DNA of 64,000 nucleotides from an uncultured Peptococcaceae bacterium. Lineage in GTDB: Bacteria > Bacillota > Peptococcia > Peptococcales > Peptococcaceae. The notes beneath the pieces are model-generated. The model was not told the DNA's origin and searched no databases. It saw only the letters and a list, made by a program, of their open reading frames with translations. This document shows, in pieces, positions 1 to 64,000 of this stretch; position 1 is the stretch's first letter, and the number at the start of each line of letters is the position of its first letter. The DNA is taken from assembly GCA_949743265.1 (NCBI GenBank), contig CATJSX010000073.1, positions 1 to 64,000 on the forward strand, read 5' to 3'. The position numbers were made by a program, and so were the translations under genes.

Positions 1-40
1 CCTAAGCGGTAGGTCGGAGGTTCAAATCCTCTTAGCGACG
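1..40 (+). tRNA. tRNA-Arg(CCU), 3' part only
   Basis: The window opens at the anticodon. Bases 1-3 are CCT, followed by AA of the anticodon loop and a 3' anticodon stem GCGGT. Then come a normal 5-base variable loop AGGTC (11-15), a T arm (GGAGG, TTCAAAT, CCTCT at 16-32), an acceptor half TAGCGAC and discriminator G at 40. No CCA is encoded. The 5' half lies outside the window, so the anticodon assignment rests on the loop geometry. Confidence 0.8.
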
Positions 41-50
41 TTGAAAACAT

Positions 51-90
51 CGCCGAAAACATTGATTTTTCAAGGTTTTCGGCGTTTTTT
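51..90 (+). terminator. Rho-independent terminator after the tRNA
   Basis: Perfect 10-bp stem CGCCGAAAAC (51-60) with GTTTTCGGCG (75-84), followed by six T residues. It sits 10 bases after the tRNA end, so it is the tRNA transcript terminator. Confidence 0.9.
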
Positions 91-101
91 GTAGTTTTTA
101 G

Positions 102-143
102 AGCCAAAAAGGAGCTTTTCTGCTTCTTTTTGGCTTATTTTTT
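102..143 (+). terminator. Second hairpin terminator
   Basis: A 14-bp stem with one mismatch (102-115 with 122-135, loop TTTTCT) followed by a T-rich tract. It is tandem to the first terminator and probably acts as a backup that insulates the downstream catabolic locus from tRNA transcription. Confidence 0.75.
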
Positions 144-408
144 ATAGTGATATTTGGCAAATATATTTTTATATATTCCTATAGATTTTCAGTAATACAT
201 TGTTTTTGTTTCATCATCAATAACATATACATTTTATTTATATGCTTTTTCTCTATAAAGAATACAACTTAGACAAAAAATTTATTTAACGTTATTATAA
301 AAACAAGAAAGCTGCAGCGAAGATATTTTGATAATACTAGTTCGTGATAGAAAAACGTCAAACTGAATTTCACCAAAAATACCATATAGAAAAATTGCTT
401 AATCACCA

Positions 409-427
409 ATACGGTCTATCCGTGTAT
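409..427 (+). promoter_or_regulatory. Small inverted repeat upstream of the transporter gene
   Basis: In the 344-base AT-rich gap 143-487 the only clear structure I see is ATACGG (409-414) facing CCGTGTAT (420-427), about 60 bases before the first gene. Position and symmetry would suit a LysR-type operator or a short hairpin. The regulator encoded at 8367-9308 is the obvious candidate binder, but no promoter could be placed with confidence, so the role is inferred. Confidence 0.25.
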
Positions 428-486
428 GATGGCTGAGATTTTTTGTTTGACCCGCTCTGAAATAATAATTTTATGGGGGAAACTAT

Positions 487-1878
487 ATGTCAAAAATAAT
501 TTTGGATAAAAAAACGTTTTTTACATGGTTAAGCATCATGGGTATACCGCTATTGGTGGCTTTGATTCCTACAAGAGGGGCTTTTACTTCTGATGTTAAA
601 TTATTTTTCGTGATAACGCTATTCGGGATTATGTGTATGGTAACTGGACCGTTTGACGCAGCTATTGGTTGTTTATTGATGATGTGCGGTTACTGTTTGG
701 TTAATCTCGCTCCGTTTACTACGGTGTTTTCTTCTTTTGCCGGTACGGTACCTTGGACTGTTTACGGATGTTTATTATTGCTCAACATTGTGCAGCGCAG
801 AACACAGTTAATCGAGCGAATTACTTGTCAATGCATGATTATCACCGGCGGCACTTATAATGGGATTATTTTTGGTATGATTATCTTAGGAATTATCATC
901 AATTTAATCGTGCCGGGCGTATTTACCGGCTTAGCGATTGCCGCCATTGCTTATGGTATTTGCAAAGCTTTGGATCTTGGTGTATCGAAAGCGTCTTCTG
1001 GAATCATGCTAGCAGCCGTTGTTGGTTTTATTGACGCATGGCGTTTCATTTATTGCCCGCCGGATATGGGCGTATTGCTGGGTATCGCCAGCGCTGTTGC
1101 ACCAACTGATATGGATTATTTAACTTACTTTATGTACAATGCGCCGTGGCTATTTTTCCCTTTTATCATGGGCTTCATTATTATTAAAATTTGCAAACCG
1201 GAAAAAAATATTGACGGCAAAGATTATTTTGTTCAGCGTCAAACGGAATTAGGCGGTTTAACCGCAGATGAAAAGAAAACGACCGTCGTTCTGATTGCTT
1301 TTATGCTTTATTTGTTCACTTATCGCTGGCATGGTTTGGAAATGGTGTATGGTTTTGTATTGGCGCCACTTTTGCTATACTTGCCTGTCTTTAACGTAGC
1401 AACAAAAGAAGATTTGATGACAGTAAATTTTCCTATGGTCGTCTTTGTTGCTGGTTGTTTGAGTATTGGCTCCGTTGCTACGCACATCGGTATCCCACAA
1501 CTGATTTCTGATTTAGTGGTACCGCTTTTGGAAGGACGCACTAATGCTTTTTATTTGGGATTCGTTTATTGGTTTATTGTCATTTTCAACATGGTTATGA
1601 CACCGATGGCAATGATGACGGCTTTCAGCGCGCCTTTGACACAAATCGCTTTAGATATGGGCATGACGACTGCGTTTCCTGTTTTGTTCACACTGAACGC
1701 CGCTGCGTACAATTTATTTTTACCTTATGAAGCTGTGCTAGTTGCCGGCATGTATCAAGGTTTTGGCAATACAAAATTAAGTCTGTTCGTAAAAGTATTT
1801 CTCATCAAAATGATTTTAGCGTTTTTGTGGATCATGTTCATCATGGTTCCATATTACAACTTTATACACATTATTTAA
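487..1878 (+). CDS. DASS/SLC13-type anion transporter
   Basis: A 463-residue integral membrane protein made almost entirely of hydrophobic segments, with one charged cytoplasmic stretch near residues 235-260. It resembles divalent anion:Na+ symporter (DASS, SLC13/CitT) permeases, whose known substrates are di- and tricarboxylates and some sulfonates. The canonical Ser-Asn-Thr sodium/substrate motifs are not visible; the second position reads VMTPMAMM. It is clearly paralogous to the transporter at 31230-32621. GGGGGA lies just before the ATG. The glycyl radical enzyme gene follows after 15 bases, so this is probably the substrate importer of the locus. The exact substrate is unknown. Confidence 0.75.
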   Translation: MSKIILDKKTFFTWLSIMGIPLLVALIPTRGAFTSDVKLFFVITLFGIMCMVTGPFDAAIGCLLMMCGYCLVNLAPFTTVFSSFAGTVPWTVYGCLLLLNIVQRRTQLIERITCQCMIITGGTYNGIIFGMIILGIIINLIVPGVFTGLAIAAIAYGICKALDLGVSKASSGIMLAAVVGFIDAWRFIYCPPDMGVLLGIASAVAPTDMDYLTYFMYNAPWLFFPFIMGFIIIKICKPEKNIDGKDYFVQRQTELGGLTADEKKTTVVLIAFMLYLFTYRWHGLEMVYGFVLAPLLLYLPVFNVATKEDLMTVNFPMVVFVAGCLSIGSVATHIGIPQLISDLVVPLLEGRTNAFYLGFVYWFIVIFNMVMTPMAMMTAFSAPLTQIALDMGMTTAFPVLFTLNAAAYNLFLPYEAVLVAGMYQGFGNTKLSLFVKVFLIKMILAFLWIMFIMVPYYNFIHII

Positions 1879-1893
1879 GAGGAGGATTATATC

Positions 1894-4377
1894 ATGGCTT
1901 GTTGTAAAGTTTATACGCCGCAAGAAGAATATTTAAAAAAATTGCAGGCAGGAAACCAAGATAATAGAAAGGGCAGAGAACGAATTTATCGCATTATTGA
2001 TCGTTATAATGGCACTAAACCGGCTATTGACATTGAGCGGGGTCTTTATTTCACTCAGTCAATGAAACAAACAGAAGGCGAAATGCTGGTACTGCGTTGG
2101 GCAAAAGCTTTAAAACATATTGCCGAAAATATTACTGTGTATATTGATGATGATACGTTAATTGTCGGTCGTGGTGGAAAATTGGGCAGATATGGACTGG
2201 TTTATCCTGAATTAGATGGCAATATTATGGACATTACCATCAAGGATGTGAGTGAGCGGAAAGAATCTTCTTTTACCATTTCTGAAGAAGACGGACGCAT
2301 TATTTCTGAAGAAATCTGTCCCTACTGGAAAGATAAATCTTTTTGGGAGGATTTAGTTAAAGCACTGCCCGAAGAAACATTGCGATTGACTTATGATCCG
2401 AAGAATCCCGTTCAATCAAGACATATTTTAGACGAACTAACAACCTATCGTTCATCTATTAACTGGGTACCGGATTATGAAAAAGCATTAAAACGGGGAT
2501 TCAAATCGCTAAAGAAAGAAGCGCAGAAAAAATTAGACGCTTTAGATCCCTTTAATGTCAATGATACGATGGAAAAGAAGCCTTTTTTAGAAGCCATGAT
2601 TTTAGTTTGCGACGCTATTGTTTTATGGGCTAGACGGCATGGTGATAAAGCGATGGAACTTGCGCAGTTAGAACAAGATCCCGTAAGAAAACAAGAACTT
2701 TTAGATATTGCTGAGCGCTGTTATTGGGTACCGGAAAATCCTGCCAGAAATTTCCGTGAAGCGGTACAAAGTCAGTGGTTTGTGCAGATGTTTTCCCGAT
2801 TGGAGCAAAAAACCGGCGCTATTGTTTCTAACGGCCGCATGGATCAATACCTTTATCCTTACTACCAAGCTGATAAAGCAGCCGGTATTTTGACTGATGC
2901 GCAAGCTATGGAAATATTAGAATGTTTATGGGTTATGATGGCACAATTTACCGATTTATGTTTTAGTCCTAATGGCGCTAGTCAACAGGAAGGCTGGGCA
3001 CATTGGGAAGCTGTTACTATTGGCGGACAGACTAGAGAAGGCAATGATGCGACCAATGAATTGAGCTATTTATTTTTGCGTTCCAAACGAGAACTGCCGT
3101 TAAATTATCCTGATTTAGCGGCGCGGATTCATTCCAGATCACCCCAGCGATTTTTGAGAGAAATTGCTTTAACTATTAAAGATGGTGCAGGCTATCCTAA
3201 ATTATTCAACGATGAGGAAATTGTACTCAATTTAGTGGGGCAAGGTGCGCCGCTGGCTGATGCTTTGGATTATTCAGCTTCCGGTTGTGCAGAAGTGCGT
3301 ATGCCCAATCGCGATACTTTTACTTGCGGTCATCCTTATCTTAATTTGGTTTCTTGTGTAGAAATGGCGCTTTACGATGGTCAAACTTTCATGACAGGCG
3401 AAGAACAAATCGGCTTAAAAACGGGCGATCCATGTCAGTTTGCTGCATGGGAAGAATTTTGGGCGGCTTATGAAGCACAGTTGACTAATTTGCTGAAACA
3501 TGCTTTTGTGCAAGAATACAATATTATGAAACTACGCCCATTACACTTTGCCTGTCCGCTCAATTCGGTACTGCATGATCTTTGCATGGATTCCTGCATT
3601 GATTTGCATCAGAATAATATTCCCGATGGTATCGACATTGGCTTCATTGATGTGATTGGCTATGCAACGGCCGCTGATTCTTTAGCAGCAATAAAAAAAT
3701 TAGTTTTTGATGATAAAACTTTAACAATGGCAGAAGTTATTGATGCGCTGCGGAATAATTTTGAAGACAGAGAAATCGTTCGTCAAATGATGCTAAACGC
3801 GCCAAAATTTGGCAATAACGATCCTTATGTTGATACTATTGCTCAAAATATTACGCGTATCTATTTGGAATACGCCAAAAAACATTCTCCAGAATTGGGC
3901 ATACATGTGGATCCTCGCATGGTACCGGTTACAGGACATGTATCTTTAGGAAAAAGTACTGGCGCTACGCCAAACGGTCGTATAGCTGGATTTCCATTAT
4001 CCGATGGCGCTTCCGCTTCACATGGCAGCGATACAAACGGTCCAACAGCAGTTTTGTTATCCAACGTGGCTTCCAAACTCTTTGACTATCGTGAAAGAGG
4101 TTCACGGCTAATCAATATCAAATTTACGCCCTCCAGCATTGAAAGGGAAGAAGGGTTGCAAAAATTGATTGCCTTTATTCGTGCTTGGTGCGATTTGAAA
4201 CTGTGGTTTATCCAATTCAATGTCATTAACCGCGAAACATTGCTGGCAGCCAAAGCAGAACCAGAAAATTATAAAAATCTTATCGTTCGCGTAGCTGGCT
4301 ATAGTGCCTATTTTGTGGAACTATCTCCTGATTTGCAGAATGATATTATTGAAAGAACACAACAAGCTGTTATTTAA
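1894..4377 (+). CDS. Glycyl radical enzyme, eliminase-like, substrate unknown
   Basis: An 827-residue glycyl radical enzyme of the pyruvate formate-lyase superfamily. The C-terminal glycyl loop reads RVAGYSAYF with Gly802 as the radical site, and the active-site loop reads SGCAEVRMP with Cys465 as the thiyl residue and Glu467 as the likely general base. A Cys-x-Glu arrangement marks the eliminase branch (glycerol/propanediol dehydratase, CutC, HypD, sulfite lyases); true pyruvate formate-lyases carry Cys-Cys. Here the middle residue is Ala where Val is usual. The partner activase is at 7407-8291. It probably performs C-O, C-N or C-S bond elimination on an imported anion, but I cannot assign the substrate. 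The ribosome site is AGAGGAGG. Confidence 0.85.
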   Translation: MACCKVYTPQEEYLKKLQAGNQDNRKGRERIYRIIDRYNGTKPAIDIERGLYFTQSMKQTEGEMLVLRWAKALKHIAENITVYIDDDTLIVGRGGKLGRYGLVYPELDGNIMDITIKDVSERKESSFTISEEDGRIISEEICPYWKDKSFWEDLVKALPEETLRLTYDPKNPVQSRHILDELTTYRSSINWVPDYEKALKRGFKSLKKEAQKKLDALDPFNVNDTMEKKPFLEAMILVCDAIVLWARRHGDKAMELAQLEQDPVRKQELLDIAERCYWVPENPARNFREAVQSQWFVQMFSRLEQKTGAIVSNGRMDQYLYPYYQADKAAGILTDAQAMEILECLWVMMAQFTDLCFSPNGASQQEGWAHWEAVTIGGQTREGNDATNELSYLFLRSKRELPLNYPDLAARIHSRSPQRFLREIALTIKDGAGYPKLFNDEEIVLNLVGQGAPLADALDYSASGCAEVRMPNRDTFTCGHPYLNLVSCVEMALYDGQTFMTGEEQIGLKTGDPCQFAAWEEFWAAYEAQLTNLLKHAFVQEYNIMKLRPLHFACPLNSVLHDLCMDSCIDLHQNNIPDGIDIGFIDVIGYATAADSLAAIKKLVFDDKTLTMAEVIDALRNNFEDREIVRQMMLNAPKFGNNDPYVDTIAQNITRIYLEYAKKHSPELGIHVDPRMVPVTGHVSLGKSTGATPNGRIAGFPLSDGASASHGSDTNGPTAVLLSNVASKLFDYRERGSRLINIKFTPSSIEREEGLQKLIAFIRAWCDLKLWFIQFNVINRETLLAAKAEPENYKNLIVRVAGYSAYFVELSPDLQNDIIERTQQAVI

Positions 4378-4397
4378 AACAAATAATTTGCCGTTAA

Positions 4398-4423
4398 GAG
4401 CGGGCTTTTTCAAAAGCCCGCTC
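4398..4423 (+). other. Strong stem-loop without T tract, between GRE and ADH genes
   Basis: GAGCGGGCTTTT (4398-4409) faces AAAAGCCCGCTC (4412-4423), giving a near-perfect GC-rich hairpin with a tiny loop. The following bases GATAGTC are not a T tract, so it is a poor terminator. It may stabilise the 3' end of the GRE mRNA or mark an RNA processing site that sets unequal GRE and dehydrogenase levels. Confidence 0.5.
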
Positions 4424-4458
4424 GATAGTCAATAGGCATGACAGAAAGGATAAAATTC

Positions 4459-5607
4459 ATGGTAACTGATACATTCGTACAAAGTGTGAAAGTCGTAACT
4501 GGCAGAGGCAGTTTGCAGCGCATTGGCGAATTGCTTGAGAAAGCAGGATATCAAAAAGCATTTTTGGTCTTTGATGAATTTATGAAACAATCAGGCGTTA
4601 TTGAGAAAATCACACAAAAATTACAGGAACACAAAATTGCTTTTGTAGAGTATGGCGAAGTTTTGCCCGACCCACCGTCAGAGATTATTGATAAAGGGGC
4701 TTTCTTGTGCAAAGAAAGTGGCTGTGATTGCGTCGTAGCTATCGGCGGCGGAAGCAGTATTGATACCGGCAAAGGTATCAATGTGCTAAGATTTAATGAG
4801 GGACAAATTTTAGATTACGCCGCTAAAAATATGAAACCTTGCGCTGGACTAATCGTTGTGCCGACAACCGCTGGAACCGGTTCGGAGTTGTCCAATGGTG
4901 CTATTATTACAGACAGTAAAAATAATGTGAAGGCACCGATTTTATGTTTCAACAATATGCCGGAATATGCTTTGCTCGATCCGGAATTGACGGTTGGTAT
5001 GCCTTATCAGTTGACGTTGATGACCGGATTAGATGCTTTCTCTCATGCAGTGGAATCTTACACATCGAAAAATGCTAATCCGATGACTGATTTTATCTGC
5101 GAGAAAGCCATGCAGACCGTTATCGAAAATCTGCCTATTGTTTTGGTTCAGCCACAAAATTTGGCGGCTAGAGAAAAAATGCAATGCGCCGCCAGTATCG
5201 GCGGTTGGATGCTTTATAGTGCTAGCGCCCATATAGGGCACAGTATGGCGCATGTGCTGGGCGCGCAATTTCATTTAGTTCATGGCGCCGCTTGCGCCTA
5301 TGTATTGCCGACGCTTCTATCAAAATTAGCGACTGTTTCCACAGAAAAAATTAAATATGTCGGTCAATTGTTAGGCGTTATTTATTCAGGCAATGAAACA
5401 ACCGCAGAAATTGGTCATAGGGTTAGCAATGCTTTTCAGCAATACGTCCAACAATTAGGCTTGCCGCCAATGCCATCATATGAAATCAGTCAAGCAGAGC
5501 TGACGCTATTAACTCAAAAAATCGTGCAAGAGCCTCTGGCAATTTTCTCGCCTTTTCCTTTAGAAGAAAATGAGGTTCAAGCACTGTTGGCAGAAATTTT
5601 GCAATAG
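4459..5607 (+). CDS. Iron-containing alcohol dehydrogenase
   Basis: A 382-residue group III (iron-dependent) alcohol dehydrogenase. The nucleotide-binding GGGSSIDTGKG lies at about residues 96-106. The four expected metal ligands are present as Asp192, His196, His261 and His275. I chose ATG 4459 because AAAGGAT precedes it at good spacing; an upstream ATG at 4438 lacks a site. In GRE loci such enzymes reduce the aldehyde formed by the radical elimination, or oxidise the alcohol feeding it. It follows the GRE gene and precedes the amidohydrolase-fold gene by nine bases. Confidence 0.85.
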   Translation: MVTDTFVQSVKVVTGRGSLQRIGELLEKAGYQKAFLVFDEFMKQSGVIEKITQKLQEHKIAFVEYGEVLPDPPSEIIDKGAFLCKESGCDCVVAIGGGSSIDTGKGINVLRFNEGQILDYAAKNMKPCAGLIVVPTTAGTGSELSNGAIITDSKNNVKAPILCFNNMPEYALLDPELTVGMPYQLTLMTGLDAFSHAVESYTSKNANPMTDFICEKAMQTVIENLPIVLVQPQNLAAREKMQCAASIGGWMLYSASAHIGHSMAHVLGAQFHLVHGAACAYVLPTLLSKLATVSTEKIKYVGQLLGVIYSGNETTAEIGHRVSNAFQQYVQQLGLPPMPSYEISQAELTLLTQKIVQEPLAIFSPFPLEENEVQALLAEILQ

Positions 5608-5616
5608 GAGGAAAAT

Positions 5617-6462
5617 ATGCCTATCATTGATTTTAGATTTCGTCCGCATACCCAAAAAACGTTAGAAACTTTAAGCAACAGTGCTATTTTTCGCAAAGGT
5701 TTACTGGAAAGCGGCAAAGACTTAATTTCGTTTGTTGCTTCAGCTAAATCGATGGCAGACATTGCAGCAGAATTGAAAGAAGCGGATTTTATGCGTGCTG
5801 TGATCGTCGGACGAGATGCAGAAACAACGTATCAATTCCAGCCTAATCACGAAGAAATCATTCCGTTTCTGCAAAAATATCCAGATTTATTTGTAGGGTT
5901 TGCTGGTGTTGATCCTCACAAAGGAATGACGGCTGTTTATCAGCTGGAAGACTTGGTAAAAAATTACGGCTTTTGCGGTGCAGCTATCGATCCCATGTAT
6001 GCCAGAATCCGCAGCAATCATGAGCGCTACTATCCTATTTATGCTAAATGTTGTGAACTAAATATTCCTATCATTATCACGACTGGATTAAGTCCTTCTT
6101 CGCCTAACGTGACGATGGAATCTGCCGCGCCGATTTATATTGACGCCGTAGCCAGAGATTTTCCTATGCTTAAAATTATTGTTAGTCATGGCGGCTATCC
6201 TTGGGTTGGTGAAGCGATTGGTTTAGCTTTGCGCAATACGAACGTTTATCTGGAATTATCCGAATATGAAACCCAGCCGCTAAGCAGTGCTTATATTGAA
6301 GCCGCCAACGGACCTTTACAAGAAAAAATTCTTTTTGCCAGCGCACATCCCTTCTGTCATTATCAAGACAGCATTACGCTGTATCAAAAACTACCATTTC
6401 ATGAAGTGGTACGGGAAAATATTTTCTGGAAAAATGGGGCTAAACTGCTCAATATTTTTTAG
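5617..6462 (+). CDS. Amidohydrolase-fold (COG2159-like) protein lacking most metal ligands
   Basis: A 281-residue TIM-barrel protein of the amidohydrolase-related family that includes ACMSD-type decarboxylases and hydratases. The barrel-strand signatures are recognisable: PIIDF at residues 2-6, VSHGG near 189-193 and LFASAHP near 239-245. The ligands are mostly missing. The strand-1 His-x-His is Arg7-Phe-Arg9, the strand-5 His is Thr (ITTG), and the final Asp is Ala243. Only His191 remains. It therefore either works without the usual metal or is a binding or regulatory protein. GGAGG precedes the ATG, nine bases after the alcohol dehydrogenase gene, so it belongs to the same operon. Confidence 0.7.
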   Translation: MPIIDFRFRPHTQKTLETLSNSAIFRKGLLESGKDLISFVASAKSMADIAAELKEADFMRAVIVGRDAETTYQFQPNHEEIIPFLQKYPDLFVGFAGVDPHKGMTAVYQLEDLVKNYGFCGAAIDPMYARIRSNHERYYPIYAKCCELNIPIIITTGLSPSSPNVTMESAAPIYIDAVARDFPMLKIIVSHGGYPWVGEAIGLALRNTNVYLELSEYETQPLSSAYIEAANGPLQEKILFASAHPFCHYQDSITLYQKLPFHEVVRENIFWKNGAKLLNIF

Positions 6463-6491
6463 AAAACTTTTAAACCAAAGGAGTGGATACG

Positions 6492-7367
6492 ATGGAACAA
6501 ATAGCTTTTTTTGGCTTAGGAACTATGGGCGTTCCTATCATTAAAAATTTATTGCAAGCGGGCTATGACGTTGCAGCAACGGTACATAACGGTCATCGTC
6601 AAGGACCTGATGCCGTTTTGCCTTATGGCGCACGTATCGTTGATACTGTTCAAGAAGCGGTAAAAAATGCTGATATCATTATGAGTATTGTTCCTGACGA
6701 TAAAGCAGTGCAAGAAATTTATCTCAATGACGCTATGCATAGTTACGTTAAAAATGGAGCTATCATCATTGAAATGACTTCCTGCTCCGCAAATACTGTT
6801 ATTGATGTGCAACATTATTATGAAGACAAAGCAGTCTCTGTTATTGATGCGCCTGTTACTGGTGCAAAAATTGGCGCCGAAACTGGGACACTTACCATTC
6901 TTGGCGCTGGAGATATGACCGCTGTCGCTAAAGTCCAGCCTTTATTGAAGGTCATCAGCAAGAAGTTTTACCATCTTGGCGCAGTAGGCAACGGCAAACT
7001 GGTAAAAGCCATGACTAATTTAATGGGCGCTGTCAATTTAGCAATGGTTGGAGAAATTTACCGATTCGCTAAAGAGAAAGACCTTGACTTGGCGCAATTT
7101 TTTGCCGCAGCGCAGGAAAGCGCCGGAGGGTCTACACAATTTAGCAGAAATTTTCCCAAAATGATGCAAGAGGATTATACCAGCACCTTTGCGCTGAAAC
7201 TTTTGCGCAAGGATATGGCCTTAGCGCTGGCTATGGCCAATGATACAGTTATGCCTATTTCGCAGTACGTTTATCAGTTGTATCAAAATGCAACGCCTTT
7301 TGATGAGGAAGATTGCAGCGCCATTGCTAAAATTGATCAGTTATTATCAAATCAGAAAATTCGCTGA
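6492..7367 (+). CDS. 3-hydroxyisobutyrate dehydrogenase family oxidoreductase
   Basis: A 291-residue NAD(P)-dependent beta-hydroxyacid dehydrogenase. The N-terminal Rossmann motif GLGTMGVP is intact and the catalytic lysine is Lys172 in GNGKLVKAMTN. Relatives include 3-hydroxyisobutyrate dehydrogenase, tartronate semialdehyde reductase and sulfolactaldehyde reductase. Their shared chemistry is interconversion of a 3-hydroxyacid and its semialdehyde. ATG 6492 is preferred because AAAGGAG lies just upstream, while the in-frame GTG at 6483 overlaps that site. Presence with an iron alcohol dehydrogenase implies two separate carbonyl/alcohol steps in the pathway. Confidence 0.8.
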   Translation: MEQIAFFGLGTMGVPIIKNLLQAGYDVAATVHNGHRQGPDAVLPYGARIVDTVQEAVKNADIIMSIVPDDKAVQEIYLNDAMHSYVKNGAIIIEMTSCSANTVIDVQHYYEDKAVSVIDAPVTGAKIGAETGTLTILGAGDMTAVAKVQPLLKVISKKFYHLGAVGNGKLVKAMTNLMGAVNLAMVGEIYRFAKEKDLDLAQFFAAAQESAGGSTQFSRNFPKMMQEDYTSTFALKLLRKDMALALAMANDTVMPISQYVYQLYQNATPFDEEDCSAIAKIDQLLSNQKIR

Positions 7368-7406
7368 CAAAAAATTTCGCGTTGATTATCTCAAGGAGGT
7401 TCTGCT

Positions 7407-8291
7407 ATGGAAGGGTGCGTATTTAACGTTCAAAAATATTCTGTACACGACGGTCCGGGTATTCGCACCATCGTATTTTTTAAAGGCTGTCCTTTGCGCT
7501 GCAAATGGTGCTGTAATCCCGAATCTCAATTAACTTATCCGCAAATTGCTTATAATGCAGAAAAATGTATCGGACACAGCTGTACGTTATGCGCTAATGT
7601 TTGCCCTGCCAAAAGTATTACGGTTTTAACGCAAGGAAGCGCACAGCTCAATTATCAAACTTGTTTACAATGCCTATCTTGCGCTGGCGTTTGTCCATCG
7701 AAAGCTATTACAGTATACGGTCAATATCAAACGCCAGCGCAACTCGTTAATCAAGTTGAGGAAGATGCTATTTTTTATGCCCGTTCACAAGGCGGTTTAA
7801 CATTAAGCGGCGGCGAACCCACCATGCAAACGGAATTTGCCCTTGCACTCTTAAAAGAAGCTAAATACCGCGGTATGACGACAGCTATGGAAACCTGCGG
7901 TGCGATTCCTTGGGAGCAATGCCAAGAAATTTATAGCTATTTGGATTTTGTCTATTTCGATATCAAACATCTTGACAGTCAAAAACATCAAGCATGGACA
8001 GGTCAAAGCAACGACATTATTCTGGATACTTTTCGCAAAATGCGCGCTGCTTATCCAGATACGCCTTGCGTTGTCAGAACACCTATTATTCCTCAATTTA
8101 ATGACACAGAGGCTGATATTATGGACATTCGCAATTTTGTTAAATCTTTTGCACATACTTCCTACGAAGTTTTGCGATATCATCGGTACGGTACTGCTAA
8201 ATATGGCTTTATTGGTCGTGAGTATTTTTTAGGAACAAAAGATCTTGATGAGGATGTTTTTAACCATTTGAAATCTATTAGTTTGCAATAA
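7407..8291 (+). CDS. Glycyl radical enzyme activase (radical SAM)
   Basis: A 294-residue activating enzyme that would install the glycyl radical on the product of 1894-4377. The radical SAM cluster motif Cys28-x3-Cys32-x2-Cys35 lies in GCPLRCKWC. It is followed by a ferredoxin-like insert with two Cys-rich motifs (about residues 52-66 and 88-102), as in activases of the eliminase branch, and by the SGGEP S-adenosylmethionine-binding motif. AAGGAGG precedes the ATG. It is the last gene of the plus-strand operon and is followed by a shared bidirectional terminator. Confidence 0.9.
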   Translation: MEGCVFNVQKYSVHDGPGIRTIVFFKGCPLRCKWCCNPESQLTYPQIAYNAEKCIGHSCTLCANVCPAKSITVLTQGSAQLNYQTCLQCLSCAGVCPSKAITVYGQYQTPAQLVNQVEEDAIFYARSQGGLTLSGGEPTMQTEFALALLKEAKYRGMTTAMETCGAIPWEQCQEIYSYLDFVYFDIKHLDSQKHQAWTGQSNDIILDTFRKMRAAYPDTPCVVRTPIIPQFNDTEADIMDIRNFVKSFAHTSYEVLRYHRYGTAKYGFIGREYFLGTKDLDEDVFNHLKSISLQ

Positions 8292-8305
8292 GTCTTTATC
8301 AATAA

Positions 8306-8375
8306 AATAGACCCGTTCGGTAAGTTTTCCAAATGTCAGCCAACATTTTCTGGTTACCGAGCGGGTCTATTTTAA
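8306..8375. terminator. Bidirectional terminator between activase and lysR
   Basis: An 18-bp inverted repeat (8306-8323 with 8354-8371, one G-U pair) flanked by A- and T-rich tracts. It serves both convergent genes. The TAG stop of the minus-strand regulator (8367-8369) lies inside the right arm. Confidence 0.85.
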
Positions 8376-9308
8376 TTTTTGTTGTTCAATCTGAAGTTCT
8401 TGCAAAAAAATTTGCTTGATCAAACGAAGCGTATCTTTATACCACTCTTGTTTTAATTCTTTTTTGCGATACAGCAAATAATAATTCAGCGGTTGCGGAT
8501 AATCTGCTAGATCCATTAATTTGATTTTGCCGTCAAGCACATAAGGATTTCTGGAAAGCATACGTCCCGGCATAATCGCTACAGCATGATCTTTTACCAC
8601 CATTTGCAAAATATTTTCCAGATTGCTCAAATGAAAACGAACGCCATAGCGAAAATATTGATTAAATAACGGCATCACAATAGGATCATCTTTTTCTGGA
8701 TATGTCGCTAGATTCAAAGCTGCCAAATCGGATAAAGCAATAGACTCTGCCGCAGCTAAAGGATTTTTCGTGCTGATTAACAACTGACATTTATCTTCCA
8801 AAAGCAAATCCAGTTTCCACTGATGCTCTTTTGCTTGCTGGCGCAATGCAGACTCATCTTTGTTTAATACCGAAATAATGCCTACTGCGTACGCCGTTTT
8901 TTCGATATAAGAGGGTATCATTTGATTTTTCACTTCATAAGAAAAAACGTCAATATCTTTATAGCAATGAGCAAACTCTAAAATGAGCGGCGTAATAATG
9001 GAATGATACGCGGCAGGATTAGCCACTATGTGAATGGGCTCGTGACCATATTTTTCTTTTTCGGCTAATAAATGCCACTGTGAAATAATGGTCAAAATTT
9101 TTTCACAATCATCGCGTAAACGCTCGCCATTGGCGGTCAAGGTAACGCCATTGTATGAACGAACCAACAACCGAAAACCCAGTTCTTTTTCTAAATTGTT
9201 CAAAGCGGTCGTCAAAGCTGGTTGCGTTATGAATAAATTTCGAGCGGCTTCGTTAATAGAACGCGTACGCGCCACTTCGCAAAAATATTTTAAATGCTCA
9301 ATTCGCAC
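8367..9308 (-). CDS. LysR-type transcriptional regulator
   Basis: A 313-residue LysR regulator. The N-terminal winged helix-turn-helix has the usual SINEAARNLFITQPALT core, followed by a periplasmic-binding-protein-like effector domain. The start is set at the GTG at 9308 because GAGGAGG lies seven bases upstream; a longer frame to 9386 has no ribosome site. It is convergent with the glycyl radical operon and is its likely regulator, with the imported substrate or an intermediate as a plausible coinducer. That link is inferred from position only. Confidence 0.85.
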   Translation of the reverse strand: MRIEHLKYFCEVARTRSINEAARNLFITQPALTTALNNLEKELGFRLLVRSYNGVTLTANGERLRDDCEKILTIISQWHLLAEKEKYGHEPIHIVANPAAYHSIITPLILEFAHCYKDIDVFSYEVKNQMIPSYIEKTAYAVGIISVLNKDESALRQQAKEHQWKLDLLLEDKCQLLISTKNPLAAAESIALSDLAALNLATYPEKDDPIVMPLFNQYFRYGVRFHLSNLENILQMVVKDHAVAIMPGRMLSRNPYVLDGKIKLMDLADYPQPLNYYLLYRKKELKQEWYKDTLRLIKQIFLQELQIEQQKLK

Positions 9309-9596
9309 GATATTTCCTCCTCGTTTTATTTTCACTAATACGATAGCAACTATCTTTATTATAACGAAGGAGCAACGGCAACGCAATCAATTTCTATCAT
9401 GATAAATTGCTGAAGAGGTGCTTTTATTTTTGTATTGATATAAAAATGTGTCTATTGAGCGTTTCGCTGATTTATTGCAAGTAATACAAAAAAGTTTCAC
9501 TGAAAAGATGTAAAACTTTTTATATTTTATATGAAATTAAAAAATTATTGTAGCAATATCTAAAATATGAAAGGATAGTTTAATAACTTTAGATTT

Positions 9597-9758
9597 TTAT
9601 TTATTTTTGGGCAACGATATAAACCCAATACCGGACAATAATGCGCTGAGAGCCCCTACAATGCAGGCAATACCAATATCGCCAAACATGATTGAGCCCA
9701 TAATGATGCCAAGTATGCCGACAATAAGAAGCATAGTACCTATTATTTTATGAAACAT
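9597..9758 (-). CDS. Small hydrophobic membrane peptide, 53 aa
   Basis: ATG at 9758 preceded by AAAGGAG encodes a 53-residue, very hydrophobic peptide with two predicted membrane segments joined by a Gly-Asp turn, ending in a basic tail (PKNK). It lies in the otherwise empty gap 9309-9839. I do not recognise a family. The good ribosome site and clean reading frame support it being real; no function can be offered. Confidence 0.55.
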   Translation of the reverse strand: MFHKIIGTMLLIVGILGIIMGSIMFGDIGIACIVGALSALLSGIGFISLPKNK

Positions 9759-9839
9759 AATAGCTTCTCCTTTATTCTTTCTTTGATAAAATTGTTGGTG
9801 GTTTTTTAAAAGAAGCTGGCAGAAAAACGCTCCTCAAAT

Positions 9840-10037
9840 TTATTCGCCTCGTACCAATTTCATTAATCGATACCAATCAGCGCTGGCTTCTTCTTCGCTG
9901 TGATAGCAGTTGCCCATACTGATATTATAGGTATCCAGCCAATCATTGATATTTTCTCTCTGAACAAATTGCCAACTGCCGTCGTCTTCGATGAGCGTAT
10001 ACCAATAACGTTCTTTATATTTTGGACGATAGAGCAT
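9840..10037 (-). CDS. Small hypothetical protein
   Basis: A 65-residue soluble protein rich in aromatic residues (RYWYTLIEDDGSWQF), not recognised. The ATG at 10037 is chosen because AGTAGGTG precedes it at proper spacing; a GTG at 10046 directly abuts the kinase stop codon. It is last in the operon with the histidine kinase and ferritin-like genes, so it may be translationally coupled to the kinase. Function unknown. Confidence 0.6.
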   Translation of the reverse strand: MLYRPKYKERYWYTLIEDDGSWQFVQRENINDWLDTYNISMGNCYHSEEEASADWYRLMKLVRGE

Positions 10038-10046
10038 AGAAATCAC

Positions 10047-10745
10047 CTACTTTTTGGGCTGATTGGGCAATAAAACATAAAAAGTACTGCCTACGTTTTC
10101 TTCACTTTTGACCCAAATCCGTCCTTGATGAAGGGCAACAATAGAGCGGCAAATCCACAAGCCCAAACCATTATTTTTTTCACCGTTGCGATTTTTTTCA
10201 CCTCTGGAAAAAGGCTGAAACAATTTTTCTTGCTGTGATAATGAGATACCGCAGCCATTATCTTCAATACTAATCAGTGTTTGTTGTTCGCCTTGATTGA
10301 CGGTAATGGTTATGACGCCGCCGTTATCGGTGAACTTGATAGCATTGGTTAAAAGATTGAGCAGAACCTCCCGTAAACGCGCACTATCAGCAGCGATAAT
10401 AGTTTGACGTTGAACAGAAGCAGACAAAACGATATTTTTTTCGGATACTTTAATAGCCAATAAATCGCAAATTTCCATAATCAAATAATAAAGATCTACC
10501 GACTCGTATTGCAGAATCGCTTGTCCTGATTCTAATTTAGCCCAATCCAGCAGCTGTTCCACAATTTCCAACAAGCGATCGGAGCTTTCCAGCATTTTAT
10601 CCAAATACTTGTGTTGCTGTTCGTTAAGCGAACCAAAAGTTTCATCATCAAGCAGCTGTCCAAAACCTTTGATAGCGTTTAACGGCGTGCGAATCTCATG
10701 ACCAACTTGAGCGATAAAATAAATAACGTCTTTTTGTTCAGCCAT
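10047..10745 (-). CDS. Soluble histidine kinase lacking a sensor domain
   Basis: A 232-residue kinase core with no membrane segment and no input domain. The HisKA H-box HEIRTPLNAI begins near residue 16, then the N box (LLNLLTNAIKFTDN), the G1 box EDNGCGIS and the G2 box GLGLWICR complete the ATPase domain. The gene overlaps the ferritin-like gene by eight bases, so the two are co-translated. No response regulator is adjacent. The tight pairing suggests the kinase senses iron or oxygen status through a protein partner, but this is inference. Full-length sensor kinases are normally much longer. Confidence 0.8.
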   Translation of the reverse strand: MAEQKDVIYFIAQVGHEIRTPLNAIKGFGQLLDDETFGSLNEQQHKYLDKMLESSDRLLEIVEQLLDWAKLESGQAILQYESVDLYYLIMEICDLLAIKVSEKNIVLSASVQRQTIIAADSARLREVLLNLLTNAIKFTDNGGVITITVNQGEQQTLISIEDNGCGISLSQQEKLFQPFSRGEKNRNGEKNNGLGLWICRSIVALHQGRIWVKSEENVGSTFYVLLPNQPKK

Positions 10746-11163
10746 TGATGTATTCTCCTGATTTAAGTTTATTAAAAATCTCGCTGATATTAGTCAAATG
10801 CCGTTCTTCTTCCATTTGAATCTGTTTGAGCGTCAACTTGATTTCTTCATTGACAAAAAGTTTTTCCAAAATATCATAATAAAAAATAGCTGCTTCCTCA
10901 CAAGCAATATAATTCACTAAATGAATATATAGGTCATCATCAATATTTTCCGCTAATAAGATTTCATCGCCAGAAGCGCCCATGGCTTCCAAAAGCGCTG
11001 TCAAATTTTGGGCATGTTTCATTTCATCTATAGCATAATTCAAAAAAGCTTTTTTTAACGCTGTGTTTTTAATTTTGGCAGATAAACGCGTATAATTGAC
11101 TGCCGCGCTCAATTCATCACGCAAACCTTGTCGTAATGTTTCTAGTAATTTTTCTTGGCTCAT
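10738..11163 (-). CDS. Ferritin-like diiron protein
   Basis: A 141-residue four-helix-bundle protein of the ferritin-like superfamily. The iron-ligand pattern is visible: a Glu in RDELSAAVNY, DEMKHAQ (Glu-x-x-His), CEEAAIFYY and EEERHL (Glu-x-x-His). It is shorter than bacterioferritin and lacks the rubredoxin tail of rubrerythrin. It may store iron, reduce peroxide, or serve as a sensor input for the overlapping kinase. It overlaps the upstream acetyltransferase gene by four bases (ATGA) and the kinase gene by eight. Confidence 0.75.
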   Translation of the reverse strand: MSQEKLLETLRQGLRDELSAAVNYTRLSAKIKNTALKKAFLNYAIDEMKHAQNLTALLEAMGASGDEILLAENIDDDLYIHLVNYIACEEAAIFYYDILEKLFVNEEIKLTLKQIQMEEERHLTNISEIFNKLKSGEYING

Positions 11164-11945
11164 TTGTCATCTCCTTTAATGGACATTTTTTGAAAACTTG
11201 CCAGCAGTTTTATTAAGCCGTTTTCATTAAGCAGCTGCGTGGTCTGGAATTGTCCTTGATAAAAAACAGCCCAGTTATTAAAAATGGCAGGCACATTTTT
11301 GGCTTTAGCTAAAGTATCCACTACTACTAACTGTAAGGGCAACTGCTCTCTTTGGCAGTAATTCTGAATCTGTTGGATACAATCAGCGGTAAAAGGGCAC
11401 TGAGCACTGTAATAAATAGTCAGCTCTTTCGCATCAATAGCCATAGCGCGTGCCGTTTCTCTAAAAGAAGGAAGCGTTCCGTCAAAAGACAGCGCCAAAA
11501 GTTCATAACCGTTGGGCAGCGTATCAACTGTCATAAAACCATGTTTTAAAAAGAAAGTTTTGTCGCTCAAATAAGGTTTTTTCTTTTGTGCACTCAACAC
11601 GCAAACGCCGGAACGATTTTGCGCGCGAGCATCTGCCAAACAATAATCCAAAAGCGCCTTGCCATAGCCTTTGCCTTTGAAAGAACCAGCTACCCACAAA
11701 CAATAAATATACAGAAAATTTTCACCGTCTACTGGCGTCCAAGCCGTTTCTAAAGGAGCGTATTCGACAAAAATTTTGCCTTTGACGTCCAATTTGCGCA
11801 AAACATGACCTTCTGCCAAACGTTGGCGCAGCCACTGTTTTTTATGATTGACTCCATGCTGGTGTTTCTTATCGGCTAACGCGCAGCATAAATGTTCCTC
11901 ATCAAGATTGTCTGTGGTAATCGTAATAAATGATGGTTCTTGCAT
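11160..11945 (-). CDS. GNAT acetyltransferase, YoaP-like
   Basis: A 261-residue protein with an N-terminal GNAT domain containing the acetyl-CoA loop motif GKGYGKALLDYC, and a C-terminal thioredoxin-like half with YSAQCPFTADC at about residues 185-195, as in the YoaP family. ATG 11945 is preferred because GGAGG precedes it at good spacing; the frame extends further without a ribosome site. It is the first gene of the operon with the ferritin-like protein and kinase. The substrate is unknown; the two Cys suggest redox or thiol handling. Confidence 0.7.
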   Translation of the reverse strand: MQEPSFITITTDNLDEEHLCCALADKKHQHGVNHKKQWLRQRLAEGHVLRKLDVKGKIFVEYAPLETAWTPVDGENFLYIYCLWVAGSFKGKGYGKALLDYCLADARAQNRSGVCVLSAQKKKPYLSDKTFFLKHGFMTVDTLPNGYELLALSFDGTLPSFRETARAMAIDAKELTIYYSAQCPFTADCIQQIQNYCQREQLPLQLVVVDTLAKAKNVPAIFNNWAVFYQGQFQTTQLLNENGLIKLLASFQKMSIKGDDK

Positions 11946-12037
11946 AGTTTTTCCTCCTTGGTCCAATTATTAACCAATAGTTTATCATAGATATCTTGAC
12001 ACAAACTGTCAAGAATCAGTTTTGCGCTTTGATTTTT

Positions 12038-13063
12038 TCAGAGAATATGTTTCAGCTGCAAAATATCTTCTTTCGTCGTCGACCAACTCGTTACTAACCG
12101 AACCACGGTATGCGTATCGTCCAATTTTTCCCAAAAACTAAACGTTACCTGCTTGCTCAACATTGATAATTTATCATTTTCTAAAATAATAAATTGTTGA
12201 TTGGTAGGAGATTCTAAATAGAATGTATAGCCTTTTTCTTTGAGCAACGCTTTTAACTGTTCTGCCATTTCAATAGCATGTCGGCTGAGTTCAAAATATA
12301 ATCCATCAGTAAATAACGCATCAAATTGAACGCCTAATAAACGACCTTTAGCCAAAAGAGCGCCTCGCTGCTTGATAATCGTTAGAAAATGTTTGGGCGT
12401 ATTATTTCTGGTAAAAATCACCGCTTCGCCGCATAAAGCGCCAACTTTCGTACCGCCGATGTAAAAAACATCGCATAATTTAGCAATATCCGCTAATGTT
12501 ACGTCAGTTTGGCGACTCATCAATCCATAGCCCAAGCGAGCGCCGTCTAAAAATAGTTGCAGTTCATATTGACGACAAATGCGAGCGATCTGTGTCAGTT
12601 CTTCTTTAGTATACAGCGTGCCGTATTCTGTTGGCTGAGAAATATAAACCATTGCCGGATAAACCATATGCTCGCGATTATCGTCTTGATAAAAATCCTG
12701 CAAATATTTTTCAAGATGCTTAGGCACAATTTTACCTTGCTCATGAGAAAGCGTCAGCACTTTGTGGCCAGTATATTCAATAGCGCCCGCTTCATGAATA
12801 CTAATATGCCCTGTATCAGCGGCTATTACGCCTTCATAATCATGAAGCATCGCCGAAATAATGACAGCGTTGGTTTGTGTACCGCCGACAAGAAAATAAA
12901 CATCTCCATCAGGACAAGCGCAAGCCGCCTTGATTTTTTCCCGCGCACTGTCACAATAATAATCACTGCCGTAACCAGATAACAATTCCAAATTACTTTC
13001 CACTAATCGTTGCAGTACTTGCGGATGAGCACCTGCAACATAATCATTTTCAAAAGAAAGCAT
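12038..13063 (-). CDS. Low-specificity threonine aldolase family enzyme
   Basis: A 341-residue PLP enzyme of fold type I in the beta-eliminating lyase/threonine aldolase family. The Schiff-base lysine lies in YIGGTKVGAL, the PLP-phosphate contacts are in VGGTQTNA, and the Asp pairing with the pyridine nitrogen is in LFLDGARLGYGL. The expected reaction is cleavage of L-threonine or allo-threonine to glycine and acetaldehyde. It is separated from the acetyltransferase gene by about 90 bases and has its own AGGAG site. Confidence 0.8.
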   Translation of the reverse strand: MLSFENDYVAGAHPQVLQRLVESNLELLSGYGSDYYCDSAREKIKAACACPDGDVYFLVGGTQTNAVIISAMLHDYEGVIAADTGHISIHEAGAIEYTGHKVLTLSHEQGKIVPKHLEKYLQDFYQDDNREHMVYPAMVYISQPTEYGTLYTKEELTQIARICRQYELQLFLDGARLGYGLMSRQTDVTLADIAKLCDVFYIGGTKVGALCGEAVIFTRNNTPKHFLTIIKQRGALLAKGRLLGVQFDALFTDGLYFELSRHAIEMAEQLKALLKEKGYTFYLESPTNQQFIILENDKLSMLSKQVTFSFWEKLDDTHTVVRLVTSWSTTKEDILQLKHIL

Positions 13064-13102
13064 CTTTCTAATTCTCCTTTATTCATTGATAACAAATGCG
13101 TT

Positions 13103-13357
13103 TTAGCGCTGATAGGCCAAATATAGCAACCACGTGACAATAATAAGTGCGCTCAAGCCGCTACCGCCTAGAAAAATACGATAGCCTTTAGAACCAAATT
13201 GACGATAAATACCAACGCTGATACTTTTTTCTTTCTCTCTTTCAACGCTGCAAAGCCATGACCAATTTAAAACTGCTCCTATAAAAAGCAGTAAACTACC
13301 CACAAATAATAAAAACAACAGCCAGTTTTTTAACAAAAAATGCAAAAGTTCCTGCAC
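13103..13357 (-). CDS. Small membrane protein, Imm17-like
   Basis: An 84-residue protein with two hydrophobic segments (about residues 8-30 and 62-80) and a NWSWL motif after the first. The layout, with an Asn-Trp-x-Trp and a Gly-rich second segment, resembles small membrane proteins annotated as Imm17 immunity proteins. No toxin gene is adjacent, so an immunity role is not supported by context. It lies upstream of the threonine aldolase gene on the same strand. Confidence 0.5.
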   Translation of the reverse strand: MQELLHFLLKNWLLFLLFVGSLLLFIGAVLNWSWLCSVEREKEKSISVGIYRQFGSKGYRIFLGGSGLSALIIVTWLLYLAYQR

Positions 13358-13676
13358 TGTGTCGCTCCCCTCTTGGTAAAATTTTTTCGTTTATTATATC
13401 ACAAATTTCTACAATCGTCATTATTTGAAAAAATATTGCTTGTTTTAAACGGATCATATCCAACAAACTACCGCAAATACTTTTCATCAGTTTTTTATTT
13501 CTCTATCATTGCAATAAATTTTTGTCAACTTTTTACGGCTTAACAGTGCCTATGACATTGGTTAATTTTCTCTAAATCTATAAAAGTTTTTTCATTGCTT
13601 GCGCAAACATTTAACCGGTTTTTGTATGACTATTATTTTAATTTTATTGTAACGTTTTACATTTTTTAATATGGTG

Positions 13677-13705
13677 TTGACAAGATATATAAAAAAGAGT
13701 AAGAT
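13677..13705 (+). promoter_or_regulatory. Sigma-A promoter of the Phe-regulated operon
   Basis: TTGACA (13677-13682), a 17-base spacer, and TAAGAT (13700-13705). It lies 34 bases before the leader peptide start, in the otherwise non-coding stretch that follows 13358. Confidence 0.8.
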
Positions 13706-13738
13706 TTAGATAAGCAATTTTATTGGAGGTAATGGATA

Positions 13739-13861
13739 ATGGAGTGCAAAGAATTGACTTTAAAAAGTGCATATTTTTTCTTTTTTAGCTTGGGTCAATT
13801 TTTTGGCGCAGGCTTTTTTGGGTTGCGTCCTTTGGCTTCATCTAATCGGTTCGTCTGGTAA
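13739..13861 (+). CDS. pheL: Phenylalanine attenuator leader peptide, 40 aa
   Basis: GGAGG (13725-13729) lies nine bases before an ATG at 13739 that opens a 40-codon frame ending TAA at 13859-13861. It contains nine Phe codons: four in a row after a Tyr (residues 13-16), two pairs (21-22, 26-27) and one near the end (38), plus a C-terminal Trp. It sits directly upstream of a terminator and of DAHP synthase and P-protein genes. This is the expected design of a ribosome-mediated attenuator responding to charged tRNA-Phe. An alternative ATG at 13732 is too close to the Shine-Dalgarno sequence. Confidence 0.85.
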   Translation: MECKELTLKSAYFFFFSLGQFFGAGFFGLRPLASSNRFVW

Positions 13862-13924
13862 AAACGCTGATGAAAGCGCATTATTGAGCCCGAACTTTGG
13901 ATAGCCAAAGGTTCGGGCTTTTTT
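13829..13924 (+). promoter_or_regulatory. Attenuator: terminator and competing antiterminator pairing
   Basis: The terminator is AGCCCGAACTTTGG (13887-13900) with CCAAAGGTTCGGGCT (13905-13919), one bulged base, followed by six T residues. CCTTTGGCT (13829-13837), inside the leader ORF, is perfectly complementary to AGCCAAAGG (13903-13911), which includes the 3' arm of the terminator. Ribosome stalling at the Phe codons upstream could leave that pairing free and prevent terminator formation. The alternative fold is read from the sequence; its use is inferred. Confidence 0.8.
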
Positions 13925-13952
13925 GCGTTTATCAATTGAAGGAGGAAAAAAC

Positions 13953-14966
13953 ATGATTGTTATTTTAAGGCAAGGGGTAACAGAACCAAAAATCGAAGAA
14001 ATTTCGCAATGGCTGGAAAGTTTAGGTCAAGTCAACGTCAGTGTGGTACGAGGTTCACAGACAACTATTTTGGGATTGGTTGGCGATACATCAGTTATTG
14101 ACCAAGATTCAGTAGAATCCAATGAATGGGTGGAAACCGTTACACGGGTTCAGGAGCCGTATAAAAATGCTAATCGCAAATTTCATCCCGATGATACTAT
14201 TGTAGAAATTGGCGGACATAAAATCGGCGGCGAACATTTTCAGGTTATTGCCGGACCTTGTTCAGTAGAATCCAGCGAACAGATTATGACAGTAGCTCAA
14301 TCAGTCAAATCTTCCGGCGCTCATTTGCTTAGAGGCGGCGCTTTTAAACCGAGAACATCGCCTTATTCTTTTCAAGGTATGCGGGCGGAAGGCATTGAAC
14401 TATTGTTGGAAGCCAGAAAAGCCACCGGCTTACCCATTGTCACAGAAATTATGAGCTTGGCTCATTTGGATTTATTCAATGATGTTGATGTGATTCAAAT
14501 CGGTGCCCGTAATATGCAGAACTTTGAAATGCTCAAAGAATTGGGGCATTGTCAAAAACCAATTTTGCTGAAACGAGGGCTGGCCAATACTATTGAAGAA
14601 TTGCTGATGAGCGCTGAATATATTATGGCGGGCGGCAACAATAACGTTATTCTTTGTGAAAGAGGCATTCGTACATTTGAAAAATATACCCGCAATACTT
14701 TGGATTTGTCAGCAGTTCCTGTATTAAAACGACTTTCTCATCTGCCGGTCGTTATTGATCCCAGCCATGCAACAGGTTTTTCCTATTTAGTGACTCCGTT
14801 AGCTAAAGCTGCCGTAGCTGTCGGCGCAGATGGTTTATTGATTGAGGTGCATAATGATCCAGCCAAAGCGCTTTGCGATGGCGCACAATCGCTTAATTGC
14901 ACCGAATTTGAAGAACTGATGCAAGATTTGAAACGCCGTATTGCTTTTGAAAATCGGGTGATGTGA
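13953..14966 (+). CDS. aroF: 3-deoxy-7-phosphoheptulonate (DAHP) synthase
   Basis: A 337-residue type I-beta DAHP synthase that condenses phosphoenolpyruvate and erythrose 4-phosphate, the first step of aromatic amino acid synthesis. An N-terminal ferredoxin-like regulatory domain (about residues 1-70) precedes the TIM barrel, which shows AGPCSVES, LLRGGAFKPRTSPY, GARNMQNF and IDPSHATG. GGAGG precedes ATG 13953. The gene directly follows the phenylalanine attenuator, so expression is expected to fall when Phe is plentiful. It overlaps the P-protein start by one base. Confidence 0.93.
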   Translation: MIVILRQGVTEPKIEEISQWLESLGQVNVSVVRGSQTTILGLVGDTSVIDQDSVESNEWVETVTRVQEPYKNANRKFHPDDTIVEIGGHKIGGEHFQVIAGPCSVESSEQIMTVAQSVKSSGAHLLRGGAFKPRTSPYSFQGMRAEGIELLLEARKATGLPIVTEIMSLAHLDLFNDVDVIQIGARNMQNFEMLKELGHCQKPILLKRGLANTIEELLMSAEYIMAGGNNNVILCERGIRTFEKYTRNTLDLSAVPVLKRLSHLPVVIDPSHATGFSYLVTPLAKAAVAVGADGLLIEVHNDPAKALCDGAQSLNCTEFEELMQDLKRRIAFENRVM

Positions 14967-15994
14967 TGGAAGAAATGGAGCCGTTAAACCGTCTCGCTAT
15001 TATCAATAGTCAAATTTCAGCCCTTGATAATGAAATTACCCGTCTATTTGGCGAACGCCTACTCCTGAATGAAAAGGCGGGCGCGTTATACGCTGCTCTT
15101 GATGGTAGAGAAAAAAAATTTGCGGCGTATCCTTCATTTACGCCGCTGATGGATCAAATGCTTTCTGAAACAGTTGACAGTTTATCGAAAAAAGCAACAG
15201 TAGCTTGCCAAGGCGTTGAAGGCGCTTTTTCACACCAAGCGGCAGAACAATTTTTTTCTGAAGCTAATATTGTTTTTTATCAACAGTTTGATGACGTTTT
15301 TCGAGCCGTTCAGTGTGAAGAAGTAGATTATGGGGTATTACCTATCGAAAATACTACTGCTGGCTCAGTAGTGCAAGTATATGATCTTATGCGCCGTTAT
15401 GATTTTTATATTGTGCAGGAAACAAAAGTGCGTATTAGTCATTGTCTTTTGGCTAAAGCAGACACCAAATTAGCTAAGCTGAAGGAAGTTTATTCTCATC
15501 CGCAAGCCCTCAACCAATGCAGCCGATTTTTTGAAAGTAATCAGCAGTTAAAAGCAGTAGAATATTCCAATACTGCAGCTGCAGCTCAATTTGTTGCCAA
15601 ACAGTCAGAGCAAACGTTGGCGGCTATTGCTTCGCATCAATGTGCGCAAAAATATGGACTGTCTATCTTAGCAGAAAATATCCAAGATATTGCTCATAAT
15701 ACGACACGCTTTATCTGTATCAGTAAACGACCAACTTTTTTGAAAAACGCTAATAAAATCAGCATTTGCGTTACCCTGCCGCACAAAGCCGGTTCATTAT
15801 GTCATCTGCTGAATAAATTTTCAGCGGTCAGGTTAAACTTAACCAAATTAGAGTCCAGACCGTGGCCAGAAAAATTATTTGAGTTTCTGTTTTATTTAGA
15901 TATTGAAGGAACACTCAACGATCCCAAAGCACGATTGCTCATGGAAGAATTAGCCAATCAGTTGGGCTATTTCAAATTGCTTGGCTGCTACTAG
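14966..15994 (+). CDS. pheA: P-protein: chorismate mutase-like / prephenate dehydratase
   Basis: A 342-residue protein. Residues about 5-50 resemble a short AroQ-type chorismate mutase helix (INSQISALDNEITRLF, then ERLLLNEKAG), shorter than a full domain, so mutase activity is uncertain. The prephenate dehydratase domain shows QGVEGAFSHQAA, PIENTTAGSV and the catalytic TRF. The C-terminal ACT domain carries LPHKAGSL and ESRPWP, the Phe-binding motifs, so feedback inhibition is expected. The start is taken as ATG 14966 in a TGATG overlap. Its product branch explains why the operon leader is rich in Phe codons. Confidence 0.9.
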   Translation: MEEMEPLNRLAIINSQISALDNEITRLFGERLLLNEKAGALYAALDGREKKFAAYPSFTPLMDQMLSETVDSLSKKATVACQGVEGAFSHQAAEQFFSEANIVFYQQFDDVFRAVQCEEVDYGVLPIENTTAGSVVQVYDLMRRYDFYIVQETKVRISHCLLAKADTKLAKLKEVYSHPQALNQCSRFFESNQQLKAVEYSNTAAAAQFVAKQSEQTLAAIASHQCAQKYGLSILAENIQDIAHNTTRFICISKRPTFLKNANKISICVTLPHKAGSLCHLLNKFSAVRLNLTKLESRPWPEKLFEFLFYLDIEGTLNDPKARLLMEELANQLGYFKLLGCY

Positions 15995-16019
15995 GCATAT
16001 GCAAACTTTTATACACATA

Positions 16020-16061
16020 AAAACTCCCCATTTGCCGCTTTGGCAGCAAATGGGGAGTTTT
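16020..16061. terminator. Bidirectional terminator
   Basis: A 16-bp perfect stem AAAACTCCCCATTTGC (16020-16035) with GCAAATGGGGAGTTTT (16046-16061). It lies between the convergent pheA and hemolysin III genes and has A/T tracts on both sides. Confidence 0.9.
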
Positions 16062-16715
16062 CTATATAATAAAGCAGCTGATAGCAAGAAAGTGCAAAAA
16101 GGAACCTAACATGATAAAGACATGAAATAATTCATGGAATCCAAAAACCGCCGATAAATTAGGCTTTTTTAGAATGTAGAAAATAGCGCCCACCGAATAA
16201 GCAATACCACCGGCAACAATAAGCAACAAACAAAACGGCGGAATGCCTTGCAAGGCTTTAATATCAAAAATAATCGCCCAGCCTAACAAAAGATAAATGC
16301 TGGTGGAAAACCAACGCGGCGCATTCATCCAACACATTTTGACAATGATTCCTAATAGTGCTACTGCCCAAATAATCGCCACGAAAATAATGCCATGTCC
16401 TTGTGGCATAAAGTATAAGCAAAGCGGCGTATACGTCCCCGCAATCAAAACATAGATCATAGCATGATCCAGCTTGCGAAAACGCGCTTCTCGCCGCGGC
16501 GTTGTTTTGATATAGTGATAGTACGCGCTGGCAGAATATAAAGCGACCAATGATAAACCAAAAATCAATAACGACGCCAATAGTTCTGTCGTGAGATGAT
16601 ATTTAAAAACGCCAGTGCAAAACATCAAAACAGTTGCCATAACGGATAACAGCGCGCCAATAAAATGTGTCATGCTGCTGATGGGATCACGTCCCTTTAA
16701 AAAGAATTGGTACAT
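16062..16715 (-). CDS. Hemolysin III / TrhA family membrane protein
   Basis: A 217-residue protein with seven predicted membrane segments, of the HlyIII/PAQR family. Conserved polar signatures are visible: SASAYYH after segment two, KLDHAMIYVLIAGTYTP, and the C-terminal ELFHVFIMLGSFLHF with paired histidines that bind metal in the family. Bacterial members are linked to membrane homeostasis despite the historical name. It is monocistronic, with AGGAGG before the start. The 284 bases upstream hold no other gene. Confidence 0.88.
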   Translation of the reverse strand: MYQFFLKGRDPISSMTHFIGALLSVMATVLMFCTGVFKYHLTTELLASLLIFGLSLVALYSASAYYHYIKTTPRREARFRKLDHAMIYVLIAGTYTPLCLYFMPQGHGIIFVAIIWAVALLGIIVKMCWMNAPRWFSTSIYLLLGWAIIFDIKALQGIPPFCLLLIVAGGIAYSVGAIFYILKKPNLSAVFGFHELFHVFIMLGSFLHFLAISCFII

Positions 16716-16999
16716 AGTAAACCTCCTAATATCATTTCAAAAAAACAATACATAGTTTTAAAAACTAGATTATATGATTATTATAACATCATATCAATAA
16801 ATTGCAAGAGTAAATCAAACGTAAGAAAGAATTTTTTCTATAAATGAAACCCTAAACGATAGATTGGTGTAAAATAACTTTCCTCAGCTAGGTCTTTTGA
16901 TTATGTATCTTGAGCATTTTTAATCATTCGCCATAAGCATTAGACATTCGGCAAGTCTAACCATACAATAAAATTACGCAGAAGAAAAAGGAGTGATTG

Positions 17000-17440
17000 A
17001 TGATGACCACTAATACTAAAGAATTATTTGTTCAGCAAAACATATTTGGATTAGGGCGAGATAATACTGCTTTTGCTCAACATTTTATCGGCAATTCTTA
17101 TCTCAATCCGTTGACGAATCCAGCAGAAACGACTGTGTTTTTAGCCAATATTACTTTTGAACCGAGTTGCCGTAATGATTGGCATATCCATCATGCCAAA
17201 AGCGGCGGCGGACAGCTGTTGATTTGTATAGCGGGCAGCGGTTGGTATCAAGAAGAAGGCAAAGAAGCCGTCAGTTTAGAGCCGGGGGTTGTTATTACTA
17301 TTTTGCCAGAAGTCAAACATTGGCACGGAGCCAAAAAAGACAGTTGGTTCAGTCATATTGCGGTAGAAGTTCCCGGTGAAGAAACTCATACCGAATGGCG
17401 TGAAAAAGTTGACGATGAGGCATACAATCAATTAGGCTAA
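17000..17440 (+). CDS. Cupin-domain protein
   Basis: A 146-residue single-domain cupin. The first cupin motif is visible as WHIHHAKSGGGQLLICIAGSG and the second as PGVVITILPEVKHWHG, giving the usual His and Glu-like metal-site positions. Proteins of this type often occur with carboxymuconolactone-decarboxylase-like proteins and are annotated as putative reductants or isomerases; here it stands alone. ATG 17000 follows AAAGGAG. The function cannot be named. Confidence 0.75.
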   Translation: MMTTNTKELFVQQNIFGLGRDNTAFAQHFIGNSYLNPLTNPAETTVFLANITFEPSCRNDWHIHHAKSGGGQLLICIAGSGWYQEEGKEAVSLEPGVVITILPEVKHWHGAKKDSWFSHIAVEVPGEETHTEWREKVDDEAYNQLG

Positions 17441-17698
17441 TGTAGCGCATACGTATCTTTATTTGCAATGAAAGAATCACCTAACAACTTTGCCAGAGAT
17501 TTTAATTTTATTAGAAATAAAGGATCATATCATTGCAATAGATGTTATAAACTAACTGTCAAAAAGATTATAGAGAAAGAGCAAACTACGTAGTTACATC
17601 ATAGAAGAACTAAGCTGCGTTTAAGCAGAAATTGATTGAAACAATAAAAGAGGGCATTGTTGTAGTTCTCATCATGCGCTTATTAAGCTGATTGCTAA

Positions 17699-17734
17699 AA
17701 AATCCCCAGTAGCGATGTCTACTGGGGATTTTTT
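17699..17734 (+). terminator. Orphan terminator in the gap 17441-17918
   Basis: AATCCCCAGTAG pairs with CTACTGGGGATT, followed by a T tract. It lies about 260 bases beyond the cupin gene with no open frame in between. It may end a long 3' UTR of the cupin mRNA or an independent small RNA. The rest of the gap shows nothing else I can support. Confidence 0.75.
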
Positions 17735-17918
17735 GTTCTTGTGCTCAAATCAATTAGCGTTATTATTTAATTCACCTTATGTAAAAAATTTTTTATACGA
17801 TATCAAATAGCTTGTTTTCAAAAAAGCAAACGCATTATGAAATCAAATCATAAAAAACGCTTGAATATACATGAAAACGGCTGTTGACAAAGCAGCGATT
17901 GCTGAAAATTTTACTTTA

Positions 17919-17951
17919 TAAAAAAGAAGACGAAAATAAATTTTCGCCTTC
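17919..17951 (-). terminator. Terminator of the Cys-repeat gene
   Basis: On the minus strand GAAGGCGAAAA (17951-17941) pairs with TTTTCGTCTTC (17936-17926) and is followed by TTTTTTAT. It directly follows the stop of the small gene at 17960. Confidence 0.75.
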
Positions 17952-17959
17952 TTGCTATA

Positions 17960-18181
17960 TTATTCAGGGCAAGTAATAACTACGCCATATTTAGAAGCAA
18001 TAGTACGAGCATTTTCACAATTTTGATCTGAAGAAGGTTTTTCTTCCAAATCTTCTGGGCAAACAATTTGATAGCCATAGCGGCTCAATACTTTTTTAGC
18101 TTTTGGACAGGAGTCGACGGCAATCGTTTCTTCTTCTTGAAGCCGAGATTTTTGTTTAGCAAATAAATCTTTCAATTTCAT
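17960..18181 (-). CDS. Small protein with duplicated Cys motif, 73 aa
   Basis: A 73-residue protein, not recognised. A basic N-terminal stretch (MKLKDLFAKQKSRLQ) is followed by two copies of one motif: CPKAKKVLSRYGYQIVCPE (about residues 25-43) and CENARTIASKYGVVITCPE (about 55-73, ending the protein). Each repeat carries two Cys spaced alike and ends Cys-Pro-Glu, so four Cys could bind a metal or form disulfides. ATG 18181 is preferred because GGGAGAG precedes it; the frame extends upstream without a site. It is transcribed alone and ends at its own terminator. Confidence 0.65.
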   Translation of the reverse strand: MKLKDLFAKQKSRLQEEETIAVDSCPKAKKVLSRYGYQIVCPEDLEEKPSSDQNCENARTIASKYGVVITCPE

Positions 18182-18401
18182 CACAATCACTCTCCCTTTA
18201 AAATAAGACACTGACCAATAAACTGCCCTTCACTTGGGCGGTTTTATGTAATTTTATCATACCCATTTTCATTGCATACTCAAACGCAAGCTTTTTTATA
18301 AAGCATATAAAAGCATTATAGTTATCAATGATAAAAAATTATTTACATCAATGCTTCGCGGCAGTATGATTAAAAGGAAACCATAAACAGAGGTGAAAGA
18401 A

Positions 18402-18605
18402 GTGCAATTAAAAATTATACAGGCACAACAAGCCGCTTTACACAATTTGTTAATTGACGTAACAGAACAAGATGCAGCGCTGCTTAACGACGGAGAAACG
18501 TTTTTAAGCGCTGATGATTTTATAGGCAATATTAGCCGCAAAATAATGGATGCCATCATCAGCGAAAATGCCAGCGGTACGATTCGTTTTGAGGAGGTAC
18601 ATTGA
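18402..18605 (+). CDS. Small hypothetical protein upstream of nitrilase
   Basis: A 67-residue soluble protein, mainly helical and acidic, not recognised. GTG 18402 follows AGAGGTG at proper spacing; an in-frame GTG at 18393 overlaps that site. Its TGA stop overlaps the ATG of the nitrilase-family gene (TGATG), so the two are translationally coupled and probably functionally linked. Confidence 0.6.
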   Translation: MQLKIIQAQQAALHNLLIDVTEQDAALLNDGETFLSADDFIGNISRKIMDAIISENASGTIRFEEVH

Positions 18606-19432
18606 TGGAAAAGACAATTATTGCTTTGGTACAGATGCAATCTATTGTAGGGGCTATTGAGGACAATTTAGCTAAAATAGGTTATTTTGTGCAAGAGGCT
18701 CATAAGCAGCAAGCCGATTTTATTTGTTTTCCAGAATTGTCCGTTACGGGATATTGTAATAAAACGGCTGTTAATTTTCAAGAACCCATTCCCGGCGCAT
18801 CTAGTAAAAAATTATCACAATTAGCTCAAGATAATCAAATTGCTATTTTGGCAGGGATCTGTGAAGAAAACGCTGGTGACAAACCTTATATTACACAAGT
18901 ACTTTGCTTAAGCAACGGCGAGATTATAAAGTATCGTAAAACTCATCTGGGCGTTAGTGAGCAATCTTATTTTTCTGCTGGCGATTGCTTCATGGTTGAG
19001 CGTACAAACTGTGGTGCCATCGGGTTGGAGCTTTGTTGGGAAATGCATTTTCCTGAGATTACCACGATTTTGACCTTGAATGGCGCAGAAATCATCTTTG
19101 TTCCTCATGCTTCACCCATCATCGCCGGTGATCGTAAAGAAGTTTGGTTACGATACATGAGCACAAGAGCTTATGATAACTGTGTCTATTTAGCCGCTTG
19201 TAATGCCTTGGGCGAAAATGGCTGTGGCACACAATTTAGCGGCGGAGCCTTGGTTATCGGACCAAAAGGAGAAATCATAACAGAAGATTTTAGCGGCAAA
19301 GAAGGTATGTTAGTGGCTGCTTTAGACAATGAAACGCTTAATCGTATACGCTACAGCGAACGACGTAGTATGCGGGATTCTTTTTATTTAAACTATCGAC
19401 GACCGGAGCTATATGGTGATTTATGGCGATAA
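18605..19432 (+). CDS. Carbon-nitrogen hydrolase (nitrilase superfamily)
   Basis: A 275-residue amidase-type member of the nitrilase superfamily. The Glu-Lys-Cys triad can be placed in CFPELSVTGY (Glu), KYRKTHLG (Lys) and GLELCWEMHFPE (Cys). The branch, with Cys-Trp-Glu after the nucleophile, resembles omega-amidases and N-carbamoyl hydrolases, but the substrate cannot be assigned. GAGGAGG lies just before the ATG, which overlaps the stop of the small upstream gene. Confidence 0.85.
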   Translation: MEKTIIALVQMQSIVGAIEDNLAKIGYFVQEAHKQQADFICFPELSVTGYCNKTAVNFQEPIPGASSKKLSQLAQDNQIAILAGICEENAGDKPYITQVLCLSNGEIIKYRKTHLGVSEQSYFSAGDCFMVERTNCGAIGLELCWEMHFPEITTILTLNGAEIIFVPHASPIIAGDRKEVWLRYMSTRAYDNCVYLAACNALGENGCGTQFSGGALVIGPKGEIITEDFSGKEGMLVAALDNETLNRIRYSERRSMRDSFYLNYRRPELYGDLWR

Positions 19433-19515
19433 ATAATAAAAAGATGACGAGATAAATTACCGAAAACTGTTGAAGATAATGGGCAGTCAAAGTAAGAATT
19501 GGAGGAGGTGAGCAA

Positions 19516-19941
19516 GTGGATAACTTTATTGAGCAGTTAGTGATGATTTTGTTAGCTATGTGCGCTTTTGGAATTTGCCAAAGTTTATTGAATAGACCGT
19601 TAAAAACAAAGGAAAAGGGAAAAAATGGACAAATTATTTATCGCTCTCTTTCGGTTGACGATGCTAAAAACGCTTTTAAAGAAAAAAACGTTACCCTTAT
19701 TGATGTGCGTTCGCCAGATGAATATCAACTGCGCCATTTAAAACGTAGTAAATTAGTACCCATTAAAACGATAGCGGAAGCAGCGCCCAAAAAGTTGAAA
19801 CGTTATGAAGATAAAGTTTTAGTTTATTGTCAAAGTGGCAATCGCAGTAAGAAAGCGGTCAAAAAATTGTATGAAATGGGTTATCAGTCGGTTTATGATA
19901 TTGGCGCTATGAATCAGTTCAGCGAGTTTTTGGATAAGTAG
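19516..19941 (+). CDS. Membrane-anchored rhodanese-like protein
   Basis: A 141-residue protein with one N-terminal hydrophobic segment (residues about 7-22) and a rhodanese domain. The active-site loop is VYCQSGNRSKKA, with Cys as the persulfide-carrying residue, and the domain opens with LIDVRSPDEYQL. The start is a GTG preceded by GGAGGAGG. Probable role: sulfur transfer or a redox sensor at the membrane. A terminator follows nine bases after the stop. Confidence 0.85.
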   Translation: MDNFIEQLVMILLAMCAFGICQSLLNRPLKTKEKGKNGQIIYRSLSVDDAKNAFKEKNVTLIDVRSPDEYQLRHLKRSKLVPIKTIAEAAPKKLKRYEDKVLVYCQSGNRSKKAVKKLYEMGYQSVYDIGAMNQFSEFLDK

Positions 19942-19949
19942 CCATTGTT

Positions 19950-19998
19950 AAGAAGCGTCTTTCTAAGTTTGTTTCACTTGGAAAGACGCTTCTTTATT
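19950..19998 (+). terminator. Terminator after the rhodanese gene
   Basis: A 14-bp perfect stem AAGAAGCGTCTTTC (19950-19963) with GAAAGACGCTTCTT (19981-19994), then TTATT. Confidence 0.85.
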
Positions 19999-20119
19999 GA
20001 TAATGAATCAGTAATTTTAGCGACCTAACGTGAAAAAATAACCAGATAATATTCCTAGGACGTTTAAAACAACTTTATTTGGCATAAGCTGGTAATAAAG
20101 TTGTTAGGGGGGACTGGTA

Positions 20120-20725
20120 ATGGAAACGGCGTTGGAATGGATCGAATCTGGCGGTTTGTGGGCAGTAGTGGTGACGATTGCTTTGGAATATGCATGTTTT
20201 CCACTGCCCAGCGAAGTATTGTTGCCTTTAGTTGGCGCATTGTGCGCTAAAGGCGGAATAGGCTTTGGCGTAATTTATGGATTCAGTATTTTAGCTGGTT
20301 TGGCGGGATGCAGTTTTTGTTATTGGCTTAGTCGTTGGGGTGGCGGACGTTTTTTGGATTGGTTAATGCGAAAAGTACCTAAAAGTCGACGAGGTATCGA
20401 AGCTTCCCAAGATTTTTTCAGTCGTTACGCTCATTTAGCTGTTTGTTTAGGTCGAATGATTCCTGTGTGCCGGACATATATTTCCTTCATCGCCGGCTGC
20501 GGCGGTCAAAAATACGGCGGATTTTTATTTTTTTCTTTGTTGGGTATTGCTTGCTGGAATATGTTATTATTAAGCGCCGGTTTTTTCTTAGGTGATAATT
20601 GGTCGTTGACCGTTGTTTTTTATGATCGCTTCAAATGGGCAGTAGTTATAATAGGAGCGTTAGTATTGATGTTTTTTTTGCTCAAACGGTATCGTTGGGG
20701 CAAAAAAATGCGCAATCGCTGGTAA
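20120..20725 (+). CDS. DedA family membrane protein
   Basis: A 201-residue DedA/SNARE-associated (VTT-domain) membrane protein. The signature region near residues 18-40 (EYACFPLPSEVLLPLVGAL) contains the conserved acidic residue of re-entrant helix one, and GRMIPVCRTYISFIAG carries the conserved Arg residues of re-entrant helix two. DedA proteins act as proton-coupled lipid (undecaprenyl phosphate) flippases or transporters. A GGGGGG-type site precedes the ATG. It stands alone. Confidence 0.88.
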   Translation: METALEWIESGGLWAVVVTIALEYACFPLPSEVLLPLVGALCAKGGIGFGVIYGFSILAGLAGCSFCYWLSRWGGGRFLDWLMRKVPKSRRGIEASQDFFSRYAHLAVCLGRMIPVCRTYISFIAGCGGQKYGGFLFFSLLGIACWNMLLLSAGFFLGDNWSLTVVFYDRFKWAVVIIGALVLMFFLLKRYRWGKKMRNRW

Positions 20726-20802
20726 ATTATGTTATAATTTTAAAAAAATAAGTCGACAACAATGAAGTATTGGCAGGAGTGTTAAAAAGTGAGTGAGCAA
20801 TT

Positions 20803-21126
20803 ATGATAGGAGAGCGACTACATTTTTTGCGTAAAGAACAAGGTATGACACAACAAGCGCTGGCTGATGCGCTGAAGGTAAGCAAATATACGATTTCATC
20901 ATATGAATCAGGAAAAACAGAACCTAGCGATGAAATCAAAGTCGCTATTGCACGAGAGTTTAATGTGTCGTTGGATTATCTATTGGGTTTAATCGACGAT
21001 CCAATCTCATATAATCGTTTGGAAAACGCTATCCTTTTGCCAGAGCATTTAGCGGCGGAAATGAGAGAACAAGTGGAGCTATATGTGGAATTTTTATTGC
21101 ACAAACGTAATCAAGCCAGTTTATGA
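20803..21126 (+). CDS. XRE-family transcriptional regulator
   Basis: A 107-residue protein with an N-terminal helix-turn-helix of the Cro/C1 type (residues about 1-60, core MTQQALADALKVSKYTISSYESG) and a short C-terminal helical tail that may dimerise. The target is unknown. It lies between dedA and pyrG without obvious operon partners. Confidence 0.85.
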   Translation: MIGERLHFLRKEQGMTQQALADALKVSKYTISSYESGKTEPSDEIKVAIAREFNVSLDYLLGLIDDPISYNRLENAILLPEHLAAEMREQVELYVEFLLHKRNQASL

Positions 21127-21183
21127 GCCAAGCGACGAGAAAAATTATTGATAAAAGTATACAATACACTGCTTATAGAGCAC

Positions 21184-21212
21184 TTGACAATGGAGAAAAA
21201 TTTGCTTATATT
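21184..21212 (+). promoter_or_regulatory. Sigma-A promoter of the pyrG operon
   Basis: TTGACA (21184-21189), a 17-base spacer, TATATT (21207-21212). The predicted start near 21219 yields a leader of about 150 bases before pyrG. The start region lacks the GGGC run used for CTP-dependent reiterative initiation in Bacillus pyrG. Confidence 0.8.
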
Positions 21213-21249
21213 AGCAAATAACGATTAAAAGGGAATAATTGTGGACAAA

Positions 21250-21306
21250 GGCGTCTATCACAAGAGTTGAGTTTTAAGCGCAGCTCTTGCTGGCAGACGC
21301 TTTTTT
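21250..21306 (+). promoter_or_regulatory. Leader terminator hairpin upstream of pyrG
   Basis: Nested stems GCGTCT (21251-21256) with AGACGC (21295-21300) and CAAGAG (21261-21266) with CTCTTG (21284-21289), then six T residues, all between the promoter and the pyrG start. This is a Rho-independent terminator inside the leader, so transcription of pyrG is probably attenuated. The signal is not evident. Confidence 0.75.
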
Positions 21307-21365
21307 ATAGGTTCAAAAAAGCATTGTTCAAACAAAGATAATCAATCAACATAGGGAGAGAATAA

Positions 21366-23710
<2,345 letters not shown>

Positions 23711-23721
<11 letters not shown>

Positions 23722-24895
23722 CCAACAATATTTAACGCTTACTGAAAACTATTTATTTTCGACGATTAATCACAAAGTTGCCCAATATCAACAAAAACAT
23801 GCCGACACTAAAATTATTCGTTTGGGTATCGGAGATGTGACCAAGCCTTTAGCACCAGCTATTATCGAAGCTCTTCATGAAGCGGTGGCAGAACAAGGGC
23901 AAGAGTCGCAATTTCACGGCTATGGTCCAGAGCAAGGATATGACTTTTTGCGACAGGCGATTCAAGAACATTATCAAAAAAACTACTCCGTTGCGTTAGC
24001 AATCGATGAAATTTTTGTCAGTGATGGCGCCAAAAGCGATTTAGGCAATGTTCTTGATTTATTTAGTGTTGATAATGTGGTTTTGATTCCTGATCCCGTT
24101 TATCCTGTTTATGTTGATACCAATAAGATGGCAGGCAGATCCATCGTTTATTTAACAGGCAATCGAGAAAACCATTTTTTGCCTATGCCTGATCATAATA
24201 TGACAGCTGATATTATTTATTTATGCTCACCCAATAATCCCACTGGAGCTGTCTATAACCGTGAACAGCTAAAAGCGTGGGTGGATTTTGCTCGTCAAAA
24301 AGAAGCGATTATTTTGTTTGATAGCGCTTATGAAGCTTTTATTGACGATCCTGCTTTACCGCGCAGTATTTTTGAAATTGAAGGCAGCAAGGAATGCGCT
24401 ATCGAATTTTGTTCGCTATCTAAAACAGCAGGTTTTACTGGTACGCGTTGCGGTTATACCATTGTGCCTAAAGCGTTGATTCGTAATGAACAATCGTTAA
24501 ATCAATGGTGGCTGCGGCGACAAACGACAAAATTTAACGGCGTGTCCTATATCGTGCAAAAAGGAGCGGCGGCAGTATTTACGCCGCAGGGACAACAACA
24601 AATCAAGGCTGATATTGCTTATTATCAAGAGAATGCTCGCTTAATAACAAATTGTTTGGATGAATTGTCTATTTACTATACAGGCGGCATACAGTCGCCA
24701 TACATTTGGCTGGAATGTCCAGTAGCTATGGATTCGTGGGCATTTTTTGATTATTTACTGACAAAAGCTCAAATCGTAGGAACGCCGGGAGCGGGATTTG
24801 GTCAAAGCGGCGAACGATATTTTCGGCTGAGCGCTTTTGGCAAGCGCGATGATATTATGGAAGCAATAGCAAGACTGAAAAAAATATGGCAATAA
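23711..24895 (+). CDS. dapL: LL-diaminopimelate aminotransferase
   Basis: A 394-residue class I/II aminotransferase. The start MNLNQQYLTLTENYLFSTI and the RLGIGDVTKPL segment match DapL, which makes LL-diaminopimelate directly from tetrahydrodipicolinate for lysine and peptidoglycan synthesis. The PLP lysine is in CSLSKTAGFTGTRCGY. ATG 23711 follows GGAGGG and overlaps the end of nadE by 11 bases; a longer frame to 23585 is only the reading frame through nadE. It is the third gene of the pyrG-nadE-dapL run. Confidence 0.93.
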
Positions 24896-25284
24896 AAATA
24901 ATTGGTAGTGTATACGATAAATGAATAAAATTTTTTGGATTCCAATTAAACGGTTAAGCACATTCGTCACGAAGGCAATTTATGATAATTGTTTGTAACA
25001 AGAGAATAAACAGTTAGTGAGACGGCACAATTTTGGGATGCTGTCAGAAAATATTTATTATAGGTTATTTGCAGTATTAGAGTTTTTAGCAGCAAACGGT
25101 CTTAGCAGATTTAATAAATTTTTGTTTTGGCTGGGCTCTTTTTAGCGGCATATCTGAAAATCATCATGTTAAAATTATGATGGTGCATATTATTGTTTAA
25201 GTTAAATTTGATAATAACTACCCGAAAATCATTACGCATAAAAATGCCCTGCTCATCGTAAGTATTGATGAGGAGGGATTTTTT
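24896..25284. other. AT-rich intergenic gap, no gene seen
   Basis: About 390 bases without a supported frame. Only a weak ATCATCAT / ATTATGATG hairpin near 25161-25183 stands out. I see no clear terminator after dapL and no consensus promoter. Confidence 0.4.
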
Positions 25285-26031
25285 GTGCAAAACATACCGA
25301 AGATTATAGAAAAATGGCAAAATCACTATCGTCATCATTCAATGCATCCCATTATTCGACTTTTATGGGCAGTGGTTATGGTGATATTCGTTATTGGTCT
25401 GACTATTAGCGGCATCAGTATTTATAAGGAATACAGTTTACCGCCAGAGGAAGTTATCGTTAGAGCGCTGAATGATATGAATCATGCGCCCAGCTATACC
25501 TTTCATAGCATTAGCAAGCGTCTTTTAGCGGATAAAGAAGAAATTCTGAATGAAGTATGGGGCGAAAAGAACAATAACAGCACACATTTAAAAGGTAAAA
25601 TTCATTTGGTCAATGGCGAATTTGAAGTTTATCAAATTGATGACCAATATTATCGGCAAGATAATATTACTAAAGAATGGCTAACCATTGATCATATGGG
25701 CGAAGAAGCTGCTGAAAAATTGATGCAAGAAATCAACCCGCTGGCGATGTTGAATTTCACGTCTCCTATTGAAGTGGAATTTGTAGAAAAAGAAAAAGTT
25801 GGCGATGTTATGTGCAAAAAATATCATGTCGCGGCTTATAATGAAAACGAATATATGACCGCTTTATGGCATAATTTCTTTTATACACTGTGGATAGATA
25901 AGAAAGGACAACTTTGTCAAGCTGAAATTATTGCGGTTAATAAAGAAAACGAAACACAGCAGTTGATGATGCAGCTTCAAATTGAACAAAGCGAAAATTA
26001 CGTGGAAATTGAAGCGCCAACAGCGCCATAA
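25285..26031 (+). CDS. Membrane-anchored extracytoplasmic protein, function unknown
   Basis: A 248-residue protein with a short basic cytoplasmic N-terminus, one membrane segment (about residues 28-50) and an extracytoplasmic domain. That domain, with alternating beta-rich stretches such as YQIDDQYYRQDNITKEWLTI, recalls lipoprotein-type LolA/LppX-like folds that carry hydrophobic cargo, but I cannot confirm the family. The start is a GTG after GAGGAGGG. It is monocistronic, ending at the terminator at 26054. Confidence 0.6.
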   Translation: MQNIPKIIEKWQNHYRHHSMHPIIRLLWAVVMVIFVIGLTISGISIYKEYSLPPEEVIVRALNDMNHAPSYTFHSISKRLLADKEEILNEVWGEKNNNSTHLKGKIHLVNGEFEVYQIDDQYYRQDNITKEWLTIDHMGEEAAEKLMQEINPLAMLNFTSPIEVEFVEKEKVGDVMCKKYHVAAYNENEYMTALWHNFFYTLWIDKKGQLCQAEIIAVNKENETQQLMMQLQIEQSENYVEIEAPTAP

Positions 26032-26053
26032 AATTTTTGACAGATTGAGCAAG

Positions 26054-26087
26054 AACGGTGAAATTTTTGATTTTCACCGTTTTTTTG
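26054..26087 (+). terminator. Terminator after the anchored protein gene
   Basis: Stem AACGGTGAAA (26054-26063) with TTTCACCGTT (26072-26081) followed by a T run. The next promoter begins immediately behind it. Confidence 0.85.
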
Positions 26088-26116
26088 TTGACAGCACTGA
26101 AGAAATGTGCTATAAT
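26088..26116 (+). promoter_or_regulatory. Perfect consensus sigma-A promoter of the tetR operon
   Basis: TTGACA (26088-26093), exactly 17 bases, TATAAT (26111-26116). A fully consensus promoter is rare in the window and predicts strong expression unless repressed; the palindrome at 26114-26156 overlaps its -10 element and start site. Confidence 0.9.
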
Positions 26117-26156
26117 TCATTTACGAATATTAAATAAAAATATTCGTAAATGAATT
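26114..26156 (+). promoter_or_regulatory. Operator palindrome overlapping the -10 region
   Basis: AATTCATTTACGAATATT (26114-26131) and AATATTCGTAAATGAATT (26139-26156) are perfect 18-bp inverted repeats with a 7-base spacer. The repeat covers the end of the -10 box and the likely start site of the TetR gene, the classical position for autorepression. Binding by the adjacent TetR protein is inferred. Confidence 0.85.
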
Positions 26157-26176
26157 TCTATAAGGAGGTAGAAAAT

Positions 26177-26821
26177 ATGCCAGCGAAGCCAGTCCTTTCG
26201 GATGCTGATAAAATCAACTATCGTGAAAAATTAGAGGCGTTGTGCGAAGAGTCATGGATCACCCAAGGATACAAAAAAACGAGCGTTAAGTATTTATGTG
26301 AAAAAACCGCTATATCCGTGGGTACTTTTTATACGCTTTATCCAACGAAAGAAGCGTTATTTTTGGAAACGATTGAAACGATTCAACAAAGGCTCAAGGA
26401 AAAATTTCTAGCTTGGAATAAAGAGAAGCAAAGTAAAGAGGGATTCGCTCAGTCCATGAAAATGCTTTGTCGAGAATATGACAGCAAGCCGTTTTTATAT
26501 AATGTCAATACGCCGGATTTTCAATCCTTCATGAGCAAGTTGCCTGAAGAAACTTTAGCCGAGGTTAAATTAGACAGCATTGATTTTTTTAGACAAGCCG
26601 TTTGCACTGCGGGACTTACCTTGAAAATAGAGGAATCACAGGCTTATGGAATTTTCAGCGCACTTTTAGCAACAATCAATACTAAGGAAACGCTTTCAGT
26701 GACGTGTAATTATTTTGCTGTATTTGATCTGATGACAGATTATCTTGTAGCGGCTATTTTTGATGAAAATCAAGAAGATGAAAACGAGAGAAGGCAAGAA
26801 AATGATTTTTCCAATCCCTGA
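26177..26821 (+). CDS. TetR-family transcriptional regulator
   Basis: A 214-residue TetR regulator. The DNA-binding domain (residues about 10-60) contains YKKTSVKYLCEKTAISVGTFYTLYPTKEALF, the standard helix-turn-helix plus Phe-Tyr segment; the C-terminal ligand domain is not diagnostic. ATG 26177 follows AGGAGG; the frame extends to 26150 into the operator. Autoregulation is likely given the palindrome at its promoter. It overlaps the downstream small membrane protein gene by 20 bases, tying the two together. The inducer is unknown. Confidence 0.88.
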   Translation: MPAKPVLSDADKINYREKLEALCEESWITQGYKKTSVKYLCEKTAISVGTFYTLYPTKEALFLETIETIQQRLKEKFLAWNKEKQSKEGFAQSMKMLCREYDSKPFLYNVNTPDFQSFMSKLPEETLAEVKLDSIDFFRQAVCTAGLTLKIEESQAYGIFSALLATINTKETLSVTCNYFAVFDLMTDYLVAAIFDENQEDENERRQENDFSNP

Positions 26822-27026
26822 TTTCGTACCAGTTCTTGGATCAGAAATGATGCAGACGCTATCACTCATCGCTTTATGTATTGGCGTTTGTTTCATCTGT
26901 ATGGGCATATTTTTGATGGGAAAAAAAGCTAAAGCCAAGCGCATGGCATGGTTTTTTATCGTTATTGGCACATTGCTTGTCCTTAATCACAGTATCCAGT
27001 TATTATTTCAGGAGGTCAGAATATGA
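26802..27026 (+). CDS. Small membrane protein under TetR control
   Basis: A 74-residue protein with two hydrophobic segments (about residues 15-38 and 46-68) separated by a basic loop (GKKAKAKRM). The start lies inside the 3' end of the tetR gene, so expression is coupled to the regulator. No family recognised. It overlaps the next gene by four bases. Its genetics resemble TetR-regulated drug or membrane-stress modules, but it is too small to be a typical pump. Confidence 0.65.
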   Translation: MIFPIPDFVPVLGSEMMQTLSLIALCIGVCFICMGIFLMGKKAKAKRMAWFFIVIGTLLVLNHSIQLLFQEVRI

Positions 27027-27265
27027 TTCATCAAGTCAATCAATTTTGCAATAAGATAAATAAAAAATTAGGGATTTCACTAACACTTTCCTCTCCTAAT
27101 CGAAAAACTTTAAAAGCGTTCATGATGGTTCATGGGGTTATTGGTGCGAGTTTATTGATAATAGGCGCTGTTTTTCGTTTCAAATGGTGTATGGTGTTAG
27201 GGATGATAAGTATGATTAGCAGCATAATTTTGCGCAAGGAGACTGTCGATGAAAAAAATAGCTAA
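27023..27265 (+). CDS. Second small membrane protein of the tetR operon
   Basis: An 80-residue protein with a polar N-terminal third and two hydrophobic segments (about residues 32-50 and 54-70). It overlaps the preceding gene by four bases (ATGA) and has AGGAGG upstream. Not recognised. Together with its neighbour it would form a four-helix membrane complex controlled by the TetR repressor; that pairing is inference. Confidence 0.6.
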   Translation: MIHQVNQFCNKINKKLGISLTLSSPNRKTLKAFMMVHGVIGASLLIIGAVFRFKWCMVLGMISMISSIILRKETVDEKNS

Positions 27266-27509
27266 TCAAAAATTTAGTGCGGCTAGTATGTCCTGCTTGT
27301 AGTAATTTAAAAACATATGCTTGTCTTTAAATACAGCATTTAAGAACACCTATTTTTACCCTGTTTTTACAATCTAAAACTTTTACCACAAATTGATTTT
27401 CTTTTTTATATTCAGCATCAGCCGGTTAGTTGCCTTAATCCAGCGTTTCCGGGGTTGCCCTAGTCGGTAGTAGGTACAGCGGGCGTTGAATACATCCAGT
27501 TCCTCATCG

Positions 27510-28013
27510 TTAAGCACATATTCCCAGCAGCTGCTTCTGCCCCCACGTGCCATCTGGATTGATGGGATGCATAGTCGTCATTACATGAAAGTGTGATCTG
27601 AGGATGCCTTCATTCTCCTTGTCTGAGACATGGATAGTGAAATTGGCAATCATGCCTTTGTCCACTAGACAGCGTTTCACAAACTTCCTTGCTAGCGCAA
27701 TGTTTTCTTTCAACGAAAATTCATTCTAAAAAGCAGTATTAAAGCTGTAAGCAAGCTACGCTTTCGGTATTTTTTCAACTGTTCTACCGTATTTCACAAG
27801 ATCGCCTGATCTTGCTATTCCGATGCGAGTGTAGTCGCTATAAAGATGCTCCCCAGCTCGGTAAGCTACGGCAACAATGGCGCTTTGTCTGGCGCTACGC
27901 CTAATCTGACTGACCGTTAAATGTAAAGCGCCATCGTCAGTTACCGTTCTGGGGTTGGCTGTGGTTCTCAACCGCAAGCCGTACCACACTCTGAACTGGT
28001 TGTCATTCGGCAA
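27510..28013 (-). pseudogene. MobA/MobL-family relaxase, fragmented
   Basis: Two reading frames on the minus strand. The upstream piece (28013-27756) holds ALHLTVSQIRRSARQSAIVA followed by AYRAGEHLYSDY, the N-terminal relaxase motif of MobA/MobL proteins. The second (27713-27510) holds ALARKFVKRCLVDKGMIANF and an HFHVMTTMHPINPDGTWG block like the histidine triad and MRPI-DGTWG region of the same family. A gap and frame changes separate them and the C-terminal two thirds are missing, so the gene is dead. Confidence 0.7.
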
Positions 28014-28240
28014 TGCGCTCCATCAGGGAATAAAACTCCGCGCGGTCAGTATCTCCACCTCTGGCATGACGCTCTCACTCGCCGCCCCACGGGTAATCAG
28101 CCGACGAATACACAGGGATAGCTATTTAGCAGGGCAAGAGGTACACTCTCTTGTACGGAATGTAGTGACGCAGGCTCCCGGATTGCTGATGCTGTCAACG
28201 GTCAAGGGGCAAGTTTCGCAGGACACACGATACGTGGTCT

Positions 28241-28324
28241 TTAGACTATGTATATTAGATTTTCTAACTCTTCCTCTAATTTTTTCAACCCGTCACGAGT
28301 CAGAATGATATCTTTTCCATAATC
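28241..28324 (-). pseudogene. Possible greA 5' fragment
   Basis: On the minus strand a short frame reads KDIILTRDGLKKLEEELENL and then runs into unrelated sequence and a stop. This is close to the N-terminal coiled-coil start of the transcript cleavage factor GreA. It has no usable ATG in frame and a stop just upstream. It sits exactly where the relaxase-bearing remnant begins, suggesting a greA copy interrupted or partly carried by the element. The match is short, so other coiled-coil proteins remain possible. Confidence 0.4.
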
Positions 28325-28671
28325 TCAAAACATTCCTTCGTGTTTTCACAGACGATAAAAGAATAACAAAACAGCACCAAACGACTTTCTTGTCACTGAT
28401 TTTCGCTATTTATTTTTTCTTTATACTAGGAATTATTACATAAATTTAATGATTTATTGTCAAGATTTCACAACGAATACTTTTATTTTTTCCAAAATAT
28501 TATCAGTTGGATATGTTATCAAGTGTTAAAATAACTAAAGTAAATAAATTTTCATTAGCGCTAAACGAATAACTCTTTATTTTTGTGCTAAAATGAGATA
28601 AGCTATATTTATTAGATAGTGTTAATAGAAACAGACAATGTTTATTTTAATCTTTTTAGGAGGTATTTTTT

Positions 28672-29679
28672 ATGCACGCAAAAATTGCAATCAATGGTTT
28701 TGGTCGTATTGGTCGTTTATGTTTAAGAGCCGCTTTAGCTTGTGATGACGTAGAAGTTATCGCCGTCAACAGCACAGCAGATCCCGCTGGCACCGCTCAT
28801 TTGTTCCAATATGATTCTACACATGGCACTTATCAAGGGGAAGTTTCTTATGATGAACAACATTTAATTGTCGATGGTAAAAAAATTCGCTTACTTTCTG
28901 ACCGTGATCCCCAAAATTTGCCATGGGGTGAATTAGGCGCAGAGATTATTTTGGAAAGCACTGGTAAATTTAAAACGAAAGATGAGGCTGGTGTTCATTT
29001 AGCACAAGGCGCAAAAAAAGTCATAATCACAGCGCCGGGTAAAAATATCGATGCAACTATTGTTTTAGGCGTTAATGAAGATGTTTATAATCCGCAAACC
29101 GACCATATTATTTCTAACGCTTCTTGTACAACAAATTGTCTGGCGCCCGTGGCTAAAGTTATTAACGACCATTTTACTATCATTTCTGGAGCAATGACAA
29201 CAGTTCATTCTTTTACTAATGATCAGAAAAATTTGGACGCTCGTCATAAAGATCCTCGTCGTGCACGCGGTTGCACGCAATCTATTATCCCTACGACAAC
29301 AGGCGCTGCAAAAGCGGTTGGAGAAGTACTGCCTAATTTAAAAGGTAAATTGAATGGATTGGCGCTGCGTGTGCCAACGCCAAATGTTTCTTTAGTGGAT
29401 GTTGTTTTTGAATTAGCCGAAAGCACTACTGTTGAAAAGGTCAACGCATTGCTGAAAGAAGCAGCGCAAGGATCAATGAAAGGAATTTTGGGCTATTCAG
29501 ATAAACCATTAGTTTCCATTGACTATAATGGCGATAGCCATTCCAGTATCGTTGACGGTCTTTCTACTATGATGGTTGGCGAACATTTATTGAAAATATT
29601 GGCTTGGTATGATAACGAATGGGGTTATAGCTGTCGCGTTGTCGATCTTGCCAAATTCGTCGCTGCTAAAATGTCATAA
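28672..29679 (+). CDS. gapA: Glyceraldehyde-3-phosphate dehydrogenase
   Basis: A 335-residue, complete type I GAPDH of glycolysis. The Rossmann start is KIAINGFGRIGRL, the catalytic cysteine lies in SNASCTTNCLAP, and the C-terminal NEWGYSCRVVDL is typical. AGGAGG precedes the ATG. The gene is followed by a terminator and is monocistronic. The 350 bases upstream are AT-rich and border the decayed mobile element. Confidence 0.97.
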   Translation: MHAKIAINGFGRIGRLCLRAALACDDVEVIAVNSTADPAGTAHLFQYDSTHGTYQGEVSYDEQHLIVDGKKIRLLSDRDPQNLPWGELGAEIILESTGKFKTKDEAGVHLAQGAKKVIITAPGKNIDATIVLGVNEDVYNPQTDHIISNASCTTNCLAPVAKVINDHFTIISGAMTTVHSFTNDQKNLDARHKDPRRARGCTQSIIPTTTGAAKAVGEVLPNLKGKLNGLALRVPTPNVSLVDVVFELAESTTVEKVNALLKEAAQGSMKGILGYSDKPLVSIDYNGDSHSSIVDGLSTMMVGEHLLKILAWYDNEWGYSCRVVDLAKFVAAKMS

Positions 29680-29694
29680 AGAATTTGCGCTTAC

Positions 29695-29729
29695 AAAAAG
29701 CTCCATCTTAAAGATGGAGCTTTTTGTTT
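29695..29729 (+). terminator. gapA terminator
   Basis: AAAAAGCTCCATCTT pairs with AAGATGGAGCTTTTT (29695-29725), then a T run. Confidence 0.9.
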
Positions 29730-29774
29730 TTATATGATTCACTAAATGCCACTGCGAACCTCTGTTATGTCTAA

Positions 29775-29906
29775 TACAATATATTGCATGGTGGCAGATG
29801 CCAATACAAAAGATATAAAGATAAAAATTCTCCTAACGCATGGACTGATGAAGAAGTCAAGAAATTCAACATTGCAGAAAAACTTGCTAAAAAATCAGCT
29901 AAATAA
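29775..29906 (+). pseudogene. Possible remnant frame, C-terminal fragment
   Basis: In the 300-base gap after gapA a frame without an ATG ends NAWTDEEVKKFNIAEKLAKK-SAK before TAA at 29904-29906. Its composition (acidic-basic helix) looks protein-like rather than random, and it starts only after a stop at 29772-29774. It may be the tail of a lost gene. No family recognised; low confidence. The rest of 29730-29997 shows nothing. Confidence 0.25.
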
Positions 29907-29997
29907 CTACAATAAAAACGGCATTTATTCAATTGCAGATATCATCTAGCTATGTCCTAACATTTTATCAATTAAGACTATTTATATACATAAAAAA

Positions 29998-30408
29998 TTA
30001 TCCAATATAAGCCTCATCAGCTGTATTTTTGAAATTCTGTTTTTCAAGCCATCCCTGTTCTTCTTCATTTTCAGGAATATCAATCCGTTCAATCTTAAAA
30101 ATAACCGGTCTTGTTCCATCATTACAACAGGCAATCATCATACGCTCGTCATTTGTCCATTTGTGCATAATAGAGCCACCCTGCAAAGCAGTATAAACAT
30201 ATCTGCTAATTGCGTCCCACGCTTCACCACAGAATTTCCCATTCATCAAGCGATAAAAGTCATCTTGTTGTGGTGTGCGTTTAAGTGTAAAAATATCTCC
30301 AACTTTGGAGCAAGGACAAGGACCCGATTTCGGATTGGCAAGATATTTTTCTTGAAGTTCGGGGAAGACTTTTGTTTCTAAAACTGTAATTTTACATTCA
30401 TACTGCAT
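29998..30408 (-). CDS. TIGR04076-family protein
   Basis: A 136-residue soluble protein matching the layout of TIGR04076: N-terminal KITVLETKV, GPCPCSKVGDIFTL, FCGEAWDAISRYVYTALQGG and ACCNDGTRPVIFKIERID. The conserved Cys residues suggest metal or cofactor binding. The family has no established function and is often found in anaerobes. GGAGG lies before the ATG. It is monocistronic. Confidence 0.75.
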   Translation of the reverse strand: MQYECKITVLETKVFPELQEKYLANPKSGPCPCSKVGDIFTLKRTPQQDDFYRLMNGKFCGEAWDAISRYVYTALQGGSIMHKWTNDERMMIACCNDGTRPVIFKIERIDIPENEEEQGWLEKQNFKNTADEAYIG

Positions 30409-30683
30409 ATATAGTTACCTCCACAAATTCCGATTTTTTGCTCTGTTCGTTGTGTCTATTTTACCATAGGACTGCGAACTTTTCTACTACGAACAAAATA
30501 TTTTAGGAAATCATTGAAAATGTCTTTCGTAAGAAGATAAAGAAGTTTGTTGAAAAAGAAAATGATATGATTTATAATAGAATCACTTTTTAAAACGATT
30601 TTATAGTATATAACGAACGGATTAACAAAATACACATACCATCAAGGGATTTATTTAAAATTTCTCAAACAAAGGAGATTGAT

Positions 30684-31274
30684 ATGAATACAGATTATAT
30701 AGCCTATGTTTTAGCTGTAGCTAAAGCTGGCTCAATCAATAAAGCCGCATTAAAATTCAATATACCATCGCATAGATTATCCAAAATATTAACTAATATG
30801 GAAAATGAATTCAACACCAAATTATTTGACAGAACTCATCAAGGGATTAGTTTAACAGCAGACGGTGAATACTTCCTCGAAAAATTTCATCAAATCGACG
30901 AAATTATGACAGAATTAAAAACGCATTCTCAACCTAATATAACATCAGATACCGTTTCAGGCAAACTAACTATACTATGCGAACCTTCTTTTCGCAATAA
31001 CTATCTTCTCGCTGCTATGAATCATTTTTTATCGGATTATCCTGATGTTCAAATTGCTTATTATGAGTATGGTCATGAAGAATTAACGGAGAAGTTGACT
31101 AATATGCCAAATACTATTGGCATCGTCACGCTCGTTAAACCATTAGATGAAAGGAATTACTATCAGACGTTAAATATTTCAGCTTATCCGTTACTGAGAA
31201 TTATGCCAACAGCAAGGTTAAACAAATTTTTAAAACAATCCAAGGATACTCCACCAAAATATGCCCAGCGTTAA
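30684..31274 (+). CDS. LysR-type regulator, C-terminally shortened
   Basis: A 196-residue protein. The LysR winged helix (residues about 1-60, KAGSINKAALKFNIPSHRLSK) and the first part of the effector domain (SGKLTILCEPSFRNNYLL) are intact, but the protein stops near residue 196 where full-length members run to about 290-310. Its last 45 bases overlap the 3' end of the convergent transporter gene. It is either a truncated relic or a short regulator able to bind DNA without sensing. AAAGGAG precedes the ATG. Confidence 0.65.
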   Translation: MNTDYIAYVLAVAKAGSINKAALKFNIPSHRLSKILTNMENEFNTKLFDRTHQGISLTADGEYFLEKFHQIDEIMTELKTHSQPNITSDTVSGKLTILCEPSFRNNYLLAAMNHFLSDYPDVQIAYYEYGHEELTEKLTNMPNTIGIVTLVKPLDERNYYQTLNISAYPLLRIMPTARLNKFLKQSKDTPPKYAQR

Positions 31275-32621
31275 CACAAAAACGAAATCCAAAACCATTT
31301 TAGTAAGAGCGCCTTTCATAAATTGTTTCATGCTCATCATGCCAAAAGCATAACACATTAAAGTCCCATTATTTTCATAGGGAAATAAGACATCGTTGCC
31401 TATATGATATAAAGTATAAGCAACAACTTCAGGCGAAAATCCCATCGTTTGAGCGATTGCAACAAACGGTCCTGTTAAAAGCGTTACCAAAGCCATTGGT
31501 GTCATCAAAACGTTAGCTAAAACACCAAAAATCATCATAAACAAGGTAAAAGTAAATTTACTGCCACTTTGCAAAAACGGCGCTACCAAATTAGCAAACC
31601 AATCACCTACACCAATGCTGCTGCCAACGGTACCAATAGCCATACAACTGGCAACGATAATCGGAAAAGAAATACTGACTTTTTGTAGATTTTCCATAGT
31701 ACCTATTTCGATTTTAGGCAAGTAAAACAGAATGCAAGCTCCTACAAATCCGAACGTCATATCTAATTTATGCCAATTATTGGTCACTAAAAATACGACC
31801 ATTAACATCATGATGACTAATGCTTTCTTGTCATTGGCGCTCCATTTTCCCAGAGACTTTAATTCTTCATAAAAATAATCTCTGCCATTAAGTCTTTGTC
31901 GCGTTAGAAAAATTTTAGCGAAAATTAGTATCAGCGCAAATAACTGTGGAACAAAAATGATATTATCCCAAATAATTTTAGTATAAGATAAACTAAATCC
32001 TTCGACAAGCGCTGCTATTAAATTAGCATTTAAACCAATTCCAAATGTACTGTATAAAAAATTATGAGCATCGATCACAGAAAAATAACTAACCAGCATA
32101 AAACCCACCGTAGCAGGATCTTTGGGACTCAATTTTAAAGTTTTGATCAATCCCAAAGCTAAAGCCATATTTAAAAAACTGGCCGTTGAAGCCGGAATCA
32201 TGATGGCTAAAAGAATCCCTGAAAGCGAGAGCCCCAGAAGAATGCCTAAATAACTGCCGGAAACAACACCAGCTAATTTATAAGAAACCCTCTTTAAAAC
32301 AGTAGTATTTTGTAAACACTCAATCAATAACAGAATAGCAATACTTTGAAAAATAATGCTATTCCTCCATGTACTAAGCGTAGTGGCCAGTGTACATATT
32401 TTAAGCAATGGATAGCCGATAGTTAAACACAGACCAATAATAGCTCCCGGCAATAATTCAAAAACAAACATGAAAATGCAGATCATCGTCAACAGAAAAT
32501 ATTTTCTGATTTCTGTCGTATACAATTCACCAGCAGGAATCAAGAAATAAATCATCAACGGAATCAATAAAGTTATTCCCCATTTTAAGTAAACAGTTTT
32601 ATTTGCAGCAATGTTCACCAT
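31230..32621 (-). CDS. DASS/SLC13-type anion transporter, paralogue
   Basis: A 463-residue multi-pass membrane protein, the same length as the transporter at 487-1878 and alike in several blocks: an NWHKLDMTFGF-type segment, a VLMTPMALVTLLTG block and a C-terminal FPYENNGTLMCYAFGMM. Canonical Ser-Asn-Thr motifs are absent; the first reads PAST. ATG 32621 follows GGGAGG. It is downstream of the flavoenzyme gene on the same strand (93 bases), so it likely imports that enzyme's substrate, an anion of unknown identity. Confidence 0.75.
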   Translation of the reverse strand: MVNIAANKTVYLKWGITLLIPLMIYFLIPAGELYTTEIRKYFLLTMICIFMFVFELLPGAIIGLCLTIGYPLLKICTLATTLSTWRNSIIFQSIAILLLIECLQNTTVLKRVSYKLAGVVSGSYLGILLGLSLSGILLAIMIPASTASFLNMALALGLIKTLKLSPKDPATVGFMLVSYFSVIDAHNFLYSTFGIGLNANLIAALVEGFSLSYTKIIWDNIIFVPQLFALILIFAKIFLTRQRLNGRDYFYEELKSLGKWSANDKKALVIMMLMVVFLVTNNWHKLDMTFGFVGACILFYLPKIEIGTMENLQKVSISFPIIVASCMAIGTVGSSIGVGDWFANLVAPFLQSGSKFTFTLFMMIFGVLANVLMTPMALVTLLTGPFVAIAQTMGFSPEVVAYTLYHIGNDVLFPYENNGTLMCYAFGMMSMKQFMKGALTKMVLDFVFVLTLGIFWWSILGLF

Positions 32622-32714
32622 TTTTTCCTCCCAATTCAATCAGATTCCGCAAAATTTTTTATTTTAATCAGCTACTTACTCTACTCCAATACTCTTTGTT
32701 AGGGACAAATTTGC

Positions 32715-34715
32715 TTAAAGGATCATTGCCGCACTATATGCAGCATCAGCAGCGGCGCGAATATTAGCCGCTTTTTTGCAGTCGCCAACATTGATGACGT
32801 CAAAAGCATGACCTTGAAAACTGTCTCTTTCTTCAGTCAAAGCTGCAAAACCTGTACATAAAATGACGGAATCAACAAAAAGTGAAAATTCGCTTGTTGA
32901 ATCTTTTAAATAAATTTTGTCCTCATCAATCGCTACACAAACGGTATTTAAAAAACTTTGTACATTATTTTTTTCCATCCATTTTAGCGTATGCACTCGT
33001 TCATTTAAATGACTAGTCGCGACTAATTCATCGCCCATTTCAACGACAGTAATTTCCCGTATACCATCAGATAATTGAATGGAAATTTCACACCCCACAG
33101 CACCGCCGCCAATAATAGCAACTTTCTTACCCAGCTTTTCTGGGTGGCTAAGTGCGTCCATTGCTAGAAAAACATTGTTATTTTGAATGCCATGAATGTT
33201 AGGCACAATCGCTTTACCGCCAATAGCAACTATTATTGCATCAAAAGAAAACGGTTCAATCGTTTCCGGCGTCGCTTTGGTATTCAAATAAACCTGTACA
33301 TTATTTTTAGCAATTTGTCTGATTAAGTATTTACGATAATTTAAAATGCTATCTTTAAACCACATATGATCAGCAAAAGCAAGCAAACCGCCTAGTTTGT
33401 CATCTTGTTCAAAAAGTGTAACGGCATGTCCCCGTCTTGCAGCAGTAATTGCAGCCACCATACCAGCAACGCCACCACCAATGACCGCAACGTTTTTAGC
33501 TTTCTGCGGCGCTGGAATTTTCAATTTATAGTAGCCTTGTCCATATAAGGGATTGACCGAGCATTCTGCATTATAAGTAGCCGTCTTATTAAAAGTAACA
33601 TTTTTCGTCGATGAGCCACGTCGTCCGCCGTCAGCACAATAATTGCAATGAAGACATGGACGAATATCTTCTATGCGATCTTCTTTGATTTTATTAGCAA
33701 ACTCAGGGTCTGCAATGGCCTGACGTGTCATGAAAACGTAATCAATGCTTTTCTCTGACAAAAGCTGTTCGATCAATTGCGGTTCATGCACTTTGCCTAC
33801 AATACCAACTGGAATCTTGACGCCAGCTTTTTTGCAAGCAACTGCGCCGGGCAAATTGATTGCGGAAGGCAAAAAATGACTTGGCGTCATTTCTGGACGC
33901 GTTGAAGGATCCAAACGATTACCACAACTTAAATGCAACATACTGACGCCGGCATCTTCAAAAATAAGAGCTTGCCAAGCGGCATCTTCTGGTCGAATAC
34001 CATCAACAATATCCAATCCATCATAAGCATTCATTCGCAATTCAATGGGCATATCATCAGTTGCTTGACGAATGTATTCTATAATCATCCGAGGGAAACG
34101 ACAACGATTTTCTACAGATCCACCAAATTCATCGGTGCGTCGATTAGTCAACGGAGAAAGGAATTGGCTAATCAACCAACCATTAGAGCCGTTTAATTGA
34201 ATCATATCAAAACCGGCTCGTTTTGCCGCTACTGCAACATGGGCAAAAAGCTCAGCTATTTCACACATATCTTTGTAATCCATCGCTTTAACAGGATTGC
34301 CATTCCACATGCCTTCACTAGCTGATTTTAGTACCCTATCGGGTTTAGGTAATGCACAAAAACCGGGATGAGTCAATTCTAATAAACTGATTCCATTATA
34401 AGAATGAACTAAACGATGCAATTTATGACAATCACTGAATGCAACATTTTCTTCGCTATCAATAACAAGACCGCGAGGATGACCGGCATTGTGTGGAATC
34501 TCCATTGTAACAGAATAAGCGGAAAATCCTCCTTTGATAAACGCGGCATAAAAATCAATACCACTGTCAATCAATCTACCATTAAAATCACAACCGGCAG
34601 GCGCTTCGAGTGGAGCGACCATTAAACGATTTTTAAATGTTATTTCTCTTCCTTTAGCGCCAACAGTAAGCGGCGTAAAAATATGCGGGTATTTTTCTAA
34701 ATATTTTGGTTTCAT
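32715..34715 (-). CDS. OYE-type FMN/Fe-S/FAD oxidoreductase (2,4-dienoyl-CoA reductase/enoate reductase-like)
   Basis: A 666-residue three-part flavoenzyme. Residues about 1-340 form the old yellow enzyme TIM barrel, with QLNGSNGWLISQFLSPLTNR and DEFGGSVENRCRF. A CLHCNYC motif (near 352) and a later Cys in AECSVNP supply a 4Fe-4S site, with an unusually long gap between the third and fourth Cys. The C-terminal half has two dinucleotide-binding motifs (IGGGVAGM and IGGGAVGCE). Relatives reduce activated C=C bonds of enoates or bile acid intermediates. GAGGAGG precedes the ATG. The physiological substrate is presumably imported by the adjacent DASS protein. Confidence 0.82.
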   Translation of the reverse strand: MKPKYLEKYPHIFTPLTVGAKGREITFKNRLMVAPLEAPAGCDFNGRLIDSGIDFYAAFIKGGFSAYSVTMEIPHNAGHPRGLVIDSEENVAFSDCHKLHRLVHSYNGISLLELTHPGFCALPKPDRVLKSASEGMWNGNPVKAMDYKDMCEIAELFAHVAVAAKRAGFDMIQLNGSNGWLISQFLSPLTNRRTDEFGGSVENRCRFPRMIIEYIRQATDDMPIELRMNAYDGLDIVDGIRPEDAAWQALIFEDAGVSMLHLSCGNRLDPSTRPEMTPSHFLPSAINLPGAVACKKAGVKIPVGIVGKVHEPQLIEQLLSEKSIDYVFMTRQAIADPEFANKIKEDRIEDIRPCLHCNYCADGGRRGSSTKNVTFNKTATYNAECSVNPLYGQGYYKLKIPAPQKAKNVAVIGGGVAGMVAAITAARRGHAVTLFEQDDKLGGLLAFADHMWFKDSILNYRKYLIRQIAKNNVQVYLNTKATPETIEPFSFDAIIVAIGGKAIVPNIHGIQNNNVFLAMDALSHPEKLGKKVAIIGGGAVGCEISIQLSDGIREITVVEMGDELVATSHLNERVHTLKWMEKNNVQSFLNTVCVAIDEDKIYLKDSTSEFSLFVDSVILCTGFAALTEERDSFQGHAFDVINVGDCKKAANIRAAADAAYSAAMIL

Positions 34716-34987
34716 CTGGCAAGAACCTCCTCAAAAATATCATATATTCGTATAATACAAAAGAATATTTTTGCGCAAAAGATATCTTTGATAAAATACT
34801 ACTATACAAAAAACATTCTGCCTAGCTACAAAATTCACAGCACAAAAAATTTCGTATGTCCGTTTAAAAAGCAATTTATTTTGAATCAATCTTTCACTCG
34901 TTCAACAAAAATCTTATCATATTTGTGCGTTTATGATATAATTGCACTAATGAAAAATCAATTGATTAGTGAAAGGATTTTTAGACG

Positions 34988-35713
34988 ATGGACAGCAAAG
35001 ATAAAAAACAAATAATAACACAGGAAGATATTATGAATCTTTTGGATAGTTGTTACGAAAAATGTTTAAATGGAATACCGAAGGTCAGCTCAAGTGTAGA
35101 GGAGATGGCAAACGATTATTTAAAAAAACATCAAACGAAAGAGGATGCTTGTAAGGCAATGTTACGAAACCAAATTGTTAAATGTACAGCATCTGGAGTA
35201 GTGACTGGATTAGGAGGATTTATTACTATGCCTGTTGCGCTTCCGGCAAATGTTGGCAGTGTAATTTATGTGCAAATGCGTATGATCGCTTGCGTTGCCT
35301 ATATGGCAGACTATGAATTGAATAGCGACCAAACACAAACTTTTGTTTATGCATGTCTGGCTGGTGTCGCAGTCAGTGGTCTTTTAAAGCAATCTGGTAT
35401 AAAGCTTGGTGTCAAATTTGCCAATGGTCTTATAAAGAAAATCCCAGGCAAAGTACTAACCAAAATAAATCAAAAAGTGGGATTTAGATTCATTACAAAG
35501 TTTGGTACAAAAGGAATTATCAATTTAGGTAAACTTCTTCCAGGTGTAAGCGCTATAGTTGGCGGCGGACTTGATTTCGCAGAAACAAAAGTTATTGCTA
35601 CTCGTTCATATAAATGGTTTTTCGAAGGCGATTTTTCTATAAATGGAGAGGCAGAAGATGATCTAATCAATATTACTGATATTGATTTTGAAAATACAAC
35701 AATTGAATACTAG
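34988..35713 (+). CDS. EcsC family protein
   Basis: A 241-residue protein with the EcsC-family core: GLGGFITMPVALPANVGSV, then YVQMRMIACVAYMADYELNS, FVYACLAGVAVSGLLKQSG and KINQKVGFRFITKFG. Members lie at the membrane; in Bacillus the name comes from a gene next to an ABC transporter, but the molecular function is unknown. The acidic C-terminal tail (DLINITDIDFENT) is notable. AAGGAT precedes the ATG. It has its own divergent promoter region next to the flavoenzyme gene. Confidence 0.85.
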   Translation: MDSKDKKQIITQEDIMNLLDSCYEKCLNGIPKVSSSVEEMANDYLKKHQTKEDACKAMLRNQIVKCTASGVVTGLGGFITMPVALPANVGSVIYVQMRMIACVAYMADYELNSDQTQTFVYACLAGVAVSGLLKQSGIKLGVKFANGLIKKIPGKVLTKINQKVGFRFITKFGTKGIINLGKLLPGVSAIVGGGLDFAETKVIATRSYKWFFEGDFSINGEAEDDLINITDIDFENTTIEY

Positions 35714-35715
35714 CC

Positions 35716-35982
35716 TTGTCTAAATCAGCAGAAAATAGCTTTGAGTGTATAAACAACATTACATTGCGATACAACAAAGTATGAACCCAAACAGCAAAAA
35801 AGAATACCAGCAACAAAACATATGAATTTGAATTTTTCCAAAATACACTAGAGTTTTTTGAAACCATTTTCGATAATTGTACAAATGAAGACCACATAAA
35901 TAGAATTTCAAATATCTTTGGCACAAAAAAATATTTGAAATTGATTATAGAGAAATTAGCTAAATCATTAAGTAGTATTTAA
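35716..35982 (+). pseudogene. Small ORF interrupted by an in-frame TGA
   Basis: A continuous reading frame of 88 codons from TTG 35716 to TAA 35980-35982 is broken once by TGA at 35782-35784. The 3' part encodes a convincing helical sequence (EFFQNTLEFFETIFDNC, then KKYLKLIIEKLAKSLSSI). No ribosome site or ATG supports the start. It probably is the remains of a small gene that followed ecsC. It occupies most of the gap 35714-36101. Confidence 0.4.
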
Positions 35983-35993
35983 TTTAGCAAAAT

Positions 35994-36028
35994 AAAAGAC
36001 ACCCTTTTCATTTGGGTGTCTTTTATTT
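35994..36028. terminator. Bidirectional terminator
   Basis: AAAAGACACCC (35994-36004) with GGGTGTCTTTT (36014-36024), T run on the right and A run on the left. It serves the ecsC side and may also serve the convergent oxidoreductase gene. Confidence 0.85.
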
Positions 36029-36101
36029 TTTATTGATAGAATCAATTTCTATATAAATGAAAATAGACAGCAGCAACAAATAAACAGCTGAATATTTTTA
36101 T

Positions 36102-37535
36102 TCAACTACTGATAGAACGCTTTTCTGCCAAAATTTGTTCACTTAAAATGCGGGATTGCTGCAAAATTCGATGTACACCAGCATTGCCGTCTACAGCGTC
36201 GCCAATAAAATATAACTGTGCAATTGTCGGTAGCGATTTGATAGGCTGATTGATTGTGCCAAAAGCACTGCCAGAAGTAACATTAAAGTCTCGTTTCATT
36301 TCCGTTGGCGTTATTAGCGACATACTTATGATATGTTCCGATAAATCGGAAAGCCGTTCGTCTTGAGTTAATACTGTCATCATGCGCTTGACGATACGAT
36401 TCTTGCGACGACTGTTCCATGCGCTAAATTGACTTGTTTCATTGGGCACACGCAAAACGACAGTCATCACGCTTTGTCCTTTTGGCGCTAAAGTATGATC
36501 CACGACGGCAGGATAATAAACATATAAAGCAATTTTAGGCGCAACATAACCATGATAAGACGCTCGAAGCGCTTTAGTAAGTGATCGATCATAGTAACAA
36601 TTATGTACCTTTAATTCATGATACACCGTATCTAATGCTAAATGAAGCTGTAAGACGCCACAAGAATGATGAAAATCATCGTCAGTATAAGTATCTGTTT
36701 TTTCCTTCGGCAATAATTTTTCACTTGCATAAGCAGCAGAAGCGTTGCAAATAACAATATCTGCTAAACGTACGTTATCAGCTGTTTTTACCCCTACTGC
36801 TTCATGACCAGCCATCACAATTTCACTGACTGGTTGTGTTGTTTCAATGATACCGCCTAACGATACTACCAACTGCGCTAGCGCTTGGATAAAGCTTGCC
36901 ATACCGCCAATAAAATGATAAACGCCCTCCATCTGCATAACAGCCGGCGTCATTGCGCGCGAAAAAGAACAACGGTTAAGCTCCTGCCCCGGATAAGCAC
37001 TTTGAAACAATAAAGCTTCCCGAATCTTGGGGTTGGTGATATAGCTTTTGATAATTTGCGCAGCATAATGACTGCGGTCAGAACCTTTTTTGGTCAAAAT
37101 TTCATCATCAGCAAAATGTTGATATTGTTCACGCAGTTGATGGCGTCCATAAAGAGCCGTCGTATACTGAAGATAATTCTGTGCGGTTTTGGCAGAAATT
37201 GTACGCAATTCCATCAACATTTGTGTCAAATCTCCGCTAAATACTTGATGATTATTGCGGTTAATAAAATCAAAATTGACTTTTAATCGTTTAACGTCTA
37301 CATAATCATGCAAATTTTGTCCTGCCGCCCGAAAGACAGCCTCATATTCGCCAATATCTTGCACCAAAACAGCGCCTCTAGCAAAGTGAAAATCGCCTTC
37401 GCACCATTCGCCGCAGCGCCCGCCAAGAAAATTATTTTTTTCCAGTATTGTAACTTCTGCTCCTTTAGAAAGCAAATAAACTGCTGTCGCCAAGCCGCCA
37501 ACTCCTGCGCCGATTATAATAATTTTTTTCTTCAT
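36102..37535 (-). CDS. CrtI/phytoene-desaturase-like FAD oxidoreductase
   Basis: A 477-residue FAD-dependent oxidoreductase. The N-terminal dinucleotide fold is IIGAGVGGLATAVYL, followed by EKNNFLGGRCG, and the C-terminal FAD motif is LYFIGDAVDGNAGVHRILQQS. The layout fits the phytoene desaturase/amine oxidase superfamily (CrtI, CrtN, retinol saturase). No carotenoid genes are near, so a carotenoid role is not supported. It is monocistronic with AGGTGAGC upstream of the start. Confidence 0.8.
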   Translation of the reverse strand: MKKKIIIIGAGVGGLATAVYLLSKGAEVTILEKNNFLGGRCGEWCEGDFHFARGAVLVQDIGEYEAVFRAAGQNLHDYVDVKRLKVNFDFINRNNHQVFSGDLTQMLMELRTISAKTAQNYLQYTTALYGRHQLREQYQHFADDEILTKKGSDRSHYAAQIIKSYITNPKIREALLFQSAYPGQELNRCSFSRAMTPAVMQMEGVYHFIGGMASFIQALAQLVVSLGGIIETTQPVSEIVMAGHEAVGVKTADNVRLADIVICNASAAYASEKLLPKEKTDTYTDDDFHHSCGVLQLHLALDTVYHELKVHNCYYDRSLTKALRASYHGYVAPKIALYVYYPAVVDHTLAPKGQSVMTVVLRVPNETSQFSAWNSRRKNRIVKRMMTVLTQDERLSDLSEHIISMSLITPTEMKRDFNVTSGSAFGTINQPIKSLPTIAQLYFIGDAVDGNAGVHRILQQSRILSEQILAEKRSISS

Positions 37536-37695
37536 CTGCTCACCTACTTTTTTATAATGCCAATCAATAATAGTATGAACAGATAAAAATTTTTTTAAAC
37601 TTCACCGTTAAACGTTCATATATGGTCAAAAAGCAGCAATCGAACACAAAAGGCAAATTACCCATACTGGACTACTTTTAAAAAGTAAAGAACTC

Positions 37696-37725
37696 TTGAC
37701 ATTATATCGATTATTATTGTATCAT
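37696..37725 (+). promoter_or_regulatory. Promoter of the DUF6773-like/XRE operon
   Basis: TTGACA (37696-37701), an 18-base spacer, TATCAT (37720-37725), 41 bases before the first gene. Confidence 0.6.
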
Positions 37726-37766
37726 TATAAAAGTAAAAAGTGTTTTATATTAGCAAGGAGGTCATC

Positions 37767-38132
37767 ATGAAAAAACTTCTTAAATATTTCAAATTTCATA
37801 AACCAGATGAAATGGAACAACACATCATTTTTAGGGCACAAAGGAATTCATATATTTTTTTAATAATCGCTCTTTTAGTATGGTCTTTTTTTGAAAGCTA
37901 CAAGGTATATGTATACCACACAAATTTGAATTTAATCCCGTGTATGTTACTAGTAACAGCAGCCATTGTTCAAAGCTTTTCACAACTTATAATGACACGT
38001 AATGTCGTTAAGGATGATGAAGATTCCTATGAAACCGCTCCCCTGTTTAAAATTATTATTCTGATTTGTGTTGTTGCTAGCGTAATGGCAACGGTAACTG
38101 CTGCCATTATATTCATGAGTATAAAGTTATGA
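37767..38132 (+). CDS. DUF6773-like membrane protein
   Basis: A 121-residue protein with a soluble N-terminus (KFHKPDEMEQHIIFRAQRNSY) and three hydrophobic segments. Proteins of this kind are regularly encoded directly before a small XRE regulator, as here. ATG 37767 follows AAGGAGG. It overlaps the regulator gene by four bases. Function unknown. Confidence 0.65.
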   Translation: MKKLLKYFKFHKPDEMEQHIIFRAQRNSYIFLIIALLVWSFFESYKVYVYHTNLNLIPCMLLVTAAIVQSFSQLIMTRNVVKDDEDSYETAPLFKIIILICVVASVMATVTAAIIFMSIKL

Positions 38133-38326
38133 TCAATCGCATAAAAGAGTTTCGTAAAGCGAAAGGTTATCGCCAAGAAGATCTTGCGGAAGCATTAGGA
38201 GTATCACGGCAAACCATTATTGCCATAGAAAAAAACAAGTACAATCCTTCTCTTGATTTAGCAATGAGGCTTGCGCGGTATCTGCATACTACGGTAGAAG
38301 AATTATTTGAATTGGAGGATAAGTGA
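38129..38326 (+). CDS. Small XRE-family regulator
   Basis: A 65-residue single-domain helix-turn-helix protein (core YRQEDLAEALGVSRQTIIAIE) of the type paired with membrane proteins in bacilli and clostridia. It overlaps both neighbours (ATGA upstream, TGATG downstream), so the three genes form one translationally coupled operon. It probably represses its own promoter. Confidence 0.88.
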   Translation: MINRIKEFRKAKGYRQEDLAEALGVSRQTIIAIEKNKYNPSLDLAMRLARYLHTTVEELFELEDK

Positions 38327-38646
38327 TGAATAAAAGACTGATCGCACTCATTCCATACGCTGTTGTGTTGGTGGCAGATTTTTATCTGTTGCCTTGTTTG
38401 ATAAAGAATACAAGCATAGCAATATTGATGATGCTATGTATTATTCCTTTGATTGCTTTTAGTTGTTCAGTGATATATGGCGTTCGACAAGGATTTGACT
38501 ATCTGATGCCAATGATAGCCGTAATATTGTTTTTCCCGACCATTTTTATTTATTACAACGAGTCGGCGTGGATTTATGTGATAATTTACGGAATTGTAAC
38601 TTTCATTGGAAACGGTATTGGCAACACATTCTATCAAAAACGCTAG
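38326..38646 (+). CDS. Small membrane protein of the XRE operon
   Basis: A 106-residue protein with four predicted membrane segments and very short loops. The start is the ATG in the TGATG overlap with the regulator, preceded by TTGGAGG. No family recognised. It may be controlled by, or signal to, the XRE protein. Confidence 0.65.
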   Translation: MNKRLIALIPYAVVLVADFYLLPCLIKNTSIAILMMLCIIPLIAFSCSVIYGVRQGFDYLMPMIAVILFFPTIFIYYNESAWIYVIIYGIVTFIGNGIGNTFYQKR

Positions 38647-38830
38647 AGCGACACCAATCACTAAGCGTGTGTTAAGCAATAAAAAGAAGCGTAAAACCAT
38701 ACGTTCTGCTAAAATACTGTGAAGGATTCAAAAAAACGATCGTCACATTGTATCATTCTATCAAAACTTATGCCAGTATCCATCTATGCAAGTAAGTTGC
38801 TTTTCTGTTCCAACAATTTAATTCATTTAA

Positions 38831-38865
38831 AAAAGGGCATAACTGGCGAGTTATGCCCTTTTTTA
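38831..38865. terminator. Bidirectional terminator
   Basis: AAAAGGGCATAAC with GTTATGCCCTTTT, flanked by A and T tracts, between the convergent XRE operon and the DUF1294 gene. Confidence 0.85.
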
Positions 38866-38874
38866 AAAAAATTT

Positions 38875-39159
38875 TCATATTCTCAAGCTGCGATATATAC
38901 AAAACCCCAACAAGAACAGCTGTAAAAAGAAAATACAAGGTATACCAATAGTAAAAATTTTATGTTGCGTTTTATGGTGAAAAGTACGCATTCCTAGCCA
39001 AACGCCAAGGCTGCCGCCAGCGGCAGCCGTTAGAAAAAATTCTTTTTCTGGTATGCGCCATTTGTTTTTACGGGCTTTGCGTTTATCAAATCCCATAATA
39101 AAAAATCCCCAAATGTTGATCAAAAGCAAATAAATCTCTATGACGCGCAAAAGAATCAT
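38875..39159 (-). CDS. DUF1294 membrane protein
   Basis: A 94-residue protein with three membrane segments and the DUF1294 signature MGFDKRKARKNKWRIPEKEF, then GGSLGVWLGMRTFHHKTQH. The ATG overlaps the stop of the upstream membrane protein gene (TGATG). Function unknown. Confidence 0.85.
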   Translation of the reverse strand: MILLRVIEIYLLLINIWGFFIMGFDKRKARKNKWRIPEKEFFLTAAAGGSLGVWLGMRTFHHKTQHKIFTIGIPCIFFLQLFLLGFCIYRSLRI

Positions 39160-39824
39160 CAGCGATTGTCCTTTCTATTGCGGTAATAAAAATGGTTAAC
39201 TACCGAAAGTAAAGCGTTATCGCGATTTTGGTAATAACTCCAACCAATCCAAGCAGAAATCAATAAGCCTCCCAACGTGCAGACCATCATATCGGTCATC
39301 GTATCGCCAGTGCCCATACTGCTTAATTGAGCATTAAAACCGAAAAATTCATCCAACATAAATTCATAATACTCCCAAAAGGCCGCCGAAGTAGTAGCCG
39401 CCAGATTCATAAAAATAATAGCTAAAGGCAACTCTTCTTTGACCAACTGACCTTGGTTTTTACGCAGTGCGTTAAAAATCAAAAGGGCAGCAAAAGCGAC
39501 TAAAGCGCCAGAAAGACAGTGAAGCAATAAATCCCACCAACTGATCAAATCATACCCGTCCATTGCGCTACCAAATTCTACTGCGCCGAAAACAAACAAA
39601 TAAAATAAAAAACGGCAGTCGCTAGGAAAAACAACCTTAAAAAGTTTAGAAACTACTTGTGGCGCTAAAAGCAACAGCAAGGCGACGACGGAATAAAGTA
39701 TAGCACGGCTGTATGACGTTTTTATCCCGTCGATCAATACCCAAACTGTCGTTAACAGGTAAATCAATAGAAAAATACGGTTAATCCGCTGAAATGCTCG
39801 TTGCCGTTTATCCCAGTCTATCAT
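39159..39824 (-). CDS. YjdF/DUF2238-like membrane protein
   Basis: A 221-residue multi-pass membrane protein. Conserved polar motifs inside membrane segments, SWWDLLLHCLSG, AAFWEYYEFMLDEFFG and GDTMTDMMVCTLGG, match the His/Glu/Asp pattern of DUF2238 (YjdF-like) proteins. It follows gatB by 22 bases and overlaps the DUF1294 gene, so it may be read with the gat genes. Function unknown. Confidence 0.7.
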   Translation of the reverse strand: MIDWDKRQRAFQRINRIFLLIYLLTTVWVLIDGIKTSYSRAILYSVVALLLLLAPQVVSKLFKVVFPSDCRFLFYLFVFGAVEFGSAMDGYDLISWWDLLLHCLSGALVAFAALLIFNALRKNQGQLVKEELPLAIIFMNLAATTSAAFWEYYEFMLDEFFGFNAQLSSMGTGDTMTDMMVCTLGGLLISAWIGWSYYQNRDNALLSVVNHFYYRNRKDNR

Positions 39825-39846
39825 GACTCACCCTCGTTTCGTTTGC

Positions 39847-41295
39847 TTATAACATTGATAATTTTTCATTCAGCAGCTGATTGACAACAGCCGGATTAGC
39901 TTGCCCTTTAGTAGCTTTCATGACTTGTCCTACCAAAAAGCCCATTGCTTGTTTTTTACCGCCTTTAAAATCTTCTACCGATTTGGGATTATTAGCTAAT
40001 ACGTCATCAATCACCGTACTGATGGCATTAGTATCAGAGATTTGCACCAAGCCTTTTTCTTTGATAATTTCAGCTGCTTTTTTACCAGTATCAAACATTT
40101 CAGCAAAAACTTCTTTGGCGATTTTGCCGCTGATTGCGCCTTTGTCCAGCTCACTTAATAGCTGCGCCATATTTTCAGGGATAATTTTAAGCTCTGACCA
40201 ATCCACATTTTGGCTGTTCATCTTTGCCATCAGCTCGCCCATAATCCAATTTGCGGCTTTTTTGGCATCATCATAGTGCTTACGTAAACCATCGTAGAAA
40301 TCGGCGGTTCCTTTGGAAGCGGTAATAATGGAAGCATCGTACTCAGGCAAATGGTCTTCCGTTATTAGACGCATTTTTTTCGCGCTGGGTAGTTCTGGCA
40401 AATCTTGCCGCAACTGCTCAACCCATGCTTTATCCACAATGATTGGCGGTAAATCTGGCTCAGGAAAATAACGGTAATCATCGGAATCTTCTTTGGACCG
40501 CAACGAAAAAGTTTGTCCTTTCGTTTCATCCCATGTGCGGGTTTCCTGAACAACTTGACCGCCATCATTTAAGATATCTTCTTGGCGTGCAATTTCATAT
40601 TTAATAGCACGCTCCACCGAACGAAAAGAGTTTAAGTTTTTAATTTCCGCTCTAGTACCAAAAACCGCTTGACCGAAAGGACGCAAGGACAGATTAACGT
40701 CACAACGCAAAGATCCTTGTTCCATACGAGCATCGCTGACACCAATATATTCGATGATAGCTTTAAGCATTTCTAAGTAGGCTTTAACTTCTTCGGCGCT
40801 GCGCATATCTGGTTCAGAAACGATTTCGATTAACGGAATACCGGCACGATTATAATCAGCCAACGACCCGGAAGCCGTGGTAATGGTACTGCCTTGATGA
40901 ACTAATTTGCCGGCGTCTTCTTCCATGTGTATGCGCGTAATACCGATACGTTTTTCCTTACCGCCAACAATAATATCAATATAACCATGTTCAGCGATGG
41001 GCAAATCGTATTGAGAAATTTGATACGCTTTGGTTAAATCGGGATAAAAATAATTTTTACGGTCGAATTTACTATATTCGGCAATCTGACAATTCAGAGC
41101 TAAACCTGCTTTGACGGCATACTCCAATACCTTTTGGTTCAAAATAGGCAAAGTGCCGGGTAATCCCAAACAAACGGGACAAACATGGGTATTAGGCTCG
41201 CCGCCAAAAGCGGTGGTACAACCGCAAAATATTTTAGTTGCAGTTTTTAGCTCGACGTGAACTTCCAAACCAATGATAACCTCGTAATCACTCAT
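39847..41295 (-). CDS. gatB: Asp/Glu-tRNA amidotransferase subunit B
   Basis: A 482-residue GatB that phosphorylates the carboxyl of misacylated Glu-tRNA-Gln or Asp-tRNA-Asn and receives ammonia from GatA. The N-terminus [15 protein letters not shown], the zinc-site Cys residues (FCGC and CPVC), and EMHEDAGK-type signature ([13 protein letters not shown]) are visible; the C-terminal YqeY-like tail binds tRNA. It starts one base after the gatA stop. Presence of GatCAB means Gln-tRNA, and maybe Asn-tRNA, is made indirectly. Confidence 0.97.
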
Positions 41296-41296
41296 C

Positions 41297-42760
41297 TTAC
41301 AGTCCCCTCCCTTGATTGGGTTTTAACCGCGTCAACTCGCTATTTTGTTCCAGCGCATAAGCAATATTCAAAAGTGTCGGTTCGCTGAAAGCTCTACCCA
41401 AGAGCTGCACGCCTATTGGCATACCATCAGCAAGACCAAAAGGCAGACTAAGCGCTGGAATACCAGCCAAATTGCTAGGAATGGTGCAAATATCTTGTTT
41501 ATATAAACTGAGTGGATCAGCATTTTGTCCTTTGCGCAGTGCTGTCTGCGGCGTCGTCGGCGTAATTAAGCAATCGAATCTCTCAAAGGCTTTATCATAA
41601 TCCATCTTAATCAAATGGCGAACCTTGAGCGCTTTTAAATAATAAGCGTCATAATAACCAGCGCTTAAAGCGTATGTTCCTAACATAATTCGCCGTTTTA
41701 CTTCTGCTCCAAAACCTTCGTTTCTAGTTGCTTTAAACATATTAACCACATCTTTTTCGTTTACCCGCAAACCATAACGTACGCCGTCATAACGTGCTAA
41801 ATTGGAACTGGCTTCGGCCGGCGCAATCAAATAATAAGCTGGCATAGCATAGCGAGTATGCGGCAAAGAACAAATTTCTATGGAAGCGCCTAATTTTTCC
41901 AGCAAGCTGGCGGCTGCTTTTACTTGCGTTTCAATAGCGGGATCGATACCTTCGCCAAAATATTCCTGTGGTAAGCCGATACGCAGTCCTTTTACTTCAC
42001 CAGTCAAAGCGGCTAGATAATCAGGATATTGAGTATCAACCGAAGTGGAATCTCGCTTATCATAACCAGCTAAAGCGTTCATCACTAAAGCACAATCCGT
42101 AACGTCTTTTGTTAATGGACCAATTTGATCAAGCGAAGAAGCAAAAGCAATCAACCCATAACGTGAAACAGCACCATAGGTCGGTTTTAAACCGACAATA
42201 CCGCAAAATGCTGCCGGTTGACGGATAGAACCACCAGTATCAGAACCCAAAGCATAAACAGCCAAATCAGCAGCAACCGCTGCTGCTGAACCGCCGCTTG
42301 AACCGCCGGGCACGCAATCATCATCATAAGGATTAGTCGTAGCAAAAAAAGCAGAATTTTCCGTTGTAGAACCCATAGCGAACTCATCCATATTAACCTT
42401 GCCTAAAACAATGGCATTTTCGGCAGTTAATTTCTCCACTACATGGGCGTCGTACGGCGGATAAAAATCAGCCAGCATTTTTGAAGCGCAAGTGGTTTTG
42501 ATGTTTTTCGTGCAAAGATTATCTTTTAGCGCCATTGGAATACCTGCCAAAGGGTTGATGGTTTCGCCGGCTTTAATTTTTTCGTCTACTTTTTTTGCGG
42601 TAGCTAACGCTTCTGTTTTCGTTACTGTAATATAGGCTTTAATCTGATCATCTAGCGCATCAATGCGCTCCAAATGGAGGGCGCATAATTCTTCAGCACT
42701 AACGGTTTTATTCATCAGTTGTTCATGCAGCTGATGAATGGTTAATTGAGCCAAATGCAT
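41297..42760 (-). CDS. gatA: Asp/Glu-tRNA amidotransferase subunit A
   Basis: A 487-residue glutaminase subunit of the amidase signature family. The Ser-cisSer-Lys triad is visible: the lysine in [11 protein letters not shown], the cis-Ser in [13 protein letters not shown] and the nucleophile in [12 protein letters not shown]. It releases ammonia from glutamine for GatB. It lies between gatC (12 bases) and gatB (1 base). GGAGGG precedes the ATG. Confidence 0.97.
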
Positions 42761-42772
42761 GAAATTCCCTCC

Positions 42773-43054
42773 TTAAACGATTTTTGGTACGCCGAACATG
42801 CCCTCAATTTCATCGGGCGCATTGGCCAAAATTTCTTTTTTTGCCATACTGGGCTGCACTTCATCAGCGCGCATCACATTTTTTAACGGCAAAACGTGCG
42901 CCAAAGGCGCAATTCCCTCAGTATCAATACTTTTTAAAATTTCCATCGTCGATAAAATGTCATTAAGCTGCTTAATATACAGCTCGATTTCCTTCTCATC
43001 AAGCGCCAAGCGACTTAGCTGTGCAACTTTTTCAACTACTGCGCGATCAATCAT
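42773..43054 (-). CDS. gatC: Asp/Glu-tRNA amidotransferase subunit C
   Basis: A 93-residue GatC that clamps GatA and GatB together. The helical N-terminus VEKVAQLSRLALDEKE and the C-terminal MRADEVQPSMAKKEILANAP are typical. Three ATG codons in a row start the gene; the third (43054) has the best spacing from GGAGG. The first overlaps the ligA stop, so translation is coupled to ligA. Confidence 0.93.
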   Translation of the reverse strand: MIDRAVVEKVAQLSRLALDEKEIELYIKQLNDILSTMEILKSIDTEGIAPLAHVLPLKNVMRADEVQPSMAKKEILANAPDEIEGMFGVPKIV

Positions 43055-43056
43055 CA

Positions 43057-45084
<2,028 letters not shown>

Positions 45085-47274
45085 TTATGATAATTTGTTG
45101 ATAGGCGCATATTTAGCGATAAGAGTTTTGACGCCTTGCTCAGGAAAAGCGACTTTCAATTCTAAATCAACGCCGGTATTATTTAAACTGACAATAACGC
45201 CTTCGCCCCATTTTTTGTGCATGATTTTATCGCCTACTACATATTCAGGCAATATGGTTTCTGGCTGAGGCGTTTCTTTAGCTCGTATACCGACATGGTC
45301 GCCAAAAGCTATCGACGTAGATTTATGCTGCACACGAATACTCAAATCCTCAATATTATCCGTCGAAATTTCATAAATAAATCGCGAAGGGGTATTGCAA
45401 TTTTGGCGACCATACAGGAGACGAACATTTGTCCTTGTCATAAATAACCGTTCTTTAGCGCGTGTAATAGCAACATAGCACAAGCGGCGTTCTTCTTCCA
45501 TTTCTTCTGGTTCCAAAGAATTGATGCTGCGCGCATGAGGAAAAACGCCTTCTTCCATGCCGATCATAAAAACGACAGGAAATTCCAGTCCTTTGGCACC
45601 ATGCATTGTCATAATAACAGCTTGATCGTCACTTTCAACATAAGTATCTAAATCAGTGAAAAGAGCTACTTCAGCTAAAAACTGTGCCAAATTATCTTCG
45701 CCTACTTTACTGCGCAAATCATACGCGCTAGTAATAGAAAGAAATTCCTGCAAGTTCTCCTGTCTGGCAGCAGCTTCGACAGAATCTTCTCCTTCCAATT
45801 CCTGCCAATAACCACTTTCAGAAAGAATCCACTGACATAACGGGGTAATTGCCATTTCTTTACTTTTAACGCGAAAATCCTCCAAAAGCCGTCCGAATCG
45901 CGTCATCGTCAGCATAAAGCGTTTGGTTAAGCCCGTTATTTCTTCCGCCCGCAAAAGCGCTTCGCCTACGGGAATGTGTTGTTCGTTAGCAAAAGTCAAC
46001 AACCTTTTCCAACTGGCGTCACCTAATCCTCTTTTGGGCGCATTAAGACAACGGTTAGTATTAATTTCATCAGCAGGATTAACAATAGCAGAAAGATACG
46101 CTATCATATCTTTGATTTCTTTACGGACGTAAAATTTTGTACCGCCAACGATGCGATAAGGAATGTTCTGCTTAATCATACTTTCTTCCACCGCTCGGAA
46201 TTGTGCCGTTGCCCGACAAAGCACCGCAAAATCACGATTGCTACGTCCTTCCCGCTCTTTCAGCTGGCGAATCTGACGAGTAATAAAAAAGGCTTCATCG
46301 CTTTCGTCCAACGCGGTATAATAAACAATTTTGTGACCGCCTTTTTTCTGCGTCCACAATTTTTTGTTTTTACGTCCCGTATTATGTTTAATTACGTCAT
46401 ACGCGGCGTCCAAAATCAACTGTGTTGAACGGTAATTTTCTTCCAGTTTTACCACTTTGGCCTCGGGATAATCTTCTTCAAAGCTCAAAATATTGCGGAT
46501 GTCAGCGCCGCGCCATTGGTAAATGGATTGATCATCGTCACCAACAACACACAAATTGCGATACTTACTCGCCAAAAGTTTAATCAAAGTATATTGGCTG
46601 GTGTTAGTGTCTTGATACTCGTCAACCATGATGTAACGCCACCGGTCTTGATATTTTTCCAGTACTTCCGGTTCTTCTAAAAACAATTGCACTGTTAACA
46701 TAATCAAGTCGTCAAAATCTACCGCGTTATCTTTTAATAGCCGTTCTTGATACAAACGGTAAATTTCAGCATATTTTTCTTCATATTCATTGCCAAATGC
46801 AGCTCGCTGCATATCTCTAGGCGTTTGCAATTCATTTTTGCAAGCTGAGATCTTGGCAGATACCGTCTTGGGAGGATATTTTTTTTCGTCCAAATTCATT
46901 TCCCGCAAAATAATTTTGATTAATGCTTGCTGATCAGCATCGTCATAAATAACGAAATTGGTATCATACCCCAAATAAGTAATCTCTTGCCGCAGAATAC
47001 GCACGCAAGTCGAATGAAAAGTACTCGCCCAAACGCGCTCTCCCTGAACACCGATCAAATCTGTAATTCTTTCTCGCATTTCTGCCGCTGCTTTATTAGT
47101 AAAAGTAATGGCCAAAATGCTAAAAGGCGACACGTTTTTTTCGTAGATCAAATACGCTACCCGATTGGTTAACACTTTGGTTTTGCCGCTACCAGCCCCG
47201 GCTAGAATCAATAGCGGTCCTTCAGTCGTTGTTACGGCATCTTGCTGTTGTGGATTTAACAATTCTAAATTCAT
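45085..47274 (-). CDS. pcrA: UvrD/PcrA superfamily 1 DNA helicase
   Basis: A 729-residue 3'-5' helicase. Walker A is ILAGAGSGKTKVL near residues 21-33, motif II is DEYQDTN, motif III VGDDDQSIYQWRGA, and motif V TMHGAKGLEFPVVF; the C-terminal tail ends in the PcrA-type RNA-polymerase/UvrB-interacting domain (DKIMHKKWGEGVIVS). ATG 47274 is preferred to a TTG eight codons upstream. It leads the pcrA-ligA-gatCAB operon, a gene order common in Bacillota. Confidence 0.95.
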   Translation of the reverse strand: MNLELLNPQQQDAVTTTEGPLLILAGAGSGKTKVLTNRVAYLIYEKNVSPFSILAITFTNKAAAEMRERITDLIGVQGERVWASTFHSTCVRILRQEITYLGYDTNFVIYDDADQQALIKIILREMNLDEKKYPPKTVSAKISACKNELQTPRDMQRAAFGNEYEEKYAEIYRLYQERLLKDNAVDFDDLIMLTVQLFLEEPEVLEKYQDRWRYIMVDEYQDTNTSQYTLIKLLASKYRNLCVVGDDDQSIYQWRGADIRNILSFEEDYPEAKVVKLEENYRSTQLILDAAYDVIKHNTGRKNKKLWTQKKGGHKIVYYTALDESDEAFFITRQIRQLKEREGRSNRDFAVLCRATAQFRAVEESMIKQNIPYRIVGGTKFYVRKEIKDMIAYLSAIVNPADEINTNRCLNAPKRGLGDASWKRLLTFANEQHIPVGEALLRAEEITGLTKRFMLTMTRFGRLLEDFRVKSKEMAITPLCQWILSESGYWQELEGEDSVEAAARQENLQEFLSITSAYDLRSKVGEDNLAQFLAEVALFTDLDTYVESDDQAVIMTMHGAKGLEFPVVFMIGMEEGVFPHARSINSLEPEEMEEERRLCYVAITRAKERLFMTRTNVRLLYGRQNCNTPSRFIYEISTDNIEDLSIRVQHKSTSIAFGDHVGIRAKETPQPETILPEYVVGDKIMHKKWGEGVIVSLNNTGVDLELKVAFPEQGVKTLIAKYAPINKLS

Positions 47275-47598
47275 TCCTTTTTCACACCTCTTTGACAATT
47301 TTGTTCATTTGAAAAACAACCGCCGTACCTATTTTCTCATCATTTTTTGTTTTAAACGACGCTCATTTATTTTCCTTTTCTGGAAAATCTGTAAAATTAT
47401 TATAACAAAATTTCCCGTCGCTGGCTAGAACGATGGTAAACGGTTAAAAAATTTTATCAATCGTGCTGATGACGAAATCGTTTTTGAAACGCAGCATAAT
47501 TGATAGCATAAAAATTTTTAGCTGGAAATTTTATTTTTTATCGCCTACAATAAACGTAAAAACAAAAATGAAATTGACAAGGAAAAGAGAGAAGGAAT

Positions 47599-47859
47599 AT
47601 GCGTAAATTAACCATCTGTACACAAGACAGCTGTTCTTACTGCAAGCAGTTAAAATTATTTTTAACACGGCTTGGTTATCTTTATGACGAAATTGATTTG
47701 ACCAATCGACCGGAGGCTTTTCAAGCCTTGAAGGAAGAAACAGGTTTATTTAGTTTGCCGCAAGTTTTTGTCGGCGATGATTTTTTGGGCGGTTATGATA
47801 ATATTATTGAGCTCCAGCAAAACGGCAAACTTAAACAACTTCTTGATCGCGAGGCATAA
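47599..47859 (+). CDS. Glutaredoxin-like protein
   Basis: An 86-residue glutaredoxin-fold protein. The N-terminal redox motif is Cys-Ser-Tyr-Cys in DSCSYCKQLK, and the cis-Pro and Gly-Gly region is SLPQVFVGDDFLGGYD. It would reduce disulfides or glutathione-type mixed disulfides. The 320-base gap upstream (47275-47598) holds only the divergent regulatory region for pcrA; I see no gene in it. Confidence 0.88.
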   Translation: MRKLTICTQDSCSYCKQLKLFLTRLGYLYDEIDLTNRPEAFQALKEETGLFSLPQVFVGDDFLGGYDNIIELQQNGKLKQLLDREA

Positions 47860-47864
47860 AATTG

Positions 47865-47902
47865 CAGTATGGCAAAATACTAATCTTGCCATGCTGTTTT
47901 TT
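47865..47902 (+). terminator. Terminator after glutaredoxin
   Basis: CAGTATGGCAA (47865-47875) with TTGCCATGCTG (47886-47896), one G-U pair, then a T run. Confidence 0.8.
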
Positions 47903-47984
47903 ATTGCCAAAGGAAACCTTTCAAAAAGAAAATGATTATCTTAAATCGCAGCAAAAGTTTTGCAGAAAGGCGGAGAACCTCATC

Positions 47985-49535
47985 ATGAATAATTTACTGC
48001 GCATTATATTTAGTCGCATGATTTTGGTCGGACTATCCCTCTTAATTCAACTAGCAGTTTTGATCATCATCATTTTGCGTTTCGGCAATTATTTCATTTA
48101 TTTTTATACATTTTGCTTGATTATCAGCGTAATTGCCGTTTTATGGATTATTAACAATAATAACAATCCAGCATACAAGATCACTTGGCTCGTATTGATT
48201 CTGCTGTTTCCCATTTTCGGCGGTTTATTCTATTTGATGTTTGGCGGTAATCGTTCCAGCAAGCGAATGCGTGCTAAAAACCGTATGGTAGAGGAAAAAA
48301 CGAGAAATTCTCTGAAGCAGACTAACGATATTTTGACACAGCTGCAAGCCATCGATCCCCAGATTGCCAAACAAGCGATTTTTTTAACAGCGTCTTCCGA
48401 TTATCCCGTTTATCAACATACATCGACAGAATACTTCGCCTTAGGCGAAGACCAGTTTGGCTCAATGTTGGACGCGCTAAATAGAGCAGAGCATTATATT
48501 TTCTTGGAATATTTTATTGTAGAAGAAGGGCTGATGTGGGATAGTATTTTAGAGATTTTAGTAGCTAAAGCTGCTTCGGGCGTTGATGTACGCATGATTT
48601 ATGACGATATTGGCTGTGTATTGACACTACCACATCATTATGAACGAAAACTGCAATCGCTAGGTATCAAATGCAAAGTGTTTAATCCCTTTACACCAGT
48701 ACTTTCCGCTCGTCTTAATAATCGTGATCACCGTAAAATCGTTATTATTGACGGACATACGGCTTATACCGGCGGAACTAATTTAGCTGACGAATATATT
48801 AACGCCAAAGTAAAGTATGGTCACTGGAAAGATACCGCTATCAAAATTTGCGGTGAAGCGGCATGGAGTTTTACAGTAATGTTTTTAACATTTTGGGATT
48901 ACTTGAGCAACGAAACGGTTATCGTGGAAGTAGAAGATTACAATAATTACCGCCCCTACGTTTATCACAATGAGCAGTTTGAGAATGATGGTTTTGTTTT
49001 ACCTTATGCCGATAGTCCTTTAGACGATGAATCGACAGCTAAAATTGCTTATCTCAATATCATCAACGGCGCTAAAAAATACGTCTATATTACAACGCCT
49101 TACTTAATTTTGGACAATGAATTAACTGTCGGTCTATGTGCAGCAGCAAAAAGCGGAGTTGATGTGCGTATTATTACGCCACATATTCCCGATAAATGGT
49201 ATGTTTTCGGAGTTACTCGCGCTAATTATCCGATACTGCTGCGCAGCGGCGTGAAAATTTACGAATACACACCCGGTTTTATGCACAGCAAATGCGCTAT
49301 TGCTGACGATGAAGTGGCTATTATCGGTTCCATCAATTTGGACTATCGCAGTTTGTATCTTCATTTTGAATGCGCTGCATGGCTGTATCAAACAAACTCA
49401 ATAGCCGATATTAAAAATGATTTTGACCAAACCTTAGCCGTATCACAATTAGTCACTTTGGAAGAATGCAGCAACCGCCCTTGGTATACGGTAATTGGGT
49501 ATTCTATTTTGCGTTTATTTGCTCCGTTGATGTAA
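47985..49535 (+). CDS. cls: Cardiolipin synthase
   Basis: A 516-residue phospholipase D-superfamily cardiolipin synthase. Two N-terminal membrane segments are followed by PLD nuclease-like domains with two HKD motifs: DHRKIVIIDGHTAYTGGTN and FMHSKCAIADDEVAIIGSINLD. It joins two phosphatidylglycerol molecules to cardiolipin. ATG 47985 is chosen because GGCGGAG precedes it; the open frame begins at 47862 through the glutaredoxin terminator. It is monocistronic. Confidence 0.93.
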   Translation: MNNLLRIIFSRMILVGLSLLIQLAVLIIIILRFGNYFIYFYTFCLIISVIAVLWIINNNNNPAYKITWLVLILLFPIFGGLFYLMFGGNRSSKRMRAKNRMVEEKTRNSLKQTNDILTQLQAIDPQIAKQAIFLTASSDYPVYQHTSTEYFALGEDQFGSMLDALNRAEHYIFLEYFIVEEGLMWDSILEILVAKAASGVDVRMIYDDIGCVLTLPHHYERKLQSLGIKCKVFNPFTPVLSARLNNRDHRKIVIIDGHTAYTGGTNLADEYINAKVKYGHWKDTAIKICGEAAWSFTVMFLTFWDYLSNETVIVEVEDYNNYRPYVYHNEQFENDGFVLPYADSPLDDESTAKIAYLNIINGAKKYVYITTPYLILDNELTVGLCAAAKSGVDVRIITPHIPDKWYVFGVTRANYPILLRSGVKIYEYTPGFMHSKCAIADDEVAIIGSINLDYRSLYLHFECAAWLYQTNSIADIKNDFDQTLAVSQLVTLEECSNRPWYTVIGYSILRLFAPLM

Positions 49536-49571
49536 TACTAAATGCATGCAAAAATTGATCCCTATAAAAAA

Positions 49572-49730
49572 ATAAAGGAATTTGTAGCCACTTAGCGATC
49601 CGATTCCTCGCGGTACAAATTCCTTTATGATGATGGGGAGATACTTTTAACCACAGGGGTGTGGTCATGGCTCAAGCTCATCGCTTGAAAGTTATTGTCT
49701 GGTCGGCGCACTGCCAGCAACCGACCAGTA
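49572..49730. other. Cluster of hairpins between cls and the Feo module
   Basis: A 15-bp perfect inverted repeat (49572-49586 with 49614-49628) that reads as a terminator on the minus strand (T tract leftward). Then come smaller stems: CCACA/TGTGG around 49650, TCAAGC/GCTTGA around 49672-49688 and TGGTCGG/CCGACCA (49700-49727). The first is likely the end of the Feo operon transcript. The others form a structured 3' region or small RNA of unknown role. Confidence 0.55.
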
Positions 49731-49734
49731 AAGA

Positions 49735-49893
49735 CTATTTTTTCTGTTGATTACAGCAACTTTGCTGTGCTGAACAATGCGGACAACTACCGCCGCAGCT
49801 AGGGCATCCACCGCTTCTAAAATCACTAATCATTTTACGAGCGGCAAAAAACAACGCTATAAATAATAAAACACTGATAAGAATCGTTGCCAT
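49735..49893 (-). CDS. FeoB-associated Cys-rich membrane peptide
   Basis: A 52-residue peptide, ATG 49893 after AAAGGAG. One N-terminal membrane segment (ILISVLLFIALFFAARK) is followed by a Cys-rich tail with CPSCGGSCPHC and a CC pair. This matches the FeoB-associated Cys-rich membrane proteins found directly after feoB; the tail may bind iron. It follows feoB by 15 bases on the same strand. Confidence 0.85.
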   Translation of the reverse strand: MATILISVLLFIALFFAARKMISDFRSGGCPSCGGSCPHCSAQQSCCNQQKK

Positions 49894-49908
49894 CAATTTC
49901 GCTCCTTT

Positions 49909-51924
49909 TTAGAAAATACGACTGCCAATTTGATAAATCAACATAGACACGATATAAGCTAAACCCGTTTGATAAAGAATCGTCGCCCATGTCCATTTTG
50001 CCGACATCATTTCACGACGTACAGCGCCAATAGCAGCAAAACAAGGCGCACAGAGCAAATTAAATACCATATATGCATAGGCACTGGCTTGAGTGAAAGA
50101 TTGAGCAATTTGTGTTAAAAGCGCTGGGTCATCTTCAGCAGCTTCGCCAATGCCATATAAAACGCCTAAAGTTGCTACAACATTTTCCTTGGCTACCAAA
50201 CCAGTAACAGCGCCAACAGCAGACTGCCAATTGCCAAACCCTAAAGGAATGAAAAGCGGCGCAATCACACGACCGATGGAAGCCAGTATACTTTCTTCAG
50301 CATCAACCATTTGCAAATGCCAATCAAAGGACTGTAAAAACCAAATAACAGCGCAAGAAACAAAGATAATTGTACCTGCTTTGATCATAAAGGCTTTCGC
50401 TCTTTCCCACATGTGCAAAAGCACGCCTTTGGCTGCGGGAATGTGGTACTGAGGCAATTCCATAACAAAAGGAGCGGGATCGCCAGCAAATGGTTTTGTT
50501 CTTTTCAAAAACAAACAAGAAATAATAATAGCTGCTACACCGATAAAATAAGCCGATGGCGCCACCCATGAACTTTCTGGAAATAAAGCACCAGCAAATA
50601 ACGCAATAATGGGTAGTTTTGCACCACAAGGAATAAATGTTGTGGTCATAATCGTCATACGACGATCTTTTTCGTTTTCAATAGTGCGAGTAGCCATAAT
50701 TGCCGGCACACCGCAGCCAGAACCAATGAGCATCGGAATAAAAGATTTACCTGAAAGACCAAACCGGCGAAAAATTCTATCCATAATAAAGGCAATACGC
50801 GCCATATAGCCGCAATCTTCCAAAATCGAAAGGAAGAAAAATAGTACCATCATTTGCGGCACAAATCCAATAACCGCGCCTACACCAGCAATAATACCAT
50901 CGCAAATCAAGCTGACCAACCATTCAGCTGCCGCCATTTGGATCAAACATTCTTCTACCCAACCTTGGAAACCGCCAATCAATGTATCATTAGTAAAACC
51001 TGTTAAAAAATCTCCTACAGTTTGTATGGAAATATAATAAACAAACCACATAATAACGGCAAAAATTGGTAACGCCAAGAAACGATTAGTCACAATACGG
51101 TCAATTTTATCGGAAGTCGTCATCTCGCCATGACCATTTTTTTTGCTGATACATTTGCCAATCATAGCAGTCAAATAGTCATAACGACTGTTAGTAATGA
51201 TACTTTCGGCGTCATCGTCCAAAATCCTTTCCGCTTCCTGAACGATATTTTCTATTTTAGCTTTGTTTTCTGAAGACAAATTAACGCCAGTAATGATTTT
51301 TTCATCCCGCTCAAACCATTTAATACTATACCAGCGCAAGTGCTCTCTGCTAACACTGTCTTTTAAAAGCTCAGCAATTTCTTCCAGCGGTTTTTCTACT
51401 TCCGCGCTAAATTTTCGCGGTATAGCTGGTGTCTTTTGGTTTGACATTTCTATGGCTTTAGTAGCCAGTTCCTTTAATCCTGTGCCTTTTGTAGCAGACG
51501 TTTCAATAATAGGCACACCTAACTCTTCCGATAATTTTGCAGTATTGATTTTATCGCCGTTTTTCTGCACCACGTCAATCATATTTAAAGCAATAACGAC
51601 AGGAATCCCTACTTCTAAAAGCTGCGTAGTCAAATATAAATTACGTTCCAAATTGGCAGCGTCGATAATGTTAATCAATACATCAGGTTTTTCGCCAATT
51701 AAAAAATCTCTCGTCACTACTTCTTCCAAAGTATACGGAGATAGAGAATAAATCCCCGGCAAATCAACTAATACGCAATCGCGATGATTTTTTAGCTTTC
51801 CTTCTTTTTTTTCAACTGTTACGCCGGGCCAATTACCGACATATTGTGAACTGCCGGTAAGCGCATTAAAAATGCTGGTTTTGCCGCAGTTTGGATTACC
51901 AGCTAAGGCAATTTTTGTTGTCAT
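49909..51924 (-). CDS. feoB: Ferrous iron transporter FeoB
   Basis: A 671-residue Fe(II) transporter. The cytoplasmic N-terminal G domain has the P-loop GNPNCGKTSIFNAL, DLPGIYSLSP (G3) and ALNMIDV (G4), and the rest is the membrane region with Cys-containing Gly-rich gates (IPMLIGSGCGVPAIMATR and FIPCGAKLPIIAL). It is the main iron uptake route in anaerobic conditions. Two FeoA genes precede it and the Cys-rich peptide follows. An inverted repeat at 51946-51963 lies just upstream. Confidence 0.96.
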   Translation of the reverse strand: MTTKIALAGNPNCGKTSIFNALTGSSQYVGNWPGVTVEKKEGKLKNHRDCVLVDLPGIYSLSPYTLEEVVTRDFLIGEKPDVLINIIDAANLERNLYLTTQLLEVGIPVVIALNMIDVVQKNGDKINTAKLSEELGVPIIETSATKGTGLKELATKAIEMSNQKTPAIPRKFSAEVEKPLEEIAELLKDSVSREHLRWYSIKWFERDEKIITGVNLSSENKAKIENIVQEAERILDDDAESIITNSRYDYLTAMIGKCISKKNGHGEMTTSDKIDRIVTNRFLALPIFAVIMWFVYYISIQTVGDFLTGFTNDTLIGGFQGWVEECLIQMAAAEWLVSLICDGIIAGVGAVIGFVPQMMVLFFFLSILEDCGYMARIAFIMDRIFRRFGLSGKSFIPMLIGSGCGVPAIMATRTIENEKDRRMTIMTTTFIPCGAKLPIIALFAGALFPESSWVAPSAYFIGVAAIIISCLFLKRTKPFAGDPAPFVMELPQYHIPAAKGVLLHMWERAKAFMIKAGTIIFVSCAVIWFLQSFDWHLQMVDAEESILASIGRVIAPLFIPLGFGNWQSAVGAVTGLVAKENVVATLGVLYGIGEAAEDDPALLTQIAQSFTQASAYAYMVFNLLCAPCFAAIGAVRREMMSAKWTWATILYQTGLAYIVSMLIYQIGSRIF

Positions 51925-51945
51925 GTTGTTCTTCCCTTCTTTTTA

Positions 51946-51963
51946 TTAGTCTTAACTAACTAA
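51946..51963 (-). promoter_or_regulatory. Candidate metal-regulator box before feoB
   Basis: TTAGTCTTAACTAACTAA contains TTAGT-N4-ACTAA, a perfect inverted repeat, 22 bases upstream of the feoB start. A related repeat lies upstream of the first feoA gene. The form recalls DtxR/MntR-type iron or manganese boxes; the binding protein is not in the window. Confidence 0.5.
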
Positions 51964-51998
51964 AAGCCGTGCGCTATTTCTATTTAATAATTGCTGAA

Positions 51999-52223
51999 TC
52001 ATTCTACTATAATTTGCGCTGCGTCGCTTTTACGGATAGTTAATTCATAGCCTCGCACAGTAACTTCTATAGGATCTCCCAAAGGCGCTACTTTGCGTAC
52101 ATAGACCGATGTACCTTTAGTAATGCCCATATCCATAATCCGTCGCTTAACCGCTCCGTCGCCAGTCAATTTAGTCACAGTTGCTGTTTGACCACACGCT
52201 ACTTGAGCCAAAGTTTTCACCAC
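51999..52223 (-). CDS. feoA: FeoA domain protein
   Basis: A 74-residue SH3-like FeoA protein (QTATVTKLTGDGAVKRRIMD, then GITKGTSVYVRKVAPLGDP). It supports FeoB function by binding its cytoplasmic part. It is the second of two tandem FeoA genes, 27 bases after the first and 74 before feoB. The start is preceded by GGGGGAATAA-type purines. Confidence 0.9.
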   Translation of the reverse strand: MVKTLAQVACGQTATVTKLTGDGAVKRRIMDMGITKGTSVYVRKVAPLGDPIEVTVRGYELTIRKSDAAQIIVE

Positions 52224-52250
52224 TTATTCCCCCTTGCTTTTCTGTTTTAT

Positions 52251-52469
52251 TTATTGGCTCACTATAATACGTTGAGCCATTTTTTTATCTAACGCTACGC
52301 GGGTTTCTTTAACTTTCAAAATCATATTACCACCCAATTCGGAAATTACCGTCACTTCACTGCCTACAGTAAAACCAAGATTGGTTAAAAATTTTCGCGT
52401 ATCATCTTTGCCGTTTATTTTATTGATATAGACGGTTTGACCTTGATCAGCTAAAGCTAAAGGCATCAT
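52251..52469 (-). CDS. feoA: FeoA domain protein, first copy
   Basis: A 72-residue FeoA-like protein (MMPLALADQGQTVYINKING, LTNLGFTVGSEVTVISELGG). It is clearly distinct from its neighbour, so the two copies probably form a hetero-complex with FeoB. It is the first gene of the Feo operon, with GAGGAGG before the ATG and a metal-box-like repeat 33 bases upstream. Confidence 0.88.
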   Translation of the reverse strand: MMPLALADQGQTVYINKINGKDDTRKFLTNLGFTVGSEVTVISELGGNMILKVKETRVALDKKMAQRIIVSQ

Positions 52470-52501
52470 TTTTCCTCCTCTCCATATGGCTAATTTTTAT
52501 T

Positions 52502-52515
52502 AGTTATATCTAACT
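52502..52515 (-). promoter_or_regulatory. Candidate metal-regulator box before the Feo operon
   Basis: AGTTATATCTAACT has arms AGTTA and TAACT with a 4-base centre. Read in the wider register it is TTAGT-N4-TCTAA, matching the box before feoB at four of five right-arm bases. The position fits iron-dependent repression of the operon. Confidence 0.5.
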
Positions 52516-52598
52516 TATGGGTTTAGTTTACACCTGCTAACCATATTTGTCAAGTCTTTTTTGGCAAAAATTTTCATTAACTTTGAAAGCAAATGGCG

Positions 52599-52626
52599 AG
52601 AGTCGTCATTTACATCTGACGACTCT
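52599..52626. terminator. Hairpin between feoA and the CapA-like gene
   Basis: AGAGTCGTCA (52599-52608) with TGACGACTCT (52617-52626), perfect 10-bp stem. The flanking T content is modest, so it may be a weak terminator for the minus-strand CapA-like gene that ends at 52739. Confidence 0.5.
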
Positions 52627-52738
52627 TGTTAATCATTTTCTTTTGTATTCAACAATAGCGAAATTTTTAGGCAAACTCATGATTAAAAAATATCCTTTTT
52701 TATGTTTATCAATCCAACTGCAAAAGCAAGGCTATTGA

Positions 52739-53920
52739 TTAAACCAGTGGTTCGACATTAATTGGGGCAAATTTGTTGCTTAATTCATCAAAACCGATAA
52801 TGTTATCACGCCATATTTCTTGGGCTAATTGCTGGAGATAGGTGGGATTTAACAATGTTTGACCTTTTATAAATAAGCGATGTTTTTTCGATAATGATTC
52901 GTTATAATTATCCAAAGGATAGATTTTGAATTCATGATAACTATTATCATAATGTGTCACTGTAGGCAAAAGACCAGACTGAGCAATAAAACAGTAACCG
53001 TCACTGGCCTTGGTTAATTTGACATACAAAAGACCACCTAACATAGTATCTACTTTATTTTGAGAAGATATAAAATTGCCCAGCGAATAAACAACTAAGG
53101 TTCGATGACCATTAGCGCTGGTCAAATATTCCATCGGTTGAATGACATGAGGATGAGAGCCGATGACTACATCAACATTAAGCTCAGCTAATAACTGTGC
53201 CAATCTTTTTTGTTCATCATTAGGCTGATGATGATATTCATCGCCCCAGTGCATAGAAACAATTAGAAAATCGCACTGACTGCGCAAAGCGCTTACTTCC
53301 GTACGTAAAATATCATCATCAATCAATCCCACTAAATAAGGTTTATCCTTAGGAATCGTGATACCGTTCGTTCCGTAAGTATAACCTAAAAAACCAACCG
53401 TAACGCCGTTTTTCGTTAAAATTACCGGTTGCTTGCGGCTTTCTTCAGAAGCAAAAGCGCCAATAATATGAACGGGCAAAGTATCCAAATAATTCAGTGT
53501 ACTCAAAACGCCTTTAACGCCTTTGTCCATCATGTGATTATTAGCTAAATTAAAAACATCAAAACCAACGGCAAGCAAATCAGTGGCAATTTCTTGCGGC
53601 GAATTGAACGTTGGATAACTGCTAGGCTCATGTAAACTACTCATAGGCGCTTCTTGATTGATAAAAGCAATATCGGCAGCACTGATGATCGGCTCAACCG
53701 AATCATACATAGCCTGAAAACGATAACCTTCAGCCGTTTTTGCTGAATTATAAACAGTATTGTGCAAAATATTATCGCCTGCCGCAATAAGCGTAACTGA
53801 CTTAGGCAATACCGGCGCTACGGCTGGTACAATTTTTTCAACAGCTGATGAGCAAGCGCAAAAAGAAAAAAACAACCCAAAAAGCACCGCTGTCATAATA
53901 AATTTTTGGTAAATTTTCAT
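52739..53920 (-). CDS. CapA-family metallophosphatase-like exported protein
   Basis: A 393-residue protein of the CapA/PgsA (poly-gamma-glutamate synthesis) family with a calcineurin-like fold. Signatures are LIAAGDNILHN, FINQEAPMS, NLANNHMMDKG, SMHWGDEYHHQPN and DVVIGSHPHVIQP. The N-terminal signal peptide ends FCAC, so it may be a lipoprotein, though the lipobox is poor. ATG 53920 follows AAGGAG. No other polyglutamate genes are near, so the substrate is open. Confidence 0.85.
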   Translation of the reverse strand: MKIYQKFIMTAVLFGLFFSFCACSSAVEKIVPAVAPVLPKSVTLIAAGDNILHNTVYNSAKTAEGYRFQAMYDSVEPIISAADIAFINQEAPMSSLHEPSSYPTFNSPQEIATDLLAVGFDVFNLANNHMMDKGVKGVLSTLNYLDTLPVHIIGAFASEESRKQPVILTKNGVTVGFLGYTYGTNGITIPKDKPYLVGLIDDDILRTEVSALRSQCDFLIVSMHWGDEYHHQPNDEQKRLAQLLAELNVDVVIGSHPHVIQPMEYLTSANGHRTLVVYSLGNFISSQNKVDTMLGGLLYVKLTKASDGYCFIAQSGLLPTVTHYDNSYHEFKIYPLDNYNESLSKKHRLFIKGQTLLNPTYLQQLAQEIWRDNIIGFDELSNKFAPINVEPLV

Positions 53921-54233
53921 AGCATTCTCCTTAAAAAATATTTCATGTAGCATTATTATTTTAGCAGAAAAAAAGATTAGTGGCTATGATTTTATAAAAT
54001 TTTTTGACAAAAGCTGATAAAAATCAACAGAAAATGTGAACCTAAACGCTATCAAACCAATTTTGAGCAGTGATAAACCTAAAAAACCCGTCGATAACTG
54101 CTATATATAAAGGTAAAACTTTATAGCTATCAATCAAAAAATTCTATGAAATCAATTTGAAAAATGGTAAACTTAAAATATTAAACAGCATCATTTACTC
54201 ATGCTGAAAATCATCCTAAAGGAGAGAATGCCA

Positions 54234-56279
54234 ATGCTTGAAAGAAAAGCGCATGCACAAAAAGTTATGGTTTTAGGTGTCGATGGTCTTGATCCACGTT
54301 TTTCCCGTCGAATGATTGACGAAGGAAAAATGCCTAATCTTGCCGAATACGTCAAACGAGGCGTTTGTCGTGAAGACCTTGTTTTATTAGGCGGGCATCC
54401 AACCATCACGCCGCCAATGTGGACAACATTGGCTACTGGCTGTTATGCCAATGTACACGGCATCACCGGATTTTATCGCCAGCATCCTGAAGATTTGTCT
54501 GCGGTAACATATGCTTTGGATTCCAGAGACTGCAAAGCCGAACAAGTTTGGAACTGCACTTCAGAAGCGGGCAAAAAAACCTTAGTTTTCCACTGGCCTG
54601 GCTCTTCTTGGCCGCCAAGCAGCGACAGCGAAAATTTATTTGTTATTGACGGTACTTCACCGGGTTCTTTAGGAATGGCGACTTCACAGACTGAATCTGA
54701 TTTTCTTTTTGGTGCCGCTGAAAAAATTAACGAACCCAAATATATCAGCAATGCTGATCCTAATGTAGTAGCGCTCTGTGTTGTGGAAGAACTGCCCGAA
54801 AGAAGCAAACAAGTCGAATGGGACTTTGCCGAAAGTACCAGCTTAATCGACAAAATGAGTGTTTGCTACGATTTTGATTTATCTAAAAGTGTTACCCCAA
54901 AAATCGACTTGGTGCAATCCTATATCAGACCGGCATCAGGCTGGGCAAATGCACCTGCTGATGCTAAAGAAACATCCATGCTCTTTAGTTTTGGTTTAAT
55001 CCAACGTCCAGCATTATTATTGAAGAATGACAAAGGCATTTACGATCGTTTGGCGATTTATAAAAACAAAAAAGCAACAGAACCTATCGCAACTTTAGAA
55101 TTAGGCGTTGTACAAGGCAATATCATCGACGACGGCTTTGATAAAAAAGATGAAAAATACACTGTTGTACGAACTATGAAACTGTTAGAAATGGCTGAAG
55201 ACGGCAGTATGTTAAAAGTTTGGGTTTCCGCGGCAATGAATGTTAATGTTTATGATACATGGCATCCCCAAAGAATGTATGATTATATCAAAGAAACTTG
55301 CGGACCAACCCCACCGACTGCCAGCATTTATGAAAATACCGAAGAACTGCACCAATGTATGATGGCTGGTTGGGAAATTACTATCGACTGGCAAATCAAA
55401 GCCATGCACGAAATTATTAAACGTGAAGGTATTGAAGTTGTTTTCTCTCATATGCATGACGTTGATTTGGTTAACCATACATTTATTCGTAATTTATCGG
55501 AATATACCGCAGAAAACATGAAAAAACGCGGACTGCATAATTTGACTCATGAAGATTTCGTCAGATGGCAAGAAGATCTGTATGTTTTAACCGATAAATA
55601 CCTCGGCGCTTTTAAACATTTCTTAGACGAAGGCTGGAGTATTATTGTCACTTCCGATCACGCGCAAGTCTCGCCAAAATGGGGCATATATCCTCATCTA
55701 GGTTCCATTATCGGCTATTGCATTGGCGCTATGGAAGAATTGGGCTACACGACAATGAAGTATGACGCTGATGGCAATAAATTGCGCGAAGTTGATTGGA
55801 GCAAAACAACCGCTATTGCCAACCGTTCCAATGATATTTGGATCAATTTAAAAGGTCGTCAAGAATATGGTATCGTTGATCCTGCTGACAAGTACGAATT
55901 GGAAGAAAAAATCATGACTGATTTGTATCAGTTGAAGCATCCTGTTAGTGGCAAAAGAGTGGTTGCTTTGGCAGTACGCAATAAAGATGCCGTTCATTTT
56001 GGCTTAGGTGGCCCCGAATGCGGCGACATCATTTATTTCTTAGCTGAAGGCTATAACGGCGATCATGGCGATAGTTTATCCACCGCTTATGGCGAAGAAG
56101 ATACTTCTGTATCTCCCATCTTTGTCGCTGCTGGTCCCGGCTTTAAATCCGGCGTTTACACTGATCGTATCATCAGACAAATTGACGTTGCGCCAACTAT
56201 TGCCGCGCTTTTAGGCGTTCGTATGCCGGCACAAGCAGAAGGATCGCCAGTTTATCAAATTTTAGATTGGGAATTCTAA
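54234..56279 (+). CDS. Alkaline-phosphatase-superfamily phosphodiesterase/pyrophosphatase-like enzyme
   Basis: A 681-residue metalloenzyme. The first metal Asp is in VLGVDGLDPRF and the nucleophile Thr is expected in GHPTITPPMWTTLATG; later metal ligands are in FSHMHDVDLVNHTF and VTSDHAQVSPKWG, and a GDHGDSLSTA motif near the end. This fits the type I phosphodiesterase/nucleotide pyrophosphatase branch. ATG 54234 follows AAAGGAGAG. The enzyme looks cytoplasmic (no signal peptide), and the substrate is unknown. The 310 bases upstream hold no gene. Confidence 0.8.
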   Translation: MLERKAHAQKVMVLGVDGLDPRFSRRMIDEGKMPNLAEYVKRGVCREDLVLLGGHPTITPPMWTTLATGCYANVHGITGFYRQHPEDLSAVTYALDSRDCKAEQVWNCTSEAGKKTLVFHWPGSSWPPSSDSENLFVIDGTSPGSLGMATSQTESDFLFGAAEKINEPKYISNADPNVVALCVVEELPERSKQVEWDFAESTSLIDKMSVCYDFDLSKSVTPKIDLVQSYIRPASGWANAPADAKETSMLFSFGLIQRPALLLKNDKGIYDRLAIYKNKKATEPIATLELGVVQGNIIDDGFDKKDEKYTVVRTMKLLEMAEDGSMLKVWVSAAMNVNVYDTWHPQRMYDYIKETCGPTPPTASIYENTEELHQCMMAGWEITIDWQIKAMHEIIKREGIEVVFSHMHDVDLVNHTFIRNLSEYTAENMKKRGLHNLTHEDFVRWQEDLYVLTDKYLGAFKHFLDEGWSIIVTSDHAQVSPKWGIYPHLGSIIGYCIGAMEELGYTTMKYDADGNKLREVDWSKTTAIANRSNDIWINLKGRQEYGIVDPADKYELEEKIMTDLYQLKHPVSGKRVVALAVRNKDAVHFGLGGPECGDIIYFLAEGYNGDHGDSLSTAYGEEDTSVSPIFVAAGPGFKSGVYTDRIIRQIDVAPTIAALLGVRMPAQAEGSPVYQILDWEF

Positions 56280-56319
56280 GATTGTTTACAAAAACAAAAA
56301 GATAATCCATTCAAGGTTA

Positions 56320-56360
56320 AGGCTGTACACTTAAAAAGGCGTACAGCCTAAATTATTTTT
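56320..56360 (+). terminator. Terminator after the phosphodiesterase gene
   Basis: AGGCTGTACAC (56320-56330) with GTACAGCCT (56341-56349), followed by a T-rich tract. Confidence 0.8.
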
Positions 56361-56500
56361 CATGAAAAAACAGCAAAATACCCAAGGCATTATCCTACTT
56401 TGAAAGAATTTATCTACAAAGAATTTTAACGCAAATTTGCTGTGCTTTAATAGCTAAAAATACACATTTATCAATATTATCTTAGTTTGGAGATGACAAA

Positions 56501-57232
56501 ATGCTTAATATCACTATAAATGATTCGCTTTTTACACTAAAACCTCATCAATCACCCGCTCTGCTTAGCCATGATAAAGGTGACGGCTATGGCAACGGCT
56601 CCGTTAGCTGGTTACCTGACGGTTTATTTTTACACGAAATTATTGATACTCTTTGTCCGCAAAATCATCAACAAATCATAGGGGCACTGCGCAATAAAGA
56701 AATCCTTACGTTAGAATCTTTTATTACCAGCGATTGCTCTTTAGAATGGATAACCTTAGGCGAACCATTGGCAGAACAACTGCTTGACGATATGCTAAGA
56801 TTACTCATCAACTATGTAATGTTTGAGCTTTTTCCACAATATCAACGCCTAAATTCTACTTTGGCACAGCAATATTTTTTTATTATACCGTCGACTCAGC
56901 CACTATCGGCACAAGCATTAGCTTCTTTGAATGAACGCTTGAAATATTATTTAGCGAAACCGCCGCAAATTACTACTCGTTTAGAAAACACTAATAAAGT
57001 AATTCGTCAGCTTGCAGCACAAAAGCAAAACTATTTAGCCCAAACACTTTTGGCTCAAAATACTGGCGAGCCGCTTTATGTGCATAAAATCGGCGAAAAT
57101 TTTCTTGATCCTGCCCGTTTAAAAGGAATGATTCCCCTTTCTGCTATCAAAGAAGCCATCATTGACAGCCAAGAAATAACTGCTTTTGACGATTTCTCTG
57201 TACTAATTTTATCCGCACGCTGTTGCTGGTAA
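56501..57232 (+). CDS. Protein of unknown function, 243 aa
   Basis: A 243-residue soluble protein, with TTGGAGATG before the ATG. I do not recognise it. The N-terminal 90 residues are mixed (DGLFLHEIIDTLCPQ), the middle is helical with a stretch rich in Gln and Leu, and the C-terminus ends SARCCW. It stands between a terminator and the hsdR remnant, so it has no clear partners. Confidence 0.55.
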   Translation: MLNITINDSLFTLKPHQSPALLSHDKGDGYGNGSVSWLPDGLFLHEIIDTLCPQNHQQIIGALRNKEILTLESFITSDCSLEWITLGEPLAEQLLDDMLRLLINYVMFELFPQYQRLNSTLAQQYFFIIPSTQPLSAQALASLNERLKYYLAKPPQITTRLENTNKVIRQLAAQKQNYLAQTLLAQNTGEPLYVHKIGENFLDPARLKGMIPLSAIKEAIIDSQEITAFDDFSVLILSARCCW

Positions 57233-57299
57233 AATCCATATCTTTTGATACGCTTTGAAATGAAACCTTTCAGCCCGTAGGTTTGATGATTGTGTTTAA

Positions 57300-57577
57300 G
57301 ACCGTCGAGGAGCTCGCCTTTTATGATGCGCTTACGAAACCGCAGGCAATTAAGGATTTTTATGAACATTAAGAATTGATTGCTATTACCAAAGAACTAA
57401 CGAAGCTTCTGCAAAAAAAACCGTACCATTGATTGGCAAAAAAGAAAGCGCAGTATGCGGAAGATGGTTAAGCGTCTTTTAAAGCAGCATAAATACCCGC
57501 CAGAGGGTATGGAAGACGCTATTCAGATTGTTATGAGCCAATGCGAAATGTGGATAGATCAGGAAGTGACGGCATAG
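57300..57577 (+). pseudogene. hsdR: HsdR (type I restriction) C-terminal remnant
   Basis: Frames here read ELAFYDALTKPQAIKDFYEH, then a TAA, then ELIAITKELTKLLQKK, then after a frame change TIDWQKRKRSMRKM, KRLLKQHKYPPEGMEDAI and SQCEMWIDQ before TAG. This is the C-terminal region of type I restriction endonuclease R subunits, broken by at least one nonsense codon and one frameshift. No other hsd gene remains in the window, so a restriction system was lost here. Confidence 0.8.
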
Positions 57578-57600
57578 ATGTACAAACAAAATATCAATGG

Positions 57601-57646
57601 AAAAAGCAGATTGTTTATGTGCGAAACATAAGCGATCTGCTTTTTA
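57601..57646 (+). terminator. Terminator behind the hsdR remnant
   Basis: AAAAAGCAGATTG region pairs with CGATCTGCTTTTT (57601-57645) through an internal loop. It probably was the terminator of the lost hsd operon and may now serve the convergent Na/Pi gene. Confidence 0.7.
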
Positions 57647-57711
57647 GCTATTTTTTGATAAAATATTGACTGGATAAAGGAAACTACAAGCCAAACGTTC
57701 AACAATATATG

Positions 57712-59463
57712 TTACAAACGAGCCAAAGAATATTTACTGGCGTATAGCTGAAAATGTTGTTTAAATTCTTCACTATCGTTTCTAAAACTACGCAACGACT
57801 GATGAAGATTCATCTGATTATGCGCCATATCCATGATACATACGGCAATATTGGAACAATGATCAGAAGTGCGTTCCAGATTAGTCAGCAAATCAGACCA
57901 AATAAAGCCGGCATCAACAGAACAAATATTTTGCTGCATACGAAGAATATGACGCGTGCGCATTTGTTCTTTTAATTGATCAATGACTTGTTCTAACGGC
58001 TCCACCATAGCAGCAATTGCTAAATCATTAGTCAAAAAGGCTTTCAGTGACAAATCTAAAATTTCATCAATAGCTGAAGAAATAATTTCCAATTCCGCTA
58101 AAGCAGAAGACGTAACGGTCAATCCTTTATCAGACATTTCTTCGGTAAATTCTAATAAATTAACGGCATGGTCGGCAATCCGTTCAAAATCGCCAATGAT
58201 TTTTAGCAGTTTAACCACCTCAGCGCTGTCATTTTCACTGATGGGTTTAGCGCTCAATTTAACAAGATAGGTTGCCAAAATATCTTCATAGTGATCAATA
58301 CGATCTTCTTTTTCGCGAATAGAAGCCGCTTGTTGGGAAGAATAGCTATGCAAAACCGCCAAACTTTCTTTTAACGTACTAACGGACAGCTGCGCCATAT
58401 CAGCCGCCACTTCACGGCAACGTTTTAAAGCAATCGGCGGCGCAGCAAGCAATCGCTCGTCTAATTCTGTCCAAGTTTCCTGCGTTTCATCATCGGGAAC
58501 AAGCCGGATCACCAATTTTTCCAGCATACCTGACAAAGGCAACATGAGCAAGGTACAAAGAATATTAAAAATAGAATGTGCTACTGCAATACCTAAAAGT
58601 GAAGCGGCATCTTCCAAAAAAGCTGGTACAAACCATATTTTTATCAGCCAAAAAACTATCAGCCACACGATTGTTCCAATAACATTAAAAGATAAATGTA
58701 CCATAGCCGCCCGTTTAGCGTTTTTATTGGCACCAATAGAAGAAATCATAGCAGTAACGCAAGTTCCGATATTTTGTCCCATGATAATCGGAATAGCCGC
58801 CCCATAAGAAACTTGTCCAGTACTTGCTAACGCTTGCAAGATCCCCACAGAAGCAGAACTCGACTGAATAACGGCAGTAAAAATCGCTCCCATCAATACA
58901 CCAAGCAAAGGATTCTCAAACATGATGAATAAATTTTGAAATTCCGGCATATGACGCAGTCCAGCCACAGCGCCCGACATGGTTTCCATACCAAACATCA
59001 GCGTTGCAAAGCCTAACAAAATCATTCCAGTATCCTGTTTTTTAGCATTTTTATTGAATAGGTACAAAATGATACCAATAAAAGCTAAGATCGGCGTAAA
59101 GGAGGCAGGTTTTAAAAGATTCACAAACATATTATGGCTATCAATACCGGCAAGGCTCAAAATCCATGCCGTAACAGTAGTGCCAATATTAGCGCCCATG
59201 ATGACGTTGATAGCTTGTTTTAAAGTCATTACGCCAGAATTAACAAATCCTACCACCATAACAGTTACCGCCGAAGAACTTTGAATAATGGCAGTAATGC
59301 CCAAACCAGTCAATAGACCAATCCATTTATTAGTCGTCAATCTGCCAAGCAACGCTCGTAATTTACCAGCTGTTCGCCGTTCCAAAGCCTGCCCCATAAT
59401 ACTCATCCCAAACAGAAATAAACTCAAACCTCCCAATAAAGTTAGCGCGTCAAAAATGTCCAT
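57712..59463 (-). CDS. Na/Pi cotransporter family protein with PhoU-like domain
   Basis: A 583-residue protein of the NptA/PNaS family. The N-terminal transport domain carries the two QSSSA-type repeats (AIIQSSSAVTVMVVGF and AVIQSSSASVGILQAL), and the C-terminal third is a PhoU-like helical domain (about residues 340-560). It takes up phosphate or regulates its export. GAAAGGAT precedes the ATG. It is monocistronic. Confidence 0.92.
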   Translation of the reverse strand: MDIFDALTLLGGLSLFLFGMSIMGQALERRTAGKLRALLGRLTTNKWIGLLTGLGITAIIQSSSAVTVMVVGFVNSGVMTLKQAINVIMGANIGTTVTAWILSLAGIDSHNMFVNLLKPASFTPILAFIGIILYLFNKNAKKQDTGMILLGFATLMFGMETMSGAVAGLRHMPEFQNLFIMFENPLLGVLMGAIFTAVIQSSSASVGILQALASTGQVSYGAAIPIIMGQNIGTCVTAMISSIGANKNAKRAAMVHLSFNVIGTIVWLIVFWLIKIWFVPAFLEDAASLLGIAVAHSIFNILCTLLMLPLSGMLEKLVIRLVPDDETQETWTELDERLLAAPPIALKRCREVAADMAQLSVSTLKESLAVLHSYSSQQAASIREKEDRIDHYEDILATYLVKLSAKPISENDSAEVVKLLKIIGDFERIADHAVNLLEFTEEMSDKGLTVTSSALAELEIISSAIDEILDLSLKAFLTNDLAIAAMVEPLEQVIDQLKEQMRTRHILRMQQNICSVDAGFIWSDLLTNLERTSDHCSNIAVCIMDMAHNQMNLHQSLRSFRNDSEEFKQHFQLYASKYSLARL

Positions 59464-59699
59464 TGTTTCCTATCCTTTCGTTGTTGTTTAGACAGGTATA
59501 GTTTAACAAATGTACTTTTGATTTTCAAGTTTTTTATGGCATGTCTTTGAAGACTTCCATTAAACGGGATAATAAATGACAGAAATTTGACGACTTTTTG
59601 ACATAAATATTGCAATTGTGCCGCTGTTGAGCTAAGATTATAGTTATGCAAAAAAATGACTGGACAAGCAAAAATTACTAATGAATGGAGCGAATGATT

Positions 59700-61301
59700 G
59701 TGGCAGAAAAATCCTTTGTCAAAGGCGCGTTTGTTCTAGCTATTGCTGGTGTATTGAGCAAAATTTTAGGCGCGTTTTACCGGATTCCTTTCGCGCGTAT
59801 TGTCGGCGATGAAGGTGTCGGGATTTATAATTTGGCTTATCCGCTGTATACCTTGTTATTAGCGTTATCGACAGCCGGTATTCCCTTGGCCGTTTCTAAA
59901 TTGATTGCCGAATGCGAAGAAAGAGAAGAATACGCTACTAGCCGCCGTATTTTTCGTTTAGCCTTGATGGTACTAACTATTATTGGCATTAGTGCGGCTA
60001 TGGCGTTATTCGTCAATGCGGATTTTGTAGCGGAAAACATTTTAAAAGACAAGCGAGCCTCATTATGTTTAAAAGCTATTGCACCAGCCATGATTTTTAC
60101 TTGCTTAATGGCGGTATTTCGCGGTTATTTTCAAGGCTTGCAGCAAATGGTTCCTACGGCAGTTTCACAAGTCATCGAACAATTTGTACGTGTAGGCACG
60201 ATTTTTGCCGCATTATACATTCTGACACCTTATGGTATTGAGGTAGTCGTTGGCGGTGCTAGTTTGGGAGCGGCTGTAGGTGGCTGCGCGGCGTTTATCT
60301 TTCTATTTGGTACGATGTTTTGGTATCGTAAGAAATTTCCCAGCTCAGAAGGCAAAACGCCAGCAAAAATAGAAAAAAACAGTGCCATCATTCACAAAGT
60401 ACTGTATTTGGCTATCCCCATTTCTATTGGAGCATTGGTTCTGCCAGTCATGCAAGCTATTGACGCCGTTATGGTTTTAAGACGTTTGGAGGCAGCAGGT
60501 TTCGGACATAAAGAAGCCGTCAGCCTATACGGTCATCTATCCGGTTATGCAGGTCCTATCATCAATTTGCCTTTTATCATCACAACAGCGCTTTCTGCCA
60601 GCTTAGTACCAGCTATTGCGGAAGCGATGGCTGCTGGACGGCGGGAAGAAGTCAGCAATAATTATCGTTCAGCAATGTTAATCGCTATCATTATCGTTTT
60701 GCCTGCAACAGTGGGCTTGATGACGCTGGCTACGCCCATTTGTCAGCTGTTGTATGCGCAAAGTGCAGCCGGTGTAGCGCTGTTTTGGGCAGCGCCAACA
60801 GTATTGGTTGTAGGGCTATATCAAACATCTGCGGGTACTTTGCAAGGCTTAGGCAAGGTTATGATACCTATGCAAGCCTTAATCATTGGTGCTATAGTTA
60901 AAATTATTTTAACATACTATTTGACAGCAATGCCTATATTGAATATTCGCGGCGCAGCTTTGGGTACGGTTATTGGTTTCGCTGTAGCAGCCATCTATAA
61001 CGTTTATCACGTTTCTCAAAATATTGGTAAAGAATGGTTTCATTTCAACGACCATTTATTTAAACCGCTAGCCAGCGTTTGTTCTATGGGGATAATTGTT
61101 GTTATCGGTTATAAACTGATGTTTGCACTTTCAAAAAGCAACGGTGTCGCTACGCTTTTAGCCATTGCTCTAGGCGGCGGAGTGTATTTCATCGTACTTT
61201 TAGCTATTGGCGGCATTCATACCGAAGAAATTCGTAAACTGCCCAAAATAGGCAACGCGCTGGCAAATTTGGTGATTAAATTAAAATTAACGAGGGATTA
61301 A
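59700..61301 (+). CDS. SpoVB/MurJ-like lipid II flippase (MATE-like)
   Basis: A 533-residue polysaccharide-transporter/MVIN-type protein with about 14 membrane segments. The N-terminus FVKGAFVLAIAGVLSKILGAFYRIP is typical of SpoVB/YtgP-like flippases. The GTG at 59700 is preferred (GGAG upstream at good spacing), with an in-frame ATG at 59685 lacking a site. Its place directly before mazG and hup matches the spoVB-yabN-hup-yabO order of Bacillota. No sporulation genes are in the window. Confidence 0.85.
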   Translation: MAEKSFVKGAFVLAIAGVLSKILGAFYRIPFARIVGDEGVGIYNLAYPLYTLLLALSTAGIPLAVSKLIAECEEREEYATSRRIFRLALMVLTIIGISAAMALFVNADFVAENILKDKRASLCLKAIAPAMIFTCLMAVFRGYFQGLQQMVPTAVSQVIEQFVRVGTIFAALYILTPYGIEVVVGGASLGAAVGGCAAFIFLFGTMFWYRKKFPSSEGKTPAKIEKNSAIIHKVLYLAIPISIGALVLPVMQAIDAVMVLRRLEAAGFGHKEAVSLYGHLSGYAGPIINLPFIITTALSASLVPAIAEAMAAGRREEVSNNYRSAMLIAIIIVLPATVGLMTLATPICQLLYAQSAAGVALFWAAPTVLVVGLYQTSAGTLQGLGKVMIPMQALIIGAIVKIILTYYLTAMPILNIRGAALGTVIGFAVAAIYNVYHVSQNIGKEWFHFNDHLFKPLASVCSMGIIVVIGYKLMFALSKSNGVATLLAIALGGGVYFIVLLAIGGIHTEEIRKLPKIGNALANLVIKLKLTRD

Positions 61302-61304
61302 ACA

Positions 61305-62096
61305 ATGGAAAACAAACCATATGATATTATGCCGTTAATAACAATTATGGAGCAACTGTTAGGTCCTGATGGCTGTCCTTGGGATAAAGAACAAACGCAT
61401 CATTCGCTCAAACGGAATTTATTAGAAGAAACGCACGAAGTTATTGAAACTATTGACAATGAAGATTTCTCCCATTTAAAAGAAGAACTGGGTGATTTGC
61501 TTTTACAAATTGTGTTTCACACACAGCTGGCTGAAAAGGAGGGTCATTTTGATTTCAATGAAGTAGTGACTGCCATTTGTGATAAGCTCGTGCGGCGTCA
61601 TCCGCATATTTTCGCGCAGACAGGACAAACTGATAGCGATACGGTTTTAAAAAATTGGGAACAGATTAAACTTCAAGAAAAAGGCGGACCAGAGAAAGCG
61701 ACTATTATGAGCGATTTACCGCCGACGCTGCCAGCATTGCTTCAAGCGGAAAAAGTTCAAGAAAAAGCTCGCCGCGTCGGCTTTGACTGGACTGATGTCG
61801 CAGGAGCTTGGCAAAAAGTCGCAGAAGAAATTGAAGAGTTAAAACAGGCTCAAGATTCGTCAGCTATGACGGAAGAATTAGGTGATGTTCTATTTTCGCT
61901 GGTTAATGTTTCGCGTTTTTTGCACATTGACGCCGAAGAAGCGCTAAAAATGACAGTCAAAAAATTTATTAAGCGTTTTAACCACATGGAAGCAAAAGCA
62001 ATGCTGGACAAGAAGCCTTTGGCAAGCTATACTATAGAGGAACTAGATGAATTCTGGGATGAAGCTAAAGCCGAAGAAAAAGCTGCAAGGGATTAG
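61305..62096 (+). CDS. mazG: MazG nucleoside triphosphate pyrophosphohydrolase
   Basis: A 263-residue enzyme with two MazG repeats. The first has the metal motif EETHEV...EELGDLLLQIVFH and the second EIEELKQ...TEELGDVLFSLVN, both of the Glu-x-x-Glu type. It hydrolyses NTPs to NMP and PPi for nucleotide pool cleaning. It follows the flippase by three bases. The N-terminal methyltransferase domain of the Bacillus YabN fusion is absent. Confidence 0.93.
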   Translation: MENKPYDIMPLITIMEQLLGPDGCPWDKEQTHHSLKRNLLEETHEVIETIDNEDFSHLKEELGDLLLQIVFHTQLAEKEGHFDFNEVVTAICDKLVRRHPHIFAQTGQTDSDTVLKNWEQIKLQEKGGPEKATIMSDLPPTLPALLQAEKVQEKARRVGFDWTDVAGAWQKVAEEIEELKQAQDSSAMTEELGDVLFSLVNVSRFLHIDAEEALKMTVKKFIKRFNHMEAKAMLDKKPLASYTIEELDEFWDEAKAEEKAARD

Positions 62097-62245
62097 CAGT
62101 CATGAAAAGAATATCAAGTTTATAGGCTGGCAGGTTTTGTTTTGCCCAAAAATGTGATAAAGTATCATTTCGTGATGATCACAAAAGACGAGCGAGCGCA
62201 AAACCTTTGCCTAGTAAGCAATAAAATTTTTTAGGAGGGATTTCA

Positions 62246-62524
62246 GTGAATAAAACTGACTTGGTGGCAACTGTCGCTGAAAAAACTGGATTAACAAAGA
62301 AGGACGCAGAAAAGGCTGTAACCGCTGTATTTTCTGCTGTGGAAGAAGCTTTGGCTAATGGGGATAAAGTTCAATTAGTCGGCTTTGGCACCTTTGAAGT
62401 AAGAGAACGCAAAGAACGCAAAGGTCAAAATCCACAGACCAAAAAACCGATCACTATTCCGGCAACAAAAGTACCGGCTTTCAAACCGGGCAAACAACTA
62501 AAAGATCTCGTTGCCAATGAGTAA
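62246..62524 (+). CDS. hup: HU DNA-binding protein
   Basis: A 92-residue HU/IHF family protein. The N-terminus [25 protein letters not shown] and the beta-arm [20 protein letters not shown] are diagnostic. It compacts and bends DNA. A start of the TTTAGGAGGG type site precedes the GTG. A terminator follows. The short gap after mazG suggests its own promoter. Confidence 0.95.
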
Positions 62525-62529
62525 TAATC

Positions 62530-62560
62530 AGTCGTCCGTATTCTGCGGACGACTTTTTTA
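62530..62560 (+). terminator. hup terminator
   Basis: AGTCGTCCG (62530-62538) with CGGACGACT (62546-62554) and a T run. Confidence 0.9.
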
Positions 62561-62590
62561 ATTTCTTTTAAATCAGAAAGGAACCCAACG

Positions 62591-62848
62591 ATGCGATTAG
62601 ACAAATATTTAAAAGTTTCTCGTTTGATTAAACGTCGAACTGTAGCCAAAGACGTTTGCGATGGCGGTAAAGTAAAAATCAATCAAAAAATCGCTAAAGC
62701 CGGCAGTACGGTCACGATAGGCGATATTATTGAAATTACCTTTGGTCAGCGTAAAGTACAGGCAGAAGTACTAGATGTGCGAGAAAATGTACGAGCAGAA
62801 GACGCAAAAAATCTTTATAAGCTCTTGGAAGGCACAGAAATCGAATAA
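62591..62848 (+). CDS. rqcP: RqcP/YabO S4-domain protein
   Basis: An 85-residue S4 RNA-binding protein (MRLDKYLKVSRLIKRRTVAK, then GGKVKINQKIAKAGSTV). RqcP works with RqcH in C-terminal Ala tailing of stalled peptides on 50S subunits. Position after hup matches Bacillus yabO. The downstream neighbours of yabO in Bacillus (divIC-type genes) are missing; instead an accessory pair follows. Confidence 0.92.
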   Translation: MRLDKYLKVSRLIKRRTVAKDVCDGGKVKINQKIAKAGSTVTIGDIIEITFGQRKVQAEVLDVRENVRAEDAKNLYKLLEGTEIE

Positions 62849-63026
62849 AAACCGCTTAAAACCTACGTTAAGCGATTGCTTAACGGAAACGCCAGTTATC
62901 CTTATCCTTGTATATCTTTTTATTTCTGTTCTTGTCAAGCCAATAATGCAGAAATCCCTTTTAAGACAAGTATTGCTATATTACAACTTCAGTAGTTTCT
63001 ACAAACGTAGTTGGGCAGTCATAATA

Positions 63027-63035
63027 TGCTATAAT
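63027..63035 (+). promoter_or_regulatory. Extended -10 promoter of the accessory pair
   Basis: TGC-TATAAT (63027-63035) is an extended -10 element, 36 bases before the ATG at 63072. No convincing -35 box is present at standard spacing. The 220-base gap 62849-63071 otherwise holds one small hairpin (62866-62885). Confidence 0.4.
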
Positions 63036-63071
63036 CCAAATAGAAAATTGAAGTTTTGGAGGTGTGTTGAG

Positions 63072-63356
63072 ATGAGTTTTTCTGATATGGTGGTAGGAGA
63101 AAACGGATTATTGGTCACATTGCGTTGTCATAATTCTTTCAACGAGAAAATCTATACAGATATTATAAACTATCTTAATAAGCACTTGTCCGAATGGAAA
63201 CGAACTGGTTTTATACCTGTTGCTGATGCAGTGTCTATCTTCAATTTGATTGATGAGCTATCTGGCGGAAGTCAATTTTGGAGTGAAGAAGTGAAACTGC
63301 GGGTGGAAGATGCCGTACTCGAAATACAGGAAATGATTAGTTCATTAGAAGAATAA
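63072..63356 (+). CDS. Small acidic protein upstream of NADAR-like gene
   Basis: A 94-residue soluble protein (ATG 63072, GGAGGTG upstream); a longer frame from 62775 is not supported. It is mostly helical and acidic at the C-terminus (VEDAVLEIQEMISSLEE). No family recognised. It lies 25 bases before the NADAR-like gene and probably forms a unit with it, possibly an accessory part of a toxin-antitoxin module. Confidence 0.6.
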   Translation: MSFSDMVVGENGLLVTLRCHNSFNEKIYTDIINYLNKHLSEWKRTGFIPVADAVSIFNLIDELSGGSQFWSEEVKLRVEDAVLEIQEMISSLEE

Positions 63357-63381
63357 ACCGCATTTTATACAGGAGGGACAG

Positions 63382-64000
63382 ATGGCAAAACGACCTGCCT
63401 TTTTTGTTCGTCAAGGAAAAATTATTAGTGAAATGTATTCGTTTGAATGGTATTCTGGATTTTCAGTATCTCAAAAACAAAAATCTGTAAAAAGTCTGCA
63501 CGATGCGATTATAAAAGCAGATATAAACGCGAAACCATTGGAAATCAGCACTAAGAGCAAAGAAAGAAACTATTGGAATCAAATTAAGTGCCTTCAATCT
63601 CCAAATAAATAACCATACCCTTGAGAATATTTTTCAGAGCGCTAAAGTTTTTGAGAACGGAGGGCCTTACCTTGATTTGCTTAATGTGTCGCCGAAAGAA
63701 GCCAAACGTGATAAGAGATTGCATAGCTCTGGAAACCTAAAGGCATTTCGTTACCAAAATGAAGAATTTCCTTTAATTCCCCAAACAGTATTCTATGATT
63801 TCATCTATATTACCGCTATAAAAACATCCTTTACAATAGATGAAATCAATGCAATTTTAGGTTACAATTATTTTACCGATATTGAATTTAATCCTGCAAA
63901 AAGCATCAATACCCAAGCAAGATCTGCTGCAATACTCAAATTGATTGTAGATGAATATGGGTATCTGCCATTTTTTAATAAAGAGGATTTTATTCAATAT
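63382..64000 (+). pseudogene. DarT1-associated NADAR-like antitoxin gene, frameshifted and cut by the window end
   Basis: The first frame (63382-63612) begins MAKRPAFFVRQGKIISEMYS and contains EWYSGFSVSQKQKSVKSLHD. The second frame continues from about 63565 with GIKLSAFNLQINNHTLENIF, FENGGPYLDLLNVSPKEAKRD and NLKAFRYQNEEFPLIP to base 64000. Read together they match one continuous protein of the DarT1-associated NADAR type, thought to remove ADP-ribose put on by a DarT toxin. One extra base in the AAAGAAAGAAA run (63559-63569) would restore the frame if lost. Real mutation or sequencing error cannot be told apart. Confidence 0.6.

Follow-up and report, generated by a model that had tools for sequence, protein, structure and literature searches.

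The DNA analyzed here (64 kb, hereafter the window) carries a leader region between a divergent ORF on the minus strand (13103-13357) and a gene for DAHP synthase, and the features of this region and of the genes that follow it are collected in Table 1. The divergent ORF encodes a small membrane-like protein whose Pfam match to Imm17 is borderline (25.3 bits; cut-off, 25). An initial annotation had placed DAHP synthase and a P-protein downstream of the leader. The DAHP synthase was confirmed, and the second gene indeed encodes a prephenate dehydratase; the label P-protein is unproven, since a profile match to a chorismate-mutase domain was sought in this protein and none was detected. By eye, the approximately 75 residues ahead of the PDT domain (14963-15200) look AroQ chorismate mutase-like, with no profile match.

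Table 1. Features of the leader region and the downstream operon (window coordinates).
Feature	Position	Strand	Details and basis
Sigma-70-type promoter	13677-13705	+	Predicted; -35 TTGACA (13677-13682), 17-nt spacer, -10 TAAGAT (13700-13705)
Shine-Dalgarno (SD) sequence of leader ORF	13724-13728	+	GGAGG, about 10 nt 5′ of the ATG at 13739; sequence
Leader-peptide ORF	13739-13861	+	40 codons, 9 Phe; 83 loci have comparable F/Y-rich ORFs in the corresponding position
Phe codons 13-16	13775-13786	+	TTT TTC TTT TTT; sequence
Phe codons 21-22	13799-13804	+	TTT TTT; sequence
Early (1:2-type) hairpin	about 13805-13811 with 13823-13829	+	Predicted by folding
Phe codons 26-27	13814-13819	+	TTT TTT; sequence
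Antiterminator 5′ arm (region 2)	13829-13853	+	Last third of leader ORF; folding of growing transcripts
Phe codon 38 (ninth)	13850-13852	+	TTC; inside antiterminator arm
Intrinsic terminator	13886-13924	+	Predicted; 15-bp stem 13886-13900/13905-13920, 4-nt loop, bulged G13910, T6 at 13919-13924
Antiterminator 3′ arm	13891-13911	+	Most of terminator 5′ arm, loop and first part of 3′ arm; all 21 bases paired
DAHP synthase	13953-14966	+	B. subtilis-type, with N-terminal ferredoxin-like (FXD) domain; PRK08673, TIGR01361, PF18152
Prephenate dehydratase	14963-15994	+	PDT domain; start overlaps DAHP synthase stop by 4 bases

The leader peptide (MECKELTLKSAYFFFFSLGQFFGAGFFGLRPLASSNRFVW) contains nine phenylalanine codons, seven TTT and two TTC, arranged as a run of four, two pairs and a single codon, exactly as the initial annotation had read them. 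It is the sole SD-preceded ORF in the 64 kb window with at least seven Phe per 16 residues. Both hexamers of the promoter that had been proposed ahead of it were found and match the consensus at 10 of 12 positions, with 1.7 promoter-like sites expected by chance in that stretch; TTGACA was also seen upstream of leaders at three other loci (L005, L014 and L065).

Folding of positions 13739-13930, suggested earlier as a check, gave a z-score of -4.15, with none of 200 shuffles as good. The terminator claimed ahead of the genes was found, and the upstream ORF, being divergent, has no use for it. A simple terminator scan did not report the stem (13886-13920), probably because of its bulge. In growing transcripts, the two antiterminator arms were predicted to pair through helices of 9, 6 and 6 bp (13829-13837:13903-13911, 13840-13845:13897-13902 and 13848-13853:13891-13896). 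The pairing noted at the outset is complementary as stated, but constitutes merely the outer 9 bp of this longer antiterminator. The probability of the antiterminator pair 13833:13907 was 0.996-0.997 in RNA ending at 13911 or 13915; that of the antiterminator was 0.43 at RNA end 13920, where the two states are nearly even, and 0 once the U-tract and flank were added, so that the terminator wins. Antiterminator and terminator are thus mutually exclusive in these folding models. The terminator was the minimum free energy state of the full-length RNA at any stall position, which implies that antitermination must be kinetic.

A ribosome-mediated transcription attenuator that senses tRNA(Phe) charging and controls the DAHP synthase-prephenate dehydratase operon is, judging from the sequence, very probably the best explanation of this region. 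The parts are complete and stand in attenuator order (promoter, SD sequence, Phe-rich ORF, antiterminator, terminator and genes). As in leader-peptide attenuators, an ORF rich in codons for the product precedes the first gene, an intrinsic terminator intervenes, and an alternative antiterminator lies between the stall codons and the terminator. Transcription would start just 3′ of 13705, and the leader ORF would be translated immediately. With ample Phe-tRNA, the ribosome would reach the stop codon (13859-13861) and its presumed footprint would cover the 3′ part of 13829-13853, whereupon the terminator stem would form and transcription would end before the genes. When Phe-tRNA is short, the ribosome would stall at codons 13-16, 21-22 or 26-27, with footprints expected to leave 13829-13853 free for its computed pairing with 13891-13911. 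As the latter segment contains most of the terminator 5′ arm, the terminator would be blocked, RNA polymerase would read on, and the Phe-making enzymes would be produced. A ribosome stalled at codons 26-27 should have its edge, at the presumed footprint position, about at the start of the antiterminator arm. The ninth Phe codon lies inside that arm, and a stall there should therefore not relieve termination, making this codon unlikely to be a useful sensor. In untranslated RNA, the leader start is predicted to fold onto region 2, which would give termination by default. In B. subtilis, RNA polymerase runs ahead of the ribosome, according to the statement in PMC9226507 that cites Johnson et al. 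2020; such uncoupling would hinder ribosome-mediated attenuation if it also held in this host.

In Bacillota, control of amino acid operons is usually ascribed to T-boxes or regulatory proteins. Control without translation, with the terminator governed by a T-box, a riboswitch for a metabolite or a protein like TRAP and the ORF a mere bystander, would accord with this custom and with the wide use of T-boxes in the source genome. This genome has 17 T-box matches, 11 of them over the cut-off, which precede leuA, leuS, leuC, cysE, valS, metG, glyQ, hisS, pheS and others. However, a T-box upstream of the operon, looked for because the initial annotation had named it as contrary evidence, was found neither at the locus nor on the contig by the Rfam search or the genome-wide T-box search, all 17 matches lying elsewhere. 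Other Rfam families gave nothing but weak chance hits in the leader up to E ≤ 10, Phe_leader itself gave no match at either the gathering score or E ≤ 10, and the feature that the leaders have in common is the F/Y-rich ORF. Such control is highly improbable here. A T-box does precede pheS (G000:C43:10055-10281; L124), and the cell appears to monitor the charging of tRNA(Phe) by two routes, this T-box and the leader before the biosynthesis genes. Another T-box (L115; G000:C141:26956-27182) precedes a gene for an Lrp/AsnC-type regulator and an aminotransferase gene, on the same contig as the second DAHP synthase gene. The source genome was also checked for a run of five His codons, taken as the mark of another leader, and had none.

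To place the leader among related loci, 80 loci with the same DAHP synthase were taken from a scan of one genome per species, and whole-genome searches added more. A leader was defined as an SD-preceded ORF with at least six Phe/Tyr per 16 residues within 450 bases upstream. Such an ORF was present in 59 of the 80 loci, and together with a terminator in 52; the remaining 28 had no recognizable leader plus terminator. Dinucleotide shuffles yielded the ORF at a rate of 2.75% and the ORF with terminator at 0.25%, and the corresponding rates among 1588 other stretches of the same loci were 1.2% and 0.19%. In all, 83 loci carry the leader, with 80 different peptides and a terminator at the same place in 74. 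They span at least 14 family codes of Bacillota, besides named Clostridia. At five loci (L034, L060, L061, L070 and L076), leader and terminator lie approximately 300-450 bases 5′ of the DAHP synthase gene, compared with the usual approximately 100-250. The comparison of leaders in related genomes that the initial annotation had called for, together with the lack of a T-box at the locus, supports its proposal of ribosome-mediated attenuation by Phe codons.

The antiterminator gives comparative evidence of its own. In the window, pairing between spacer and terminator had a z-score of -3.65, with 0.5% of shuffles as good. Across 58 leaders, pairing of the spacer 3′ of the aromatic run with the first half of the terminator beat that of shuffled spacers (mean z, -1.8; p ≤ 0.05 in 45%). 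When own and foreign spacers were compared among 39 dissimilar representatives, terminators paired best with their own (mean rank, 0.17 versus 0.5 expected; KS p = 8e-11). These comparisons indicate that antiterminator complementarity is kept although the terminators differ. In 52 of the 58 leaders, a ribosome standing on the stop codon would overlap the antiterminator arm, as the mechanism requires. AT-rich DNA easily yields TTT-rich ORFs, and one might suspect a poly-T-rich ORF that happens to stand beside an unrelated terminator in AT-rich intergenic DNA; the match of terminators to their own spacers already refutes this reading, as does the recurrence of ORF plus terminator at a rate far above that of shuffles, and its probability is practically negligible.

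The leader is not a constant companion of DAHP synthase genes. It was absent from all 16 samples of more distant DAHP synthase genes (about 52-57% identical; L179-L194), three of which (L181, L184 and L187) have a T-box-like motif, and from the second DAHP synthase gene of the source genome (L155). The five nearest relatives (71-73% identity; L002, L004, L006, L009 and L078), which form the sister group of the window on the tree, have a short region upstream of DAHP synthase with the gene's own start, and no leader, leader terminator or adjacent pheA. Because they lack both elements, they do not show a terminator kept after loss of the Phe codons, the pattern that had been named as evidence against attenuation. 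This absence looks like loss or replacement along with the operon context, the direction not being given by the tree. Another member of the family to which the window belongs (G003) has a Phe/Tyr-type leader (L164).

The identity of the aromatic codons varies with the gene that follows DAHP synthase. With next-gene classes taken from clustering of downstream ORFs, and named by sequence recognition rather than profile search, the Tyr share of aromatic leader codons was 0.05 before pheA (n = 2), 0.25 before aroB/aroA (n = 16) and 0.47 before tyrA (n = 37). The Mann-Whitney test gave p = 1.9e-7, a value that overstates the evidence because the loci are related by descent and independent pairs are few. 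On the DAHP synthase tree, there were three supported independent pairs (six on all branches); among the supported ones, a mean of 2.1 agreed with the expectation and 0 opposed it. At L008, where pheA is next, the leader has Phe only, as read by eye and with a weak SD sequence. These patterns are consistent with, but do not prove, leader codon identity tracking operon content, with Phe before pheA and mixed or mostly Tyr codons before tyrA.

Codon choice is also skewed. Phe is spelled TTT in 85% (295/346) of the leader Phe codons at 64 loci, including the window (13775-13852), against 52% expected from third-base usage of the leaders' other NNT/NNC codons (p = 7e-39) and a TTT share of 39% in the DAHP synthase genes. 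Tyr codons in the leaders show no bias (106 TAT observed, 111 expected). The excess of TTT might reflect slow TTT decoding or polymerase pausing. The NusG pause motif TTNTTT was considered as a cause of the TTT codons and found unsupported: the observed 1.69 motifs per leader, and at least one motif in 73% of leaders, do not clearly exceed the 1.64 and 64% of a null with leader base composition preserved.

A segment F-S-[AT]-G-[FY] is shared by leaders of many families, including that of the window (13799-13819) and 12 others (L003, L007, L011, L013, L154, L156, L158, L161, L165, L167, L171 and L178). Its codons are fixed, with F12 spelled TTT in 13/13 and S13 spelled AGC in 12/13, which points to constraint at the nucleotide level. 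The recurrence of this motif, in the form [FY]-F-S-[AT]-G-[FY], and the hydrophobicity of the leader peptide could suggest a genuine small membrane peptide that serves some purpose of its own, with the terminator doing no more than fixing a constant ratio of peptide to operon. Yet there is free variation in length, at both termini and at most positions beyond the aromatic run, the choice of Phe or Tyr as the aromatic residue changes with the next gene, and a matched antiterminator is kept. Fixation of the motif at the nucleotide level does not indicate selection on the peptide, and the conserved peptide was rejected as a functional product; we consider a functional peptide quite improbable. 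The same segment, lying 3′ of the aromatic run, might instead act in the nascent chain; the stall that drives the same hairpin switch would then come from the chain itself or from a ligand in the ribosome tunnel (phenylalanine as the free amino acid, or some other metabolite), and not from uncharged tRNA(Phe). The tryptophan-dependent arrest of TnaC is a precedent for a ligand-dependent stall. Nevertheless, several well-formed leaders lack the segment, such as those of the YYYYYY and YFYFYF types, a tRNA sensor calls for just such numerous, interchangeable Phe/Tyr codons, and the fixed codons suggest an RNA role rather than a peptide role, all of which makes such a stall very improbable. Sensing of tRNA(Phe) charging through leader translation remains our preferred reading.

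The mechanism itself is textbook, and the element in the window is new in sequence and lineage. In E. coli and other enterobacteria, pheL-pheA combines a leader ORF with Phe codons, a mutually exclusive antiterminator and terminator, and a prephenate dehydratase gene. The window shares the Phe-codon leader, the exclusive hairpin pair and a downstream prephenate dehydratase gene with that system, but belongs to a different phylum, has DAHP synthase as the first gene and has a leader of 40 rather than about 15 codons. Like the T-box (RF00230), the window element would sense tRNA charging via an alternative antiterminator; the T-box reads the tRNA directly without translation, whereas the attenuator proposed here would use translation of the leader. 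The nearest published case, compared with the window family by described features only, is uORFC-13-1 of Acholeplasma aroF, which stands before a 3-deoxy-7-phosphoheptulonate synthase gene with a promoter, an RBS, a uORF with a Phe-coding U-run and an adjacent terminator, and for which attenuation was proposed (PMC8632094). Its 24 sequences come from Acholeplasma and unassigned environmental sources only, with at least one Phe and a separate conserved stem (PMC8632094). Leader-peptide attenuation in Bacillota has been published for the his leaders of hisZ/hisS* in bacilli (PMC2965389) and for the Leu-rich ilvD leader in ilv-leu attenuation of Staphylococcus aureus (PMC5794164); the principle is the same, and the window differs in amino acid, gene and class. 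The view of the initial annotation that attenuation of this type is unusual in Bacillota was thus only partly right: precedents exist, and the window is one of a large family. In the part of the open literature searched, Phe/Tyr leaders of Clostridia were nowhere described.

Collectively, the window attenuator appears to be part of a large family, present in at least 14 families of Bacillota and undescribed besides the similar Acholeplasma aroF uORF. We lean toward the view that this aromatic leader-attenuator family is old and that sensing of Phe only, of Phe and Tyr, or of mainly Tyr has been retuned by codon exchange as operon content changed, with T-boxes operating in the same genome and the near-exclusive use of TTT perhaps linking sensing to slow decoding or to pausing of RNA polymerase. 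Widespread attenuators with matched antiterminators in Clostridia and their relatives imply that transcription and translation would be coupled closely enough for attenuation there, at least in leaders. Culturable members (Bittarella, Neobittarella, Negativibacillus, Angelakisella and Emergencia) allow a direct test of this question of coupling, and the leader family provides a natural set of sensors whose codons alternate between Phe and Tyr according to the operon product.
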